Shown piece by piece: positions 1-43,753 of a stretch of DNA of 43,753 nucleotides (positions within the stretch are counted from its first letter, which is position 1; every line of letters begins with the position of its first letter). Source of the stretch: a virus. Position numbers and translations under genes: made by a program. A model generated the notes under the pieces. That model ran no database searches and had not been told where the DNA came from. It saw only the letters and a program-made list of their open reading frames with translations. The stretch covers positions 1 through 43,753 of the IMG/VR virus record IMGVR_UViG_3300024255_000051, one strand, 5' to 3'.

Positions 1-1256
1 TTAAAGATCCTCGGTATATTAAGTCCAACAGCGGCAACCCCGTAGGTTGCGATAATGACTTCATTAGTCCCTTCACGAATCGTATCATATGTTTCTTTTC
101 TGTCTTTGTTTTTAACAGCGCCGCTTACAAATGTGCTGCCTGGTATTAGTTCTGCTAGTGCTTCTCCAGCACTAATTCTGTCTACTAGTATTAGTGTATT
201 GCCTGTTTCTTTTACTGTGTTTAATAATTTGCCTATATATTCTAATCTGTTTTGATTTGTTGTTAAATATTTTAATTCTGATTGATAATCTGAATGTACT
301 ACAGTGTCTATTAACTGTACTACATTAACATGACACTCTGATAATACACCTTTGTCTTGCAATTCTTTAGCACTAATCTGTCCAATAACTGGTCCTAAAC
401 TAGCGTGAATACTTTCAAACTCAAACTTCTCTTTAGGTACTGTACCGGTTAGTCCCCAACGTATGGGTGCATTACGTAGGTTGCGTGTAAGCAGGTTCTT
501 GAGAACTTCTGCTTTGGCTTGGTGTACTTCGTCGACAATGATAGTGCTCACACCTTCTAAGAACTCTGCAAGTGATAATACTGCTGATCCGTCCTTATGC
601 TTCTTGTCCAAAATATTTAAGGATTGCCAAGTGCATATTGTATGAGTCTTACCTAATTGTTTCCTGTCGCCGAAGTACACCCCTACATCCAACCCACAGT
701 TAATATAGTCTTCTTCAGTTTGCTCTACTAGGCTCTTGTTAGGAACAATGACCAAACTACGTCCATACTTTTCACTCATGTGTGATAGTGTAGCAGTAGT
801 AATAGTTTTGCCTGCGCCTGTTGCAATTTGCTGTAGACTCTGTGGGTTGTTAGCAAAGTTATTGATTGCTTCAACTTGGTAATCTCGCAGAATAATTTCT
901 TCACCTTCTGCTGGGTGTCCTTTAGGCCAACACACTCCCTGGTCTGCCCAATAACGTTCTGATACTTGTGGAAAGTTTAAGTCAATAGGATGTCTCCTAT
1001 CTTCAATGTCAACTATTTGTACATTGTTTTTTGCAAGCACTTGTGTAACTACATCAAGATGATTAACGTAGCCCGTGCCGCCAATGCCAAAGAATGCAAC
1101 TTTGCCATCCCAGCGTCCTAGTTTATACTGTGGCATATAACGTGCATATGGAACATCAAACTTGAGAGCATTTGATAACTTCCGCCGTACATCAACATCA
1201 AGTCCTTCGATCTTAATGTTTACTTCATCTTCGATTATAAGTTTGCACGTTGGCAT
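1..1256 (-). CDS. uvsW: UvsW-like DNA/RNA helicase, 3' end outside window
   Basis: Reading leftwards from the ATG at 1256 gives an open frame of 418 residues with no stop before the window edge; T4 UvsW is about 500 residues, so the C-terminus is missing. Superfamily-2 helicase motifs are in order: Walker A ATGAGKT at residues 145-151, motif II DEVH at 242-245, motif III GLTGT near 268-272, and near the edge a motif V-like GVAAVGLNIPR. In T4 UvsW unwinds R-loops and branched DNA, drives replication fork regression and helps the switch from origin- to recombination-dependent replication. Here it is the last visible gene of a leftward unit; its ATG lies two bases after the stop of the 378-residue gene, whose last codons supply a GGAAG ribosome site. 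Identity is secure from the motifs and the company of uvsX, uvsY and gene 32. Confidence 0.93.
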   Translation of the reverse strand, partial: MPTCKLIIEDEVNIKIEGLDVDVRRKLSNALKFDVPYARYMPQYKLGRWDGKVAFFGIGGTGYVNHLDVVTQVLAKNNVQIVDIEDRRHPIDLNFPQVSERYWADQGVCWPKGHPAEGEEIILRDYQVEAINNFANNPQSLQQIATGAGKTITTATLSHMSEKYGRSLVIVPNKSLVEQTEEDYINCGLDVGVYFGDRKQLGKTHTICTWQSLNILDKKHKDGSAVLSLAEFLEGVSTIIVDEVHQAKAEVLKNLLTRNLRNAPIRWGLTGTVPKEKFEFESIHASLGPVIGQISAKELQDKGVLSECHVNVVQLIDTVVHSDYQSELKYLTTNQNRLEYIGKLLNTVKETGNTLILVDRISAGEALAELIPGSTFVSGAVKNKDRKETYDTIREGTNEVIIATYGVAAVGLNIPRIF

Positions 1257-1258
1257 CT

Positions 1259-2395
1259 TTAAAATCTTCCTTTAATATATCTTTGATAACTGTTACCCCA
1301 AAATTCATTATCTAGTGATAAATTTAAATCACAGCAATGGTTAATATAAAGATCAACTAACTGTTGATTCTTAGAATTTGTTTTGCTAAAACTAGTTATA
1401 GGTCTAAACTCACTTGTAAACAATACCTTCGGTAACTTATCTTTACTAATATACACGATTTTTGTTTCTTTGTCAACCCAATTGTTAAGATTGTTATGTC
1501 GTACAAAACTGTTAACATTTTCTTCACTATTTGGATCTGTTACTCTAAATAATACACTTTGTTTTTCGCTAGGCACAACATATTTTATTGCATTATAAAA
1601 ACTACTTAATTCTTGATAACTATTATCTTTGTTGATTAATACTAGTAACGGAAATCTATCAAGTTCAATTAATATTTCAACAATATTGTTTATATTATTT
1701 GATGATTCTGGAACATTAAAATAATGATCATTTCTGTCAATTACTTGGTCTAATAATAAATTATTAGTAAATGGTTTTGACAAATTTACAAGTCCTAATC
1801 TAAAACGCCTATCGTATTTTTGAATATCATTAAAATCTGTTTGCGGTGTAGGCAAATCATTTATAATTTCATTGGTGCGAGTTATTACATCATCTACTTC
1901 GTCTTTATATTTTTTTACTTGTTCGTCAAACTCAAACGTGTCAAATGCCTGTGTTATACGGCGTACATTAGCACCAGTAAGTTTATAATAATGTTCGTGT
2001 GATCCTTTCTGATGATAGTATTCTTTTCCGTTTGTATATCGATTTATTTTTTCTATTTTGAGTATATCTTTTTTGCTAAACGGAAATCTAATTTTAATCC
2101 ATTGCCAATTGCTTTTGGATTGATCGAGCACATCCCAGTACTCTGTCATATGACTATTGTCTACAATTTTAACATATTTGCTTCTATCAATGTGTCGTAA
2201 CGGAATACGGGTAGGAAGATCCTGTACATCCAAATACTCCTGTATCTTTTTTAAGACAAGAGCATATTGTCTATCAGTAATTCCTACACCTCGTACTGTC
2301 TGTTTGTATATACTAAAGTATATATTATTATTAGATTGTAAAGAATCAAGTTGATTGTTGCAAATGTATTCAAGGTAATCTTCAATATATGTCAT
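1259..2395 (-). CDS. Unknown protein upstream of uvsW
   Basis: A 378-residue protein that I do not recognise. It is rich in Lys, Asn, Asp and Tyr and has no signal peptide or membrane segment. The N-terminal half is charged. The C-terminal half alternates predicted strands and helices (for example FPLLVLINK, KIVYISKDKLPKVLF), which loosely recalls a RecA-like helicase domain without Walker residues. It sits directly before uvsW with a two-base gap, so the two are probably translated from one message and may act together. The ATG at 2395 follows a TATAAAGT octamer (2410-2417) at a 14-nt distance, a weak late-promoter candidate. An inactive helicase-like partner of UvsW is only an inference. 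Confidence 0.8.
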   Translation of the reverse strand: MTYIEDYLEYICNNQLDSLQSNNNIYFSIYKQTVRGVGITDRQYALVLKKIQEYLDVQDLPTRIPLRHIDRSKYVKIVDNSHMTEYWDVLDQSKSNWQWIKIRFPFSKKDILKIEKINRYTNGKEYYHQKGSHEHYYKLTGANVRRITQAFDTFEFDEQVKKYKDEVDDVITRTNEIINDLPTPQTDFNDIQKYDRRFRLGLVNLSKPFTNNLLLDQVIDRNDHYFNVPESSNNINNIVEILIELDRFPLLVLINKDNSYQELSSFYNAIKYVVPSEKQSVLFRVTDPNSEENVNSFVRHNNLNNWVDKETKIVYISKDKLPKVLFTSEFRPITSFSKTNSKNQQLVDLYINHCCDLNLSLDNEFWGNSYQRYIKGRF

Positions 2396-2412
2396 AGTAG
2401 TACTATAACACT

Positions 2413-3264
2413 TTATAGGGCAGGTGTCAATCTCTTCAGTGGTAAGCCAGCAGATATTTCTTCAACAGTAAACTCTGTCCATGCATAATCGTTTAGCCAT
2501 TGTGTTCTATCTGGTGTTAGAGGATCTTCAATATCGTGTAGGAAGTCTATGTCATTGGCCACATCATAAGCAATGCTATGAGTACTAACAAAAGCAGGAA
2601 CGCCTTCGATGACACTATGTATCCCAGGATTGCTACTGTAACTGATAGTGCAATGTATATTATCAAACCCCATATCAAAAGAATCATAAGTGCCGTTAAC
2701 ATGTCGAGGCTCCTGTCTTGTTACGTGCCTAAGTCCACGCTCGATGTGTTCTAGTCTACAGCGTGGATGCGGACGAAATATAATTGGACGGTCTGTATGT
2801 TTGCGTATTTCATCGTATGTATTTAAGAACCAATTGCTCATACGTGGCATATCACGCCATTGCAAACTTTTATCATGTTGTCCACATATTAAAATAAAAT
2901 TGCCGTTGGATCTCCAAGGTTTACAAACCAATCCCAAGCTATCAGCCCTAGCCCTATCATTGTCTTTGTCACCAAAGTAAGCACTTCTGTTGATTCCATT
3001 TAATCCTACCTTCCAAGTTGTTCCTCGTTTTATTCCACCGACTTCTAGTACAATAACTTTACGTCCTGTTTTAGTATAGTAGTCCCATATAGGTTTGTTC
3101 CCAGTCATACGTCCGTTAAACAACACACTCCATATAACAGCAACATCGCTGTGCATACTATCTTCTTCGATTATATGTCCAGCTTGTTTTAGACTATATT
3201 CAAAAGCATCGAATATTGGTCTACTGTTTAATGCACCATATTGTTTGAATAAACTAAATCTCAT
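2413..3264 (-). CDS. Capsule polysaccharide transferase-like protein (KpsC/KpsS-like), copy 1
   Basis: 283 residues. It carries the signature shared with two other proteins in this island: KHTDRPIIFRPHP around residue 160 (basic RPHP strand-loop), a later TISYSSNPGIHSVIEGVPAF segment, and a C-terminal FTVEEISAG stretch. These are features of the capsule-synthesis family (KpsC/KpsS, sugar-nucleotide transferases of GT-B-like fold that act on lipid-linked sugars at the inner membrane). There is no transmembrane segment. It is the first gene of a leftward unit that continues into the 378-residue gene and uvsW. Its ATG faces the plus-strand glycosyltransferase at 3304, leaving a 39-base divergent spacer. 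The exact donor and acceptor cannot be read from sequence. Confidence 0.72.
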   Translation of the reverse strand: MRFSLFKQYGALNSRPIFDAFEYSLKQAGHIIEEDSMHSDVAVIWSVLFNGRMTGNKPIWDYYTKTGRKVIVLEVGGIKRGTTWKVGLNGINRSAYFGDKDNDRARADSLGLVCKPWRSNGNFILICGQHDKSLQWRDMPRMSNWFLNTYDEIRKHTDRPIIFRPHPRCRLEHIERGLRHVTRQEPRHVNGTYDSFDMGFDNIHCTISYSSNPGIHSVIEGVPAFVSTHSIAYDVANDIDFLHDIEDPLTPDRTQWLNDYAWTEFTVEEISAGLPLKRLTPAL

Positions 3265-3265
3265 T

Positions 3266-3291
3266 GTTAAATACCATGTAATATATTTAAC
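3266..3291. promoter_or_regulatory. Candidate divergent late promoters between two glycan genes
   Basis: GTTAAATA reads rightwards at 3266-3273 and again leftwards at 3284-3291. These are variants of the late octamer found elsewhere in the window. The rightward copy would serve the glycosyltransferase at 3304 and the leftward copy the capsule-transferase gene starting at 3264 (19-nt distance). The match is weaker than GATAAATA, so confidence is moderate. Confidence 0.4.
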
Positions 3292-3303
3292 AAGGATATT
3301 AAT

Positions 3304-4128
3304 GTGTCAAAAATTTCTGTAGTATCAACATTTCATCAACCTGTATTAGATCTATATGGTCAACGTTTTGTTGATAGTTTTAGTAATCGAGTAGATAAGA
3401 ATATAAAATTATATTTGTATACAGAAAATTGTACTCCTACAACCAACGATCCTCGTATAGAAATTTTAGATCAAAAAGATCATTTGCCAAAATTAATGTC
3501 ATTTAAAGAACGTTGGAAAGATGTGCCCAAAGCTAACGGCATGCCGCCTGATGAAATAAAAAAACGCAGACCCAAAGACTGGCATAAAGATTTTAAATGG
3601 AATGCAATTAGATTTGCAAACAAAGTTTATGCTGTATTTGATGCAGCAAAAAGATGTGAGACTGATTGGATTGTTTGGTTAGACGCTGATACATATGTAC
3701 ACAGTCCAATAAGCCTTAAACAGTTTGAAAATTTTACACCAGACAATGCTTGGATGAGTTATTTAGGCAGAGGCAAGAAATGGCCCGAATGTGGCTTTTA
3801 TGGAATTAATTTAAAAACAAAGGCAGGAAAAAACTTTCTACACGAATTTGAATATGTATATGAAAATGCCGAAGATGGAATATTTCAAATGGAAGAATGG
3901 CACGATAGTTTTGTTTTTGAAGAAGTAAGAAAAATTGTACAAGAAAAATGGCCAAGAGAAAGATTCTATAATATAAGTGCTGGATTAGTAAACGGCGAAG
4001 GACATCCTTTTATAAACAGCGACTTGGGAAAATACTTTGATCATTTAAAAGGTGACAGAAAAGAATTAGGTAAAAGTGCAAAACCTAGAGATTTAATAAA
4101 ACCAAGAAGCGAAAGTTATTGGACATAA
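3304..4128 (+). CDS. GT-A-type glycosyltransferase
   Basis: 274 residues. A predicted strand followed by WIVWLDADTYV puts a DxD-like metal/nucleotide-sugar motif (DAD) at 127-129, as in retaining or inverting GT-A enzymes. The N-terminus (SKISVVSTFH) looks like the first Rossmann strand. The start is a GTG, chosen because the ATG two bases upstream is in another frame and AAGGA lies 8 to 12 bases upstream. It is one of only two island genes on the plus strand. Its end overlaps the tail of the leftward neighbour by 13 bases. The sugar and acceptor are unknown; the neighbours suggest a surface polysaccharide. Confidence 0.78.
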   Translation: MSKISVVSTFHQPVLDLYGQRFVDSFSNRVDKNIKLYLYTENCTPTTNDPRIEILDQKDHLPKLMSFKERWKDVPKANGMPPDEIKKRRPKDWHKDFKWNAIRFANKVYAVFDAAKRCETDWIVWLDADTYVHSPISLKQFENFTPDNAWMSYLGRGKKWPECGFYGINLKTKAGKNFLHEFEYVYENAEDGIFQMEEWHDSFVFEEVRKIVQEKWPRERFYNISAGLVNGEGHPFINSDLGKYFDHLKGDRKELGKSAKPRDLIKPRSESYWT

Positions 4129-5051
4129 TTTCTCATATGTGCCCATGCTTTACCGCTACGTAATTCCTCGAAATTCCAATGAAACATACTAATACGTTGT
4201 AGCCATTTTTCTCTATCAAACTGTTGAGGACTTTCAATGTTTTTGAATCCATGGTGTGCTACTTCTGCACACTGACTTCTATGAGAATCAGTTATATATG
4301 CAGGATAGCCTTTGATAATAGGACCTACAATACTACTACTGTTATGATTTACAACAGCCCAACATTTATGTAAATCATCTTCTAATGGTCTGCCGAACGG
4401 AGTTACTTTTACTCCTGGTAATTTACTAATTCTATTATAACGATGATATAGATAAGTTTGTGCAGCCTTATCACCGGGATGGCCTCTTACAACAATTGGT
4501 CTGTCGCTGTATTCTCTAATTTTCTGTACAGTGCGTACTACCCAATCTACTACGTCTATGCCATCCATACTCCAGCCGCCGTTGCGCTGACAGCAAAGTA
4601 ATATATATTTTCCTTTAGATAACTTAGCTTGTGGTGCAATATGTAAATGATGCGATATTTGTTGCCAGCGATTTGGATCAATGTTATCGTCAAAATATAT
4701 ACCTGTATTAGGAAATACACCATTAAAACTATATCGGAGATAATGATGAGGCTTGTTACTACTATTTGCATACAAAAACAAGTTACTATCTGCTGTGCAT
4801 ACATATTTTCCTGATTGTATTTGATGTTTGATAATCTTTTCACGTAATTGTAAATGCGTACCAGTTTTGCCTTTACTATGTGTCCATCCTTGTATTACTG
4901 CTACATCGCAGTCAACAATCCTAGGCTCGTTCTGTATTAATCCTTCATCATTTCTTATACGAACACCTTCAACAAAATTATGTAATATATCTGTTTTTTC
5001 TTGACTTTTATTTTTTGCAGGTATTACATTTAAATAACTAACTACTTTCAT
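4116..5051 (-). CDS. Capsule polysaccharide transferase-like protein (KpsC/KpsS-like), copy 2
   Basis: 311 residues from the ATG at 5051, which overlaps the upstream stop as ATGA. An upstream in-frame ATG at 5069 adds six residues but lies inside the previous gene. Family signatures: EYSDRPIVVRGHPGDK, then VVNHNSSSIVGPIIKGYPAY, and near the end WNFEELRSGKAWAHM. The last motif is almost the same as the end of the 568-residue neighbour (FTEGEMRSGFAW), so the two are paralogues. KpsC/KpsS enzymes build the Kdo linker of group 2 capsules; here the sugar is unknown. The tight coupling to the upstream GT8-capsule fusion implies a joint pathway. Confidence 0.75.
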   Translation of the reverse strand: MKVVSYLNVIPAKNKSQEKTDILHNFVEGVRIRNDEGLIQNEPRIVDCDVAVIQGWTHSKGKTGTHLQLREKIIKHQIQSGKYVCTADSNLFLYANSSNKPHHYLRYSFNGVFPNTGIYFDDNIDPNRWQQISHHLHIAPQAKLSKGKYILLCCQRNGGWSMDGIDVVDWVVRTVQKIREYSDRPIVVRGHPGDKAAQTYLYHRYNRISKLPGVKVTPFGRPLEDDLHKCWAVVNHNSSSIVGPIIKGYPAYITDSHRSQCAEVAHHGFKNIESPQQFDREKWLQRISMFHWNFEELRSGKAWAHMRNYVQ

Positions 5052-6754
5052 TCGTTGACTATGTTCCATGCAAACCCGCTACGCATTTCACCTTCGGTAA
5101 ATTGACAATAACTTAAATGACATGCAAATTTTACAACTAAATCTTTTTCAGGATAATTTAAATTTTCAACTTCGTCTAAGTTACTATTACACAACGTTGA
5201 AGCTGCGTTAGGTCCTAATGCAATTGCAGGCTTTCCTAGTAAAATAGCTTCTACTGCTGCAATACTGTTGTAAGTTACCATACAATGTACATCGTCGGAT
5301 AATGCCTGTTCCATTGTGTTTATGGTTACTCTATCGGCTCTGTCTGGTTTTAGTCGTACTTCTATAGGCCTATCGGTGTGTTTCTTTAATTCAGCAATTA
5401 CGTTTTCTGTCCAAGTTTTGGGATCGGGTTGGTCAAACATAGCCATTACTTTTTGACTAGGAGGGCAAATTAATATTTTTTTACCTGGTGTAAATTTTTT
5501 GTAAGTATACCCTAGTTTTGCTAATCTATCCTTTGGACGTTTTTGTATTAGCTGTAAGTTTTGTAGATTGTTTCTTGTAACTCTGTGGTACATTTTTTTA
5601 CGCATACCTACAGGTTGAATATAACCTGTATCTATTGCATAATATGGACGATTATGGTTAATACAATGCTGAATGGCTTTTCTACTACTACCGCCTAACC
5701 CTCGTATAATCAATGGAGTTTTTTTATCTTTTTGTTTTTCCCAAGTACTAATAGTACCAAAAGAACCCGTTGCAAATGCTTCAAGATATGTGTCGTATTT
5801 GTGACCTTTTGATCTATAATTTATTCCGCCGTCGCTTTCGATAGTTGCTACTTTATTACTCATTGCTGTATCATGTGCCTTCCATATTTCTAAGAATTCT
5901 TCTTTAGTTCCGTATATATCTCCAGTATCGTCTATTCCTACTTTAAGAAAATTTTCAACTAATTTTTTTTTTGGACCTGGTAAACTTAGGTCATTAACAT
6001 TTTTATCTGCGTTTCGCATGTGCTGAATTGTTTGATACAATTCTGAAATATGCCTTTGATGATACAATCTTTCATATCTATAATATTCAGTTGAATATTC
6101 ACAATCTTTATATTGTTCAAACCAAGGGCCGCCTTCTGTATAATGTAATGCAGATGGAGTACCGTCCTCTGGTTCTTTATACCATCCAACTAACCAATTC
6201 CATTCATGAGATAATTTACCTACCCATTTATCAGGTGCCCATGTTAGTCTATGAAAATATGCACCATCGTTTGTTTCATTATTTACAACATGCTTGGTTA
6301 ATTTTTGAGTATGATGATGACCGCAATTAAACAACATCATACTACTCCAATTTTTTCTTGGATACATATGTTGAACTTTGCCGTCCATTTTTACTGTTTC
6401 TTTTGGTGTATAATCATGCTGGGCACACATTACTGCATATTTTGGATCTGCTTGATCAAATAGTTTTTTGACATCATCTAGAAAAACAAAATCGCAATCT
6501 ATAAACAACGCCCATCCTTTAAATTCAGCAAGTTCGGGAACAAGGAATCTTGTAAATGTAAATTCAGTGCTCGCAAGTTTATCTATGTTTCTTGAATAAA
6601 ATCCATCTCTGCGTAAATGTTTTTGCTTTAAAGGAATAATTCTTACTGGAACACTGGCATGGTATTCTATGCTTTCTTTACATACTTGATAGGCAAGATC
6701 TTCGCGACTATCCCAGCCTACATATATTCTCAGTGGTTCCTGTTTTTCATCCAT
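5048..6754 (-). CDS. GT8-like glycosyltransferase fused to a capsule-transferase-like domain
   Basis: 568 residues in two clear parts. Residues 8-240 form a GT8-like GT-A domain: LRIYVGWDSREDLAY at the start, FIDCDFVFLDD with the DxD motif at 86-88, and HEWNWLVGW plus SALHYTEGGPW, which match the donor-binding and C-terminal His regions of that family. Residues 300-568 repeat the capsule-transferase signatures of the two neighbours: HTDRPIEVRLKP, MVTYNSIAAVEAILLGKPAI and FTEGEMRSGFAW. A charged linker joins them. Fusion suggests that two successive sugar additions are carried out by one polypeptide. The ATG at 6754 overlaps the upstream oxygenase gene by eight bases, and its own TGA overlaps the next ATG. 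I see no frameshift or truncation. Confidence 0.8.
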   Translation of the reverse strand: MDEKQEPLRIYVGWDSREDLAYQVCKESIEYHASVPVRIIPLKQKHLRRDGFYSRNIDKLASTEFTFTRFLVPELAEFKGWALFIDCDFVFLDDVKKLFDQADPKYAVMCAQHDYTPKETVKMDGKVQHMYPRKNWSSMMLFNCGHHHTQKLTKHVVNNETNDGAYFHRLTWAPDKWVGKLSHEWNWLVGWYKEPEDGTPSALHYTEGGPWFEQYKDCEYSTEYYRYERLYHQRHISELYQTIQHMRNADKNVNDLSLPGPKKKLVENFLKVGIDDTGDIYGTKEEFLEIWKAHDTAMSNKVATIESDGGINYRSKGHKYDTYLEAFATGSFGTISTWEKQKDKKTPLIIRGLGGSSRKAIQHCINHNRPYYAIDTGYIQPVGMRKKMYHRVTRNNLQNLQLIQKRPKDRLAKLGYTYKKFTPGKKILICPPSQKVMAMFDQPDPKTWTENVIAELKKHTDRPIEVRLKPDRADRVTINTMEQALSDDVHCMVTYNSIAAVEAILLGKPAIALGPNAASTLCNSNLDEVENLNYPEKDLVVKFACHLSYCQFTEGEMRSGFAWNIVNE

Positions 6755-7274
6755 TTTCGTATTCCTTTTTTACTTCCTCTGGTATTAAACCTAATTTACA
6801 ATAGATAATATTTAATGTCATTCTTTGTTGATTACTGTACGTGTGTACATCATGCCAGTTATCTTTGTGGTTAGGTAAAACAACTGCATTGTTGTATTTC
6901 CAATCAGTTGTTCTTACATATTCTTTATTAGCATTATATATTGCTGTTCCGTTTGCTTCTGGTGATAATTGACAAACAACTGTCATATGTTTGTATTTTT
7001 GATCAACATGTATATTTGACGATGCGTTATCAAAATTATTATATTGATATAACATATCGCATTTTTGAAAATAGCCTCTATTTAAAAAATTACATAACCT
7101 AGGATATATAGAGTTTGCAAACTTTTCTAAATTTGGATCATTTATAATTATACGTCGATTATTATCTGTAATATGGTCAAACATGTTTTTAACATATTTT
7201 AATTGTTTCGGAGGTAGAAAGTTTTCAATTTCTAGATACTTCCAAGGTTTGTAATTAATAATCACTCTGTCCAT
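6747..7274 (-). CDS. 2-oxoglutarate/Fe(II)-dependent oxygenase-like protein
   Basis: 175 residues, the size of small phage 2OG oxygenases. The iron triad is visible: His89-x-Asp91 in NIHVDQKYKHMTVV, a distal His in NWHDVH (141 or 144), and Arg151 in QRMTLNIIY, placed to bind the 2-oxoglutarate carboxylate. The double-stranded beta-helix pattern (short strands before and after HVD, then GTAIY) fits prolyl-4-hydroxylase-type enzymes. The substrate cannot be told; in this operon a nucleotide sugar, glycan or glycan-linked protein is plausible. Its ATG shares one base with the stop of the upstream nucleotidyltransferase-cupin gene (TAATG). Confidence 0.78.
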   Translation of the reverse strand: MDRVIINYKPWKYLEIENFLPPKQLKYVKNMFDHITDNNRRIIINDPNLEKFANSIYPRLCNFLNRGYFQKCDMLYQYNNFDNASSNIHVDQKYKHMTVVCQLSPEANGTAIYNANKEYVRTTDWKYNNAVVLPNHKDNWHDVHTYSNQQRMTLNIIYCKLGLIPEEVKKEYENG

Positions 7275-8035
7275 TAATCACGTCTTTCTATATCTTCTTC
7301 GGTTAGATTGTTACCCATCCAAACTTCAATAACCTTAGCATCTTTATTATCTAAATTTATAGCCTTATGCCACCATCCAGTTGGAATATCAATACTATCA
7401 CCCGGTGTTAATAATGTAGTAGTTTGATTACCTTGTTTATCTTCAAGAAACATATTGATTACACCGTCTACAACATGCCAGTGTTCACTGCGTTTAAAAT
7501 GTCGTTGATCGCTAAGTGCTTGTCCTTCTGCAAACGTAAGTTCCTTTACTTGCCATGCGCCGTTACGATCTAAAATTTTGTACTCACCCCATGTACGTTT
7601 AGTTACAGGCTTTTCCCAATTTTCTAATATCCAACTACTTGAATTCTTTTTATCTTCGCCACCAACTCCAAAAACAAATTCTACGCTATTATGATCGCCA
7701 TATGTATTTTGCTCTTTTACATTACCGTCTATTCTATCGCCGCCATTAGCAACTATAAGTTTATCTGTTGTAGTTTGTAAAATATTTCCTATAGCCATAT
7801 CAGCACTATCGTTACTATCGTCAAATCCAATAACTTTATCTACAACAGCTAATTCCTTGATTATTGCACACCTTTCTGCAAAAGGCATGAACGGTCTACC
7901 TTTTTTACGAGTAAGCCAGGTATCGCTGTTTACACCTACAACTAAGGTATCTCCTAATTTTTTAGCAGCTTTAAAATATTCTATATGTCCAGAATGTAGT
8001 GGGTCAAATCCACCTGTGACCAAAACAGTTTTCAT
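7274..8035 (-). CDS. Cytidylyltransferase (HldE-C/RfaE-like) fused to a sugar-isomerase-type cupin
   Basis: 253 residues. Residues 1-135 are a nucleotidyltransferase of the RfaE/HldE C-terminal kind: VTGGFDPLHSGHIEYF carries the HxGH motif, and VVGVNSD follows as in the family, where the enzyme activates heptose-1-phosphate or a glycerol-type phosphate. Residues 150-253 are a cupin like the C-terminal domain of type II mannose-6-phosphate isomerase/GDP-mannose pyrophosphorylase: WGEYKIL, HFKRSEHWHVVDG, IDIPTGWWHKAIN and TEEDIERRD. The fusion suggests one enzyme that both activates and isomerises or senses a sugar. It heads a leftward operon of four genes. A perfect TATAAATA octamer lies five bases before the ATG, so the message is probably leaderless. 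Confidence 0.85.
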   Translation of the reverse strand: MKTVLVTGGFDPLHSGHIEYFKAAKKLGDTLVVGVNSDTWLTRKKGRPFMPFAERCAIIKELAVVDKVIGFDDSNDSADMAIGNILQTTTDKLIVANGGDRIDGNVKEQNTYGDHNSVEFVFGVGGEDKKNSSSWILENWEKPVTKRTWGEYKILDRNGAWQVKELTFAEGQALSDQRHFKRSEHWHVVDGVINMFLEDKQGNQTTTLLTPGDSIDIPTGWWHKAINLDNKDAKVIEVWMGNNLTEEDIERRD

Positions 8036-8040
8036 ACTGA

Positions 8041-8048
8041 TATTTATA
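8041..8048 (-). promoter_or_regulatory. Late promoter TATAAATA, leaderless spacing
   Basis: Exact T4 late-promoter octamer read leftwards, followed by TCAGT and then the ATG at 8035. With T4 geometry (start about six bases after the octamer) transcription would begin at the A of the ATG. Confidence 0.75.
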
Positions 8049-8061
8049 TGCGTATATAATT

Positions 8062-8069
8062 AATAAATA
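8062..8069 (+). promoter_or_regulatory. Late promoter AATAAATA, leaderless spacing
   Basis: Octamer read rightwards, then CTTTT and the ATG at 8075, again a five-base gap. It lies back to back with the leftward octamer at 8041-8048, making a compact divergent promoter. Confidence 0.7.
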
Positions 8070-8074
8070 CTTTT

Positions 8075-8680
8075 ATGAGTTATTATATATACAAAACCCC
8101 GACACCTTATATTTTTATACATATACCTAAGACTGCCGGGCGTAGTATTACAAATGCATTATCATCAAAATATGACATAGAACTTATACCTAACAACGAT
8201 ACCGAAACTGACAATTATCATAGCACAATACATCATGCAAAACAACTAGTTGATACAAGCAAATATCATGTATTTTCAATTGTAAGAAATCCATACGATA
8301 GAGTTTGTAGTTATTTTAATTTTAGAAAAAGAAAAATTGAAACTGGAAAGATTAGCACAATAGAAGAAATTGAAGCAACAAAAAAAGGAATTGATTATTG
8401 GTTTGATGCGTATTCAAACAATAATTGGGAAGGTACATGGTTTGGTTGCTATAATAATCAAACAGAATGGATAGATGAAACAGTTCAAGTTATAAGATTT
8501 GAAGATATAAAATATATAAACTCAATGCCATTATTTGCAAATATAGATATGCCTAAAACAAAATATAATAAATCAGATAATCACAAATTACATTATCATA
8601 ATATTGTATCTAGCAAATTAAGAAAACGCATAGATCATGTTTATGAAAAAGATTTTGATATGTTCAAATATCAGTGGTAA
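8075..8680 (+). CDS. Sulfotransferase-like protein
   Basis: 201 residues. The two PAPS-binding elements of the sulfotransferase family are plain: a 5'-phosphosulfate loop FIHIPKTAGRSI at about 14-25 and a 3'-phosphate element SIVRNPYDRVCSYF at about 68-81. These proteins transfer sulfate from PAPS to sugars or other acceptors. The gene stands alone on the plus strand behind its own late promoter, and its last ten bases overlap the end of the opposing GT25 gene. Together with the glycosyltransferases around it, sulfation of a surface glycan is the simplest inference. No signal peptide, so a cytoplasmic enzyme. Confidence 0.85.
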   Translation: MSYYIYKTPTPYIFIHIPKTAGRSITNALSSKYDIELIPNNDTETDNYHSTIHHAKQLVDTSKYHVFSIVRNPYDRVCSYFNFRKRKIETGKISTIEEIEATKKGIDYWFDAYSNNNWEGTWFGCYNNQTEWIDETVQVIRFEDIKYINSMPLFANIDMPKTKYNKSDNHKLHYHNIVSSKLRKRIDHVYEKDFDMFKYQW

Positions 8681-9390
8681 TTTCTTGTAAGGCTTTCTGT
8701 TTTTATATTATCACCTAAAGAATAAAAAGGATGTAATCTTGCAACAGTGCATTCGGTAGTCTGCAATCTGTTTATGCCGCTGCCAATTTGTTGGTCTGCA
8801 GGCCTATGTCCTTTTCCGTGCCTATTCATTTTAATCCAATGTATTAATTTTTTTGCTGCATGTGGCTTTATAATGTAACTATAAGCACCTTTAAAGTATT
8901 CTGCACCAGTTCCAATTTTTAATGTATTCTTTGGTGCTGGATTTTTATAGTCAATTACACGTAATTTGCTTTTTATAGATTTGTCAACTGTTTGATTATA
9001 TTCTTTACTGTAAGGATCATAGCGATCTAATTTTAATATATCGTCAAATTGTTCTAATATATTATCTGGCAAAGGTCGTATAAAAAATCCATCATGCTCT
9101 AGTATAATTATAGGTCGATTAAGTTTAGCACATTTGTCCCAAAGATAATAATGACTAAAGAAACAACCAAGCACACCTGCTCTACCTTTTTTGATTGCTT
9201 TAGGAGGCCTTGGTACGCCTGATTTAATATATTCGTCGTTTGCATTTTTGCCATCAATTGCTTGAAAGTACTGTGCTGTTATACCATTAGCTTCTGCTGC
9301 AACTTTGCACTCATACGCCATATTACGTGAATGTTTGTTATTTTCTAATCTAATAATGTAAGCAGGAATTAAATGTTTGGCTTTCTTCAT
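8671..9390 (-). CDS. Glycosyltransferase family 25-like (LPS-type) protein
   Basis: 239 residues. Typical GT25 landmarks: IPAYIIRLENNKHSRNM at the start, YFQAIDG, then GCFFSHYYLWDKC at about 75-87 and IIILEHDGFF, where EHD (98-100) takes the place of the usual ED/DD metal motif. The C-terminal SYIIKPHAAKKLIHWI and PADQQIG stretches also fit. GT25 enzymes add galactose or similar sugars to lipooligosaccharide. The ATG overlaps the TGA of the FkbM gene, which is in turn coupled to uvsY, so this is the last gene of the recombination operon. Confidence 0.85.
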   Translation of the reverse strand: MKKAKHLIPAYIIRLENNKHSRNMAYECKVAAEANGITAQYFQAIDGKNANDEYIKSGVPRPPKAIKKGRAGVLGCFFSHYYLWDKCAKLNRPIIILEHDGFFIRPLPDNILEQFDDILKLDRYDPYSKEYNQTVDKSIKSKLRVIDYKNPAPKNTLKIGTGAEYFKGAYSYIIKPHAAKKLIHWIKMNRHGKGHRPADQQIGSGINRLQTTECTVARLHPFYSLGDNIKTESLTRNYH

Positions 9391-10007
9391 GCAGGAATAT
9401 AAATCCTTTCTTCCTCAATATTATGCTCAAACTTGTAACCGTGCTGTTTTAATAATGATTCTAATTGTTCTAATGTCCATCCATAACGTACAGCATTTTT
9501 TTCAAAATATTCTACTACAACAACTGGCTTACATGTTCGTATGGTTTGTATTGCACCTTGTAATGCAAATAATTCAAACCCTTCGATGTCTAAATGTATT
9601 AGACTACACACATTTAATCCCAAGTCATCAATCTGCAAGGTTGGAATAAATCCTGTTTTGCTTACATGAGTTTTACCTCTGTTAGCTTCTTTTATTTTTA
9701 AATTTACTAATTTGCGATCTTTACCGATACAACTTTGATATTTAAATACATTTGGTTCAGTAACATTTTGATTTAAACAGTAAAAGTTTAAAGGCTCGGG
9801 TTCAAACGTATATACATGCTGAAATTTTTCAGCATACATTTTAGTATACACACCCATGTTTCCGCCAGCTTGAACACAAACTTTTTTATCAGGTACAAAC
9901 TTACAAATTTGCTCTGGCAAATCAAAATGTGTCATCATGTAATTATAACATCTTGTATCGGTTTTTGGCCAAATATAATTACCTCTTGTTTCAGTAAAGT
10001 CTATCAT
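9387..10007 (-). CDS. FkbM-family methyltransferase
   Basis: 206 residues. SAM-dependent methyltransferase motifs: VCVQAGGNMGVYTKMYA (motif I, the usual GANIG drifted to AGGNMG, 47-52), YTFEPEP (68-72), and LIHLDIEGFELFALQGA with the family's DIEGxE. FkbM-type enzymes O-methylate sugars or other hydroxyls and are common beside capsule and LPS genes. Its ATG overlaps the uvsY stop (ATGA) and its own TGA overlaps the GT25 start, so three unrelated functions are translationally coupled. Cytoplasmic. Confidence 0.87.
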   Translation of the reverse strand: MIDFTETRGNYIWPKTDTRCYNYMMTHFDLPEQICKFVPDKKVCVQAGGNMGVYTKMYAEKFQHVYTFEPEPLNFYCLNQNVTEPNVFKYQSCIGKDRKLVNLKIKEANRGKTHVSKTGFIPTLQIDDLGLNVCSLIHLDIEGFELFALQGAIQTIRTCKPVVVVEYFEKNAVRYGWTLEQLESLLKQHGYKFEHNIEEERIYIPA

Positions 10008-10459
10008 AATGTCGCATCTTCCATTCCAGCAACACGTAATTTAACAATATTAGTAATTTGCCATTGCTTCTGATCAAGTGCTTTGAGAACACCTAGCCAT
10101 TTATTACGCATAAGTGCAAAGTCGTTGATAATCTTTTCGTAGTCGCAAACGTCTGCCTCACCGTCAACGTATTTTTCAACGTCACGGCTTGACAGAGCTC
10201 GCTGGTAGTTTTCTAAATATTTCTTGAAAAACGAACTGCGCAATCTACGCAGTTCGATATTTAAGTAGTTTAGGATTGCTTCAATTTCTTGTAGCTGATT
10301 AAAACGGTATTCAACAATGCCTGGCATTTGTGCAGCAGCACGTTCAACATTACCTACAAGTTTACACTCATTACGAGCAATTCCTAGTTCATGTTCAAAG
10401 TGTGCAACCGCCTCGGGTATCTTAGATATGTCACGTGATACTTCACTATACCAACCCAT
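10004..10459 (-). CDS. uvsY: UvsY-like recombination mediator
   Basis: 151 residues, close to the 137 of T4 UvsY. It is mostly helical and basic-acidic mixed, with the long central helix (Tyr- and Arg-rich, YFNQL to FFKKYLENYQRAL) and a C-terminal region KWLGVLKALDQKQWQI followed by IVKLRVAGMED, which lines up by eye with the T4 C-terminus. UvsY loads UvsX onto gp32-covered single-stranded DNA. The position after uvsX and one small gene supports the call. The start shares bases with the upstream stop (TGATG). Residue identity to T4 is low, so the call rests on length, pattern and position. Confidence 0.8.
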   Translation of the reverse strand: MGWYSEVSRDISKIPEAVAHFEHELGIARNECKLVGNVERAAAQMPGIVEYRFNQLQEIEAILNYLNIELRRLRSSFFKKYLENYQRALSSRDVEKYVDGEADVCDYEKIINDFALMRNKWLGVLKALDQKQWQITNIVKLRVAGMEDATL

Positions 10460-10689
10460 CAGTCATCCCATTCGTCGTTATAATTGTCCTCGTCAACATC
10501 GTCATCTAGATAATATGATATTGCTTGATCTAAATTATTTTCAGATCCTAAGCATTCTTTAAACGTAATATCATCAACCCCATAGTCTGCTAACAAGTCA
10601 ACAAACCTTTCTGCTGCTGTTTCAATATGTTTTTTATCTAAATAGTTTTTGAAGAGATTCCAAACATCTACTATTTGCTCATCGTTCAT
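10459..10689 (-). CDS. Small acidic protein between uvsX and uvsY
   Basis: 76 residues. The N-terminal 60 look helical (EQIVDVWNLFKNYLDKKHIETAAERFVDLL); the last 20 are nearly all Asp, Glu, Asn and Tyr. I associate this kind of small protein with uvsX in marine T4-like phages but know no function. It overlaps the end of uvsX by 11 bases and its TGA overlaps the uvsY ATG. A role in the UvsX-UvsY-gp32 complex or in late transcription would be guesswork. The acidic tail could contact gp32 or polymerase. Confidence 0.8.
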   Translation of the reverse strand: MNDEQIVDVWNLFKNYLDKKHIETAAERFVDLLADYGVDDITFKECLGSENNLDQAISYYLDDDVDEDNYNDEWDD

Positions 10690-11770
10690 CGATCATTGGC
10701 TCCTCGTCATGATCCACAACTTCTTCGGTTGCGTTAGCGATATTTACCATTTGTTCTTCTTTTGCTGGTAAATCTGCCATAACCATTTCGAGTAGTTCAC
10801 CTGTCCATTTCTTACGATATTCAAGTGTTTCTTCGCCATTACTATCAATGTACTTGTAGCGATTGCCTTGTTTCTCAAGCAAGCCTTTGCCTTCCAATAA
10901 ATCAAACATACCGGAATACGGATTCATGCCTGTTTCATATGGAATCTCAACTTGTACACCTTCAAAGGGTTTAGCGTAACGTGTTTTCATTACCTTACAC
11001 GCTGCTCTAATACCATGTACTTGTGATGTTTTGTTGCCGTCTGCATCTACTTTAAGTTTAAGTTTCTTCATAGCAACAACCATTGAACTCGCATACACAA
11101 AGCCTGAACCACCTGAGATCTTGTCATCTGGATCAAACATATCCTGAGATGCATATGTGTGGTTAGTAACGCACATACCTACATTGTAACTACCAAACAT
11201 ATTAACACAGTTAGTTACTAGTGCTTTTAGTGCCTTTGCTTTGCGACCAAAGTCACCTTTCATATCACCTGCTTCAAACTGACTAACTTCAGTTGGTGAC
11301 ATAAGCATGCCTAATGAGTCAACTACAAACAACACCTTAGGACGATCTTCTTCGTTCATACTACGATAGTCATCCATAAATGTACTAATAGTTTTAGCAA
11401 CATCGTCAATCATTGCCATGTTTAGTTTTAGTATTTTGTCGTCAGTTGTTTCGACGCCAAGTGCTTGTAACCAACTTTCGTCAAGTGCATTTTCGCTATC
11501 AATAAGAACAACAAAAATGCCTTGTTCTTGTGCTGCCTTAACAATGTTGCCGCTTACAATATATGATTTACCAGCACCGGACTCTCCGGCAAATACTGAT
11601 ACTTTACCAAGTGGAATACCTTTTTGAAAGTCTCCGCTCAGTAGGTAGTTAAGTGCAAAGTTGCCTGTGCTAATCCAGTCTTGCGGATCATTAAAGCCTG
11701 CGCTCATACCTTTAATTGATTTAGTTAAACTATTTCGAAACTTTGAAGGATCGAATGATTTAGTAGCCAT
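10679..11770 (-). CDS. uvsX: UvsX RecA-like recombinase
   Basis: 363 residues (T4 UvsX 391). Walker A GESGAGKS at 62-69, a second-strand acid in LIDSENALD, and Walker B VLFVVDSLGML around 147-156. The DNA-binding loop region and MKTRYAKPFEG follow as in the family. UvsX forms filaments on single-stranded DNA and catalyses strand invasion for recombination-dependent replication. Its ATG follows a TAGGAGAAAAC ribosome site, and a strong hairpin separates it from gene 32 upstream. The acidic C-terminus (EEVVDHDEEPMIDER) is normal for the family. Confidence 0.95.
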   Translation of the reverse strand: MATKSFDPSKFRNSLTKSIKGMSAGFNDPQDWISTGNFALNYLLSGDFQKGIPLGKVSVFAGESGAGKSYIVSGNIVKAAQEQGIFVVLIDSENALDESWLQALGVETTDDKILKLNMAMIDDVAKTISTFMDDYRSMNEEDRPKVLFVVDSLGMLMSPTEVSQFEAGDMKGDFGRKAKALKALVTNCVNMFGSYNVGMCVTNHTYASQDMFDPDDKISGGSGFVYASSMVVAMKKLKLKVDADGNKTSQVHGIRAACKVMKTRYAKPFEGVQVEIPYETGMNPYSGMFDLLEGKGLLEKQGNRYKYIDSNGEETLEYRKKWTGELLEMVMADLPAKEEQMVNIANATEEVVDHDEEPMIDER

Positions 11771-11795
11771 GTTTTCTCCTATCTAAAAAGCGTAA

Positions 11796-11813
11796 TGGGG
11801 GATTGCTCCCCCA
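11796..11813 (-). terminator. Hairpin between gene 32 and uvsX
   Basis: A perfect seven-pair stem TGGGGGA/TCCCCCA around a GCAA tetraloop (read leftwards) lies between the gene 32 stop and the uvsX ribosome site. The following bases are TTACGCTTTTTAG, a poor uridine run, so it may be an attenuator or RNA-stability stem that limits read-through into uvsX rather than a full terminator. Confidence 0.6.
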
Positions 11814-11823
11814 CTAAAGTTAA

Positions 11824-12810
11824 TTAACCTTGACGTGCTCTGATCATTGCTAAAATGTCTTGTGCGCCACCTTCTGCTGGTGCTGCTTCTACTGCCGGTG
11901 CTACCGGAGCAGGATCTTGCCAACCTGTATCAGTTGTAGCTTCGGCTACTGGTGCTGCTGGTGCTGCTGGTGCTGGTGCTGGTGCTGGTGCTCTATTTTG
12001 TGGATCACCTGTACGTGCTGCCATACCTGCAGGACGGAAGTAATTGCTCCAACGTTCTGGATCATATGCTTCACCGTCTACACTTGCTTCAAACATCTCA
12101 GTAAGTACTCTGAGTGCTGTTTCGTCTGGCTTTTTAGGCAGGAAGTCATTAAGGTTAAACAGCCCGTTTGTATTAACTGCTGCCATTTCCTGATCACTTA
12201 ATGGACGCTCTCTACGTGCCCAATTACTTGCGCCATAGTCTGCGTATCCACCTTTTGATCCTTTTGACAAACGGAAGTCTACACCAGCAGTATAATCTGT
12301 TGGTAGTTCTTCCATATCCGGATCCATAAGAGCCGCTTTAATCAATTGGAAAATTTGTGGACCAATAATAAACCTACGAATTGGATTCTCAGGTGTAGTA
12401 TCGTCTGTCAGTGGATTATCTGTTACAAAGCCTTGGAAGATGTACGAACGCTTCTTCCAGTATTTACGACCCATGTCTTCTAGACTTGCGTCTTTAAACC
12501 AACCACGTACTTCTGCTAGGATTGGACAACTCTCACCATACATTTCCATACATGGAACTTGTACTTGTACTGGACGTGAATCTGTCTCACCTTTAATACC
12601 AGCAAATGGTAATTTGATAACTAAACGTTCTTTCCAAAAGAAAGTGTTATCTGCATCGCCATCAGGTAAGAAACGAATAGTTGACTGTTCGCCTTCTTTC
12701 ATATTCCAAAATGGGTAAATGCTGTTGTCGCCTCCACCTGACGAACGATTGCCGCCTGTGTTTGCTTCTTGTTCTTTGAGCTTCGCTCGGATTTCTGCTA
12801 ATGATGCCAT
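11824..12810 (-). CDS. 32: gp32-like single-stranded DNA-binding protein
   Basis: 328 residues (T4 gp32 301). The basic N-terminal LAEIRAKLKEQ tract corresponds to the cooperative domain. The OB-fold core has IKLPFAGIKG and VPCMEMYGESCPIL, whose Cys87 and Cys95 lie where T4 gp32 has zinc ligands, although the full His-Cys3 set is not evident. SNWARRERPLSDQEMA is typical of marine homologues. Residues about 273-315 are a Pro/Ala-rich linker encoded by a GCT/GGT-like repeat tract (11938-11992), ending in the short tail QDILAMIRARQG. A strong AGGAGG ribosome site precedes the ATG. The leader has two promoters and inverted repeats (described separately). Confidence 0.93.
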   Translation of the reverse strand: MASLAEIRAKLKEQEANTGGNRSSGGGDNSIYPFWNMKEGEQSTIRFLPDGDADNTFFWKERLVIKLPFAGIKGETDSRPVQVQVPCMEMYGESCPILAEVRGWFKDASLEDMGRKYWKKRSYIFQGFVTDNPLTDDTTPENPIRRFIIGPQIFQLIKAALMDPDMEELPTDYTAGVDFRLSKGSKGGYADYGASNWARRERPLSDQEMAAVNTNGLFNLNDFLPKKPDETALRVLTEMFEASVDGEAYDPERWSNYFRPAGMAARTGDPQNRAPAPAPAPAAPAAPVAEATTDTGWQDPAPVAPAVEAAPAEGGAQDILAMIRARQG

Positions 12811-12844
12811 AGTTTAATGCCTCCTAATAGTGCCTATGATATTT

Positions 12845-12860
12845 GTAGCTACATTGCTAC
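12845..12860 (-). promoter_or_regulatory. Stem-loop in the gene 32 leader
   Basis: GTAGC AATGTA GCTAC (read leftwards), a five-pair stem with a six-base loop, lies 35-50 bases upstream of the gene 32 ATG. T4 gene 32 mRNA carries a leader pseudoknot where gp32 nucleates its own repression; this stem is at a suitable distance, but I cannot prove a pseudoknot by eye. Confidence 0.4.
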
Positions 12861-12880
12861 GTTTCTTGTTGTGCCTTTAA

Positions 12881-12910
12881 TGTGTAGTAGCACAGTTACT
12901 ATACTACACA
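12881..12910. repeat. Inverted repeat over the gene 32 promoter -10
   Basis: TGTGTAGTA (12881-12889) and TACTACACA (12902-12910) form a perfect nine-base inverted repeat with a 12-base centre. The right arm covers the -10 hexamer and the expected start point lies in the centre, the layout of a repressor operator. The palindrome could also be incidental. Confidence 0.5.
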
Positions 12911-12929
12911 ATTTATTTATCGTTGTCAA
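12901..12929 (-). promoter_or_regulatory. sigma70-type promoter of gene 32
   Basis: TTGACA (12924-12929) and TAGTAT (12901-12906), read leftwards, are separated by exactly 17 bases. The -35 is perfect and the -10 matches TATAAT at four of six positions. The -35 lies inside the last codons of the SGNH gene. Predicted start near 12894 gives a leader of about 84 bases before the gene 32 ATG. Confidence 0.75.
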
Positions 12930-13635
12930 GTGTTTTTTTATTTTTTTTACTACTGCTACTTACATTTAAAAATTTATTGATATTTGGTTGAGTGCCTTTG
13001 AGGAAAAACGATGCAAGTTGTCCGTACATTATTTTATGATTAGACTCGCACATATGATTAGGCAAATTAGCATTATCGTGTTCATCAACATTAATTAAGC
13101 TACTGTTTACAAAACAAAACTTTGTATCGTTGCATTCGACTATCTCGTTATCTAATTCGTTAAAGTTAGTATAGACTAATGTGTTTTGAAAATGTTTACT
13201 TAATAGTTTTAGTGTACTTACATATTTTAAAACTTCTAATTCTATATCAATGTCGTTAAAAATTAAATCTTTTTTAATATACTTATTGTACTGGTGATAA
13301 TCTTTAAATTCGTCAAGCATTCTCCATTGGGCCTTGCGTTCTAGATCACATATCAACGTTTTTATGTATGTTTGATGAAATGGAGTTTTATAAAAATTGT
13401 ACGGTTTTCTCATTGGATCACTAATAAAAAATAATAAATTAATATCTGCAAGATTTTCAGGTTCGTAATCTTTTACTTTGTCGTATAATAATTGCAGTTG
13501 TGTTGCAGGACCGCAACCGGTAATTGCATGATTCTCTACTTCAAATATTCTACGTATTTCTTTTGGCCATTGCCACCCTTGTGTGTTAGAAGGTTCTCCA
13601 TAGCTATCGCCAAATATCCAAAGTTTCTTACTCAT
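12913..13635 (-). CDS. SGNH-hydrolase-like protein, copy 2
   Basis: 240 residues. KLWIFGDSYGEPS holds the block I GDS nucleophile (GDSY at 9-12). ITGCGPATQLQLLY supplies the block II-like Gly. LPNHMCESNHKIMYGQLASFF offers a late His for block V. The catalytic Asn of block III is not obvious. SGNH enzymes are esterases or acetylxylan/acyl-transfer enzymes acting on glycans and lipids. It is paralogous to the upstream gene, with which it shares an ATGA overlap. The tail is Ser/Lys-rich (SSSSKKNKKTLDNDK). An O-acyl-glycan esterase is a reasonable inference; it might also be inactive. Confidence 0.68.
   Translation of the reverse strand: MSKKLWIFGDSYGEPSNTQGWQWPKEIRRIFEVENHAITGCGPATQLQLLYDKVKDYEPENLADINLLFFISDPMRKPYNFYKTPFHQTYIKTLICDLERKAQWRMLDEFKDYHQYNKYIKKDLIFNDIDIELEVLKYVSTLKLLSKHFQNTLVYTNFNELDNEIVECNDTKFCFVNSSLINVDEHDNANLPNHMCESNHKIMYGQLASFFLKGTQPNINKFLNVSSSSKKNKKTLDNDK
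12914..12921 (-). promoter_or_regulatory. Late octamer GATAAATA inside the gene 32 promoter spacer
   Basis: The late octamer lies between the -35 and -10 of the sigma70-type promoter, so early and late polymerases would compete for the same DNA. A dual-promoter arrangement would let gene 32 be made throughout infection. Confidence 0.55.
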
Positions 13636-14330
13636 AGTACATTCTTTCTAAACATATCTGTATTGATATTATGATGTTTGTTCATCCACCTTTCTATTTG
13701 TCCTAACATAACTTGGTGGTTTACAACATCTATATGATTATTTTTTAGTTTATCATCTTTATTTTCTTCTATACTAATGTCTACAAGACATTTTGCCACT
13801 ACTTGAAATTGTTTGTTATTGTACATATTGGTGTATTCTGGTAAGGGTTGAAATATAGGCCAAAAAATTGTTTTATTAAAAAATTTACTTAGTGTTTGAA
13901 CAGTAGAAAAAATTGCCAGTATTTTTAACTCATCAGTGTCACCGTCCATCTTGTGTGCTTGCTTTAAAAAATTGGCATGCATTCTTAGTTTTCTAACTTC
14001 TCTTGCAACTTGAGGATCAAGATTTGTACAATCGTTACTAATTATTCTTGGCAAAAGATAGTGTTGATATGGTTTTAAAAATTTCCAATGTTTACGCCCA
14101 GTATGAGACATTAAGAATAAACAATTGCTTTGTTTTAGTATTGCAGGATCAGATCCTTCAATTGTGCCTTTAAATTTATCAAGCATGTACATAGGACTAG
14201 TGCCTTTAACTGAAAAATTATGTACCTTGAATTTTTTTTCTAATTCTTTTACCCACTGGTATTCGCCAGCTGCTCCGTATCTATGTTCGGGATCAGCATA
14301 ACTATCTCCGTAAATATACAATCTATTCAT
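13632..14330 (-). CDS. SGNH-hydrolase-like protein, copy 1
   Basis: 232 residues. RLYIYGDSYADPEHRYG carries the GDS block (GDSY at 7-10). SVKGTSPMYMLDKF corresponds to block II, and HIDVVNHQVMLGQIERW to the His block. The order of elements matches the downstream paralogue closely (LFLMSHTGRKHWKFLKPYQH versus LFFISDPMRKPYNFYKTPFH), so the pair arose by duplication. The gene starts five bases after a late octamer with no ribosome site. The pair separates the structural genes from gene 32 and could be cargo aimed at acylated surface polymers. Confidence 0.7.
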   Translation of the reverse strand: MNRLYIYGDSYADPEHRYGAAGEYQWVKELEKKFKVHNFSVKGTSPMYMLDKFKGTIEGSDPAILKQSNCLFLMSHTGRKHWKFLKPYQHYLLPRIISNDCTNLDPQVAREVRKLRMHANFLKQAHKMDGDTDELKILAIFSTVQTLSKFFNKTIFWPIFQPLPEYTNMYNNKQFQVVAKCLVDISIEENKDDKLKNNHIDVVNHQVMLGQIERWMNKHHNINTDMFRKNVL

Positions 14331-14335
14331 ATGGG

Positions 14336-14343
14336 TATTTATT
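14336..14343 (-). promoter_or_regulatory. Late promoter AATAAATA, leaderless spacing
   Basis: Octamer read leftwards, then CCCAT and the ATG at 14330 (five-base gap). It overlaps the first unit of a 24-base tandem repeat. Confidence 0.7.
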
Positions 14344-14385
14344 TTAGGTTAAGCTGCTTGGTTTATTTTAGGTTAAGCTGCTTGG
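14338..14385. repeat. Perfect 24-bp tandem duplication
   Basis: Two identical 24-base units (14338-14361 and 14362-14385) share the core TTTTAGGTTAAGCTGCTTGG. Each unit, read leftwards, encodes the last residues QAA and stop of the 125-residue protein, so the second stop copy lies in the intergenic space next to the SGNH promoter. It looks like a recent slippage or recombination event. Confidence 0.9.
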
Positions 14386-14750
14386 GCAGTTTTTTGTTTA
14401 TATTCTAACCACGCTCTTTTAAATTGATTAAAAGATAAATCTACGTTGGTTTTTTGTACGCCTTTTATTATTAATTTGCCGCTTTCTTTAATTAGTTTTA
14501 CACCTAATATAACAGCTACAAACTCGGCCATTGCTATTGCTGCTGCTTTTCCAAATTTTGATGCTACTTCATCTAACTCGATGTAGCCGCTTTTGTATGC
14601 TCTAAATAATGATGTTACTTCTTTATATAATTTATATACTTCATAAATTGTCCAAGCAGCCATACCTGCTTTGAATAAAAATCCAATTGCTGGTACAAGA
14701 AGAGGAAAAGCTTCGTCTAATTTTTTGTTGTGTATTTCAGCAAAGCGCAT
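14373..14750 (-). CDS. Putative internal virion protein with prohead-protease-like N-terminus
   Basis: 125 residues. The N-terminus MRFAEIHNKKLDEAF resembles a capsid-targeting peptide of T4 internal proteins, with LDE before Ala fitting the gp21-type cleavage pattern (Leu/Ile-x-Glu). Two hydrophobic helices follow: FPLLVPAIGFLFKAGMAAW (15-35) and AAAIAMAEFVAVILGV (about 70-85), so membrane association after injection is possible. It sits right after the 751-residue virion protein and shares with the 315-residue protein the pattern Glu-Ala/Val-x-Pro-Leu-Leu then FLF and Lys-Ala-Gly. Function unknown. The end is duplicated by a 24-base tandem repeat. Confidence 0.72.
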   Translation of the reverse strand: MRFAEIHNKKLDEAFPLLVPAIGFLFKAGMAAWTIYEVYKLYKEVTSLFRAYKSGYIELDEVASKFGKAAAIAMAEFVAVILGVKLIKESGKLIIKGVQKTNVDLSFNQFKRAWLEYKQKTAQAA

Positions 14751-17006
14751 TTACACGCCTGCTAAGTTTTTCATACGTTCTAAGTTTTCGCTATCTACAA
14801 ACATATTATTTTTGCTTGCAAGTTCTCTTATACCTAGTATTACGCCATAAAGTGCTTCTACAGCTTGATTAGCCACCCTTCCGTTGTTTGGATCAGAATG
14901 CTCTACTTTTTTAGCAGCACCTCTTACAGTCATCATTTGATCAATACCTGATTTTAGTTGCGGTGTCATTTTAGCAGCATCAAACCCGTCTGTAATTTTT
15001 TCTAAATACTGATACAAATTCCAAGTATAGTTTGCATAATCATTTGCATAGTTTCCTTCATATGCTGCTTTATTTCCAGTTTCTATTTTTTTACCACTGC
15101 CTCTAAGTTTGCTTGCAACAGCCATGGCATCTTTCATATCGTAGATATAACTCATGTATCCGGCTGCTGCACCTTTGCCTTGACTTCCGCCTGGTCTAAG
15201 TTGTCCAAACTTTTGCATTGCAGTGCCTACTTTTCCTTCTTCTACATCATTATCTTTGTAGCCCATTACTTCTTTGATTTTGTTGTTTACTTGTTCTATG
15301 AACTGTTGTGCCGGCTTAATGTATTGTTCTCCATACTCTTTTTCTACCATAGTGAGTACTGCCGTTTCGCCTTTTGGAAATTGCCCATTTTCTCTATCAA
15401 AGTAACTTAAGATAAATTCACCTAACGGAATTTTTTGATCTTTTTCAAGTGTAATCTCATCACCGGCCGGACCATCAATCTTGTCGCCTTTTTTCTTGCC
15501 GTTCATTTTTGCTTGACGTACTTTGTGTGCATACGCATTGCCTTCATCGGTGTTATCTTCAACAAAGATTTCAATCATATCGTCGCCGTTGTTTAGACCA
15601 CCTTTTTTGATTTTTACATTGTTTTTGCCAAACTTTTCTATTGCATCTTTTGGACTCATTGAAGTTTGCTTCCAACGTTTTCCTTCTGCAAACTGACCCA
15701 TTAAAGATTCCATAGCTTCTTCATATGTGCTTTGATTTACAAGTCTATCAAAGTCAGCTTTACTATAGTTGTCTTTTGGATCAATACCGCGTGTTGCTCC
15801 TGGTGTGGTCGGTGATGCGCCAATTTGAATACCAGCATAAGAAGAAGGAACAATCACTTCATCTACACCAATTAATGATGCATCGTCGAGTCCGTTAACT
15901 TCGATCATGTCTCCTATAAAGTCTTGCATTCTTTCGCTTGGAACACTAAAGCGTCTGCCTAGCATAATAAGATCTTTTTCACCTGGGCGTACTTCAGTGC
16001 GTACATCGTCCTCTGTAAATATATCTTCAAATGTAAGCTCGTTAGCTTTTGTGCTTTCGCTTACTAACTTGTAGATATATGGAAATACATCTTTTAATTC
16101 TTCATTAAACTGTTTTACAGTCAATTGATCAATCCAGTTTTCTGCTACATCGCTTGGAACATCAATCGCTTCTTCAGCAACAAAATTTTCTATTGCTTCG
16201 GCGTATAAAGATGGTTTCTGTAAACTTTGTATAGTTTTTCTTACTGTTTTCATACGCTCGTTAACTGTACCTATGTGCTCGGCTAAACTTTCTGCCATTA
16301 CACTACTACGACCCATGTATGTTTTGAACTTGCGGAGATTTGAAAGTTCTTCACTCATGCTTGTAATATGTTTGCCAAAGTCGTCAAATGGATGACCACC
16401 TTCACTAACATGAACCGCCATTGCTCTTGCACCTGCAAGATGTTTGAAAGGATATTTAAATTTTTCACCTTCTGAGTTTTCAATAAAAATAGAACCAATT
16501 TTTTTCGTTCTTTTTTCATCTTCTGCTAGTGAGCCAACATGTTTGATTGCTAACTTTGCATTGCCAATTTTTTGAAAACTGGTCTTATGTGTTCCATACA
16601 TTTTAGATTCGGACATCGTTTTTTCTCCGCTACGATTTTTAGCTAGTGATTTATAATCTCTTCTTTGTAAACTTGACTTGTTAATATCTCTTACCTCAAA
16701 ATTTAGAAGTCGTTTTTTAGCAAACACTCTTAGTTCTTTTAGAAAACTGTACCAACTATCTTTTTGAAAGTTGCTTACACCTTCGCCAAAATTGTTACTA
16801 AACATAACAACTAAGCCTTCTTCTTCATCTAAGCTAACGCTTACATTTCCAATTTGTTCATCGTTTTCGCTATACATAAAATCAAAATATCTTGCTGTCT
16901 CTGGTTCGTTTGTCACATCGGCTTCTTCGTTGCCTATAGTCACATCACTAAAACGGCTACGTATTTGATTAAAGAGTTCTTTTGCTATTTTATTCAAGTT
17001 TTTCAT
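14751..17006 (-). CDS. Large virion structural protein (marine T4-like type)
   Basis: 751 residues. I recognise the style of the N-terminus (KNLNKIAKELFNQIRSRF, then cold-acidic EEADVTNEPETARYFDF, RRDYKSLAKN and YPFKHLAGARAMAVHVSEGGHPFDDFG) from a large structural protein conserved in marine T4-like phages. There are no enzymatic motifs. The sequence is acidic/charged, largely helical, with a flexible segment at 545-590. A GATAAATA octamer lies seven bases before the ATG, so it heads a late unit with the 125-residue protein, whose ATG follows directly. The exact place in the virion (capsid interior or neck) is not known to me. Confidence 0.8.
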   Translation of the reverse strand: MKNLNKIAKELFNQIRSRFSDVTIGNEEADVTNEPETARYFDFMYSENDEQIGNVSVSLDEEEGLVVMFSNNFGEGVSNFQKDSWYSFLKELRVFAKKRLLNFEVRDINKSSLQRRDYKSLAKNRSGEKTMSESKMYGTHKTSFQKIGNAKLAIKHVGSLAEDEKRTKKIGSIFIENSEGEKFKYPFKHLAGARAMAVHVSEGGHPFDDFGKHITSMSEELSNLRKFKTYMGRSSVMAESLAEHIGTVNERMKTVRKTIQSLQKPSLYAEAIENFVAEEAIDVPSDVAENWIDQLTVKQFNEELKDVFPYIYKLVSESTKANELTFEDIFTEDDVRTEVRPGEKDLIMLGRRFSVPSERMQDFIGDMIEVNGLDDASLIGVDEVIVPSSYAGIQIGASPTTPGATRGIDPKDNYSKADFDRLVNQSTYEEAMESLMGQFAEGKRWKQTSMSPKDAIEKFGKNNVKIKKGGLNNGDDMIEIFVEDNTDEGNAYAHKVRQAKMNGKKKGDKIDGPAGDEITLEKDQKIPLGEFILSYFDRENGQFPKGETAVLTMVEKEYGEQYIKPAQQFIEQVNNKIKEVMGYKDNDVEEGKVGTAMQKFGQLRPGGSQGKGAAAGYMSYIYDMKDAMAVASKLRGSGKKIETGNKAAYEGNYANDYANYTWNLYQYLEKITDGFDAAKMTPQLKSGIDQMMTVRGAAKKVEHSDPNNGRVANQAVEALYGVILGIRELASKNNMFVDSENLERMKNLAGV

Positions 17007-17013
17007 TATAAAG

Positions 17014-17021
17014 TATTTATC
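17014..17021 (-). promoter_or_regulatory. Late promoter GATAAATA
   Basis: Octamer read leftwards, seven bases before the ATG at 17006 (CTTTATA between). It overlaps the last codons of gene 17. Confidence 0.65.
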
Positions 17022-18600
17022 AATAGTTACTGCTTACAAAGATCGGCATTGGCATTTCGTAGTCCTCTTCGTGGTCAATTTGACTAAAAGTGTTATAAAC
17101 TGTGACATCCCAATCTTTCATTACGCTCATCATTCGTAAAGTTAAAAGTGTTGCACTAATTAAATCATCAGATTTTCCTGATTTAGCTTGGAAACTACTA
17201 CCGGCAGCAACAAAGTTTTTTAGTTCTGTAAGCAAGGGTTTACTACGAACAATAAACTTATCATTCTCTATCATAGTCTTAAGCCTAGCACATGCAGTAG
17301 TTTTGCTACTGTGTGTAGTGTTAAATCCTTTTCTAAATTTACGAACATGTCCTTTTTTCATAGGTTCGCTTATAAACAATCCTGGTATGTTTTCTTCTCC
17401 AAAATCATTTATTACTAGCAAACATGCTTCACCGATACCATTGTTTTCTACACTCCAATATATATTGTTATCTGTTTTACATTCTGTAGAGATATAGGCA
17501 CAAATATCTTTTAGCACTCTAACTTGTCCGGGTATAGCAGTAAGGTTGTGTTGCCATTCACCTACTTGTTCGTATGTAGGAAGTTCGACAATTTGTATTG
17601 CAGCATTGTCTCCGCCTGTACCCATACTAGGATCTAATCCAATAACATAACTCTTAGCTGGGTCTATTTTTTTATACCAACGAACTTGTCCCATGTTGAT
17701 AATTGGATTTATACCCTCCATTACACTCAACTTCAAACTATTAATTAATGTTTCATCGAATATTAAAAACTCACAGCCGTATTCTCTACGAAATTTTTCT
17801 TCACCTATGCGACCAATTTCTTCAGCTTTCCATGCTTCGTCTCTATCCGGGTGTTCGTCCCATTGTGCAATAAAACTATGAAATCCATTAATACCAACTT
17901 CGCTTTCATTACCGTACTCGTCAAACTTATCTTCTGCTTGTTTCCAAATAGTAGCAAATGTATCTTCGTCCGAGTTAGGTGTACTAGTAATAATAGCACG
18001 ACCACCTGTTGCTAGTGTAGGTGATATTGATGTCCAAAACTCTTCTGCAATGTTGGGTTGAACAAATGCAAACTCGTCACAGTATAGTAGCGAGATAGAT
18101 AAACCACGACCAGTAGTGCCTGTAGTTGTTTGACTAATAATACGTGAACCATTTTCAAACTCAATACTACCTTTGTTATAACTTGTAACACCTGCACGTA
18201 TATGATCAGGGCAAAGCTCGTATACATATCGTATACGCTGCATAATTTCCTGTGCACCTGTGTACTTGTGTGCTGCAATAAGTATAGTTTGATCTGAAAT
18301 AAACATAGCATACCAAGCAAGGTAGATACTAGCACATGTGGTCTTGCCTGTTTGTCTAGGCATCATATTAATGTTGAAGCGATAGTTATGATAACTGTGC
18401 ATTAACCCTAATTGATAATCAAACGGATCAAACAACAACTTACCTTGTACAGGATGCTGTATGTGGGCAAAGTTTTTTGCAAAATGCAAGTAACCTGTAT
18501 CAGGATCCATGCATTTCATTAAATCTTCAATTTGTGTTTCTGTGTACGTTTCTTGCTTGTTAGCTTTTTTAGTTAATACACCATCTAAACTTTTTGACAT
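17020..18600 (-). CDS. 17: Terminase large subunit gp17
   Basis: 526 residues (T4 gp17 610). ATPase domain: adenine-binding DPFDYQ near 58-63, Walker A MPRQTGKTT at 80-88, Walker B LLYCDEFAFV at 171-180 with Asp-Glu at 175-176, coupling motif STPNS at 206-210. Nuclease domain: Asp323 in VIGLDPSMGTGGDN, an acid in YWSVENNGIGEA, and a late KSDDLI. It packages DNA into the prohead and cuts headful lengths. The small subunit is not directly adjacent: three genes lie between them, two of them internal-protein-like and one sulfotransferase-like, plus another sulfotransferase. A GATAAGTA octamer stands five bases before the ATG, predicting a leaderless message. Confidence 0.96.
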   Translation of the reverse strand: MSKSLDGVLTKKANKQETYTETQIEDLMKCMDPDTGYLHFAKNFAHIQHPVQGKLLFDPFDYQLGLMHSYHNYRFNINMMPRQTGKTTCASIYLAWYAMFISDQTILIAAHKYTGAQEIMQRIRYVYELCPDHIRAGVTSYNKGSIEFENGSRIISQTTTGTTGRGLSISLLYCDEFAFVQPNIAEEFWTSISPTLATGGRAIITSTPNSDEDTFATIWKQAEDKFDEYGNESEVGINGFHSFIAQWDEHPDRDEAWKAEEIGRIGEEKFRREYGCEFLIFDETLINSLKLSVMEGINPIINMGQVRWYKKIDPAKSYVIGLDPSMGTGGDNAAIQIVELPTYEQVGEWQHNLTAIPGQVRVLKDICAYISTECKTDNNIYWSVENNGIGEACLLVINDFGEENIPGLFISEPMKKGHVRKFRKGFNTTHSSKTTACARLKTMIENDKFIVRSKPLLTELKNFVAAGSSFQAKSGKSDDLISATLLTLRMMSVMKDWDVTVYNTFSQIDHEEDYEMPMPIFVSSNY

Positions 18601-18605
18601 AATAA

Positions 18606-18613
18606 TACTTATC
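18606..18613 (-). promoter_or_regulatory. Late promoter GATAAGTA, leaderless spacing
   Basis: Octamer read leftwards, then TTATT and the gene 17 ATG at 18600 (five-base gap). It overlaps the stop of the upstream sulfotransferase-like gene. Confidence 0.65.
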
Positions 18614-19209
18614 TAACTTAATCTTGTCCAATTAATATATTGTTTTTTTAATTCAGTATAATTTGTAACATATTTTTGTTTATTGTAAGGACTCTTTTGT
18701 ACACCCATAGTAAATTTTGATGTCCTACTAGTGGGTTCATTCCAATGTAATTTAGGTGCCAAATAATTATGAGATAAATCTTCTTGGTGTATTCTCATAG
18801 TTTTGTGCCAAAAATATGTTGCAGCAACTATTGAATCTTTTTGTGTTTTATTTCTTCTACCACGATGTTTTTCTTGAACTTGTTCAAAATCAATTGTAAT
18901 ATTCTTAGGATAAGGAATATTGTATGCACCCCAATTGCCTGTGTTTTCTGCAATGATAGCACTAATTATACCATCAAACTTATCTTGTCTATCACTAAGT
19001 ATTAACACCCATTTACTTGGAAACAAAGGAACAAACTCATAATGATCGTGTATTACAACAGGTAGTTTTTCTACTACGGATACTTGATGTAAACGTTCGT
19101 AAAAGTTATCAGTGTGTGTAGAAATATATATACAACCCTGATGCTTTGCTATCCATTGTGCAATAAAAATGCTGCCTGTTCGGCCAGGAGACTTTACTAA
19201 GTAATTCAT
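18613..19209 (-). CDS. Sulfotransferase-like P-loop protein next to gene 17
   Basis: 198 residues from the ATG at 19209. A TTG start five codons upstream is in frame but lies inside the terminator U-run and promoter, so the ATG is preferred. NYLVKSPGRTGSIFIAQWIA looks like a 5'-phosphosulfate loop, and WVLILSDRQDKFDGIISAII like the 3'-phosphate element with a Ser-x-Arg motif; FWHKTMRIHQEDL follows. This layout fits a diverged sulfotransferase; a generic P-loop kinase is the alternative. It is flanked by a strong terminator upstream and the gene 17 promoter downstream, so it behaves as an independent cargo gene. Confidence 0.65.
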   Translation of the reverse strand: MNYLVKSPGRTGSIFIAQWIAKHQGCIYISTHTDNFYERLHQVSVVEKLPVVIHDHYEFVPLFPSKWVLILSDRQDKFDGIISAIIAENTGNWGAYNIPYPKNITIDFEQVQEKHRGRRNKTQKDSIVAATYFWHKTMRIHQEDLSHNYLAPKLHWNEPTSRTSKFTMGVQKSPYNKQKYVTNYTELKKQYINWTRLS

Positions 19210-19213
19210 GCTG

Positions 19214-19221
19214 TATTTAAT
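19214..19221 (-). promoter_or_regulatory. Late promoter ATTAAATA, leaderless spacing
   Basis: Octamer read leftwards, then CAGC and the ATG at 19209 (four-base gap). It follows directly on the U-run of the terminator at 19223-19248. Confidence 0.6.
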
Positions 19222-19222
19222 C

Positions 19223-19248
19223 AAAAAAATAGCGCCCTTAGGCGCTAT
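19223..19248 (-). terminator. Rho-independent terminator
   Basis: Perfect eight-pair stem ATAGCGCC/GGCGCTAT with a four-base loop, followed leftwards by seven T. It ends the unit holding gene 16 and the two internal proteins. Confidence 0.9.
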
Positions 19249-19269
19249 TGAGTTCTGGGGGGAATTGGT

Positions 19270-19635
19270 TTACTTTTTCTTTTCTTCTAGTGCTGCACTT
19301 AACTTAGCACGTAGTTCATCTTCTAACGCCATTGGATTATCGCCGCCTGCTGCTGGAGGATGTGATGTTTTTGATTTATTCAAATCATTCGAAGGCGGAT
19401 TAGCATCAAAATCTGCAACATCTTCATCCGGTGAATTGTCCCAATTCTCGTCTGCCATTAGTTCAATACTTCTAGCAAGATCTCCGTTACGATTGCCACA
19501 TGAACTACCAAAATTTGGATTTATGTCACCTGCGTCTACTTCTTTTGCATCGGTAGCACCTGCTAGTTTCATCATTCGTAATAACGATTCAGGGTCTCCG
19601 GTAATAGTAATTTCTTCATTTATTGATTCTGTCAT
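19270..19635 (-). CDS. Nested C-terminal product by internal start
   Basis: An in-frame ATG at codon 195 of the 315-residue gene is preceded by GAGGAGACTAAC, a strong Shine-Dalgarno site at ideal spacing. The two Glu codons that form it are GAG although GAA predominates in this genome. The product, 121 residues starting MTESINEEITITG, corresponds exactly to the acidic internal-protein module without the peptidoglycan-binding part. Two products from one gene are inferred, not shown. Confidence 0.5.
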   Translation of the reverse strand: MTESINEEITITGDPESLLRMMKLAGATDAKEVDAGDINPNFGSSCGNRNGDLARSIELMADENWDNSPDEDVADFDANPPSNDLNKSKTSHPPAAGGDNPMALEDELRAKLSAALEEKKK

Positions 19636-20217
19636 GTTAGTCTCCTCAATACTGTCAAGTAATCCTGCTTGTCTCTGACTTAGTTGGCTTGGACCACCGG
19701 TTGTTGTTCCTGGAGCAATACCGCCGTTACGTGGTGCTGGTCTTGGATTTGGTGCTGGTGTATTTCCTGATTGAGCCATTCTGCGTATTTTTTCAATTGT
19801 ATTTGGCCCAACAATACCGTCTACTTTTATTCCTGAATTTTGTTGAAATGTTCTAACAGCACGTTCAGTTTTAGGACCAAAATTTCCGTCTATATCCGCA
19901 CCTTGAAATCCTAAGTATGTTTGCAGTTCTTTTACCATATCTCCGGTTCTAATTATTCTACCGTTTTTCAGTATACCAGTTGGACGTTGAGGTTGTCCTT
20001 GTTGATTAACTGCGTTAGATGCACCGGGCGCTTGTTGTTCTGCTGCTCCAGCGGCTGCTTCTGCTGCTCTTCTAGCTTTTTCTCTATCATACCCTGCTTT
20101 TGCAAAAATTCCAAACAAAAATGCTAATAATGGTGCAACTTCATTTAGTTGCTGTTTTTCTTCATTTATCATTTTTTGTTCTTCGTTTATAATTTCTATT
20201 TCTTGATCTGTTAACAT
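19270..20217 (-). CDS. Virion protein with peptidoglycan-binding domain and internal-protein C-terminus
   Basis: 315 residues in three parts. Residues 1-60 hold a run of Glu-rich helix ending QQLNEVAPLLAFLFGIFAKAG, with LNE as a possible prohead-protease site before a hydrophobic helix. Residues 92-148 are a PG_binding_1 domain: MVKELQTYLGF, IDGNFGPKTERAVRTFQ, VDGIVGPNTIEKI. Residues 195-315 (MTESINEEITITGDPESLLRMMKLAG, then ENWDNSPDED and GGDNPMALEDELRAKLSAALEEKK) match a family of acidic virion proteins of marine T4-like phages. An internal start at 19635 may make this last part separately. The next gene upstream ends two bases before this ATG. Confidence 0.82.
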   Translation of the reverse strand: MLTDQEIEIINEEQKMINEEKQQLNEVAPLLAFLFGIFAKAGYDREKARRAAEAAAGAAEQQAPGASNAVNQQGQPQRPTGILKNGRIIRTGDMVKELQTYLGFQGADIDGNFGPKTERAVRTFQQNSGIKVDGIVGPNTIEKIRRMAQSGNTPAPNPRPAPRNGGIAPGTTTGGPSQLSQRQAGLLDSIEETNMTESINEEITITGDPESLLRMMKLAGATDAKEVDAGDINPNFGSSCGNRNGDLARSIELMADENWDNSPDEDVADFDANPPSNDLNKSKTSHPPAAGGDNPMALEDELRAKLSAALEEKKK

Positions 20218-20218
20218 T

Positions 20219-20776
20219 TTAACTTCCTATCGGACTTTTAGTGTTTGTAGAGTCACCGATATCTTTACTTTCTCCTTGCGGAGTATTAGCAGTAGGATCT
20301 TCTTTTCTTTCTCTACGTGCAGTTTCTAGTTCTTTGAGCAAGTCCATTACTCTTGAACCTCCGACATCTTCTTGTGCGCTTTCGCCACCCATGTCTTCTT
20401 GTGTAAGTTTTGCTACATATTCGTCATCTTCTTTTTCTTCTTGATAAAGTTCTTGTGGCTCATTAGGATTGCGAACAATAACTTTGCCTTTTTCTACTCC
20501 GCAACTCTGTTCTAAGTATGTTTCTAAAACTTGCACAGTAGTTGGATATTGTAGTTCGATTTCATAGTAGGTAACATCTACGTTTTCCAATCTTGGAAAA
20601 TCTAACGGGCGTTTTTGAATTGGTGTTTTCTTTCCCGGAGTCATATTTATTACACCATATTTTTCTAACATGGTTTCTAATCTATTGTCAAACCCTTCGG
20701 GCAATTCCCCTGCAACACCCACTTTAAATGGATAGGTTTTTTTAGATTCAGTCAAGTGTTCTGCAAAACTTTTCAT
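20219..20776 (-). CDS. Putative internal virion protein with capsid-targeting-like N-terminus
   Basis: 185 residues. The start MKSFAEHLTESKK strongly resembles the T4 internal-protein targeting peptide (MKTYQEFIAE type), with LTE before Ser as a possible gp21 cleavage site. The rest (FKVGVAGELPEGFDNRLETMLEKYG, MTPGKKTPIQKRPLDFPRL, VTYYEIELQYPTTVQVLETYL) is a pattern I associate with a conserved virion protein of marine T4-like phages. The C-terminal 60 residues are acidic and disordered. Promoter GATAAATA lies 24 bases upstream with an AGGAT ribosome site. It precedes the peptidoglycan-binding gene by one base. Confidence 0.78.
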   Translation of the reverse strand: MKSFAEHLTESKKTYPFKVGVAGELPEGFDNRLETMLEKYGVINMTPGKKTPIQKRPLDFPRLENVDVTYYEIELQYPTTVQVLETYLEQSCGVEKGKVIVRNPNEPQELYQEEKEDDEYVAKLTQEDMGGESAQEDVGGSRVMDLLKELETARRERKEDPTANTPQGESKDIGDSTNTKSPIGS

Positions 20777-20800
20777 TATTGTATCCTAAATTCTATATTG

Positions 20801-20808
20801 TATTTATC
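20801..20808 (-). promoter_or_regulatory. Late promoter GATAAATA, with leader
   Basis: Octamer read leftwards 24 bases before the ATG at 20776; an AGGAT ribosome site lies between. Long-leader class. Confidence 0.75.
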
Positions 20809-20809
20809 A

Positions 20810-21388
20810 TTAAAAAGTATATTTAAAAATTTCAAGTTCTTTGGCATAATCTTTTTTTACTTTAGAAATTAACCTATTCGTGTACATGTCTTTATATCGT
20901 TTATAAGGTGTGTTGTTCAAAAAAGGCAACGGATCATTACAATTGGTTAACCATTGAATATATCTAAAATTACTAGCCAGTCTTTCAAATTTTATTATAT
21001 GATCACAATCACGACTATATTGTATTTGTGTAAAATAATGTCCTTTATCAATTTGTCTATCATACCAATATTCAAAATCTTGTTCAAATACATGAGTGCG
21101 GGTTTTTAATATTTCCCAGTCATCCTTATAATCCAACGATTGTAATTTAAAATAATGTCTATCTTTCTGAAATTTATAATGACTAAACAATCTATCAAAT
21201 GTATTTCTTACTACACAAAACTTCCATCCAAAGTTTTTATATCCTTGTGCAGTTGCTTCTTCTAATGTTATATGCCAGTTATTAACATTTGTATGTTTTT
21301 TAAAATTTGTTTTGATCCATGTTCTAACACTTGTACCTCCAGTTTTTCGAATATGTACAAATGTAAACTTGTTTTCAACTATCACCAT
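20810..21388 (-). CDS. Sulfotransferase-like protein beside gene 16
   Basis: 192 residues. FTFVHIRKTGGTSVRTWI (about 8-25) is the 5'-phosphosulfate loop and FCVVRNTFDRLFSHYKF (about 57-73) the 3'-phosphate element, a good match to the same family as the gene at 8075. It starts inside the last codons of gene 16 (14-base overlap), so it is coupled to packaging-gene translation. It has no extra domain and no signal peptide. In T4 this interval carries no such gene; it looks like an inserted cargo gene. The acceptor is unknown. Confidence 0.82.
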   Translation of the reverse strand: MVIVENKFTFVHIRKTGGTSVRTWIKTNFKKHTNVNNWHITLEEATAQGYKNFGWKFCVVRNTFDRLFSHYKFQKDRHYFKLQSLDYKDDWEILKTRTHVFEQDFEYWYDRQIDKGHYFTQIQYSRDCDHIIKFERLASNFRYIQWLTNCNDPLPFLNNTPYKRYKDMYTNRLISKVKKDYAKELEIFKYTF

Positions 21389-21860
21389 CCGTGTTTAAGC
21401 CTTTTAGCTTTTGTAACAAACTGTTACGATCTGTTACTACATATCCGTCACCGTTTACTATGTCGCCGGTACCTGGTCCACTATCTTTATCCATCTTTTC
21501 TTTTTTAAGTTGTAATTCGACCATTTTTAATTTTTTATCTAATTTTGCTACTTTTGCATCTAGATTAGTTTTTAACATAGTTCCAGCAACTTCAAATACA
21601 CGACCAGCATATCTGCCTTCTACATTCATTCCTAAATCCATTAGATCGTCGTATGCTTCCATGGCTTTTTCTGCTACTTCGTTTAACTCTTTATCTGCCA
21701 TATCTCCGAGGCCCTTGACAGCTGGTAATGCACCTGCAATTTTGTCAAACTCTTCTATATCTCTAAATGTATCTTGCTGTTCAATAATTGCTGTTTCTTT
21801 TTTTGAAGCCTTAGGCTTTGTATCAGCAACATTTAATAATTCTTCTAGTTTTTTGGTCAT
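21375..21860 (-). CDS. 16: Terminase small subunit gp16
   Basis: 161 residues, against 164 for T4 gp16. It has the same three-part layout: a short acidic N-terminal region (KKLEELLNVADTKPK), a long central coiled-coil/oligomerisation helix pair (YAGRVFEVAGTMLKTNLDAKVAKLDKKLKMVELQLKKEK), and a C-terminal tail with NSLLQKLKGL. gp16 forms rings that recognise DNA and stimulate gp17. Sequence motifs are few, so the call rests on length, helix pattern and position between gene 4 and gene 17. Promoter GATAAATA is 26 bases upstream. Confidence 0.78.
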   Translation of the reverse strand: MTKKLEELLNVADTKPKASKKETAIIEQQDTFRDIEEFDKIAGALPAVKGLGDMADKELNEVAEKAMEAYDDLMDLGMNVEGRYAGRVFEVAGTMLKTNLDAKVAKLDKKLKMVELQLKKEKMDKDSGPGTGDIVNGDGYVVTDRNSLLQKLKGLNTDGDS

Positions 21861-21886
21861 AATATTATTCCATTATATGCTAGTAT

Positions 21887-21894
21887 TATTTATC
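21887..21894 (-). promoter_or_regulatory. Late promoter GATAAATA, with leader
   Basis: Octamer read leftwards, 26 bases before the gene 16 ATG and overlapping the gene 4 stop. Confidence 0.65.
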
Positions 21895-22327
21895 TACGTT
21901 TGCCTTTGTGAAAAATATCACCCTCGTTTATAATACGAAATGCTATGCCTTTTTGTTTACACCAAGCTCTAGCGGCTGCCCATTTTGCTTGGTTAACAAC
22001 ATAGTGAGCTTGATTAGCACGGCTGCGTCCTAACTGTTCTCTGTGTGTTTGATTAGCAGGCTTTACTTCGATAAGTTCTACTTTTTCTTTGCTAGTTTTA
22101 TCGGTGTAAACAATAAAAAAATCAGGAACGTAAATTGTAAATTTTCCACTAAGTGGATTTCTATAAGGTATCTTGATAGATTCACTTGCCCATTTACTAA
22201 TGCTAGGATTAGTATCACAAAATTTCATAAACATGAATTCCCAACTACTTCTGTATGTAGGTGTTCTGCCTCCTACATATTTGTCAGGATTTTTTAGTGC
22301 ATACTTTCCCTGAGCAAATCGAGGCAT
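21890..22327 (-). CDS. 4: Head completion protein gp4-like
   Basis: 145 residues (T4 gp4 150). RSSWEFMFMKFCDTNPSISKWASESIKIPY, then YVPDFFIVYTDK and VELIEVKPANQ: this PD-(D/E)xK-type arrangement (Glu in the first helix, PDF, ELIEVKP) is the hallmark of the gp4/TnsA-N-like nuclease fold. In T4 gp4 completes DNA-filled heads. Its ATG touches the stop of the 118-residue gene. Confidence 0.88.
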   Translation of the reverse strand: MPRFAQGKYALKNPDKYVGGRTPTYRSSWEFMFMKFCDTNPSISKWASESIKIPYRNPLSGKFTIYVPDFFIVYTDKTSKEKVELIEVKPANQTHREQLGRSRANQAHYVVNQAKWAAARAWCKQKGIAFRIINEGDIFHKGKRR

Positions 22328-22683
22328 TAGTATACCACATTTCTAGCTTCTATAGTTGTTGTTTCTATAACACTTTTTATTCCTAATAAACTTGAAGCAC
22401 TACGATTACTGTTAAGTATTTTTGCAACTATACCGCTTAACTGAACTTTATCAAATACTTTTAATGTATCTAATACTTTAAATATATCAACTTTATCTTT
22501 TATAGATTGTTCTATTAATATAGCACTTATACTTAGAGCAGACTGTTCTTCAAATCCTCTAGCTTTAAAAAATCCAACAGTTGCATCTACTTTATTTGCA
22601 CTAACTTCAATTTGTTTGTTAAAATAATTATCAAAAAAGATTTGTGTTTTATCTTTTTGTTTTATGTTTTCTACACTACTCAT
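22327..22683 (-). CDS. Conserved small virion-gene-cluster protein of unknown function
   Basis: 118 residues, all-helical in appearance: TQIFFDNYFNKQIEVSANKVDATVGFFKARGFEEQSA, then DVFKVLDTL-like DIFKVLDTLKVFDKVQLSGIVAKILNSNRSASSLLG. I recall similar small proteins beside the gene 4 homologue in marine T4-like phages, none with a proven role. It overlaps the tail-tube-like gene upstream (ATGA type) and gene 4 downstream by one base. A baseplate or completion role is possible. Confidence 0.75.
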   Translation of the reverse strand: MSSVENIKQKDKTQIFFDNYFNKQIEVSANKVDATVGFFKARGFEEQSALSISAILIEQSIKDKVDIFKVLDTLKVFDKVQLSGIVAKILNSNRSASSLLGIKSVIETTTIEARNVVY

Positions 22684-24005
22684 GCTTGATCCAATGCGCT
22701 TTGATAGTATTGCTCTTTGCCTATAGGACTTAAACTATTCCATATATCTTTCATGTCTTGAATATTTCCTGAATTGCTTGTACCTACGTCATCTCTAAAG
22801 ACTTGAAAACTAACTTCGTCAAGTAGGCCTTGATTATTTTGTAATGCATTCAATCTCTCTCTTCTTGATAAAGTAGATGTTTGTGAACTGTAGCTCGATA
22901 CAGTTGTATTTGTAATTGCACTACTACTATTTGAATTTGGGAATGTTGAGTTTATTGCTCCAAATATCAATTGATCTAAAATACCAGCTTGAATTCCTTG
23001 TCCTTCTGCACTATTAATTATATCTCCAACATTATCAAACTCTAAATTATTGGCTAATTCTATTGTATTTTTTATTGTAGCAATGGTTCCTAGGTCAAAT
23101 CTACCTGTTTCAATATCTCTAAATATTGACGTAAATCCATCTACTAAGCCGCCTCTTCCAAATATATTAGTGATTCGTCCGCCGCCGCCTTCAACAGTCA
23201 AAGGACTAGGTGTAACATCGTAATGAGATGGATTAGCAAATCCACTAGGATTATCTTGACTAGTAGTACCTCTTCCATATAATACAGATTCGTAAGCAAC
23301 TCGCATAGTATTAGTCATAAAATTACTTGCACTTTGTTCTACTCTATCATGCGCAAAAGTTTCTATTAATGGATTTACTAAAGTCATGCTAGTATATACA
23401 TTGTTTACGTTTGTGCTATGCAATTGATTAATTGTAATTGAATTAAAGAAAGGAACGTTATTAAATTTTCTTCTGTCTAAACCATGATTGTATGTATTTG
23501 CAAATTCGCCTTTGTAATGATTAACAGGAGAATTATTATAAGGCAAAGGAACACTTGTGTTAGGTTGTCCGTTACTAGTAGTGTTTGCATAGTTAGGATC
23601 TTGATAATACCATCTAAAATAACTTTCCCATAACAATGTTGTAAGTCCTGCATTATCATCATGGAACACAAATTCTACAGGATCGTAATTTACCTTTGTC
23701 TGTACAACTTTTTTTCTATTATACATATTCAAGGTAGATGTATCAAAAGTATACGAAGGCATTGAAGCTGATTCAACTAAAAGATTAAATTCGTTTTTTT
23801 GTAATTGATCGTATATACCTAATTCTAATAATGCAGTACGATTTACATCAAATACTACATGATAAAGAAACTTAACTTTGGGAGCAAGACGTAGATTATT
23901 CCTAATATACAATGCACTTGCATGTGCAAAATCTCCTAGGTTTCCTTTAGGATTTCCTAAAGCATTACTAAAGTTATCAAAATAATTTGTTATAAAACTG
24001 GCCAT
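22680..24005 (-). CDS. Tail-tube-fold baseplate protein (gp48/gp54-type candidate)
   Basis: 441 residues. The N-terminal two thirds have tail-tube hallmarks: LAPKVKFLYHVVFDVN, LLVESASMPSYTFDTSTLNMYNRKKVVQTKVNYDPVEFVFHDD, then LIETFAHDRVEQSASNFMTNTMRVAYESVLYG. Strands of this order form the gp19-like barrel that T4 also uses in the tube initiator gp54 and cap gp48. It is longer than tail tube gp19 (208 residues, next gene) and has a disordered Ser/Asn-rich tail. It is probably the tube-baseplate connector; which T4 gene it replaces is not clear. A GATAAATA octamer lies four bases before the ATG. Confidence 0.72.
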   Translation of the reverse strand: MASFITNYFDNFSNALGNPKGNLGDFAHASALYIRNNLRLAPKVKFLYHVVFDVNRTALLELGIYDQLQKNEFNLLVESASMPSYTFDTSTLNMYNRKKVVQTKVNYDPVEFVFHDDNAGLTTLLWESYFRWYYQDPNYANTTSNGQPNTSVPLPYNNSPVNHYKGEFANTYNHGLDRRKFNNVPFFNSITINQLHSTNVNNVYTSMTLVNPLIETFAHDRVEQSASNFMTNTMRVAYESVLYGRGTTSQDNPSGFANPSHYDVTPSPLTVEGGGGRITNIFGRGGLVDGFTSIFRDIETGRFDLGTIATIKNTIELANNLEFDNVGDIINSAEGQGIQAGILDQLIFGAINSTFPNSNSSSAITNTTVSSYSSQTSTLSRRERLNALQNNQGLLDEVSFQVFRDDVGTSNSGNIQDMKDIWNSLSPIGKEQYYQSALDQA

Positions 24006-24009
24006 ATTG

Positions 24010-24017
24010 TATTTATC
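24010..24017 (-). promoter_or_regulatory. Late promoter GATAAATA, leaderless spacing
   Basis: Octamer read leftwards, then CAAT and the ATG at 24005 (four-base gap). It follows a terminator at 24022-24049. Confidence 0.7.
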
Positions 24018-24021
24018 TCAT

Positions 24022-24049
24022 AAAAAAAAGGAGCATACGCTCCTTTTTT
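24022..24049. terminator. Bidirectional rho-independent terminator after gene 19
   Basis: Stem GGAGC/GCTCC with an ATAC-type loop, flanked by a run of A on the left and T on the right, so both strands show a stem followed by a uridine run. It closes the gene 18-19 unit just before the promoter of the next gene. Confidence 0.85.
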
Positions 24050-24072
24050 AATTAGGCAATCTCTAAAGTATT

Positions 24073-24699
24073 TTAGCTTCCGCCACCGGTTACTAACGTA
24101 CTTGTGTTTCTAGGAACTGCTGAGCCTACGCCTGTTCCTATTGGTGATTGAATTGCGTTGTCATACTGTATTGTTAATGCAACTTGTACAGCATCGTTGT
24201 TGGCATAGTTAAGTGTTCCATAATCAACGTTTGTTAAGAAACAACCATATAGTTCCCATGTTTCTAAAACGTTTGGAGTATTCACACCATTACCGCCATC
24301 TAATATTTCTATTCTTTGAGTAAATTTATAATCAATGCCAGAAGCAGCACTTGACTGTTCAAAGAAATCAAATTGTTTCTGTAGTTGTTCGCCAACTAGT
24401 TTTTGCACATTACCGTTTACATCATCTCTTAGTGTAACGTTTACTGTGTCCCAAGTGTGTTTACCTGCCAAATATACTTTTGAATTATATACGTCAAGTA
24501 CCATCGGATCAAAACTTAGTGTAGGGCGTGTTGCTTCTACTACCTGTTTTGTCAATTCTTGAGTTTCAGCACTTACACCAAAATTTTCTAGCGTAATTCT
24601 AAAACGATATGATAGTTTTGGCATTAGCAAGCCTTGGCTATTTGCACTATTATCGTTTGCTAACGGTACCGAAATTTTTGTTAATGTTGAGATTGCCAT
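24073..24699 (-). CDS. 19: Tail tube protein gp19
   Basis: 208 residues (T4 gp19 163). LSYRFRITLENFG at the N-terminus, then VVEATRPTLSFDPMVLDVYNSKVYLAGKHTWDTVNVTLRDD, and the late GCFLTNVDYGTLNYANNDAVQVALTIQYDNA are typical of the contractile tail tube barrel. It polymerises on the baseplate to form the DNA channel inside the sheath. The ATG is preceded by an AAGGAGAA ribosome site and a late octamer 24 bases upstream. The short C-terminal Thr/Ser/Gly tail is extra. Confidence 0.92.
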   Translation of the reverse strand: MAISTLTKISVPLANDNSANSQGLLMPKLSYRFRITLENFGVSAETQELTKQVVEATRPTLSFDPMVLDVYNSKVYLAGKHTWDTVNVTLRDDVNGNVQKLVGEQLQKQFDFFEQSSAASGIDYKFTQRIEILDGGNGVNTPNVLETWELYGCFLTNVDYGTLNYANNDAVQVALTIQYDNAIQSPIGTGVGSAVPRNTSTLVTGGGS

Positions 24700-24723
24700 C
24701 TACTATTCTCCTTAATACATATG

Positions 24724-24731
24724 TATTTATC
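24724..24731 (-). promoter_or_regulatory. Late promoter GATAAATA, with leader
   Basis: Octamer read leftwards, 24 bases before the gene 19 ATG, with AAGGAGAA between. It allows the abundant tube protein to be made apart from sheath read-through. Confidence 0.8.
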
Positions 24732-24736
24732 TAATT

Positions 24737-24758
24737 GGGGCCAAGTTTCCTTGACCCC
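24737..24758. terminator. GNRA hairpin between genes 18 and 19
   Basis: Nine-pair stem GGGGTCAAG/CTTGGCCCC with a GAAA tetraloop read leftwards (one G-U pair). The leftward transcript has no U-run after it, while the rightward one has TATTTTTTAT. It may act as an mRNA-end or processing stem for gene 18 and as a terminator for antisense transcription. Confidence 0.6.
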
Positions 24759-24764
24759 TATTTT

Positions 24765-27700
24765 TTATAGACCTGCGATCTCGCCTGTGTTTTTAATACG
24801 CAACGGAATATATATAAATTCAATTGCTTTTACAGGTTCGATAGCTATATCTACATATAGCTCATTTCTATCAATTCTTGCTGGTGTGTTGTTAGTTTCA
24901 TCACACACAACTAAGAAGTCATATAGTGCTCTAAGTCCAACTAATTCTACCATTAAACTTTCTACTTGCTGCTTGATTTCATCACGGGTGATTTTATCAT
25001 TTGGTTCAAATAGATAAGGTTTGGCAAGTTGATTTAACTGACTACGTAAGTAAACAACTAGTCTTGCAACATTAACTCTATCTAATGCACTTGCATTTTT
25101 AGCACGAGTTTTTTGTCCAAATACAACTAATCCTGCACCATTTAAGAAAGTAATCGGATTAACATTGTTTCTATACAATGTATCACGCTGACCTTCGTTT
25201 AGTGCAATACTTACAAATTCGTCCTCGGCATTTATGTAACCTACACTAGAAGCATTTGTTACTCCGCCGCGTCTTGTACCTGCTGGTGCAAACCATGGAT
25301 AAGCAACTTGGTCATTAAGTGCAAATGTACGTAGTACCATATGCGATGCTGGAACAACAACATTGTTACCTGTGTTATCACTTGTAAGTCCACTTGGATA
25401 ATAAACACCTAAGTATTCATCGCTTGTTACAAGACCGTCATCGTTATCTTCAACTGCTAGTTGTTGGTTAGTTGCCCAATTTTCTAAGCTAGTTGCGTCT
25501 GGTGTTAGTCTCATTGGACTATCTCCAACTACAAATGCAGTTAGTCCTCTATCAAAGTTTAGAGTAATCATTTCGCCTATTAGCTCAGAATATCCTGGGC
25601 AAGCAATTAAGTTAAATGTTCTTGACTCGTCATCTCTAATATCTTGGTTACTATTCATTAATGATTGTAAAGCCTGCGTTACAACTTTACGCTGTGCTGA
25701 TCTGCCAAATGTTCCGCTACCGTCTGCTTGATTACCTGATTCAGTAACCCAACGGTGTGGATAATAACTAGACATATCTTGATCGCCAAAACGTGTGTTC
25801 TTAGCTGTTAGATCAATGTAGTTACGCTCAAAACGTCTTACATTAAATCCACTTCTACGTAAATTCCATAGCAACATACCTTTTGGATAAAGTGCAGGAT
25901 CTGGTGCATCTGGGTCTAAATAATTACTTGAATTTAAATCTTCGATGTCTGCTGCGGTTGCTGCGTCTGCGCCAGTTGTGTTATAACGTGCATCGGCAAA
26001 TAGTATGCCATTTTCAGTAGTTTGATCAGTACTATCTAACAATGTCCACTTTGATAGTGTTGCATTGTAAATGTACACTTGTGGATAATTTTCTAAGTCT
26101 GCTGTGCTAACCCAAATATCACCAGTAACTAAGTTACCACTATCAGAACGATCGCCGTTCTTAGGTTCTGTGGCACTTACAATAGGACCTTGCGAATCCG
26201 GTGAAGTGTTTGGATCAATGTTATAATATGGACTAGTTGAATGATTAATACCTACCCATGTAGTACCGTTATGAACAAGCATATCAACTTCGTCTATTGT
26301 ACTGCTGTACCATAGAGCACCATTCGCTGCAAGAGCAGTAGGCGCATCGTTGCTTGCACTATAAACTAAAGGTGACCATAAACTAATTACTAGTTTTTCA
26401 GGATCGCTATCTGTTTCACCTGGTTGCCAATATAAATTCTGTGTACCTGTTTTAGTAGTTGCATTATAAGGTGCAAACCCAGCGAATGTTAAAGCATTAT
26501 TAGTATCAGTAATTCTAATTTCGCCGCCTAGTGTATGAGAAATTGTTATTCTGTTTTGAGAATCTACACTTGCAACAACATTAGTAAATCCTGCTGCGTT
26601 AATTGCTGCTACTAATATTTGTGCGTCTGCTGTTTGTCCAGCTGCTGTAAATGAGATTGTTTTAGCAGAATCTAATGCTTCTTGTGATTTTAAACTTTCC
26701 TGAATTGTAATATTATAACTACCACCTGCAAATGTAGATGCTAATATTTTATTACTTGTAATTGATGCTGCACCGCCAGCACGTTTAACAAATATTTTGA
26801 AATTTGCTGTATTTGCAGTTTGTTCAAGAGCATTTGATTGAATGTAAACTGTACCTACTGGTATGTTTGCACCGCCGCCTGTTCTATCAAGTGCGTAAAT
26901 TGCCCCTTGATTGGTGTCATATATCGGAGAGCTTGTTCTATTCCAAATTTCAGTTTCACCATTAAATTGTTTTACTCTCCAATCTGCACCAAGGTTTGGT
27001 GTAGTTGTTTTAATCCAAACACTTCCGCTTGGACGAGTATCGCTATCATTTGTTTTGAATAATGGTACATCTGTGTGCTTACTAATTTGTGCTTTAGGAG
27101 CAAGATAGAAACCTTCGTCAATACCAGCTGCTGCCATTGGCTGACCTGCACCATCTACAATTTGTATCTGGTCACTACCGCTACGATCGTTTAAAATTAC
27201 TAATTTATTGTTTCTTGCTTCTGCTGAAACACCTGTGATACCTGCACCATTGATATCTGCTACCAAAGTAGTCAGTGTGTTACCAGACAATGTAATCTGA
27301 ACTGATTCTGCACTGTCTGAGCTTGCATTGATTACGAAAGTATCACCAATGGAACCTATTGTTGAAGAAATTGCAATTGAACCTGTTACAGAAGGAATAC
27401 TTCCGCTCCAGTCTGGATTGCCAACAATTACCCACGTATCGTCGACATTTTTATAATATATTTTAACAATGTTTGATGTTGTTACAACAGCATATTCGCC
27501 TTTTTGTCCTACCCAGCTTCCAGGGGCGGCAGTTGCATCTGCACCAATTAAATCTGTCTTGCTTGTGATAACACGAGGAGTTTTTGCTATAAATGTTTGA
27601 CCTGTTTCAGTTGTAGCTGCTGAAGCGTCCCATTCAAAAATTCCCCATTCTGTTGTTTGTGTATCTAACCACCATGTACCGTCTTCTGGATTTGCGGTTG

Positions 27701-28076
27701 TTGGTGTTGAGCTTGCGTTTAAACTATTTAAGTCTACGTCTGCTCTAACTACATATGCTCTATTGCTTACGCCTAGATAACTATATGCAGCTTGTAAACC
27801 ATATTCGTTTTGTTCACCGCCTTGTACAACATTATTGTTTACGTCAGTAACAAATGTTGGATCTCCAAATGTTTCTACCAGATCTCTCTGCGATGTCATC
27901 AGGTAAACCTTACCTGCGTTTGCTTTTAGTGTGCCAGGTGCAACTCCAGTGCCCCCGCCATTCAGCTTATTTTCAGCTGTTGCTACAAAAATAATTGGTG
28001 TTGTACCAGGTTCAGCTGGAGTATAGAAACTTTCGTCTATAACGCTAACCTGAACACCAGGTGATGTTAGTGCCAT
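24765..28076 (-). CDS. 18: Tail sheath protein gp18, enlarged
   Basis: 1103 residues (T4 gp18 659). Sheath landmarks at both ends: ALTSPGVQVSVIDESFYTP at the start, RDLVETFGDPTF and LQAAYSYLG-VSNRAYVVRA near 64-112; the C-terminal third (VFGQKTRAKNASALDRVNVARLVVYLRSQL, then IEPVKAIEFIYIPLRI) carries the subunit-linking core. The extra length lies at about 125-690. It holds four short Trp-rich units of the form GxxWxxT...W (near 133, 351, 586 and 652) and two copies of a flagellin-hook-like repeat (253-319 and 468-534). These likely sit on the outer sheath surface. Promoter GCTAAATA is 37 bases upstream and a GAGGAGAA ribosome site precedes the ATG. Confidence 0.93.
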   Translation of the reverse strand: MALTSPGVQVSVIDESFYTPAEPGTTPIIFVATAENKLNGGGTGVAPGTLKANAGKVYLMTSQRDLVETFGDPTFVTDVNNNVVQGGEQNEYGLQAAYSYLGVSNRAYVVRADVDLNSLNASSTPTTANPEDGTWWLDTQTTEWGIFEWDASAATTETGQTFIAKTPRVITSKTDLIGADATAAPGSWVGQKGEYAVVTTSNIVKIYYKNVDDTWVIVGNPDWSGSIPSVTGSIAISSTIGSIGDTFVINASSDSAESVQITLSGNTLTTLVADINGAGITGVSAEARNNKLVILNDRSGSDQIQIVDGAGQPMAAAGIDEGFYLAPKAQISKHTDVPLFKTNDSDTRPSGSVWIKTTTPNLGADWRVKQFNGETEIWNRTSSPIYDTNQGAIYALDRTGGGANIPVGTVYIQSNALEQTANTANFKIFVKRAGGAASITSNKILASTFAGGSYNITIQESLKSQEALDSAKTISFTAAGQTADAQILVAAINAAGFTNVVASVDSQNRITISHTLGGEIRITDTNNALTFAGFAPYNATTKTGTQNLYWQPGETDSDPEKLVISLWSPLVYSASNDAPTALAANGALWYSSTIDEVDMLVHNGTTWVGINHSTSPYYNIDPNTSPDSQGPIVSATEPKNGDRSDSGNLVTGDIWVSTADLENYPQVYIYNATLSKWTLLDSTDQTTENGILFADARYNTTGADAATAADIEDLNSSNYLDPDAPDPALYPKGMLLWNLRRSGFNVRRFERNYIDLTAKNTRFGDQDMSSYYPHRWVTESGNQADGSGTFGRSAQRKVVTQALQSLMNSNQDIRDDESRTFNLIACPGYSELIGEMITLNFDRGLTAFVVGDSPMRLTPDATSLENWATNQQLAVEDNDDGLVTSDEYLGVYYPSGLTSDNTGNNVVVPASHMVLRTFALNDQVAYPWFAPAGTRRGGVTNASSVGYINAEDEFVSIALNEGQRDTLYRNNVNPITFLNGAGLVVFGQKTRAKNASALDRVNVARLVVYLRSQLNQLAKPYLFEPNDKITRDEIKQQVESLMVELVGLRALYDFLVVCDETNNTPARIDRNELYVDIAIEPVKAIEFIYIPLRIKNTGEIAGL

Positions 28077-28113
28077 TTTGTTGTTCTCCTCATGGGTAAA
28101 TACTTTCTACTTG

Positions 28114-28121
28114 TATTTAGC
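28114..28121 (-). promoter_or_regulatory. Late promoter GCTAAATA, with leader
   Basis: Octamer variant read leftwards, 37 bases before the gene 18 ATG; GAGGAGAA lies between. The 89-base spacer between kinase gene and gene 18 holds nothing else I can call. Confidence 0.55.
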
Positions 28122-28165
28122 TTATCAGAGGAGAAACCAGGGGTTTTGAGTCTAAAAGTACGTGG

Positions 28166-28666
28166 TTAACGGTGCAAATAAGTTAGTAACTGATCTACAT
28201 TAAATTCTAAATTACTTAGTGTTGAATTGTTATCTATAGTGTAATCGGCCATCCAGTGAGTCAAGCTCATACTATCAATTCCTTCTGGAGGCAAGTGGTC
28301 ACTACGATCTACCCAAATACAATAATTAAAAACACCAGTATTTTTCATTGCAAAAAATTCTCTTTTGTTTCGTAATCCGCAGTATATATCGTGTTCTTTA
28401 AAAATCTCTCGACCTAAACGAGCTCCATCGACTTCATTATAATCACAAATAGCATTATACCATTCTGCACGATGGTTATGTCTATCTGCATAACATTCTT
28501 CTTCGGTAGCATAATTGTACTTGTTTTTTAGATTATTATAAATGAATAATTTTGAACAGAACTGACTACTGCTTTCAAAACTATAATTATATTTGTCTCT
28601 AAGTATTTCGCAGACAGTATCTTTGCCATGTCTGCCGTGGCCAATTACCAATAACTTTTTCTTCAT
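28166..28666 (-). CDS. 1: dNMP-kinase-like protein (gp1-like)
   Basis: 166 residues (T4 gp1 241). KLLVIGHGRHGKDTVCEIL is a P-loop (GHGRHGKD at 9-16), and CIWVDRSDHLPPEG plus YTIDNNSTLSNLEFNVDQLL match the distal Arg-containing and C-terminal parts of the T4-type deoxynucleoside monophosphate kinase. It would phosphorylate dNMPs for DNA synthesis. An early-type gene inside the late tail block is odd, and it has its own perfect sigma70-type promoter ending six bases before the ATG. Substrate is inferred from the family. Confidence 0.78.
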   Translation of the reverse strand: MKKKLLVIGHGRHGKDTVCEILRDKYNYSFESSSQFCSKLFIYNNLKNKYNYATEEECYADRHNHRAEWYNAICDYNEVDGARLGREIFKEHDIYCGLRNKREFFAMKNTGVFNYCIWVDRSDHLPPEGIDSMSLTHWMADYTIDNNSTLSNLEFNVDQLLTYLHR

Positions 28667-28672
28667 GTTTAA

Positions 28673-28701
28673 ATTATAATATAATTAGTAGTATTTGTCA
28701 A
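28673..28701 (-). promoter_or_regulatory. Perfect sigma70-consensus promoter of the kinase gene
   Basis: TTGACA (28696-28701) and TATAAT (28673-28678), read leftwards, with exactly 17 bases between: a full consensus match. Only six bases (TTAAAC) separate the -10 from the ATG at 28666, so transcription should begin at or next to the start codon, giving a leaderless early mRNA. The -35 overlaps the end of gene 13. Confidence 0.9.
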
Positions 28702-29456
28702 CCAATTAAGAAACCGTACCCTGTACCGCCTGCTAATGCTGTAGCTAATTCGTTGTCAAGTTTTTCCATTTCGCTTTGTGCTTCAGCTTTAAGAGAATCG
28801 CCATTGAGTGTTGTTCCGCCGCCTGGGCCTGCAATAGTTGAGAATTTACTACGTGCTTCTCCTAACATATATTTACAACTAGCTAGTGTATAATCTTTAC
28901 ACCACTGATTTGCTTTGTAATCTTTTAATATTTCAAAGTCTGGTCTATAGTTGTAACAATATAACAATGCTTCTTCATCAGCTCTTGGACGTTGTAATAT
29001 AGTTAATTTTTTTGTGCTTGTATTCCAAGTAAATTCAATAAAACTACCAAACATGCGTCCTACTAATTCTTGTTGTTGTGCAAAGAAATCATAAGTTGCA
29101 AGGCCGCCAATTCCTGAACCTGCTAACAAATACGTATTAGTGTATGCAAGATTAAAAGGTTCAAACAAACTACCGCCATCTGCACTGCCGCCCAATCTGC
29201 TGCCAACACTACGTCTATAAATTTTACGCACTTCGATTATTTCGTTTGGCAATGTATATACGTTTTTATCTTCTTCAAACCCAATTGTTATATAGCTTTC
29301 TTCAACAGCGTTTTCTGTTCGTTGGCGATATCTGTTTAGTGCCTTTTGTAGGGCAGTTTTATAATGTACAGGATCTAATTCAACATCGACCATTCCTCCG
29401 CCTAGGAAGGTTTCGACATAGTCGTATATTTCTTGATATGCAGTTACGTTACTCAT
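28698..29456 (-). CDS. 13: Neck protein gp13-like
   Basis: 252 residues (T4 gp13 309). VTAYQEIYDYVETFLGGGMVDVELDPVHYKTALQKALNRYRQRTENAVEESYITIGFEEDKNVYTLPNEIIEVRKIYRR holds the helix pair and the ITIGF/YTLPxEIxxV strand pattern of head-tail connector proteins of this class; PDFEILKDYKANQWCKDYTLASCKYMLGEARSKF follows. gp13 and gp14 form the neck that joins head and tail. Here gene 14 is divergent, on the other strand. A GATAAATA octamer is 16 bases upstream and GGAGAT is the ribosome site. Confidence 0.82.
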   Translation of the reverse strand: MSNVTAYQEIYDYVETFLGGGMVDVELDPVHYKTALQKALNRYRQRTENAVEESYITIGFEEDKNVYTLPNEIIEVRKIYRRSVGSRLGGSADGGSLFEPFNLAYTNTYLLAGSGIGGLATYDFFAQQQELVGRMFGSFIEFTWNTSTKKLTILQRPRADEEALLYCYNYRPDFEILKDYKANQWCKDYTLASCKYMLGEARSKFSTIAGPGGGTTLNGDSLKAEAQSEMEKLDNELATALAGGTGYGFLIG

Positions 29457-29472
29457 AGTTCATCTCCAATAG

Positions 29473-29488
29473 TATTTATCGATAAATA
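29473..29488. promoter_or_regulatory. Palindromic divergent late promoter (TATTTATCGATAAATA)
   Basis: A perfect 16-base palindrome made of two abutting GATAAATA octamers. The leftward one serves gene 13 (16 bases, with ribosome site) and the rightward one gene 14 (five bases, leaderless). Two polymerases can hardly occupy it together, so genes 13 and 14 would compete. Confidence 0.85.
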
Positions 29489-29493
29489 TACGT

Positions 29494-30648
29494 ATGCCAA
29501 AGCTAAGTTTATATAGACCACATAAGTCAAATGATTATACGTTTTTAGATAATTCTATTTACGAAATGTTCACGGTCGGCGGTACAGATTTTATGATACA
29601 TAAGTACATTGGGACAAAAAATCCTGATGCTGATGATGCTACTTCCGATCAACCACAATACGATGCAGTTAGTGAAACAAACATACAAGATTTATTGTTT
29701 CTTGAAAATAGAGATCGAAAGTATGATAAGGATGTGTACACATTACGTGGGCATTACAACGTACAGGATAATGATTTTGATTTAAGTCAATTTGGATTAT
29801 TTTTAAGCAACGATACATTATTCTTGACTGTACATATTAATAGTAGTGTAAAAACAATTGGTCGTAAACTAATGCCAGGAGACGTAATAGAATTGCCGCA
29901 TTTAATTGACGAATATGCAGCAAACGAATTAGATATTGCTTTAAAAAGATTTTATGTAATTGAAGACATTACTAGAGCAAGCGAAGGATTTAGCCAAACT
30001 TGGTATCCACATTTGTATAGAATAAAAGTAAAACAAATCTATGATGGACAAGAGTATAAGGATATCTTAGATTTACCAGCGGCAGAAGGTAGTGATAAAA
30101 CTCTTAGAGATGTTCTAAGTACTTTTGAAATTGAAATGCAAATAAACAATGCTGTTGTTCAACAGGCAAATGATGATATTAAATATGCAGGATATAGTAC
30201 TGAACAATTTTATACAGTACAAGTGGAAGATGACGGTAGCGTTAGTCTTGTTACTGTTGATACTAACGAAATTGATGTTTCAAATGGCATTGAAGCAGAT
30301 AGACTATTTCAAACGCCACTTGCAAGCGGCTACTTAGGATATCTTGTTGGAGACGGCATACCACCTAATGGAGCACCTTTTGGAGTTGGATCTACATTTC
30401 CACTTGTATCAGTTGAAGGTGATTATTTTTTACGTACAGATTTATTGCCTAATAGATTATTTAGATATAGCGGCAGTTCGTGGTCAAAGGTTGAAGATAA
30501 TGTACGAGCAGAACTTTCAAATACAGATACTAGAAATACCCAACTAGGAACATTTATTAACAACACTACAATAAACGAAATATCCGGTGAAGAAGTAGTT
30601 GAAAGACAAGCACTAAGTAAAGCTCTAAGAGCAAAGGCAGATAACTAA
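29494..30648 (+). CDS. 14: Neck protein gp14-like, extended
   Basis: 384 residues (T4 gp14 256). PKLSLYRPHKSNDYTFLDNSIYEMFTVGGTDFMIHKYIG, then IQDLLFLENRDRKYDKDVYTLRGHYNVQDNDFDLSQFGLFL and FYVIEDITRASEGFSQTWYPHLYRIK, is the gp14 core I know from marine T4-like phages. Residues about 270-345 (GDYFLRTDLLPNRLFRYSGSSW) add a surface-type Trp-rich unit also found in gp15 and gp18. It starts the plus-strand unit of 14, 15 and Nudix, five bases after a late octamer. Its stop overlaps the gene 15 ATG. Confidence 0.85.
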   Translation: MPKLSLYRPHKSNDYTFLDNSIYEMFTVGGTDFMIHKYIGTKNPDADDATSDQPQYDAVSETNIQDLLFLENRDRKYDKDVYTLRGHYNVQDNDFDLSQFGLFLSNDTLFLTVHINSSVKTIGRKLMPGDVIELPHLIDEYAANELDIALKRFYVIEDITRASEGFSQTWYPHLYRIKVKQIYDGQEYKDILDLPAAEGSDKTLRDVLSTFEIEMQINNAVVQQANDDIKYAGYSTEQFYTVQVEDDGSVSLVTVDTNEIDVSNGIEADRLFQTPLASGYLGYLVGDGIPPNGAPFGVGSTFPLVSVEGDYFLRTDLLPNRLFRYSGSSWSKVEDNVRAELSNTDTRNTQLGTFINNTTINEISGEEVVERQALSKALRAKADN

Positions 30649-32414
30649 TGCAATATTTTTATGACGGCCAAGTAAGACGATATGTAACACAAATAGTACG
30701 AGCATTTAGTAATTTTAGCTACAAAGACGGTGATGGAGATCTAAGACAGGTACCTGTAACTTATGGAGATCTTACAAGACAAGTTGCTAGTATTATGAAA
30801 GACAACAGTGAAAATAAGATACCTAGTGCTCCACGTATGGCTGTATATATTACTGGCTTAGAAATGGACAGAAGTCGAACAAGTGATAGTAGTTTTGTAA
30901 GTAAAGTTAATTTACGTGAAAAAAAGTTTGACGAAGCTACTAGTTCATATTTGCAAGAACAAGCTAAAGGTTATACTGTAGAACGATTGCATCCTAGTCC
31001 ATTTACATTAAGCGTAAATGTAGATTTATGGAGCACCAGCACAGATCAAAAATTACAATTATTAGAACAAATATTAATGTTGTTTAATCCTAGTTTAGAA
31101 TTTCAAACAAATGATAATTATGTTGACTGGACAAGTTTAACCACATTGTTTATGGAAAACATAGAATTTAGTTCAAGAACAGTGCCGGTTGGAACTGAAA
31201 GCGAAATTGATATTTGCACTATGGGCTTTACTACTCCAATTTATATTTCGCCTCCAACAAAAGTTAAAAAACTAGGTATTATTACAAAAATAATTACCGG
31301 TATTGTTAACAGCGATACAGGAGATTTAGAATTAGACGGCTTTACACCTGATCCTGATAGCGAAGCTGCATTAACACCAGAAGGGTTACTTCCTGGGCAA
31401 TCAACAGGCAGCACTGGTTTAGGAACAACTTTAAACCCAGTCATTAACAGCTACAGAAATTATGGTGTAAACATAAACGACGAAATAGCATTGTTAGCAA
31501 CTAATAAATTATTGCATCTACCTGATGTTCACTGGTTCGATGTTATAGAAGCAGAACTACCTTCTCAATACGAACCAGGTATAACTCAAATAGAGCTTAG
31601 AAGAAGTTATTTTACTACAAATGTAAGAGGTACAATAACCGTAAATAACAATAACACAACAGAACTGTTAATTAATTATGACGAAGATACTTTGCCTAGC
31701 AACACACTAATTGAAGGTCCAGCGAGAAATGCAGCACAGTATGGAACCATTGATTATATAATAAACCCAAGGACATTTAATCCTACTAGTGTTAAGGTGC
31801 CCGGTGTAAGAATTTTAGTTTTAGATGCTATTGGTAATGCTACTTCACGTAATGTTGTTATTAGCGGAACTACTAACAGAATTGATACATATGTAGATTA
31901 TTATATCAATGAAATAACTAAACCTAGTAATGTTAATAGTGGCACAGCATTTCCAGGATCTCCAAATGTAGGAGATTTATTTTACAGAACTGATGAAGAA
32001 AAGTTATATTTTTATCAACAATCTTGGTGGCTTGCAGATAAAGTTACTAGTGCAGAAGTTACAGTTAACGGTGAAACTGTTGGTGCAACAATAGAAAACA
32101 TAGGAGAACAAGTTTCTTTAATTTTAGCAAGTAACATATCTCCTGATGATAAAGTACAATATACTCTGCATTACAACGACGACGGTGCCGATGCTTGGAA
32201 AAATTCTGATAACACAGATTTCTTTGCTGATCAAAATGATATTGTAGAATGGACAGGATCAAAATGGACAATTGTGTATGATGCAAGTGAATACACTACA
32301 CCTGTTTTTACAACCAATTTAACAACTGGAGTACAATACGTATATAGTGATAACATGTGGGTAGAAAGTATTGACGGTTACTATCCAAAAGGTACATGGA
32401 GTATCCTTTTATAA
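30648..32414 (+). CDS. 15: Tail terminator/sheath stabiliser gp15-like, extended
   Basis: 588 residues (T4 gp15 272). The first 210 residues align by eye with T4 gp15: FYDGQVRRYVTQIVRAFSNF, RQVPVTYGDLTRQVASIM, PRMAVYITGLEMDRSRT, LHPSPFTLSVNVDLWSTSTDQKLQLLEQILMLFNPSLEFQ and TMGFTTPIYISPP. gp15 caps the tail and binds the neck. The C-terminal 370 residues are extra beta-rich matter, including GDLFYRTDEEKLYFYQQSWWLAD. The ATG overlaps the gene 14 stop. Identity good, function of the extension unknown. Confidence 0.85.
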   Translation: MQYFYDGQVRRYVTQIVRAFSNFSYKDGDGDLRQVPVTYGDLTRQVASIMKDNSENKIPSAPRMAVYITGLEMDRSRTSDSSFVSKVNLREKKFDEATSSYLQEQAKGYTVERLHPSPFTLSVNVDLWSTSTDQKLQLLEQILMLFNPSLEFQTNDNYVDWTSLTTLFMENIEFSSRTVPVGTESEIDICTMGFTTPIYISPPTKVKKLGIITKIITGIVNSDTGDLELDGFTPDPDSEAALTPEGLLPGQSTGSTGLGTTLNPVINSYRNYGVNINDEIALLATNKLLHLPDVHWFDVIEAELPSQYEPGITQIELRRSYFTTNVRGTITVNNNNTTELLINYDEDTLPSNTLIEGPARNAAQYGTIDYIINPRTFNPTSVKVPGVRILVLDAIGNATSRNVVISGTTNRIDTYVDYYINEITKPSNVNSGTAFPGSPNVGDLFYRTDEEKLYFYQQSWWLADKVTSAEVTVNGETVGATIENIGEQVSLILASNISPDDKVQYTLHYNDDGADAWKNSDNTDFFADQNDIVEWTGSKWTIVYDASEYTTPVFTTNLTTGVQYVYSDNMWVESIDGYYPKGTWSILL

Positions 32415-32422
32415 TATAAGTA
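32415..32422 (+). promoter_or_regulatory. Late promoter TATAAGTA, leaderless spacing
   Basis: Octamer right after the gene 15 stop, then TTTTT and the Nudix ATG at 32428 (five-base gap). This also decides the Nudix start. Confidence 0.65.
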
Positions 32423-32427
32423 TTTTT

Positions 32428-32868
32428 ATGGATAAGATAATCTGTAGCGGTGCGTTGTTTTATAGCCTAACAACAGAAAGATTTTTACTGTTATATAGAA
32501 CTAAGAAAAGCACTAACAATACTAATTGTTGGGGTTTAGTTGGCGGTAAAAACGAAGGCAGTGAAACTCCTTGGCAAGGACTACAAAGAGAAATAGAAGA
32601 AGAAATTGGATTCATTCCAGAAATTAAAAAAACAATTCCTTTAGAAAGTTTTATTAGCAGTGATAATAATTTTAGCTTCCATACGTATCTATGCTTAATC
32701 AATGAAGAATTTATACCAAGGCTAAACAAAGAACATAGTAGTTATGCTTGGTGTAGCTTTAGTCACTGGCCAAAACCTTTGCATACAGGTTTAGCAAATA
32801 CATTACGCAGTAAAACTAACAAAAATAAATTAGAAACAGTTATACAAGTTGCACATTTGATTTCTTAA
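32428..32868 (+). CDS. Nudix hydrolase
   Basis: 146 residues from the ATG at 32428; an earlier in-frame start at 32371 lies inside gene 15 and is rejected. A complete Nudix box GxxxxxExxxxxxxREUxEExGU is present as GKNEGSE then REIEEEIGF, with Glu residues for metal binding. These enzymes cleave nucleoside diphosphates linked to another moiety, such as ADP-ribose, nucleotide sugars or capped RNA ends. The end overlaps the opposing 654-residue gene by 29 bases. Substrate unknown; cleavage of a nucleotide sugar would fit the glycan theme, but that is inference. Confidence 0.9.
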   Translation: MDKIICSGALFYSLTTERFLLLYRTKKSTNNTNCWGLVGGKNEGSETPWQGLQREIEEEIGFIPEIKKTIPLESFISSDNNFSFHTYLCLINEEFIPRLNKEHSSYAWCSFSHWPKPLHTGLANTLRSKTNKNKLETVIQVAHLIS

Positions 32869-34804
32869 ATTCTTTTTCAAGCCAATCAAAATCATTTATT
32901 CTACGCAAATCTTCAGGGGAATCGGCATACTTTTCACCGTAGTTTTTGCCGTGAATAGCCCCTGCAATTGCGTATTCTCCAAATGGCTTATCTGCACCTC
33001 GAGTACACCATGCTTCTAGTCTAAAATTCGTTTCGTCTTCTTTTTGCCTATGTATTGTTTTACTTGCTAACTTTACACATTCTCTAAAGCCACTACGCCA
33101 TGCACTAAACGGATCTGTGTTAAAGGCAGTAGTATTACTCATTACTTCTATTCCTTTGAACTTGTTACTAATACTAGTAGTCATATCACTGCTATACACA
33201 TCCATATTTTTTGTAAGACGTGTTGGTAATAGTTTTACACCACCATATCCGTAGACTAAGTTGTTAATTGGATTGTAACTACGCCAAACATGCACAGTGT
33301 TTTTACCATCAATATCATAATGCGCAATTTGATAATCAAAGTTAAAATTATCTATTATATTTGCATCGCCGTCTACTACCCAAAACATTTCAGTCTCTGC
33401 TGCTTTTGCAGCCATAATATGTGCTTGATGAATACCTTTAATACCGTGTACACGATGTATTACTCTATCAGGAAATTGTTCTACAAGTTTTTTAAAATTT
33501 TCATCTGCATTAGGTTCGTTATAACTTATAAACACTATATCATACAGAGACGGTGTTGTTGCTTGTATGTCGTGTTCTTTTTTATTTGCAAAAAATCTAT
33601 ATTCAAATTCTTTTCTGCTTATTCTTAAATTTTTACTAATTAAAGCTAGGCCATCATAGTACATATTATTTTTAAAAATGTGATGTATATTTCTATTAAA
33701 AGAATCGTGATGACTTATGTAAAAATCAAAGTTAAAATCATCTTTAATGTTTAAATCAGAATAAACCATCCAGAACATATCTTCTTCTATTTCGTTACAA
33801 GCATTCATATAATCTTTATAAGAATGTACTGCCCATTTTTTAAAACTTTTTGGATAACTTGCTACTATGTCTAGTTCATTTTTTGATACATAAAATCTGT
33901 GTTCTATTTCTTTTTTAGAAACTTTTTTATCACGGGGTAATAATACTATACCGTCTCTGTGTTTGCCATTTAGAAATACTTGTACAACATTCTTATTTTG
34001 ATAAGATACATGATAATCAAAATTGAAATCTTCTGCAACTTCTACGTCACTTGGAATAGCCCAGAACATTTCTGTCTGACAATGTTCTAAAGCATTTTCA
34101 TAATCGCTATAACTATCTACTTTAAATTTTTCATAAGGTACCGGATCGCTTGCAATGACTTTTATTTGTTTTTTGTTTGCATAAAATCTATAATCTAATT
34201 CTCTCTTGTTAAAATTATAATTCTTTGGAATCAAACAAACGCCATCCATCATATCACTACTACCGTTACCAAAGACGTGTATATTATCTATACTCCAGTA
34301 ATCAGGCTTGTAGTTAAATTTAAATGTATCTCTAACAATTACATTATTAGGCACAGCCCAAAATAGATCTGTAGTAGATTTTTCTTGTGCTTCTAAAATG
34401 TCTTCAGGGGAGTTAATATAAAAATAATCAAATTTATCTTTGCTATTATATATGTCATAAAAACATGCAATATAATCTGATTTTACTGTTTTGTAATCGC
34501 CTTCTTTTGTTGGCACTAGTCTAACTGTGTCGTATGATCTAACTTTTTTACTATCTTTGTATACCTGAGGGAAAGCATGTATAGCAGGCTCTTGCCCTAT
34601 TGCAGGTTTATAATACCAAGGAAAACTTTGTAATACTTCTACACTTGGATCAACTAGCCAAACGTATTCTTCACTGCCTTCCCATTCGTAAATTTCTTCA
34701 TCACTGTGGACAACAGGAAATTGTGTTAGGATATGATTTTTTAAATAGTCTTGTCCATTATGTAGATGTTGACCAAATAATTCAAACTTATCAAATACGT
34801 TCAT
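32840..34804 (-). CDS. Five-unit glycosyltransferase-like repeat protein
   Basis: 654 residues built of units of about 98-130 residues. Each has an anchor: EEYVWLVDPSV (45), DLFWAVPNNV (146), EMFWAIPSDV (245), DMFWMVYSDL (342) and EMFWVVDGDA (472), followed by FNFDY-like strands and, in units 2-4, KKEx(E/D)YRFYxxKxExxIxA. Only the last unit keeps an aspartate pair (VVDGDAN), the DxD spot of GT-A transferases. After it, KLLPTRL and TTAFNTDPFSAWRSGFRECVKLASK look catalytic-domain-like. So one active unit may be preceded by four that lost the motif. Coupled to the 203-residue glycosyltransferase by a 14-base overlap. Exact reaction unknown. Confidence 0.7.
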   Translation of the reverse strand: MNVFDKFELFGQHLHNGQDYLKNHILTQFPVVHSDEEIYEWEGSEEYVWLVDPSVEVLQSFPWYYKPAIGQEPAIHAFPQVYKDSKKVRSYDTVRLVPTKEGDYKTVKSDYIACFYDIYNSKDKFDYFYINSPEDILEAQEKSTTDLFWAVPNNVIVRDTFKFNYKPDYWSIDNIHVFGNGSSDMMDGVCLIPKNYNFNKRELDYRFYANKKQIKVIASDPVPYEKFKVDSYSDYENALEHCQTEMFWAIPSDVEVAEDFNFDYHVSYQNKNVVQVFLNGKHRDGIVLLPRDKKVSKKEIEHRFYVSKNELDIVASYPKSFKKWAVHSYKDYMNACNEIEEDMFWMVYSDLNIKDDFNFDFYISHHDSFNRNIHHIFKNNMYYDGLALISKNLRISRKEFEYRFFANKKEHDIQATTPSLYDIVFISYNEPNADENFKKLVEQFPDRVIHRVHGIKGIHQAHIMAAKAAETEMFWVVDGDANIIDNFNFDYQIAHYDIDGKNTVHVWRSYNPINNLVYGYGGVKLLPTRLTKNMDVYSSDMTTSISNKFKGIEVMSNTTAFNTDPFSAWRSGFRECVKLASKTIHRQKEDETNFRLEAWCTRGADKPFGEYAIAGAIHGKNYGEKYADSPEDLRRINDFDWLEKEFKKSNVQLV

Positions 34805-35402
34805 GATTATTCTCTAATGTAAATGCTTTAGTACCTATGTGCGCTAACATTTTGCTAGTATCGCAATCGACAAAAACTTTGTAGCCATTGTCTCTTGCTA
34901 ATTTACAAAACCAAATATCTTCGCCTGCAAAATTATCTATATCTTCATTATATTGGTGATTAAACCAAGGCTTGGGCAATTGCTTGTATACATCAGTTTT
35001 TACAAGCATACAACCCATACCAACTGCATACACTTCATGAAGCCCTCTTGTTTTCCTAAGTCTGGTAGGCGGATTATCAAAGTCAACAAAGGCTACTGTA
35101 TTGTAAGGTTTGTATCTAGTGCTATAGGTACACGCAGCAATGTCTTTATTATGAGACAACAACTTTTTAATTATAGTAGGAGGAATATGCATATCACTAT
35201 CCATCCAAAGTATATAATCAGCACCCACGTCTAATGCTTCATTAACCAACGCATTCCTACTGTTTGCAATTACAGTTCCTAAGACAAAATGCAACGAAAA
35301 GTCAATATTCTGTTTTGTAAGATATGAGGTAAGGTTTGCTAGAGCACGAGCAAAAACAGTATGCACCGTGTCTCTAGCAGGAATGCAAAGAGCAAGTTTC
35401 AT
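34791..35402 (-). CDS. Small GT-A (GT2-like) glycosyltransferase
   Basis: 203 residues. ALCIPARDTVHTVFARALANL is the first strand-helix, VIANSRNALVNEALDVGADYILWMDSDMHIPPTI the nucleotide-sugar region with DSD, and AGEDIWFCKLARDNGYKVFVD the ED acceptor-side motif: the full GT2 outline in minimum length. It overlaps the five-unit protein downstream by 14 bases and follows the 124-residue gene by five. It may modify the tail fibres encoded next door or a host glycan; the position among fibre genes makes the first worth testing. Confidence 0.85.
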   Translation of the reverse strand: MKLALCIPARDTVHTVFARALANLTSYLTKQNIDFSLHFVLGTVIANSRNALVNEALDVGADYILWMDSDMHIPPTIIKKLLSHNKDIAACTYSTRYKPYNTVAFVDFDNPPTRLRKTRGLHEVYAVGMGCMLVKTDVYKQLPKPWFNHQYNEDIDNFAGEDIWFCKLARDNGYKVFVDCDTSKMLAHIGTKAFTLENNHERI

Positions 35403-35407
35403 TTTAC

Positions 35408-35782
35408 TTAAAGTGTCTGTGGTACTGATTCTGTAGCGAATTCTTTTTCTGCTGCTACTGTAGAATTGTTAATGTCACGAGCTGTTGCAGTACAAACTTT
35501 TACTGCTTCAGAAAAATCTTCTGCTGGTAATGCACTTGCACTTAGCATATGATCTGGTTGCACTTTACCAATAGTAATTAAGTCAGCGCCCATTAAGCGA
35601 CCATAAATTTGTATCCAATGATAACGATCGTCATCATCTGGTATATCCATTGAAGCTATAGTTTCTTTTACTTGTGTTGTTAAATCTGCATCTAAAACAA
35701 GTTGATCAAGAACTGCAAGTTTTCTTGCTTTTGTATATTGTTGTGCCAAGTCTACGTTTAAGATTTCGTAAAGCGTTTTCAT
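35408..35782 (-). CDS. Unknown small protein of the tail-fibre cluster
   Basis: 124 residues, mostly helical, acidic; KTLYEILNVDLAQQYTKARKLAVLDQLVLDADLTTQVKETIASMDIPDDDDRYHWIQIYGRLMGADLITIGK. I do not recognise it. AGGAGTAACT precedes the ATG. It lies between a tiny virion-type protein and a glycosyltransferase. A fibre assembly chaperone is possible from size and place only. Confidence 0.7.
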   Translation of the reverse strand: MKTLYEILNVDLAQQYTKARKLAVLDQLVLDADLTTQVKETIASMDIPDDDDRYHWIQIYGRLMGADLITIGKVQPDHMLSASALPAEDFSEAVKVCTATARDINNSTVAAEKEFATESVPQTL

Positions 35783-35793
35783 AGTTACTCCTA

Positions 35794-35967
35794 TTATGTT
35801 GAAGGTGTGTAATATCCACCAAATGATTCACTAAGAAAAATCTGTCCTGATGATATTCCAATGAATGCTCCAAGCGTTGCACGTAATAATATAGGAGTCG
35901 TACTACTACCAAAGTAGTTGCGAACTTGACTCATTGTAATTGTACTGCCTGTTGCGGGTAACGCCAT
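35794..35967 (-). CDS. 57-residue virion-type protein
   Basis: A short gene starting ALPATGSTITMSQVRNYFG and ending SESFGGYYTPST. It matches the style of small marine-phage virion proteins with the ISMSQVNxELG motif that occur near tail fibres. AAGGAATACAG is the ribosome site. A TTGACC-17-TAGTAT promoter-like element stands 21 bases upstream of the ATG. No known biochemical function. Confidence 0.75.
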   Translation of the reverse strand: MALPATGSTITMSQVRNYFGSSTTPILLRATLGAFIGISSGQIFLSESFGGYYTPST

Positions 35968-35988
35968 CTGTATTCCTTAGTTCAACTT

Positions 35989-36017
35989 ATACTAACATAA
36001 TATATATCATAGGTCAA
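35989..36017 (-). promoter_or_regulatory. Possible sigma70-type promoter of the 57-residue gene
   Basis: TTGACC (36012-36017) and TAGTAT (35989-35994), read leftwards, at 17 bases. The -10 is the same as that of gene 32. A TATAAG that overlaps the -10 could instead be a late element. It overlaps the stop of the S74 gene. Confidence 0.4.
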
Positions 36018-36691
36018 CTGTTTTTTAAGTCATTTACGATTTCAGTTAATTTTTCAATTTGCGTCTGCTGTTCTTTAATTGCTTCGATTAGCAGTGGAAC
36101 AAGTTTGTCATACTTAACTGTTAGATATTGTGAATCAACTGGAGCAGGGCCAACAACTTCAGGTAATACTGCTTTAACTTCTTGAGCACTTACCCCTGTT
36201 TGTCTATTAGGATTATCATACCCTAAACTTCTAGCAACATTATTTTCAGTGTATAGATATCCGTTTAGTTTTTTAACTTTGTCAAGTGCATCTGGTATTG
36301 TACCTTCAAAATCTTTTAAACGTTCATCTGAATAGTATGCTGTAACTTCGCCTGTAGCAGTAAAGTTACCAGTGACTTGCATTTTAGCAGCACCGTTGTC
36401 ACTTGTACTACCTACAAGAACGTTACCGCCAAATGGTGCTAATTTCAACAAACCATTGTCTTCAACTTCAATGCTCGGAACACCTGATACATCGTTAACA
36501 CTAAAAATAGTGCCTGTAAGACTAGGTGTAATACTGAACAGTTGTCCAGCACTGCTTTCCCAACTTAGACTGTTGTCATCTAGTACGTTTTGTGTAATAG
36601 GATTGTTATCAAATCCTGTATACACAATACTAGGCAGACCTGCTGCATCTCGTTGTGGTGTAATTGTAATATTTTTATCACTGTTTGCCAT
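36014..36691 (-). CDS. Tail-fibre protein with C-terminal S74 intramolecular chaperone
   Basis: 225 residues. Residues about 115-225 are a Peptidase_S74 domain: YYSDERLKDFEGTIPDALDKVKKLNGYLY starts with the Ser-Asp of the self-cleavage site, then GVSAQEVKAVLPEVV and YLTVKYDKLVPLLIEAIKEQQTQIEKL, the trimeric coiled coil. It assists trimer folding and then cuts itself off. The N-terminal part is a short beta-rich fibre piece (NITITPQRD..., SITPSLTGTIFSVNDVSGVPSIEV, FTATGEVTAYYSD). It has its own late promoter 23 bases upstream and an AGGAAA ribosome site. Confidence 0.9.
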   Translation of the reverse strand: MANSDKNITITPQRDAAGLPSIVYTGFDNNPITQNVLDDNSLSWESSAGQLFSITPSLTGTIFSVNDVSGVPSIEVEDNGLLKLAPFGGNVLVGSTSDNGAAKMQVTGNFTATGEVTAYYSDERLKDFEGTIPDALDKVKKLNGYLYTENNVARSLGYDNPNRQTGVSAQEVKAVLPEVVGPAPVDSQYLTVKYDKLVPLLIEAIKEQQTQIEKLTEIVNDLKNS

Positions 36692-36714
36692 TTGCGTTTC
36701 CTAATATCTACGTG

Positions 36715-36722
36715 TATTTATC
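36715..36722 (-). promoter_or_regulatory. Late promoter GATAAATA, with leader
   Basis: Octamer read leftwards, 23 bases before the ATG at 36691, with TAGGAAA between. It separates the S74 gene from the lectin cassette. Confidence 0.75.
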
Positions 36723-36750
36723 TGTTTGTTATTTCTAAACACTATTCAGA

Positions 36751-37449
36751 TTATTCTATTCCAAACCTTCCTCTTAGTGCTATAGTATTTTGCTTTACTT
36801 CTTCCAACGACACAGCTCTATTATAAATTATTAGATAATTTAAATTTGCAATATCAGTAGGGTATCCTGGAAATAAATTTATATTACTTGATCCTGTTTG
36901 TTTTGGAAAAGAAACTGTACTAGACGCAACTAAATTACCGTTTACAAAAGATTGCGCAGATGAACCGTTTTTTATTACTCCTACTAAAAACCAAGTGTTT
37001 AATGGAAAGTCTCCTCCTGAATTTGTAGGTCCAAAATCTGCACCAGTATTACTTGGATTATATCTCCAGTGTAATCTTCTGTTGCTAGGAAATCTCCATA
37101 CACCTGGACTTCTGTCTCCGCTGGATCCAGTGTGTTCAAAAATTTTATTCCAAGATCCAGTCCAAGCTTCAGGATACGTTGCTGTACTGTTAAATCTTAC
37201 TCGATAAAATATAGAATGAAAGTCTGTGTTTAATATATCTCCGACTGTTGCGGCTGGACAACTCCACGTCGCTCCGGATCTTATTCCATTTGTTGAATCT
37301 ATAAAACTTGCATTACCAGTAAAATTTCTTCCATTTCCACTTAGATCAAACCACGTATTTCCATTGCCTGGGTAGCTTTTTTGATTTGCTGAATCTAGGG
37401 ATAACACTACTCCATTATTAACAATTTTTGGTCCATACCCTATTCCCAT
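36751..37449 (-). CDS. LamG-like lectin-fold adhesin 5
   Basis: 232 residues from the ATG at 37449, chosen because GGAGAAATAAC precedes it; an in-frame GTG at 37497 has no ribosome site. GPKIVNNGVVLSLDSANQKSYPGNGNTWFDLSGNGRNFTGN is the entry of a concanavalin/LamG-type jelly roll, and AQSFVNGNLVASSTVSFPKQ with NYLIIYNRAVSLEEVKQNTIALRGRFGI its end. No transmembrane part. It closes the cassette of five paralogues; no ATG follows its terminal motif. Confidence 0.82.
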   Translation of the reverse strand: MGIGYGPKIVNNGVVLSLDSANQKSYPGNGNTWFDLSGNGRNFTGNASFIDSTNGIRSGATWSCPAATVGDILNTDFHSIFYRVRFNSTATYPEAWTGSWNKIFEHTGSSGDRSPGVWRFPSNRRLHWRYNPSNTGADFGPTNSGGDFPLNTWFLVGVIKNGSSAQSFVNGNLVASSTVSFPKQTGSSNINLFPGYPTDIANLNYLIIYNRAVSLEEVKQNTIALRGRFGIE

Positions 37450-37481
37450 GTTATTTCTCCATAATCTAAAAACATATTCTC

Positions 37482-37514
37482 TTACACTCTGATGCACAGT
37501 TTGAATTTCTGCAT
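37482..37514 (-). other. Ten-codon minicistron between adhesins 4 and 5
   Basis: An ATG directly after the adhesin 4 stop (TAGATG) opens ten codons (MQKFKLCIRV) and ends at TAA. It stands where the next cassette gene's start would be, at the right distance from a GAGG site in the end of adhesin 4. It may be the scar of a lost or swapped gene; translation is unproven. Confidence 0.45.
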
Positions 37515-38765
37515 CTAGATTCCAAACCTCGCTTTATCAAGTCTAAATGCATTTTTAATCTGTTCAGCTGTTAATGCTGTTTTGTATATGTTGCATTTAG
37601 CAAGTTTTCCGTTGTACTGATAGCCGCCGGCGCCGCCGTATTGTCCTATCCAAACTTGATTGTTATTGGTTGGAATAGTTCCGCTAATATTTCTTGTTGC
37701 TGTTTCTACACCGTTTATATAAGTTCTTTTTGTTACTCCGTCGTATGTAGCAACTACGTGAAACCAGTCGCTGGTGTTTAAATAACTTGCTGTTGTTGTA
37801 TATAAACTATCGTATGTTCCTAAATTAGTAAAGAAAGTTCTGTGAACAATATTTCCACCTTCTTGAAACAAACTGTATTGAGTGTTTACTTGACCTTTTT
37901 CAAACCAAAAACCATTTTGACTAAGAGCATTAGTTTTAACCCAGACTTCGATAGTATAGTTTTGGTTATTTAATTGTTCGTTTGCACCAGCCATTACCCA
38001 ATAATCTGTAGCAGCAGTAAAGGACCAACACCCGCCACCGTCAGTATCTTCTAAAGGCCTATCGTTATTAGAACTTGCACCAAAGTAATTTCCAGTAACC
38101 ATGTCAAACATACGATTATGGTTAGGGTAAACACGATAGGAATACGAGCCGCCTCTGCCGCCAACGGTTTCTTTATCAAAATCATTAGATCCTGCACTGG
38201 TCCCGAGTGTAAATCTTGGATTTTTATAATAAAGTGTACCGCTGCTGGCTAGATAGCTACTACTACATGCACCCGGATATAACAAAGGACGTGCAAAGGC
38301 AATACTGTTATTATTGCCTCCAAAACTTACAGTTTGCCATTTTCCCTTTATACTATTAGTAGCAACACTACCGCCAACTGTTCTTTCTATATTTGCTAGA
38401 AAATTTACAGTGGGAAAATTATTAGCGTCAGTTGTTACAAAATAATCAAATGCAAATGTCCAATTTCCAGTTCCTATGTTGATGTCCCAACCTTTGTAGT
38501 GACATCCTGTTGCGCCTAAAGTATATCCATAAACGATATCTGTACCTGTAACTTCATACCCGCCTATAGTTGTACCAATTGGAACACGAAAAAAATTGCC
38601 AGTACCGTCAACTGCCATGTTACCACTAGTTTGTGTAGTGCCAGGTACTCCCCAGTCTGGACACAAATATAAATTTCTACTCTGACATTTGTCGTTGGCA
38701 GCATCGACACTCATTACAAGATTTCCTGAACCACCTGGCAACTTTCTTCCCATATTAGTAGACAT
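37515..38765 (-). CDS. LamG-like lectin-fold adhesin 4
   Basis: 416 residues. GSGNLVMSVDAANDKCQSRNLY at the entry, a central galactose-binding-like jelly roll (WDINIGTGNWTFAFDYFVTTD, GKWQTVSFGG), then a LamG domain (NYTIEVWVKTNALSQNGFWFEKGQVN, WFHVVATYDGVTKRTYINGVETATRN) and the common terminus CNIYKTALTAEQIKNAFRLDKARFGI. Two glycan-binding-type domains in one chain. Start overlaps the previous stop (TAATG). Confidence 0.85.
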   Translation of the reverse strand: MSTNMGRKLPGGSGNLVMSVDAANDKCQSRNLYLCPDWGVPGTTQTSGNMAVDGTGNFFRVPIGTTIGGYEVTGTDIVYGYTLGATGCHYKGWDINIGTGNWTFAFDYFVTTDANNFPTVNFLANIERTVGGSVATNSIKGKWQTVSFGGNNNSIAFARPLLYPGACSSSYLASSGTLYYKNPRFTLGTSAGSNDFDKETVGGRGGSYSYRVYPNHNRMFDMVTGNYFGASSNNDRPLEDTDGGGCWSFTAATDYWVMAGANEQLNNQNYTIEVWVKTNALSQNGFWFEKGQVNTQYSLFQEGGNIVHRTFFTNLGTYDSLYTTTASYLNTSDWFHVVATYDGVTKRTYINGVETATRNISGTIPTNNNQVWIGQYGGAGGYQYNGKLAKCNIYKTALTAEQIKNAFRLDKARFGI

Positions 38766-40219
38766 TAAATTCCGTACCTTCCTTTAAGTGATTGAGATAT
38801 TTTTTTAATTTCAGTATCGGATAACAATCTATTGTACATTGCTAGATACGCTATATCTCCGGCAGACCATTCGCTGTTGCCCGGATCGTAATGCATTAAA
38901 CCAAACCCATTAGGACCTTGCGATCCTCCTGTGCTGTTACTAACTACTTTGTTTCCGTTGACCCAAAAACTGTATTGGTCTGAAGATATGTTTCCTGTTG
39001 CAGTGTATACTCTCCAATTGGTATCGGTACCGCCTGCCCCAGCACTACTAACCCAACCTGCTGCATAATTATTTTCTGTTGTATTACTGTAGTTTCCTAA
39101 TAACCAATTGTTTGATTGTCCTGAAATAATTCTGCCTCTTATCGAGGTTCCGGGCGAATAACGAGTTATACCAATTATAGTATAGTTTGTACTTGAATAA
39201 TTAAAATCCATTCTCATAGGCGGACTGGCTGCGCCGCCGGCGGTGCTGTCACCATTGTATCTTAAAAATTCAATTCCGTTTTCTTTTATATAAGACCAGT
39301 CATTCATTCTATCATTAACAGTAAAATAACCATTTCCGCTACCAGTTGTGCCAATTAAATTTTTTAATCCAGTTTTTGCATTTGTGGCTAATTGACTTAT
39401 TGTAGGCTCAGTGCCGTCGCATTTATCAATACGAGGATAAGCAAATATTAATCCGCTGCTAGTATTAGTTGTATAATAATGATATGTTCTATGTAATGCA
39501 CTAGTAGTAGTTGATTGCCATCTCACATCTTGGGTACCACAGTTTCCGTAACTTTTATCTGATATTTTAGTTAAAAATCTTCCATTCATATCGCCGCCTC
39601 GAGGAAACGATTCTCCTGGCCAATTGGTTTGATCTAATTCATACCATCCGCTATCTGGATGTCTACTACCTGTATATCCTTCATAAAAGCAATGTGCTAC
39701 TACAAGATACCATTGATTTTGCGTTAAACTGGCTTGACTCGGATATGTGAAATACGGATTGCTTTGAACGGTATCATTATCGTTTCTTATTGGTGCAGGA
39801 TTTAACCCCATATAAAAAGTACCGCCTGTTCCTGATGTATTACGTTTAACCCACACACTCCAACGATATGTATAACTTCTATCTATACTATACGAACTGC
39901 TATTCCATCCACCGTCTGCGCCACTAGTGCTATCTGGAGTAGTAAGCCAATAAGCATCGTATCTGCCTCCGATATTATCTGGACCTGTTGTACCATAGTT
40001 AATGGAACCTTCTATCGAAGGAGTCATGCCTCTTAATTGTTCATTTGAACTTCCGTTTGCACCATAACCCGTTGTTCCGCCGCTGCCACTGGTCCACGTC
40101 ATCCAAGGATTTAATATATTTGATCTATTGTGTTTCCATGGGTTGCCGTCAACGCTACTAGCATCCCACAAATGAGTTAATCCGTTTGTTGGTATACTTA
40201 ATCCTGTACTTGCTCCCAT
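38765..40219 (-). CDS. LamG-like lectin-fold adhesin 3
   Basis: 484 residues. GLSIPTNGLTHLWDASSVDGNPW at the entry, then a beta-sandwich part (YTYRWSVWVKRNTSGTGGTFYMGLNP, YLVVAHCFYEGYTG, QDVRWQSTTTSALHRTYHYYTTN) and a C-terminal jelly roll (NYTIIGITRYSPGTSIRGRIISGQ, SFWVNGNKVV) ending LAMYNRLLSDTEIKKISQSLKGRYGI. The final codons contain AGGAAGG, a ribosome site for the following gene at TAATG. Trp/Tyr/Ser/Gly-rich, as expected of a virion surface protein. Receptor unknown. Confidence 0.83.
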   Translation of the reverse strand: MGASTGLSIPTNGLTHLWDASSVDGNPWKHNRSNILNPWMTWTSGSGGTTGYGANGSSNEQLRGMTPSIEGSINYGTTGPDNIGGRYDAYWLTTPDSTSGADGGWNSSSYSIDRSYTYRWSVWVKRNTSGTGGTFYMGLNPAPIRNDNDTVQSNPYFTYPSQASLTQNQWYLVVAHCFYEGYTGSRHPDSGWYELDQTNWPGESFPRGGDMNGRFLTKISDKSYGNCGTQDVRWQSTTTSALHRTYHYYTTNTSSGLIFAYPRIDKCDGTEPTISQLATNAKTGLKNLIGTTGSGNGYFTVNDRMNDWSYIKENGIEFLRYNGDSTAGGAASPPMRMDFNYSSTNYTIIGITRYSPGTSIRGRIISGQSNNWLLGNYSNTTENNYAAGWVSSAGAGGTDTNWRVYTATGNISSDQYSFWVNGNKVVSNSTGGSQGPNGFGLMHYDPGNSEWSAGDIAYLAMYNRLLSDTEIKKISQSLKGRYGI

Positions 40220-41433
40220 TAGTATCCAAACCTCGCTCTACTTAAATTATATAATTCTTTAATTTCACTAGCCGACAATGGTCGATTATAAATTAAAAAG
40301 CCAGAACCTTCTCCGTTCCAGTAATAAGTGTTACTTCCGCCGTATCTTCCTATAGTTCTATCGCTAACACTGCCATTGCTAATTAACGTACCGATTCCTG
40401 TTCTTGTTCCTACATTTACTCCGTCGATATAACTTGTCTTTACACCGTTGCCAAATGTCATCGCTACTTGGTGCCAATTTCCGTCATTTAATCCACTACC
40501 GTGATTATCAACATATCTAGTACCACTAGTATTGTATACACCTGTTCGTATTTGACCAGCAGTTGGAATCGATATTTCAAAATAACCACCTCCGTAAATA
40601 ATATGGTAACCACCTGCTGGAGTTCCTAAATGCTTGTGCCATGCAATTGCAGTAAAACCCGATGCAGCAGTATATCCTATATTACTAGGCAAATTAAAAT
40701 ATTGAGAATTTGCAAATCTAAAACCTCTTCCTAGAGATGTATAAAAAGGAAATCCTACATTCATATATCCAATAGCGGAATTGATATTTTCTCTAATGTA
40801 TTTTTGTGTATTTGATCTTCCAGGTTTTCCTACTAATACATATTCAGGACGTCCTACTCCTATATGAGAATCAGGTAAACCTAGTTCTTGTAATCTTTGT
40901 AATGTTCCGGCATTATTATCATTATTTTCAGCAGCATGGGATCCAACTATAAGAAAGATAGCATTAGGAAATACATTTTTTATAGTATCATAATCTTGTT
41001 GAAAGAATTCATGTTGTGTAGGCTGGCTGTCATATGTATCGTACACATGACCGCTTGCCCTTTCGCCGTTAAAATAACTACTGCTTATCCAATTATTAGT
41101 ATCCTCGTCCCAAACAAACATTCCTAAATCTCTAGTATGGTCGTATGTTTTTGTACCTGATGTAGCTTGAATACCGGGCGTAACACCATCTCTACTTGTC
41201 CAAGGTGCTGCTTGACTGCTTTCAGGATAAGTTAATCCTACAGCAGTAAAATAATTTTTTCCTGCTACATAAGGATAATTATTTGGTGTAATACTGTAAT
41301 TATTAATCGGATCACTAAATGGATTTACACCGGTACTGCTAGTCCCGATAGGATGAGTACTCAACAAACTACCAGGATCTAGCATAAAAACCAATCCATC
41401 AAAATTAAGTTTTCCTCCTGTATAAGCTCCCAT
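40219..41433 (-). CDS. Adhesin 2: LamG-like domain with ILEI/PANDER (GG)-like insert
   Basis: 404 residues. It begins GGKLNFDGLVFMLDPGSL. Residues about 100-215 (RDLGMFVWDEDTNNW, HVYDTYDSQPTQ, FPNAIFLIVGSHAAENNDN, LQRLQELGLPDSHIGVGRPEYVLVGKPG) follow the plan of the ILEI/PANDER or GG domain: a strand, a DTY segment, a glycine-poor IxxxVGSHAxE strand with an acidic turn, and a final R-x-x-Y-x-x-x-G-x-x-G. Such domains occur in animal glycan-related proteins and in T4 gp35. A LamG jelly roll follows (FTAIAWHKHLG, WHQVAMTFGNGVKTSYIDGVNVG) and the terminus FLIYNRPLSASEIKELYNLSRARFGY. Confidence 0.83.
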   Translation of the reverse strand: MGAYTGGKLNFDGLVFMLDPGSLLSTHPIGTSSTGVNPFSDPINNYSITPNNYPYVAGKNYFTAVGLTYPESSQAAPWTSRDGVTPGIQATSGTKTYDHTRDLGMFVWDEDTNNWISSSYFNGERASGHVYDTYDSQPTQHEFFQQDYDTIKNVFPNAIFLIVGSHAAENNDNNAGTLQRLQELGLPDSHIGVGRPEYVLVGKPGRSNTQKYIRENINSAIGYMNVGFPFYTSLGRGFRFANSQYFNLPSNIGYTAASGFTAIAWHKHLGTPAGGYHIIYGGGYFEISIPTAGQIRTGVYNTSGTRYVDNHGSGLNDGNWHQVAMTFGNGVKTSYIDGVNVGTRTGIGTLISNGSVSDRTIGRYGGSNTYYWNGEGSGFLIYNRPLSASEIKELYNLSRARFGY

Positions 41434-42551
41434 TATATTCCGTACCTTCCTCTTAACCCTTGAAAATTCTTTTTCATTTCGTTTGCGGTAAGTGCAGTTT
41501 CATAAACTCTAGCCATTGCAATCATGCCTTGAAAACGTTCGCCGTCGCCTGCACTATGAGCACCTATGCGTAAAAAATCCCAATCAGTTGGATCTGCAAA
41601 ACTACCGCTGACAAATTGAGTTACGCCATTAACGCAATATGTAATGCCAGAATTTGTTCTACTAGCTGCCACATACACCCACTGATTACTCGGTACTGTT
41701 AAAGTACTAGCAGTTGCAGGCCACCACATTAAGTAATTACTTGGATTAATATATAATGCATCATCTCCAGCTGTGTTATGCTGTATTATAGATCTGTATC
41801 CGTTGTTTGCTTTTGTGTCGTATATTAATGCTTCAACACTAACACTGTTGATAGTCTTAGCAGTAAAATTTTGTGTATCCATATACGAATCTGTGCCATT
41901 AAATGACCAGGCCTTTGTAGTAGCGTTATACGTACAATAGTTTTTGTTTACATGATGGTTATTAGCAAGATCAACCGGACATGGCGACCTTCCTTCTTGT
42001 ACTTTTAGATTTGTATAGTATCTTGCTCCAGCATATGTATCACCAGCATATCCGACATACCAATTGAAAGTTCCTGTTGAATTTGTTCTAGTTTCTAAAA
42101 CAGCATATCTATGTTCCCATTTAACACCGCCTTTTTCAGACACAGCATTTACACCATTGTATAATCCTGTACCAAGAGATATGTTTCCGCTACCGTCATA
42201 CGCACGGCTGTGAAACATTCTGCCTGCGCCTGTATAATTTTCACTTTCTGCATACCAGCCACTCAATACAATAGGAACACCGGTAGTAGGTATAGTTGGA
42301 TTACATTGATATTCTGTTTGAGGAATACCCATAGTTTGTCTTAAAACATAATCACTATCTCCAGGATTATCAAATTGTACAATATCATTTTGAGCGTTAC
42401 TGCCGCTTTCTTCAGCAATTTTTACACCTCCAACAAAACTACCATTTGTTAACAGGTTGGCACCACGATTCGTCCAGTTTTGTTGACTAGCACCGTCAAT
42501 AGAAAATATTAAATTTCTATTAACCATACCGCTGTTGTGTAGTGTTGCCAT
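41433..42551 (-). CDS. LamG-like lectin-fold adhesin 1
   Basis: 372 residues. NSGMVNRNLIFSIDGASQQNWTNRGANLLTNGSF opens the chain; a first beta-sandwich (PIVLSGWYAESENYTGAGRMFHSRAYDG, GGVKWEHRYAVLETRTNSTGTFNWYVGYAG) is followed by a LamG jelly roll (NSVSVEALIYDTKANNGYRSIIQHN, WVYVAASRTNSGITYCVNGVTQFVSG) and ARVYETALTANEMKKNFQGLRGRYGI. The end codons (AAGAGGAAGG) provide the ribosome site of adhesin 2. It is likely on the distal tail. The sugar bound cannot be read. Confidence 0.84.
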   Translation of the reverse strand: MATLHNSGMVNRNLIFSIDGASQQNWTNRGANLLTNGSFVGGVKIAEESGSNAQNDIVQFDNPGDSDYVLRQTMGIPQTEYQCNPTIPTTGVPIVLSGWYAESENYTGAGRMFHSRAYDGSGNISLGTGLYNGVNAVSEKGGVKWEHRYAVLETRTNSTGTFNWYVGYAGDTYAGARYYTNLKVQEGRSPCPVDLANNHHVNKNYCTYNATTKAWSFNGTDSYMDTQNFTAKTINSVSVEALIYDTKANNGYRSIIQHNTAGDDALYINPSNYLMWWPATASTLTVPSNQWVYVAASRTNSGITYCVNGVTQFVSGSFADPTDWDFLRIGAHSAGDGERFQGMIAMARVYETALTANEMKKNFQGLRGRYGI

Positions 42552-42766
42552 TAAATAAATCTCTCCACTTCTACAATATTAAAGTGAGGCAAACTTTTTG
42601 TCATGGCTTCCCAATTGTCAAAATATTCTTTGTTCATATCTTGTTCGATCACAGGAGTTTCTTCGTTCCAAATAATGTTACCTTCGAGTGTCTGTATAGT
42701 TTTTGTCCACACTAATTCTTCTCTACGGAATATTAATTTACTAGGTTTAGGTGTTACGTTTAACAT
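42551..42766 (-). CDS. Unknown 71-residue protein in the adhesin operon
   Basis: 71 residues: NVTPKPSKLIFRREELVWTKTIQTLEGNIIWNEETPVIEQDMNKEYFDNWEAMTKSLPHFNIVEVERFI. Not recognised. It overlaps the fibrinogen-like gene upstream by seven bases and shares one base with the adhesin 1 start (TAATG); GGAGAG in its last codons is the next ribosome site. Its size and place fit a fibre-assembly chaperone or a connector, by inference only. Confidence 0.75.
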   Translation of the reverse strand: MLNVTPKPSKLIFRREELVWTKTIQTLEGNIIWNEETPVIEQDMNKEYFDNWEAMTKSLPHFNIVEVERFI

Positions 42767-43557
42767 ACATAAATTCCTCCGTATTGATGATTATCACCGC
42801 CACTACTGTTCCAATATGGTCTGTCTTGATATCCACCACCTGCAAACCAGTTTCCACTCCAACAACTACCATACCAAAAAGGATTGTTATTGTAATATGT
42901 AGCACAGTTGCCGCTGTTGTCATCAATGTCATTATCAAATGTTGTTAAGCCTCTATCTCCAAACGCATGATAACTGTACATACCCGGCTGTCCACCGCCT
43001 GTATCATCATTTATAAACGAAGCATTTTGAAAAGCATAAGTATCTACATTTGATTTGTCTTGGAAGTTAAAATCACTAAACTGCCATCTAGCACGTTTAG
43101 TATGTGACCCAGTTTGACTTAATCTTATTCCGTTTGTACTTGAAACATACTGGCATACTGTTACGTTGTTAGTATTTTCACGTTTTCCAAGATAACGCCA
43201 AAAGTCTAATCCAACCCAAACATTATAATTGCTTAATGCACCCAAGGTGCTAAAATTAGTAACTGTTGTATTTGTTCCTTGATTAGATCCGCCTGTACGA
43301 ATGTTTACTTTTTTTACAGTATCGTCCCAACGCAAATTGTTCATGCCACCTGTACTACCTCTATTTGCTAGTACAAGTGCCCAGTTTCTGTTAGCGTCAA
43401 AGTCGCACTCGATCCATGTGGTACAATGACCAGCGGGTGTTTTAATACTGTACCACCCACTGGTTGTTATGTTTTCAATATGAGTATACCCTGGCGGATT
43501 TGGCTGGCTTATTACATTATAACCTGCACAAAACTGTCTGCCGTATGTGGTTGCCAT
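42760..43557 (-). CDS. Fibrinogen-like (FReD) domain adhesin
   Basis: 265 residues, almost all one fibrinogen-related domain. ENITTSGWYSIKTPAGHCTTWIECDFDANRNWALVLANRG (28-67) is the entry (G-x-Y-x-I ... x-CD). FDNDIDDNSGNCATYYNNNPFWYGSCWSGNWFAGG (207-240) has the calcium-type acidic loop and the Cys218-Cys232 pair around the FWYGSCW aromatic cluster, and DNHQYGGIYV is the closing strand. In animals and in some phages and bacteria these domains bind acetylated sugars or sialic acid. GGAGTAATAGCAT precedes the ATG. It is probably at a fibre tip. Confidence 0.84.
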   Translation of the reverse strand: MATTYGRQFCAGYNVISQPNPPGYTHIENITTSGWYSIKTPAGHCTTWIECDFDANRNWALVLANRGSTGGMNNLRWDDTVKKVNIRTGGSNQGTNTTVTNFSTLGALSNYNVWVGLDFWRYLGKRENTNNVTVCQYVSSTNGIRLSQTGSHTKRARWQFSDFNFQDKSNVDTYAFQNASFINDDTGGGQPGMYSYHAFGDRGLTTFDNDIDDNSGNCATYYNNNPFWYGSCWSGNWFAGGGYQDRPYWNSSGGDNHQYGGIYVC

Positions 43558-43563
43558 ATGCTA

Positions 43564-43753
43564 TTACTCCTCATACTCCGTATCCCATCTATCAACATCT
43601 TTACGCTCACCGTACACAGTGTAGAAGCAGTTGATTGGACCATCGCTACCAACAATTACACAGTTATCACGAATATCTTCAACCCAAATATCCTGCTTGC
43701 CGCCTATTGCTGTTAAGTTAACAGTAATAGTATCTTCGTGTACAAGACCAGTC
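43564..43753 (-). CDS. C-terminal end of a tail-fibre/virion structural protein (partial)
   Basis: The open frame enters from the right edge and stops at 43564, giving 62 residues: HEDTITVNLTAIGGKQDIWVEDIRDNCVIVG, then INCFYTVYGERKDVDRWDTEYEE. The GxKQxIWVExIxDNxVxV and FFYxVxGERKDV pattern is the end piece of large T4-like marine phage fibre proteins. The start and main body are outside the window. Its last codons (TATGAGGAGTAATAG) contain the ribosome site of the fibrinogen-like gene. Confidence 0.82.
   Translation of the reverse strand, partial: TGLVHEDTITVNLTAIGGKQDIWVEDIRDNCVIVGSDGPINCFYTVYGERKDVDRWDTEYEE

What the first reader, a model, noticed from the sequence alone, without database searches (positions are those of the whole stretch)
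32840..34804. Five tandem glycosyltransferase-like units, only the last with DxD
Anchors xxFWxV at residues 45, 146, 245, 342 and 472 mark repeats. Four carry DPS, PNN, PSD and YSD where the fifth has DGD. This looks like serial duplication in which four copies lost the metal motif and may now act as sugar-binding or scaffold units for one active domain. I know of no described protein of this plan.
Basis: partly seen in the sequence, partly recalled or inferred. Interest (0 to 1): 0.75.

Follow-up and report, generated by a model that had tools for sequence, protein, structure and literature searches.

The report
Glycosyltransferase with silenced half-domain repeat array
A phage gene encodes a probable sugar-transferring enzyme whose front half is a chain of copies cut from the middle of the enzyme itself, without the metal-binding motif; related phages carry from none to nine copies, which suggests the chain is a conserved arm or scaffold rather than decaying spare parts.

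Summary
The 654-aa ORF (32840-34804, minus strand) has four N-terminal repeats plus a C-terminal domain with DGD. A profile built only from repeats 2-4 hits all 65 non-redundant terminal domains from IMG/VR contigs and no unrelated ORF. Correction: the repeats are not whole glycosyltransferase domains. Each is a ~97-aa copy of the middle of the domain, lacking the first beta-alpha element and the last ~85 residues. Across 39 relatives (1-9 repeats each), the last domain has D[GA]D in 64 of 65 cases and repeats have DxD in 6 of 154, so the pattern is family-wide. Repeats are not decaying: dN/dS is about 0.1, as in the terminal domain; they keep their own motifs; each position has its own orthologues. 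AlphaFold2 predicts three repeats as one rigid array (pLDDT 93, pTM 0.85) without significant PDB match; weak matches are mostly GT-A folds. The full model matches GT-A enzymes. The gene has a conserved place beside tail-fibre, second-glycosyltransferase and sheath-stabiliser genes of T4-like phages. Best reading: one active GT-A enzyme on a silenced, GT-derived scaffold or docking arm. The acceptor (tail fibre or host glycan) and any sugar binding by repeats are inferred.

The parts
32840..34804 (-). Gene for the 654-aa repeat-array glycosyltransferase (stop codon 32840-32842)
   Evidence: ORF; orthologues 74-97% identical with the same layout in L002-L009 and L025
34502..34687 (-). Repeat unit 1 (aa 40-101), divergent, triplet DPS; likely N-terminal cap
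   Evidence: family unit profile 38 bits; units 2-4 profile E=1.5e-4; dN/dS 0.18-0.33
34148..34432 (-). Repeat unit 2 (aa 125-219), triplet PNN
   Evidence: 105 bits; AF2 array model
33857..34135 (-). Repeat unit 3 (aa 224-316), triplet PSD
   Evidence: 116 bits; AF2 array model
33560..33844 (-). Repeat unit 4 (aa 321-415), triplet YSD
   Evidence: 115 bits; AF2 array model
32843..33544 (-). C-terminal complete GT-A-like domain (aa 421-654)
   Evidence: profile A1 377 bits; pLDDT about 90 in most blocks; Foldseek hits are GT-A enzymes
33365..33373 (-). DGD (aa 478-480), the only intact DxD motif
   Evidence: D[GA]D in 64 of 65 non-redundant terminal domains
34791..35402 (-). Neighbouring 203-aa glycosyltransferase (Anp1/GT2-like, phrog_1574), overlapping the start of the array gene by 14 bases
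   Evidence: directly upstream of the array gene in 15 loci
35408..35782 (-). 124-aa conserved neighbour, weak phrog_1409 match
   Evidence: 14 loci
36014..36691 (-). Tail-fibre protein with Peptidase_S74 chaperone domain, upstream in the same direction; candidate acceptor (inferred)
   Evidence: cluster present in 11 loci
32371..32868 (+). Convergent NUDIX hydrolase, fixed downstream neighbour
   Evidence: phrog_1198; 19 loci
30648..32414 (+). T4 gp15-type tail sheath stabiliser, fixed neighbour
   Evidence: PF16724; 19 loci

Best explanation
A soluble phage glycosyltransferase with one catalytic GT-A domain at the C-terminus (aa 421-654, metal motif DGD478-480). The N-terminal ~400 residues are an array of GT-derived half-domains that should not be able to catalyse (first Asp of DxD and the NPxNxLxYGYGG loop missing, no first beta-alpha element). 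They pack end to end into one rigid arm that holds or docks the acceptor and positions the catalytic domain. The number of arm units varies by phage lineage (0 to at least 9). The likely acceptor is a virion protein made from the same gene block, above all the tail fibre; a host surface glycan is the main alternative. Shown by computation: repeat homology, motif distribution, constraint, synteny. Predicted: rigid array, GT-A fold. Inferred: activity, arm function, acceptor.
For: Homology of repeats and terminal domain. D[GA]D in 64/65 terminal domains, DxD in 6 of 154 repeats. Repeats under purifying selection like the terminal domain, dN/dS about 0.06-0.17 for units 2-4 with one value of 0.21 in a near-identical pair. 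Repeat-specific conserved residues (columns F23 W24 H54 N58 G64 L67 E78 R82 F83 K87 K88 E89 S95 of the unit profile). Positional orthology of units. AF2 of aa 125-415: pLDDT 93.4, pTM 0.85. Full model matches GT-A enzymes such as WrtF, RmlT, TarS, ArnC and GalNAc-Ts. Stand-alone terminal domains of ~225 aa occur in many contigs, so the domain is found without the array. Copy number 4, 6 and at least 9 at one syntenic locus between a tail-fibre/GT block and NUDIX-gp15. In a second phage group the gene follows fibre-like and other GT-like genes (these two labels are my reading of the sequences, no family match).
Against: No sequence family matches the terminal domain above threshold (Pfam Glycos_transf_2 13.7 bits against a cut-off of 23.3), so GT activity rests on fold and motif alone. 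Neither donor nor acceptor is known. Full-length AF2 has pTM 0.42, so the arm's position relative to the catalytic domain is not predicted. Position 3 of the triplet stays D/N/E in most repeats, which could mean residual metal or ligand binding. In a second phage group and in Bdellovibrionia the gene lies with radical-SAM genes, which may point to a host-surface or other glycan instead.
Confidence: 0.5

Rival explanations
1. The repeats are multivalent sugar-binding (lectin-like) modules that hold a glycan or glycosylated acceptor for the catalytic domain.
For: GT-A-derived sequence, several conserved polar residues per repeat, strong constraint, copy-number variation at a fixed locus.
Against: The NPxNxLxYGYGG loop and C-terminal helices, conserved in the terminal domain and so likely to shape its substrate site, are the parts missing from the repeats. 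Most conserved residues could be structural contacts between units. No direct evidence.
Confidence: 0.2
2. The enzyme alters the host surface (LPS or other envelope glycan) to block superinfection, not the virion; the array binds the polymer acceptor.
For: Pelagimyophage host-recognition clusters hold tail fibres and glycosyltransferases and were read this way (PMC7029224). The window also has heptose-phosphate kinase/adenylyltransferase-like and sulfotransferase-like genes. UDP-glucose dehydrogenase neighbours in other loci.
Against: In the window's own group the gene has a fixed place among virion genes, next to a tail-fibre gene. No membrane anchor is apparent on reading the sequence (no TM predictor run).
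Confidence: 0.25
3. Repeats are decaying, non-functional duplicates.
For: Loss of DxD.
Against: dN/dS about 0.1 in units 2-4, unit-specific orthology, their own motif set in 157 units, confident rigid fold.
Confidence: 0.03
4. All units are active metal-independent or half-site transferases.
For: Acid or amide kept at triplet position 3 in 134 of 154 units; in the distant L014/L109 proteins some units keep DxD plus the NP..YGGV loop.
Against: No repeat has the C-terminal third of the domain. The first Asp is replaced by P, W or Y in most. Only the last domain keeps every motif.
Confidence: 0.05
5. The protein is itself a virion component (adhesin-like), with the array as a fibre.
For: Location within the structural gene block; rigid array predicted.
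Against: No virion family match; the terminal domain conserves a catalytic-type motif set; many relatives are the 225-aa domain alone.
Confidence: 0.08

Closest known systems
Human LH3/PLOD3 (tandem GT-A-like domains, one active)
   Same: An active GT-A-like domain beside an accessory GT-like domain that appears to have lost activity (PMC6082870)
   Different: LH3 has one inactive accessory domain and a hydroxylase; here 4 (up to at least 9) half-domains precede the active domain, and no hydroxylase is present
GT-A glycosyltransferases of the GT2/GT27 type (WrtF, RmlT, TarS, ArnC, GalNAc-T)
   Same: Best fold matches of the full model; DxD-type motif
   Different: No sequence-family match above cut-off; none of these hits is an array of half-domains, to my knowledge
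Pelagimyophage and other aquatic-phage glycosyltransferases
   Same: GTs in tail-fibre regions or core genomes of large aquatic phages, radical SAM genes in some (PMC7029224; PMC12619734)
   Different: No repeat array described in the passages read; whether those genes include this family was not tested
BFVD A0A6J5LK21 and A0A6J5L5L5 (uncultured Caudovirales phage, uncharacterised)
   Same: Predicted structures match the three-unit array, E=5e-12 and 5e-10, TM 0.5
   Different: 11-14% identity, uncharacterised; not examined further

Membership tests
GT-A fold glycosyltransferase (terminal domain) | GT-A (Rossmann-like) fold | tested here: met
   Foldseek: all 48 hits with E<=1e-3 are GT-A-type glycosyltransferases or the nucleotidyltransferase HddC; the tool does not show which query residues align, and rmsd is high because the multi-unit model was used
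GT-A fold glycosyltransferase (terminal domain) | DxD metal/nucleotide motif at the end of a core strand | tested here: met
   D[GA]D in 64/65, at the end of strand 473-478 in the model
GT-A fold glycosyltransferase (terminal domain) | Nucleotide-sugar transferase activity | not testable with these tools
   needs an enzyme assay
Pfam Glycos_transf_2 (CAZy GT2) | Profile match above gathering score | tested here: not met
   13.7 bits against 23.3; no PHROG, NCBIfam or PDB sequence relative at a credible score
GT-A fold (repeat units) | Same fold as the GT-A core | tested here: inconclusive
   Homologous in sequence to part of the terminal domain and weak Foldseek matches mostly GT-A (best E 0.078), but no significant match and only a partial domain
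GT-A fold (repeat units) | DxD motif | tested here: not met
   0 of 4 in the window; 6 of 154 in the family
LH3-like tandem GT/pseudo-GT proteins | 2OG-Fe hydroxylase domain | tested here: not met
   no such domain found in the 654 aa

The most novel reading that the evidence does not exclude
A new class of repeat protein: a solenoid-like arm built by serial duplication of the middle of a GT-A glycosyltransferase, which lost catalysis but gained its own conserved motifs, copy-number variation and rigid packing, and which serves as an adjustable arm for the one active copy at its end.
Probability: 0.5. Interest if true: 0.72.

Novelty: new variant of a known kind. Interest (0 to 1): 0.6.

Why it matters
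Inactive glycosyltransferase domains beside active ones are known, but here a fragment of the fold has become a repeat unit used 1-9 times. The family has no match in Pfam, PHROGs, NCBIfam or the reference phage collection, yet at least 591 IMG/VR stretches encode its terminal domain. It gives a clean case for how part of an enzyme fold turns into a scaffold, and a testable handle on what the many glycosyltransferases of large aquatic phages act on.

Tried and rejected
Sequence searches of Pfam, PHROGs, NCBIfam, PDB and the phages collection gave nothing credible for the protein or terminal domain; the benzoyl-CoA reductase N hits and DUF899 are far below cut-offs or weak and taken as chance. 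Decay of the repeats: rejected by dN/dS. Recent tandem duplication: rejected by the unit tree, though that tree has few columns and many open forks. Alignment A3 could not be used to scan contigs for arrays. A scan with the N-terminal part of L014 gave only itself and L109. Correlating array length with fibre length was considered, not done: many fibre genes are cut by contig ends. Papers on tandem or pseudo-glycosyltransferases and on radical SAM in phages gave no description of this plan.

Full report
Observation. Repeats 2, 3 and 4 align with one another at 31-39 identities over 95-98 positions (z 21-35) and with the terminal domain (z 8.5, 14 and 18). Unit 1 is weaker. A profile of repeats 2-4 alone recovers every one of 65 non-redundant terminal domains, over terminal-domain positions about 40-108, with no off-family hit among 2866 ORFs. 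A profile of terminal domains alone recovers units 2-4.

What a unit is. The terminal domain runs through beta1-alpha1-beta2-alpha2-beta3-DGD, then more strands and a C-terminal helical part. A unit begins at the beta2 equivalent and ends with a long last strand, so it lacks beta1-alpha1 and the last ~85 residues (the exact right-hand limit is my reading of the alignments). The loop NPxNxLxYGYGG is replaced by a shorter N-x-x-x-x-DG stretch. In the second phage group the first unit does match terminal positions 1 to ~115, so there the array starts with a fuller N-terminal half.

Family. Of 65 non-redundant proteins, 39 carry units, 157 in all, 1 to 9 each; about two dozen are the bare ~225-aa domain. 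The sample is mostly the 80 best matches to one query, so these proportions are not population estimates. D[GA]D is present in 64 of 65 terminal domains; the exception, L088, is a short 182-aa copy in which the pattern was not found. DxD occurs in 6 of 154 units aligned over the motif: three in the distant L014, three in unit 1 of other proteins. L109, a full-length relative of L014, has eight units that all keep the first Asp; three of these have DxD (DRD, DTD, DPD) and two of those also keep the NP..YGGV loop. This fits an ancestor with more complete motifs and later loss in the main groups, but direction was not tested.

Constraint. dN/dS (Nei-Gojobori, own script) for units 2-4 lies mostly between 0.06 and 0.17, against 0.06-0.13 for the terminal domain; unit 1 has 0.18-0.33. 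dS is often above 1, so values are rough. The unit tree groups units by position across phages, and places unit 4 of the four-unit proteins with unit 6 of the six-unit ones, so copy number seems to change inside the array (short alignment, many open forks).

Structure. Full-length AF2: mean pLDDT 77, terminal domain about 90 in most blocks, pTM 0.42. Foldseek of that model gives GT-A enzymes and HddC. AF2 of aa 125-415 with 65 three-unit stretches: pLDDT 93.4, pTM 0.85. That model has no significant PDB match (best E 0.078); the weak list is dominated by GT-A enzymes such as B4GalT1 and LgtC. In BFVD it matches two uncharacterised phage proteins at TM 0.5. Rigidity is a prediction.

Context. 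The window is a T4-like myovirus fragment (UvsX, terminase, tail sheath, gp15). The gene is the last of a minus-strand block: S74 tail fibre, 124-aa protein, Anp1/GT2-like glycosyltransferase (14-base overlap), array gene; then convergent NUDIX and gp15. The GT is directly upstream in 15 loci and the NUDIX directly downstream in 19. At this one locus the array has 4, 6 or at least 9 units. In a second group the gene follows fibre-like genes and GT-like genes (my reading; no Pfam match) and precedes radical-SAM genes, 141 ORFs of that cluster in 46 loci.

Mechanism. Shown: homology, motif distribution, constraint, synteny. Predicted: GT-A fold, rigid array. Inferred: catalysis at DGD, an arm or docking role, and the acceptor. 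A tail fibre is favoured by gene order; virion glycosylation by phages is known in mycobacteriophages (as cited in PMC12619734; the original paper is not held). The host-surface reading in PMC7029224 remains a serious rival.

Novelty. LH3 shows one inactive GT-like domain beside an active one (PMC6082870). An array of half-domains was not found in the papers searched. I file it as a new variant of a known kind.

Noticed in passing
L058:4415-6666 and L071:4394-6669: The array is split: four units on one ORF, then an overlapping ORF with unit 5 plus the terminal domain, cut at about the same place in two phages; gene fission or programmed frameshifting.
   Followed up: partly
46 loci, e.g. L065:3-5974, L053:6665-9431: Runs of several radical SAM/SPASM genes beside the glycosyltransferase domain in viral contigs; substrate unknown.
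   Followed up: partly
L104, L105, L106: Bdellovibrionia/Bdellovibrionales MAG contigs carry a pair of these GT domains with radical SAM genes; L106 also has fibre-like genes and is flanked by what read as pheT/pheS-like genes, so the module may not be only viral.
   Followed up: partly
L019:4107-5672: Same terminal domain behind a different N-terminal sequence with repeated W.LDP-like motifs; the terminal profile finds no units there.
   Followed up: no
L034 and L044, ends of the array genes: About 215 extra residues follow the terminal domain.
   Followed up: no
window 7274-9390: Sugar-type genes: heptose-phosphate kinase/adenylyltransferase-like, galactose-3-O-sulfotransferase-like, 2OG-Fe oxygenase-like.
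   Followed up: no
window 24765-28076: Long tail sheath protein, 1103 aa.
   Followed up: no
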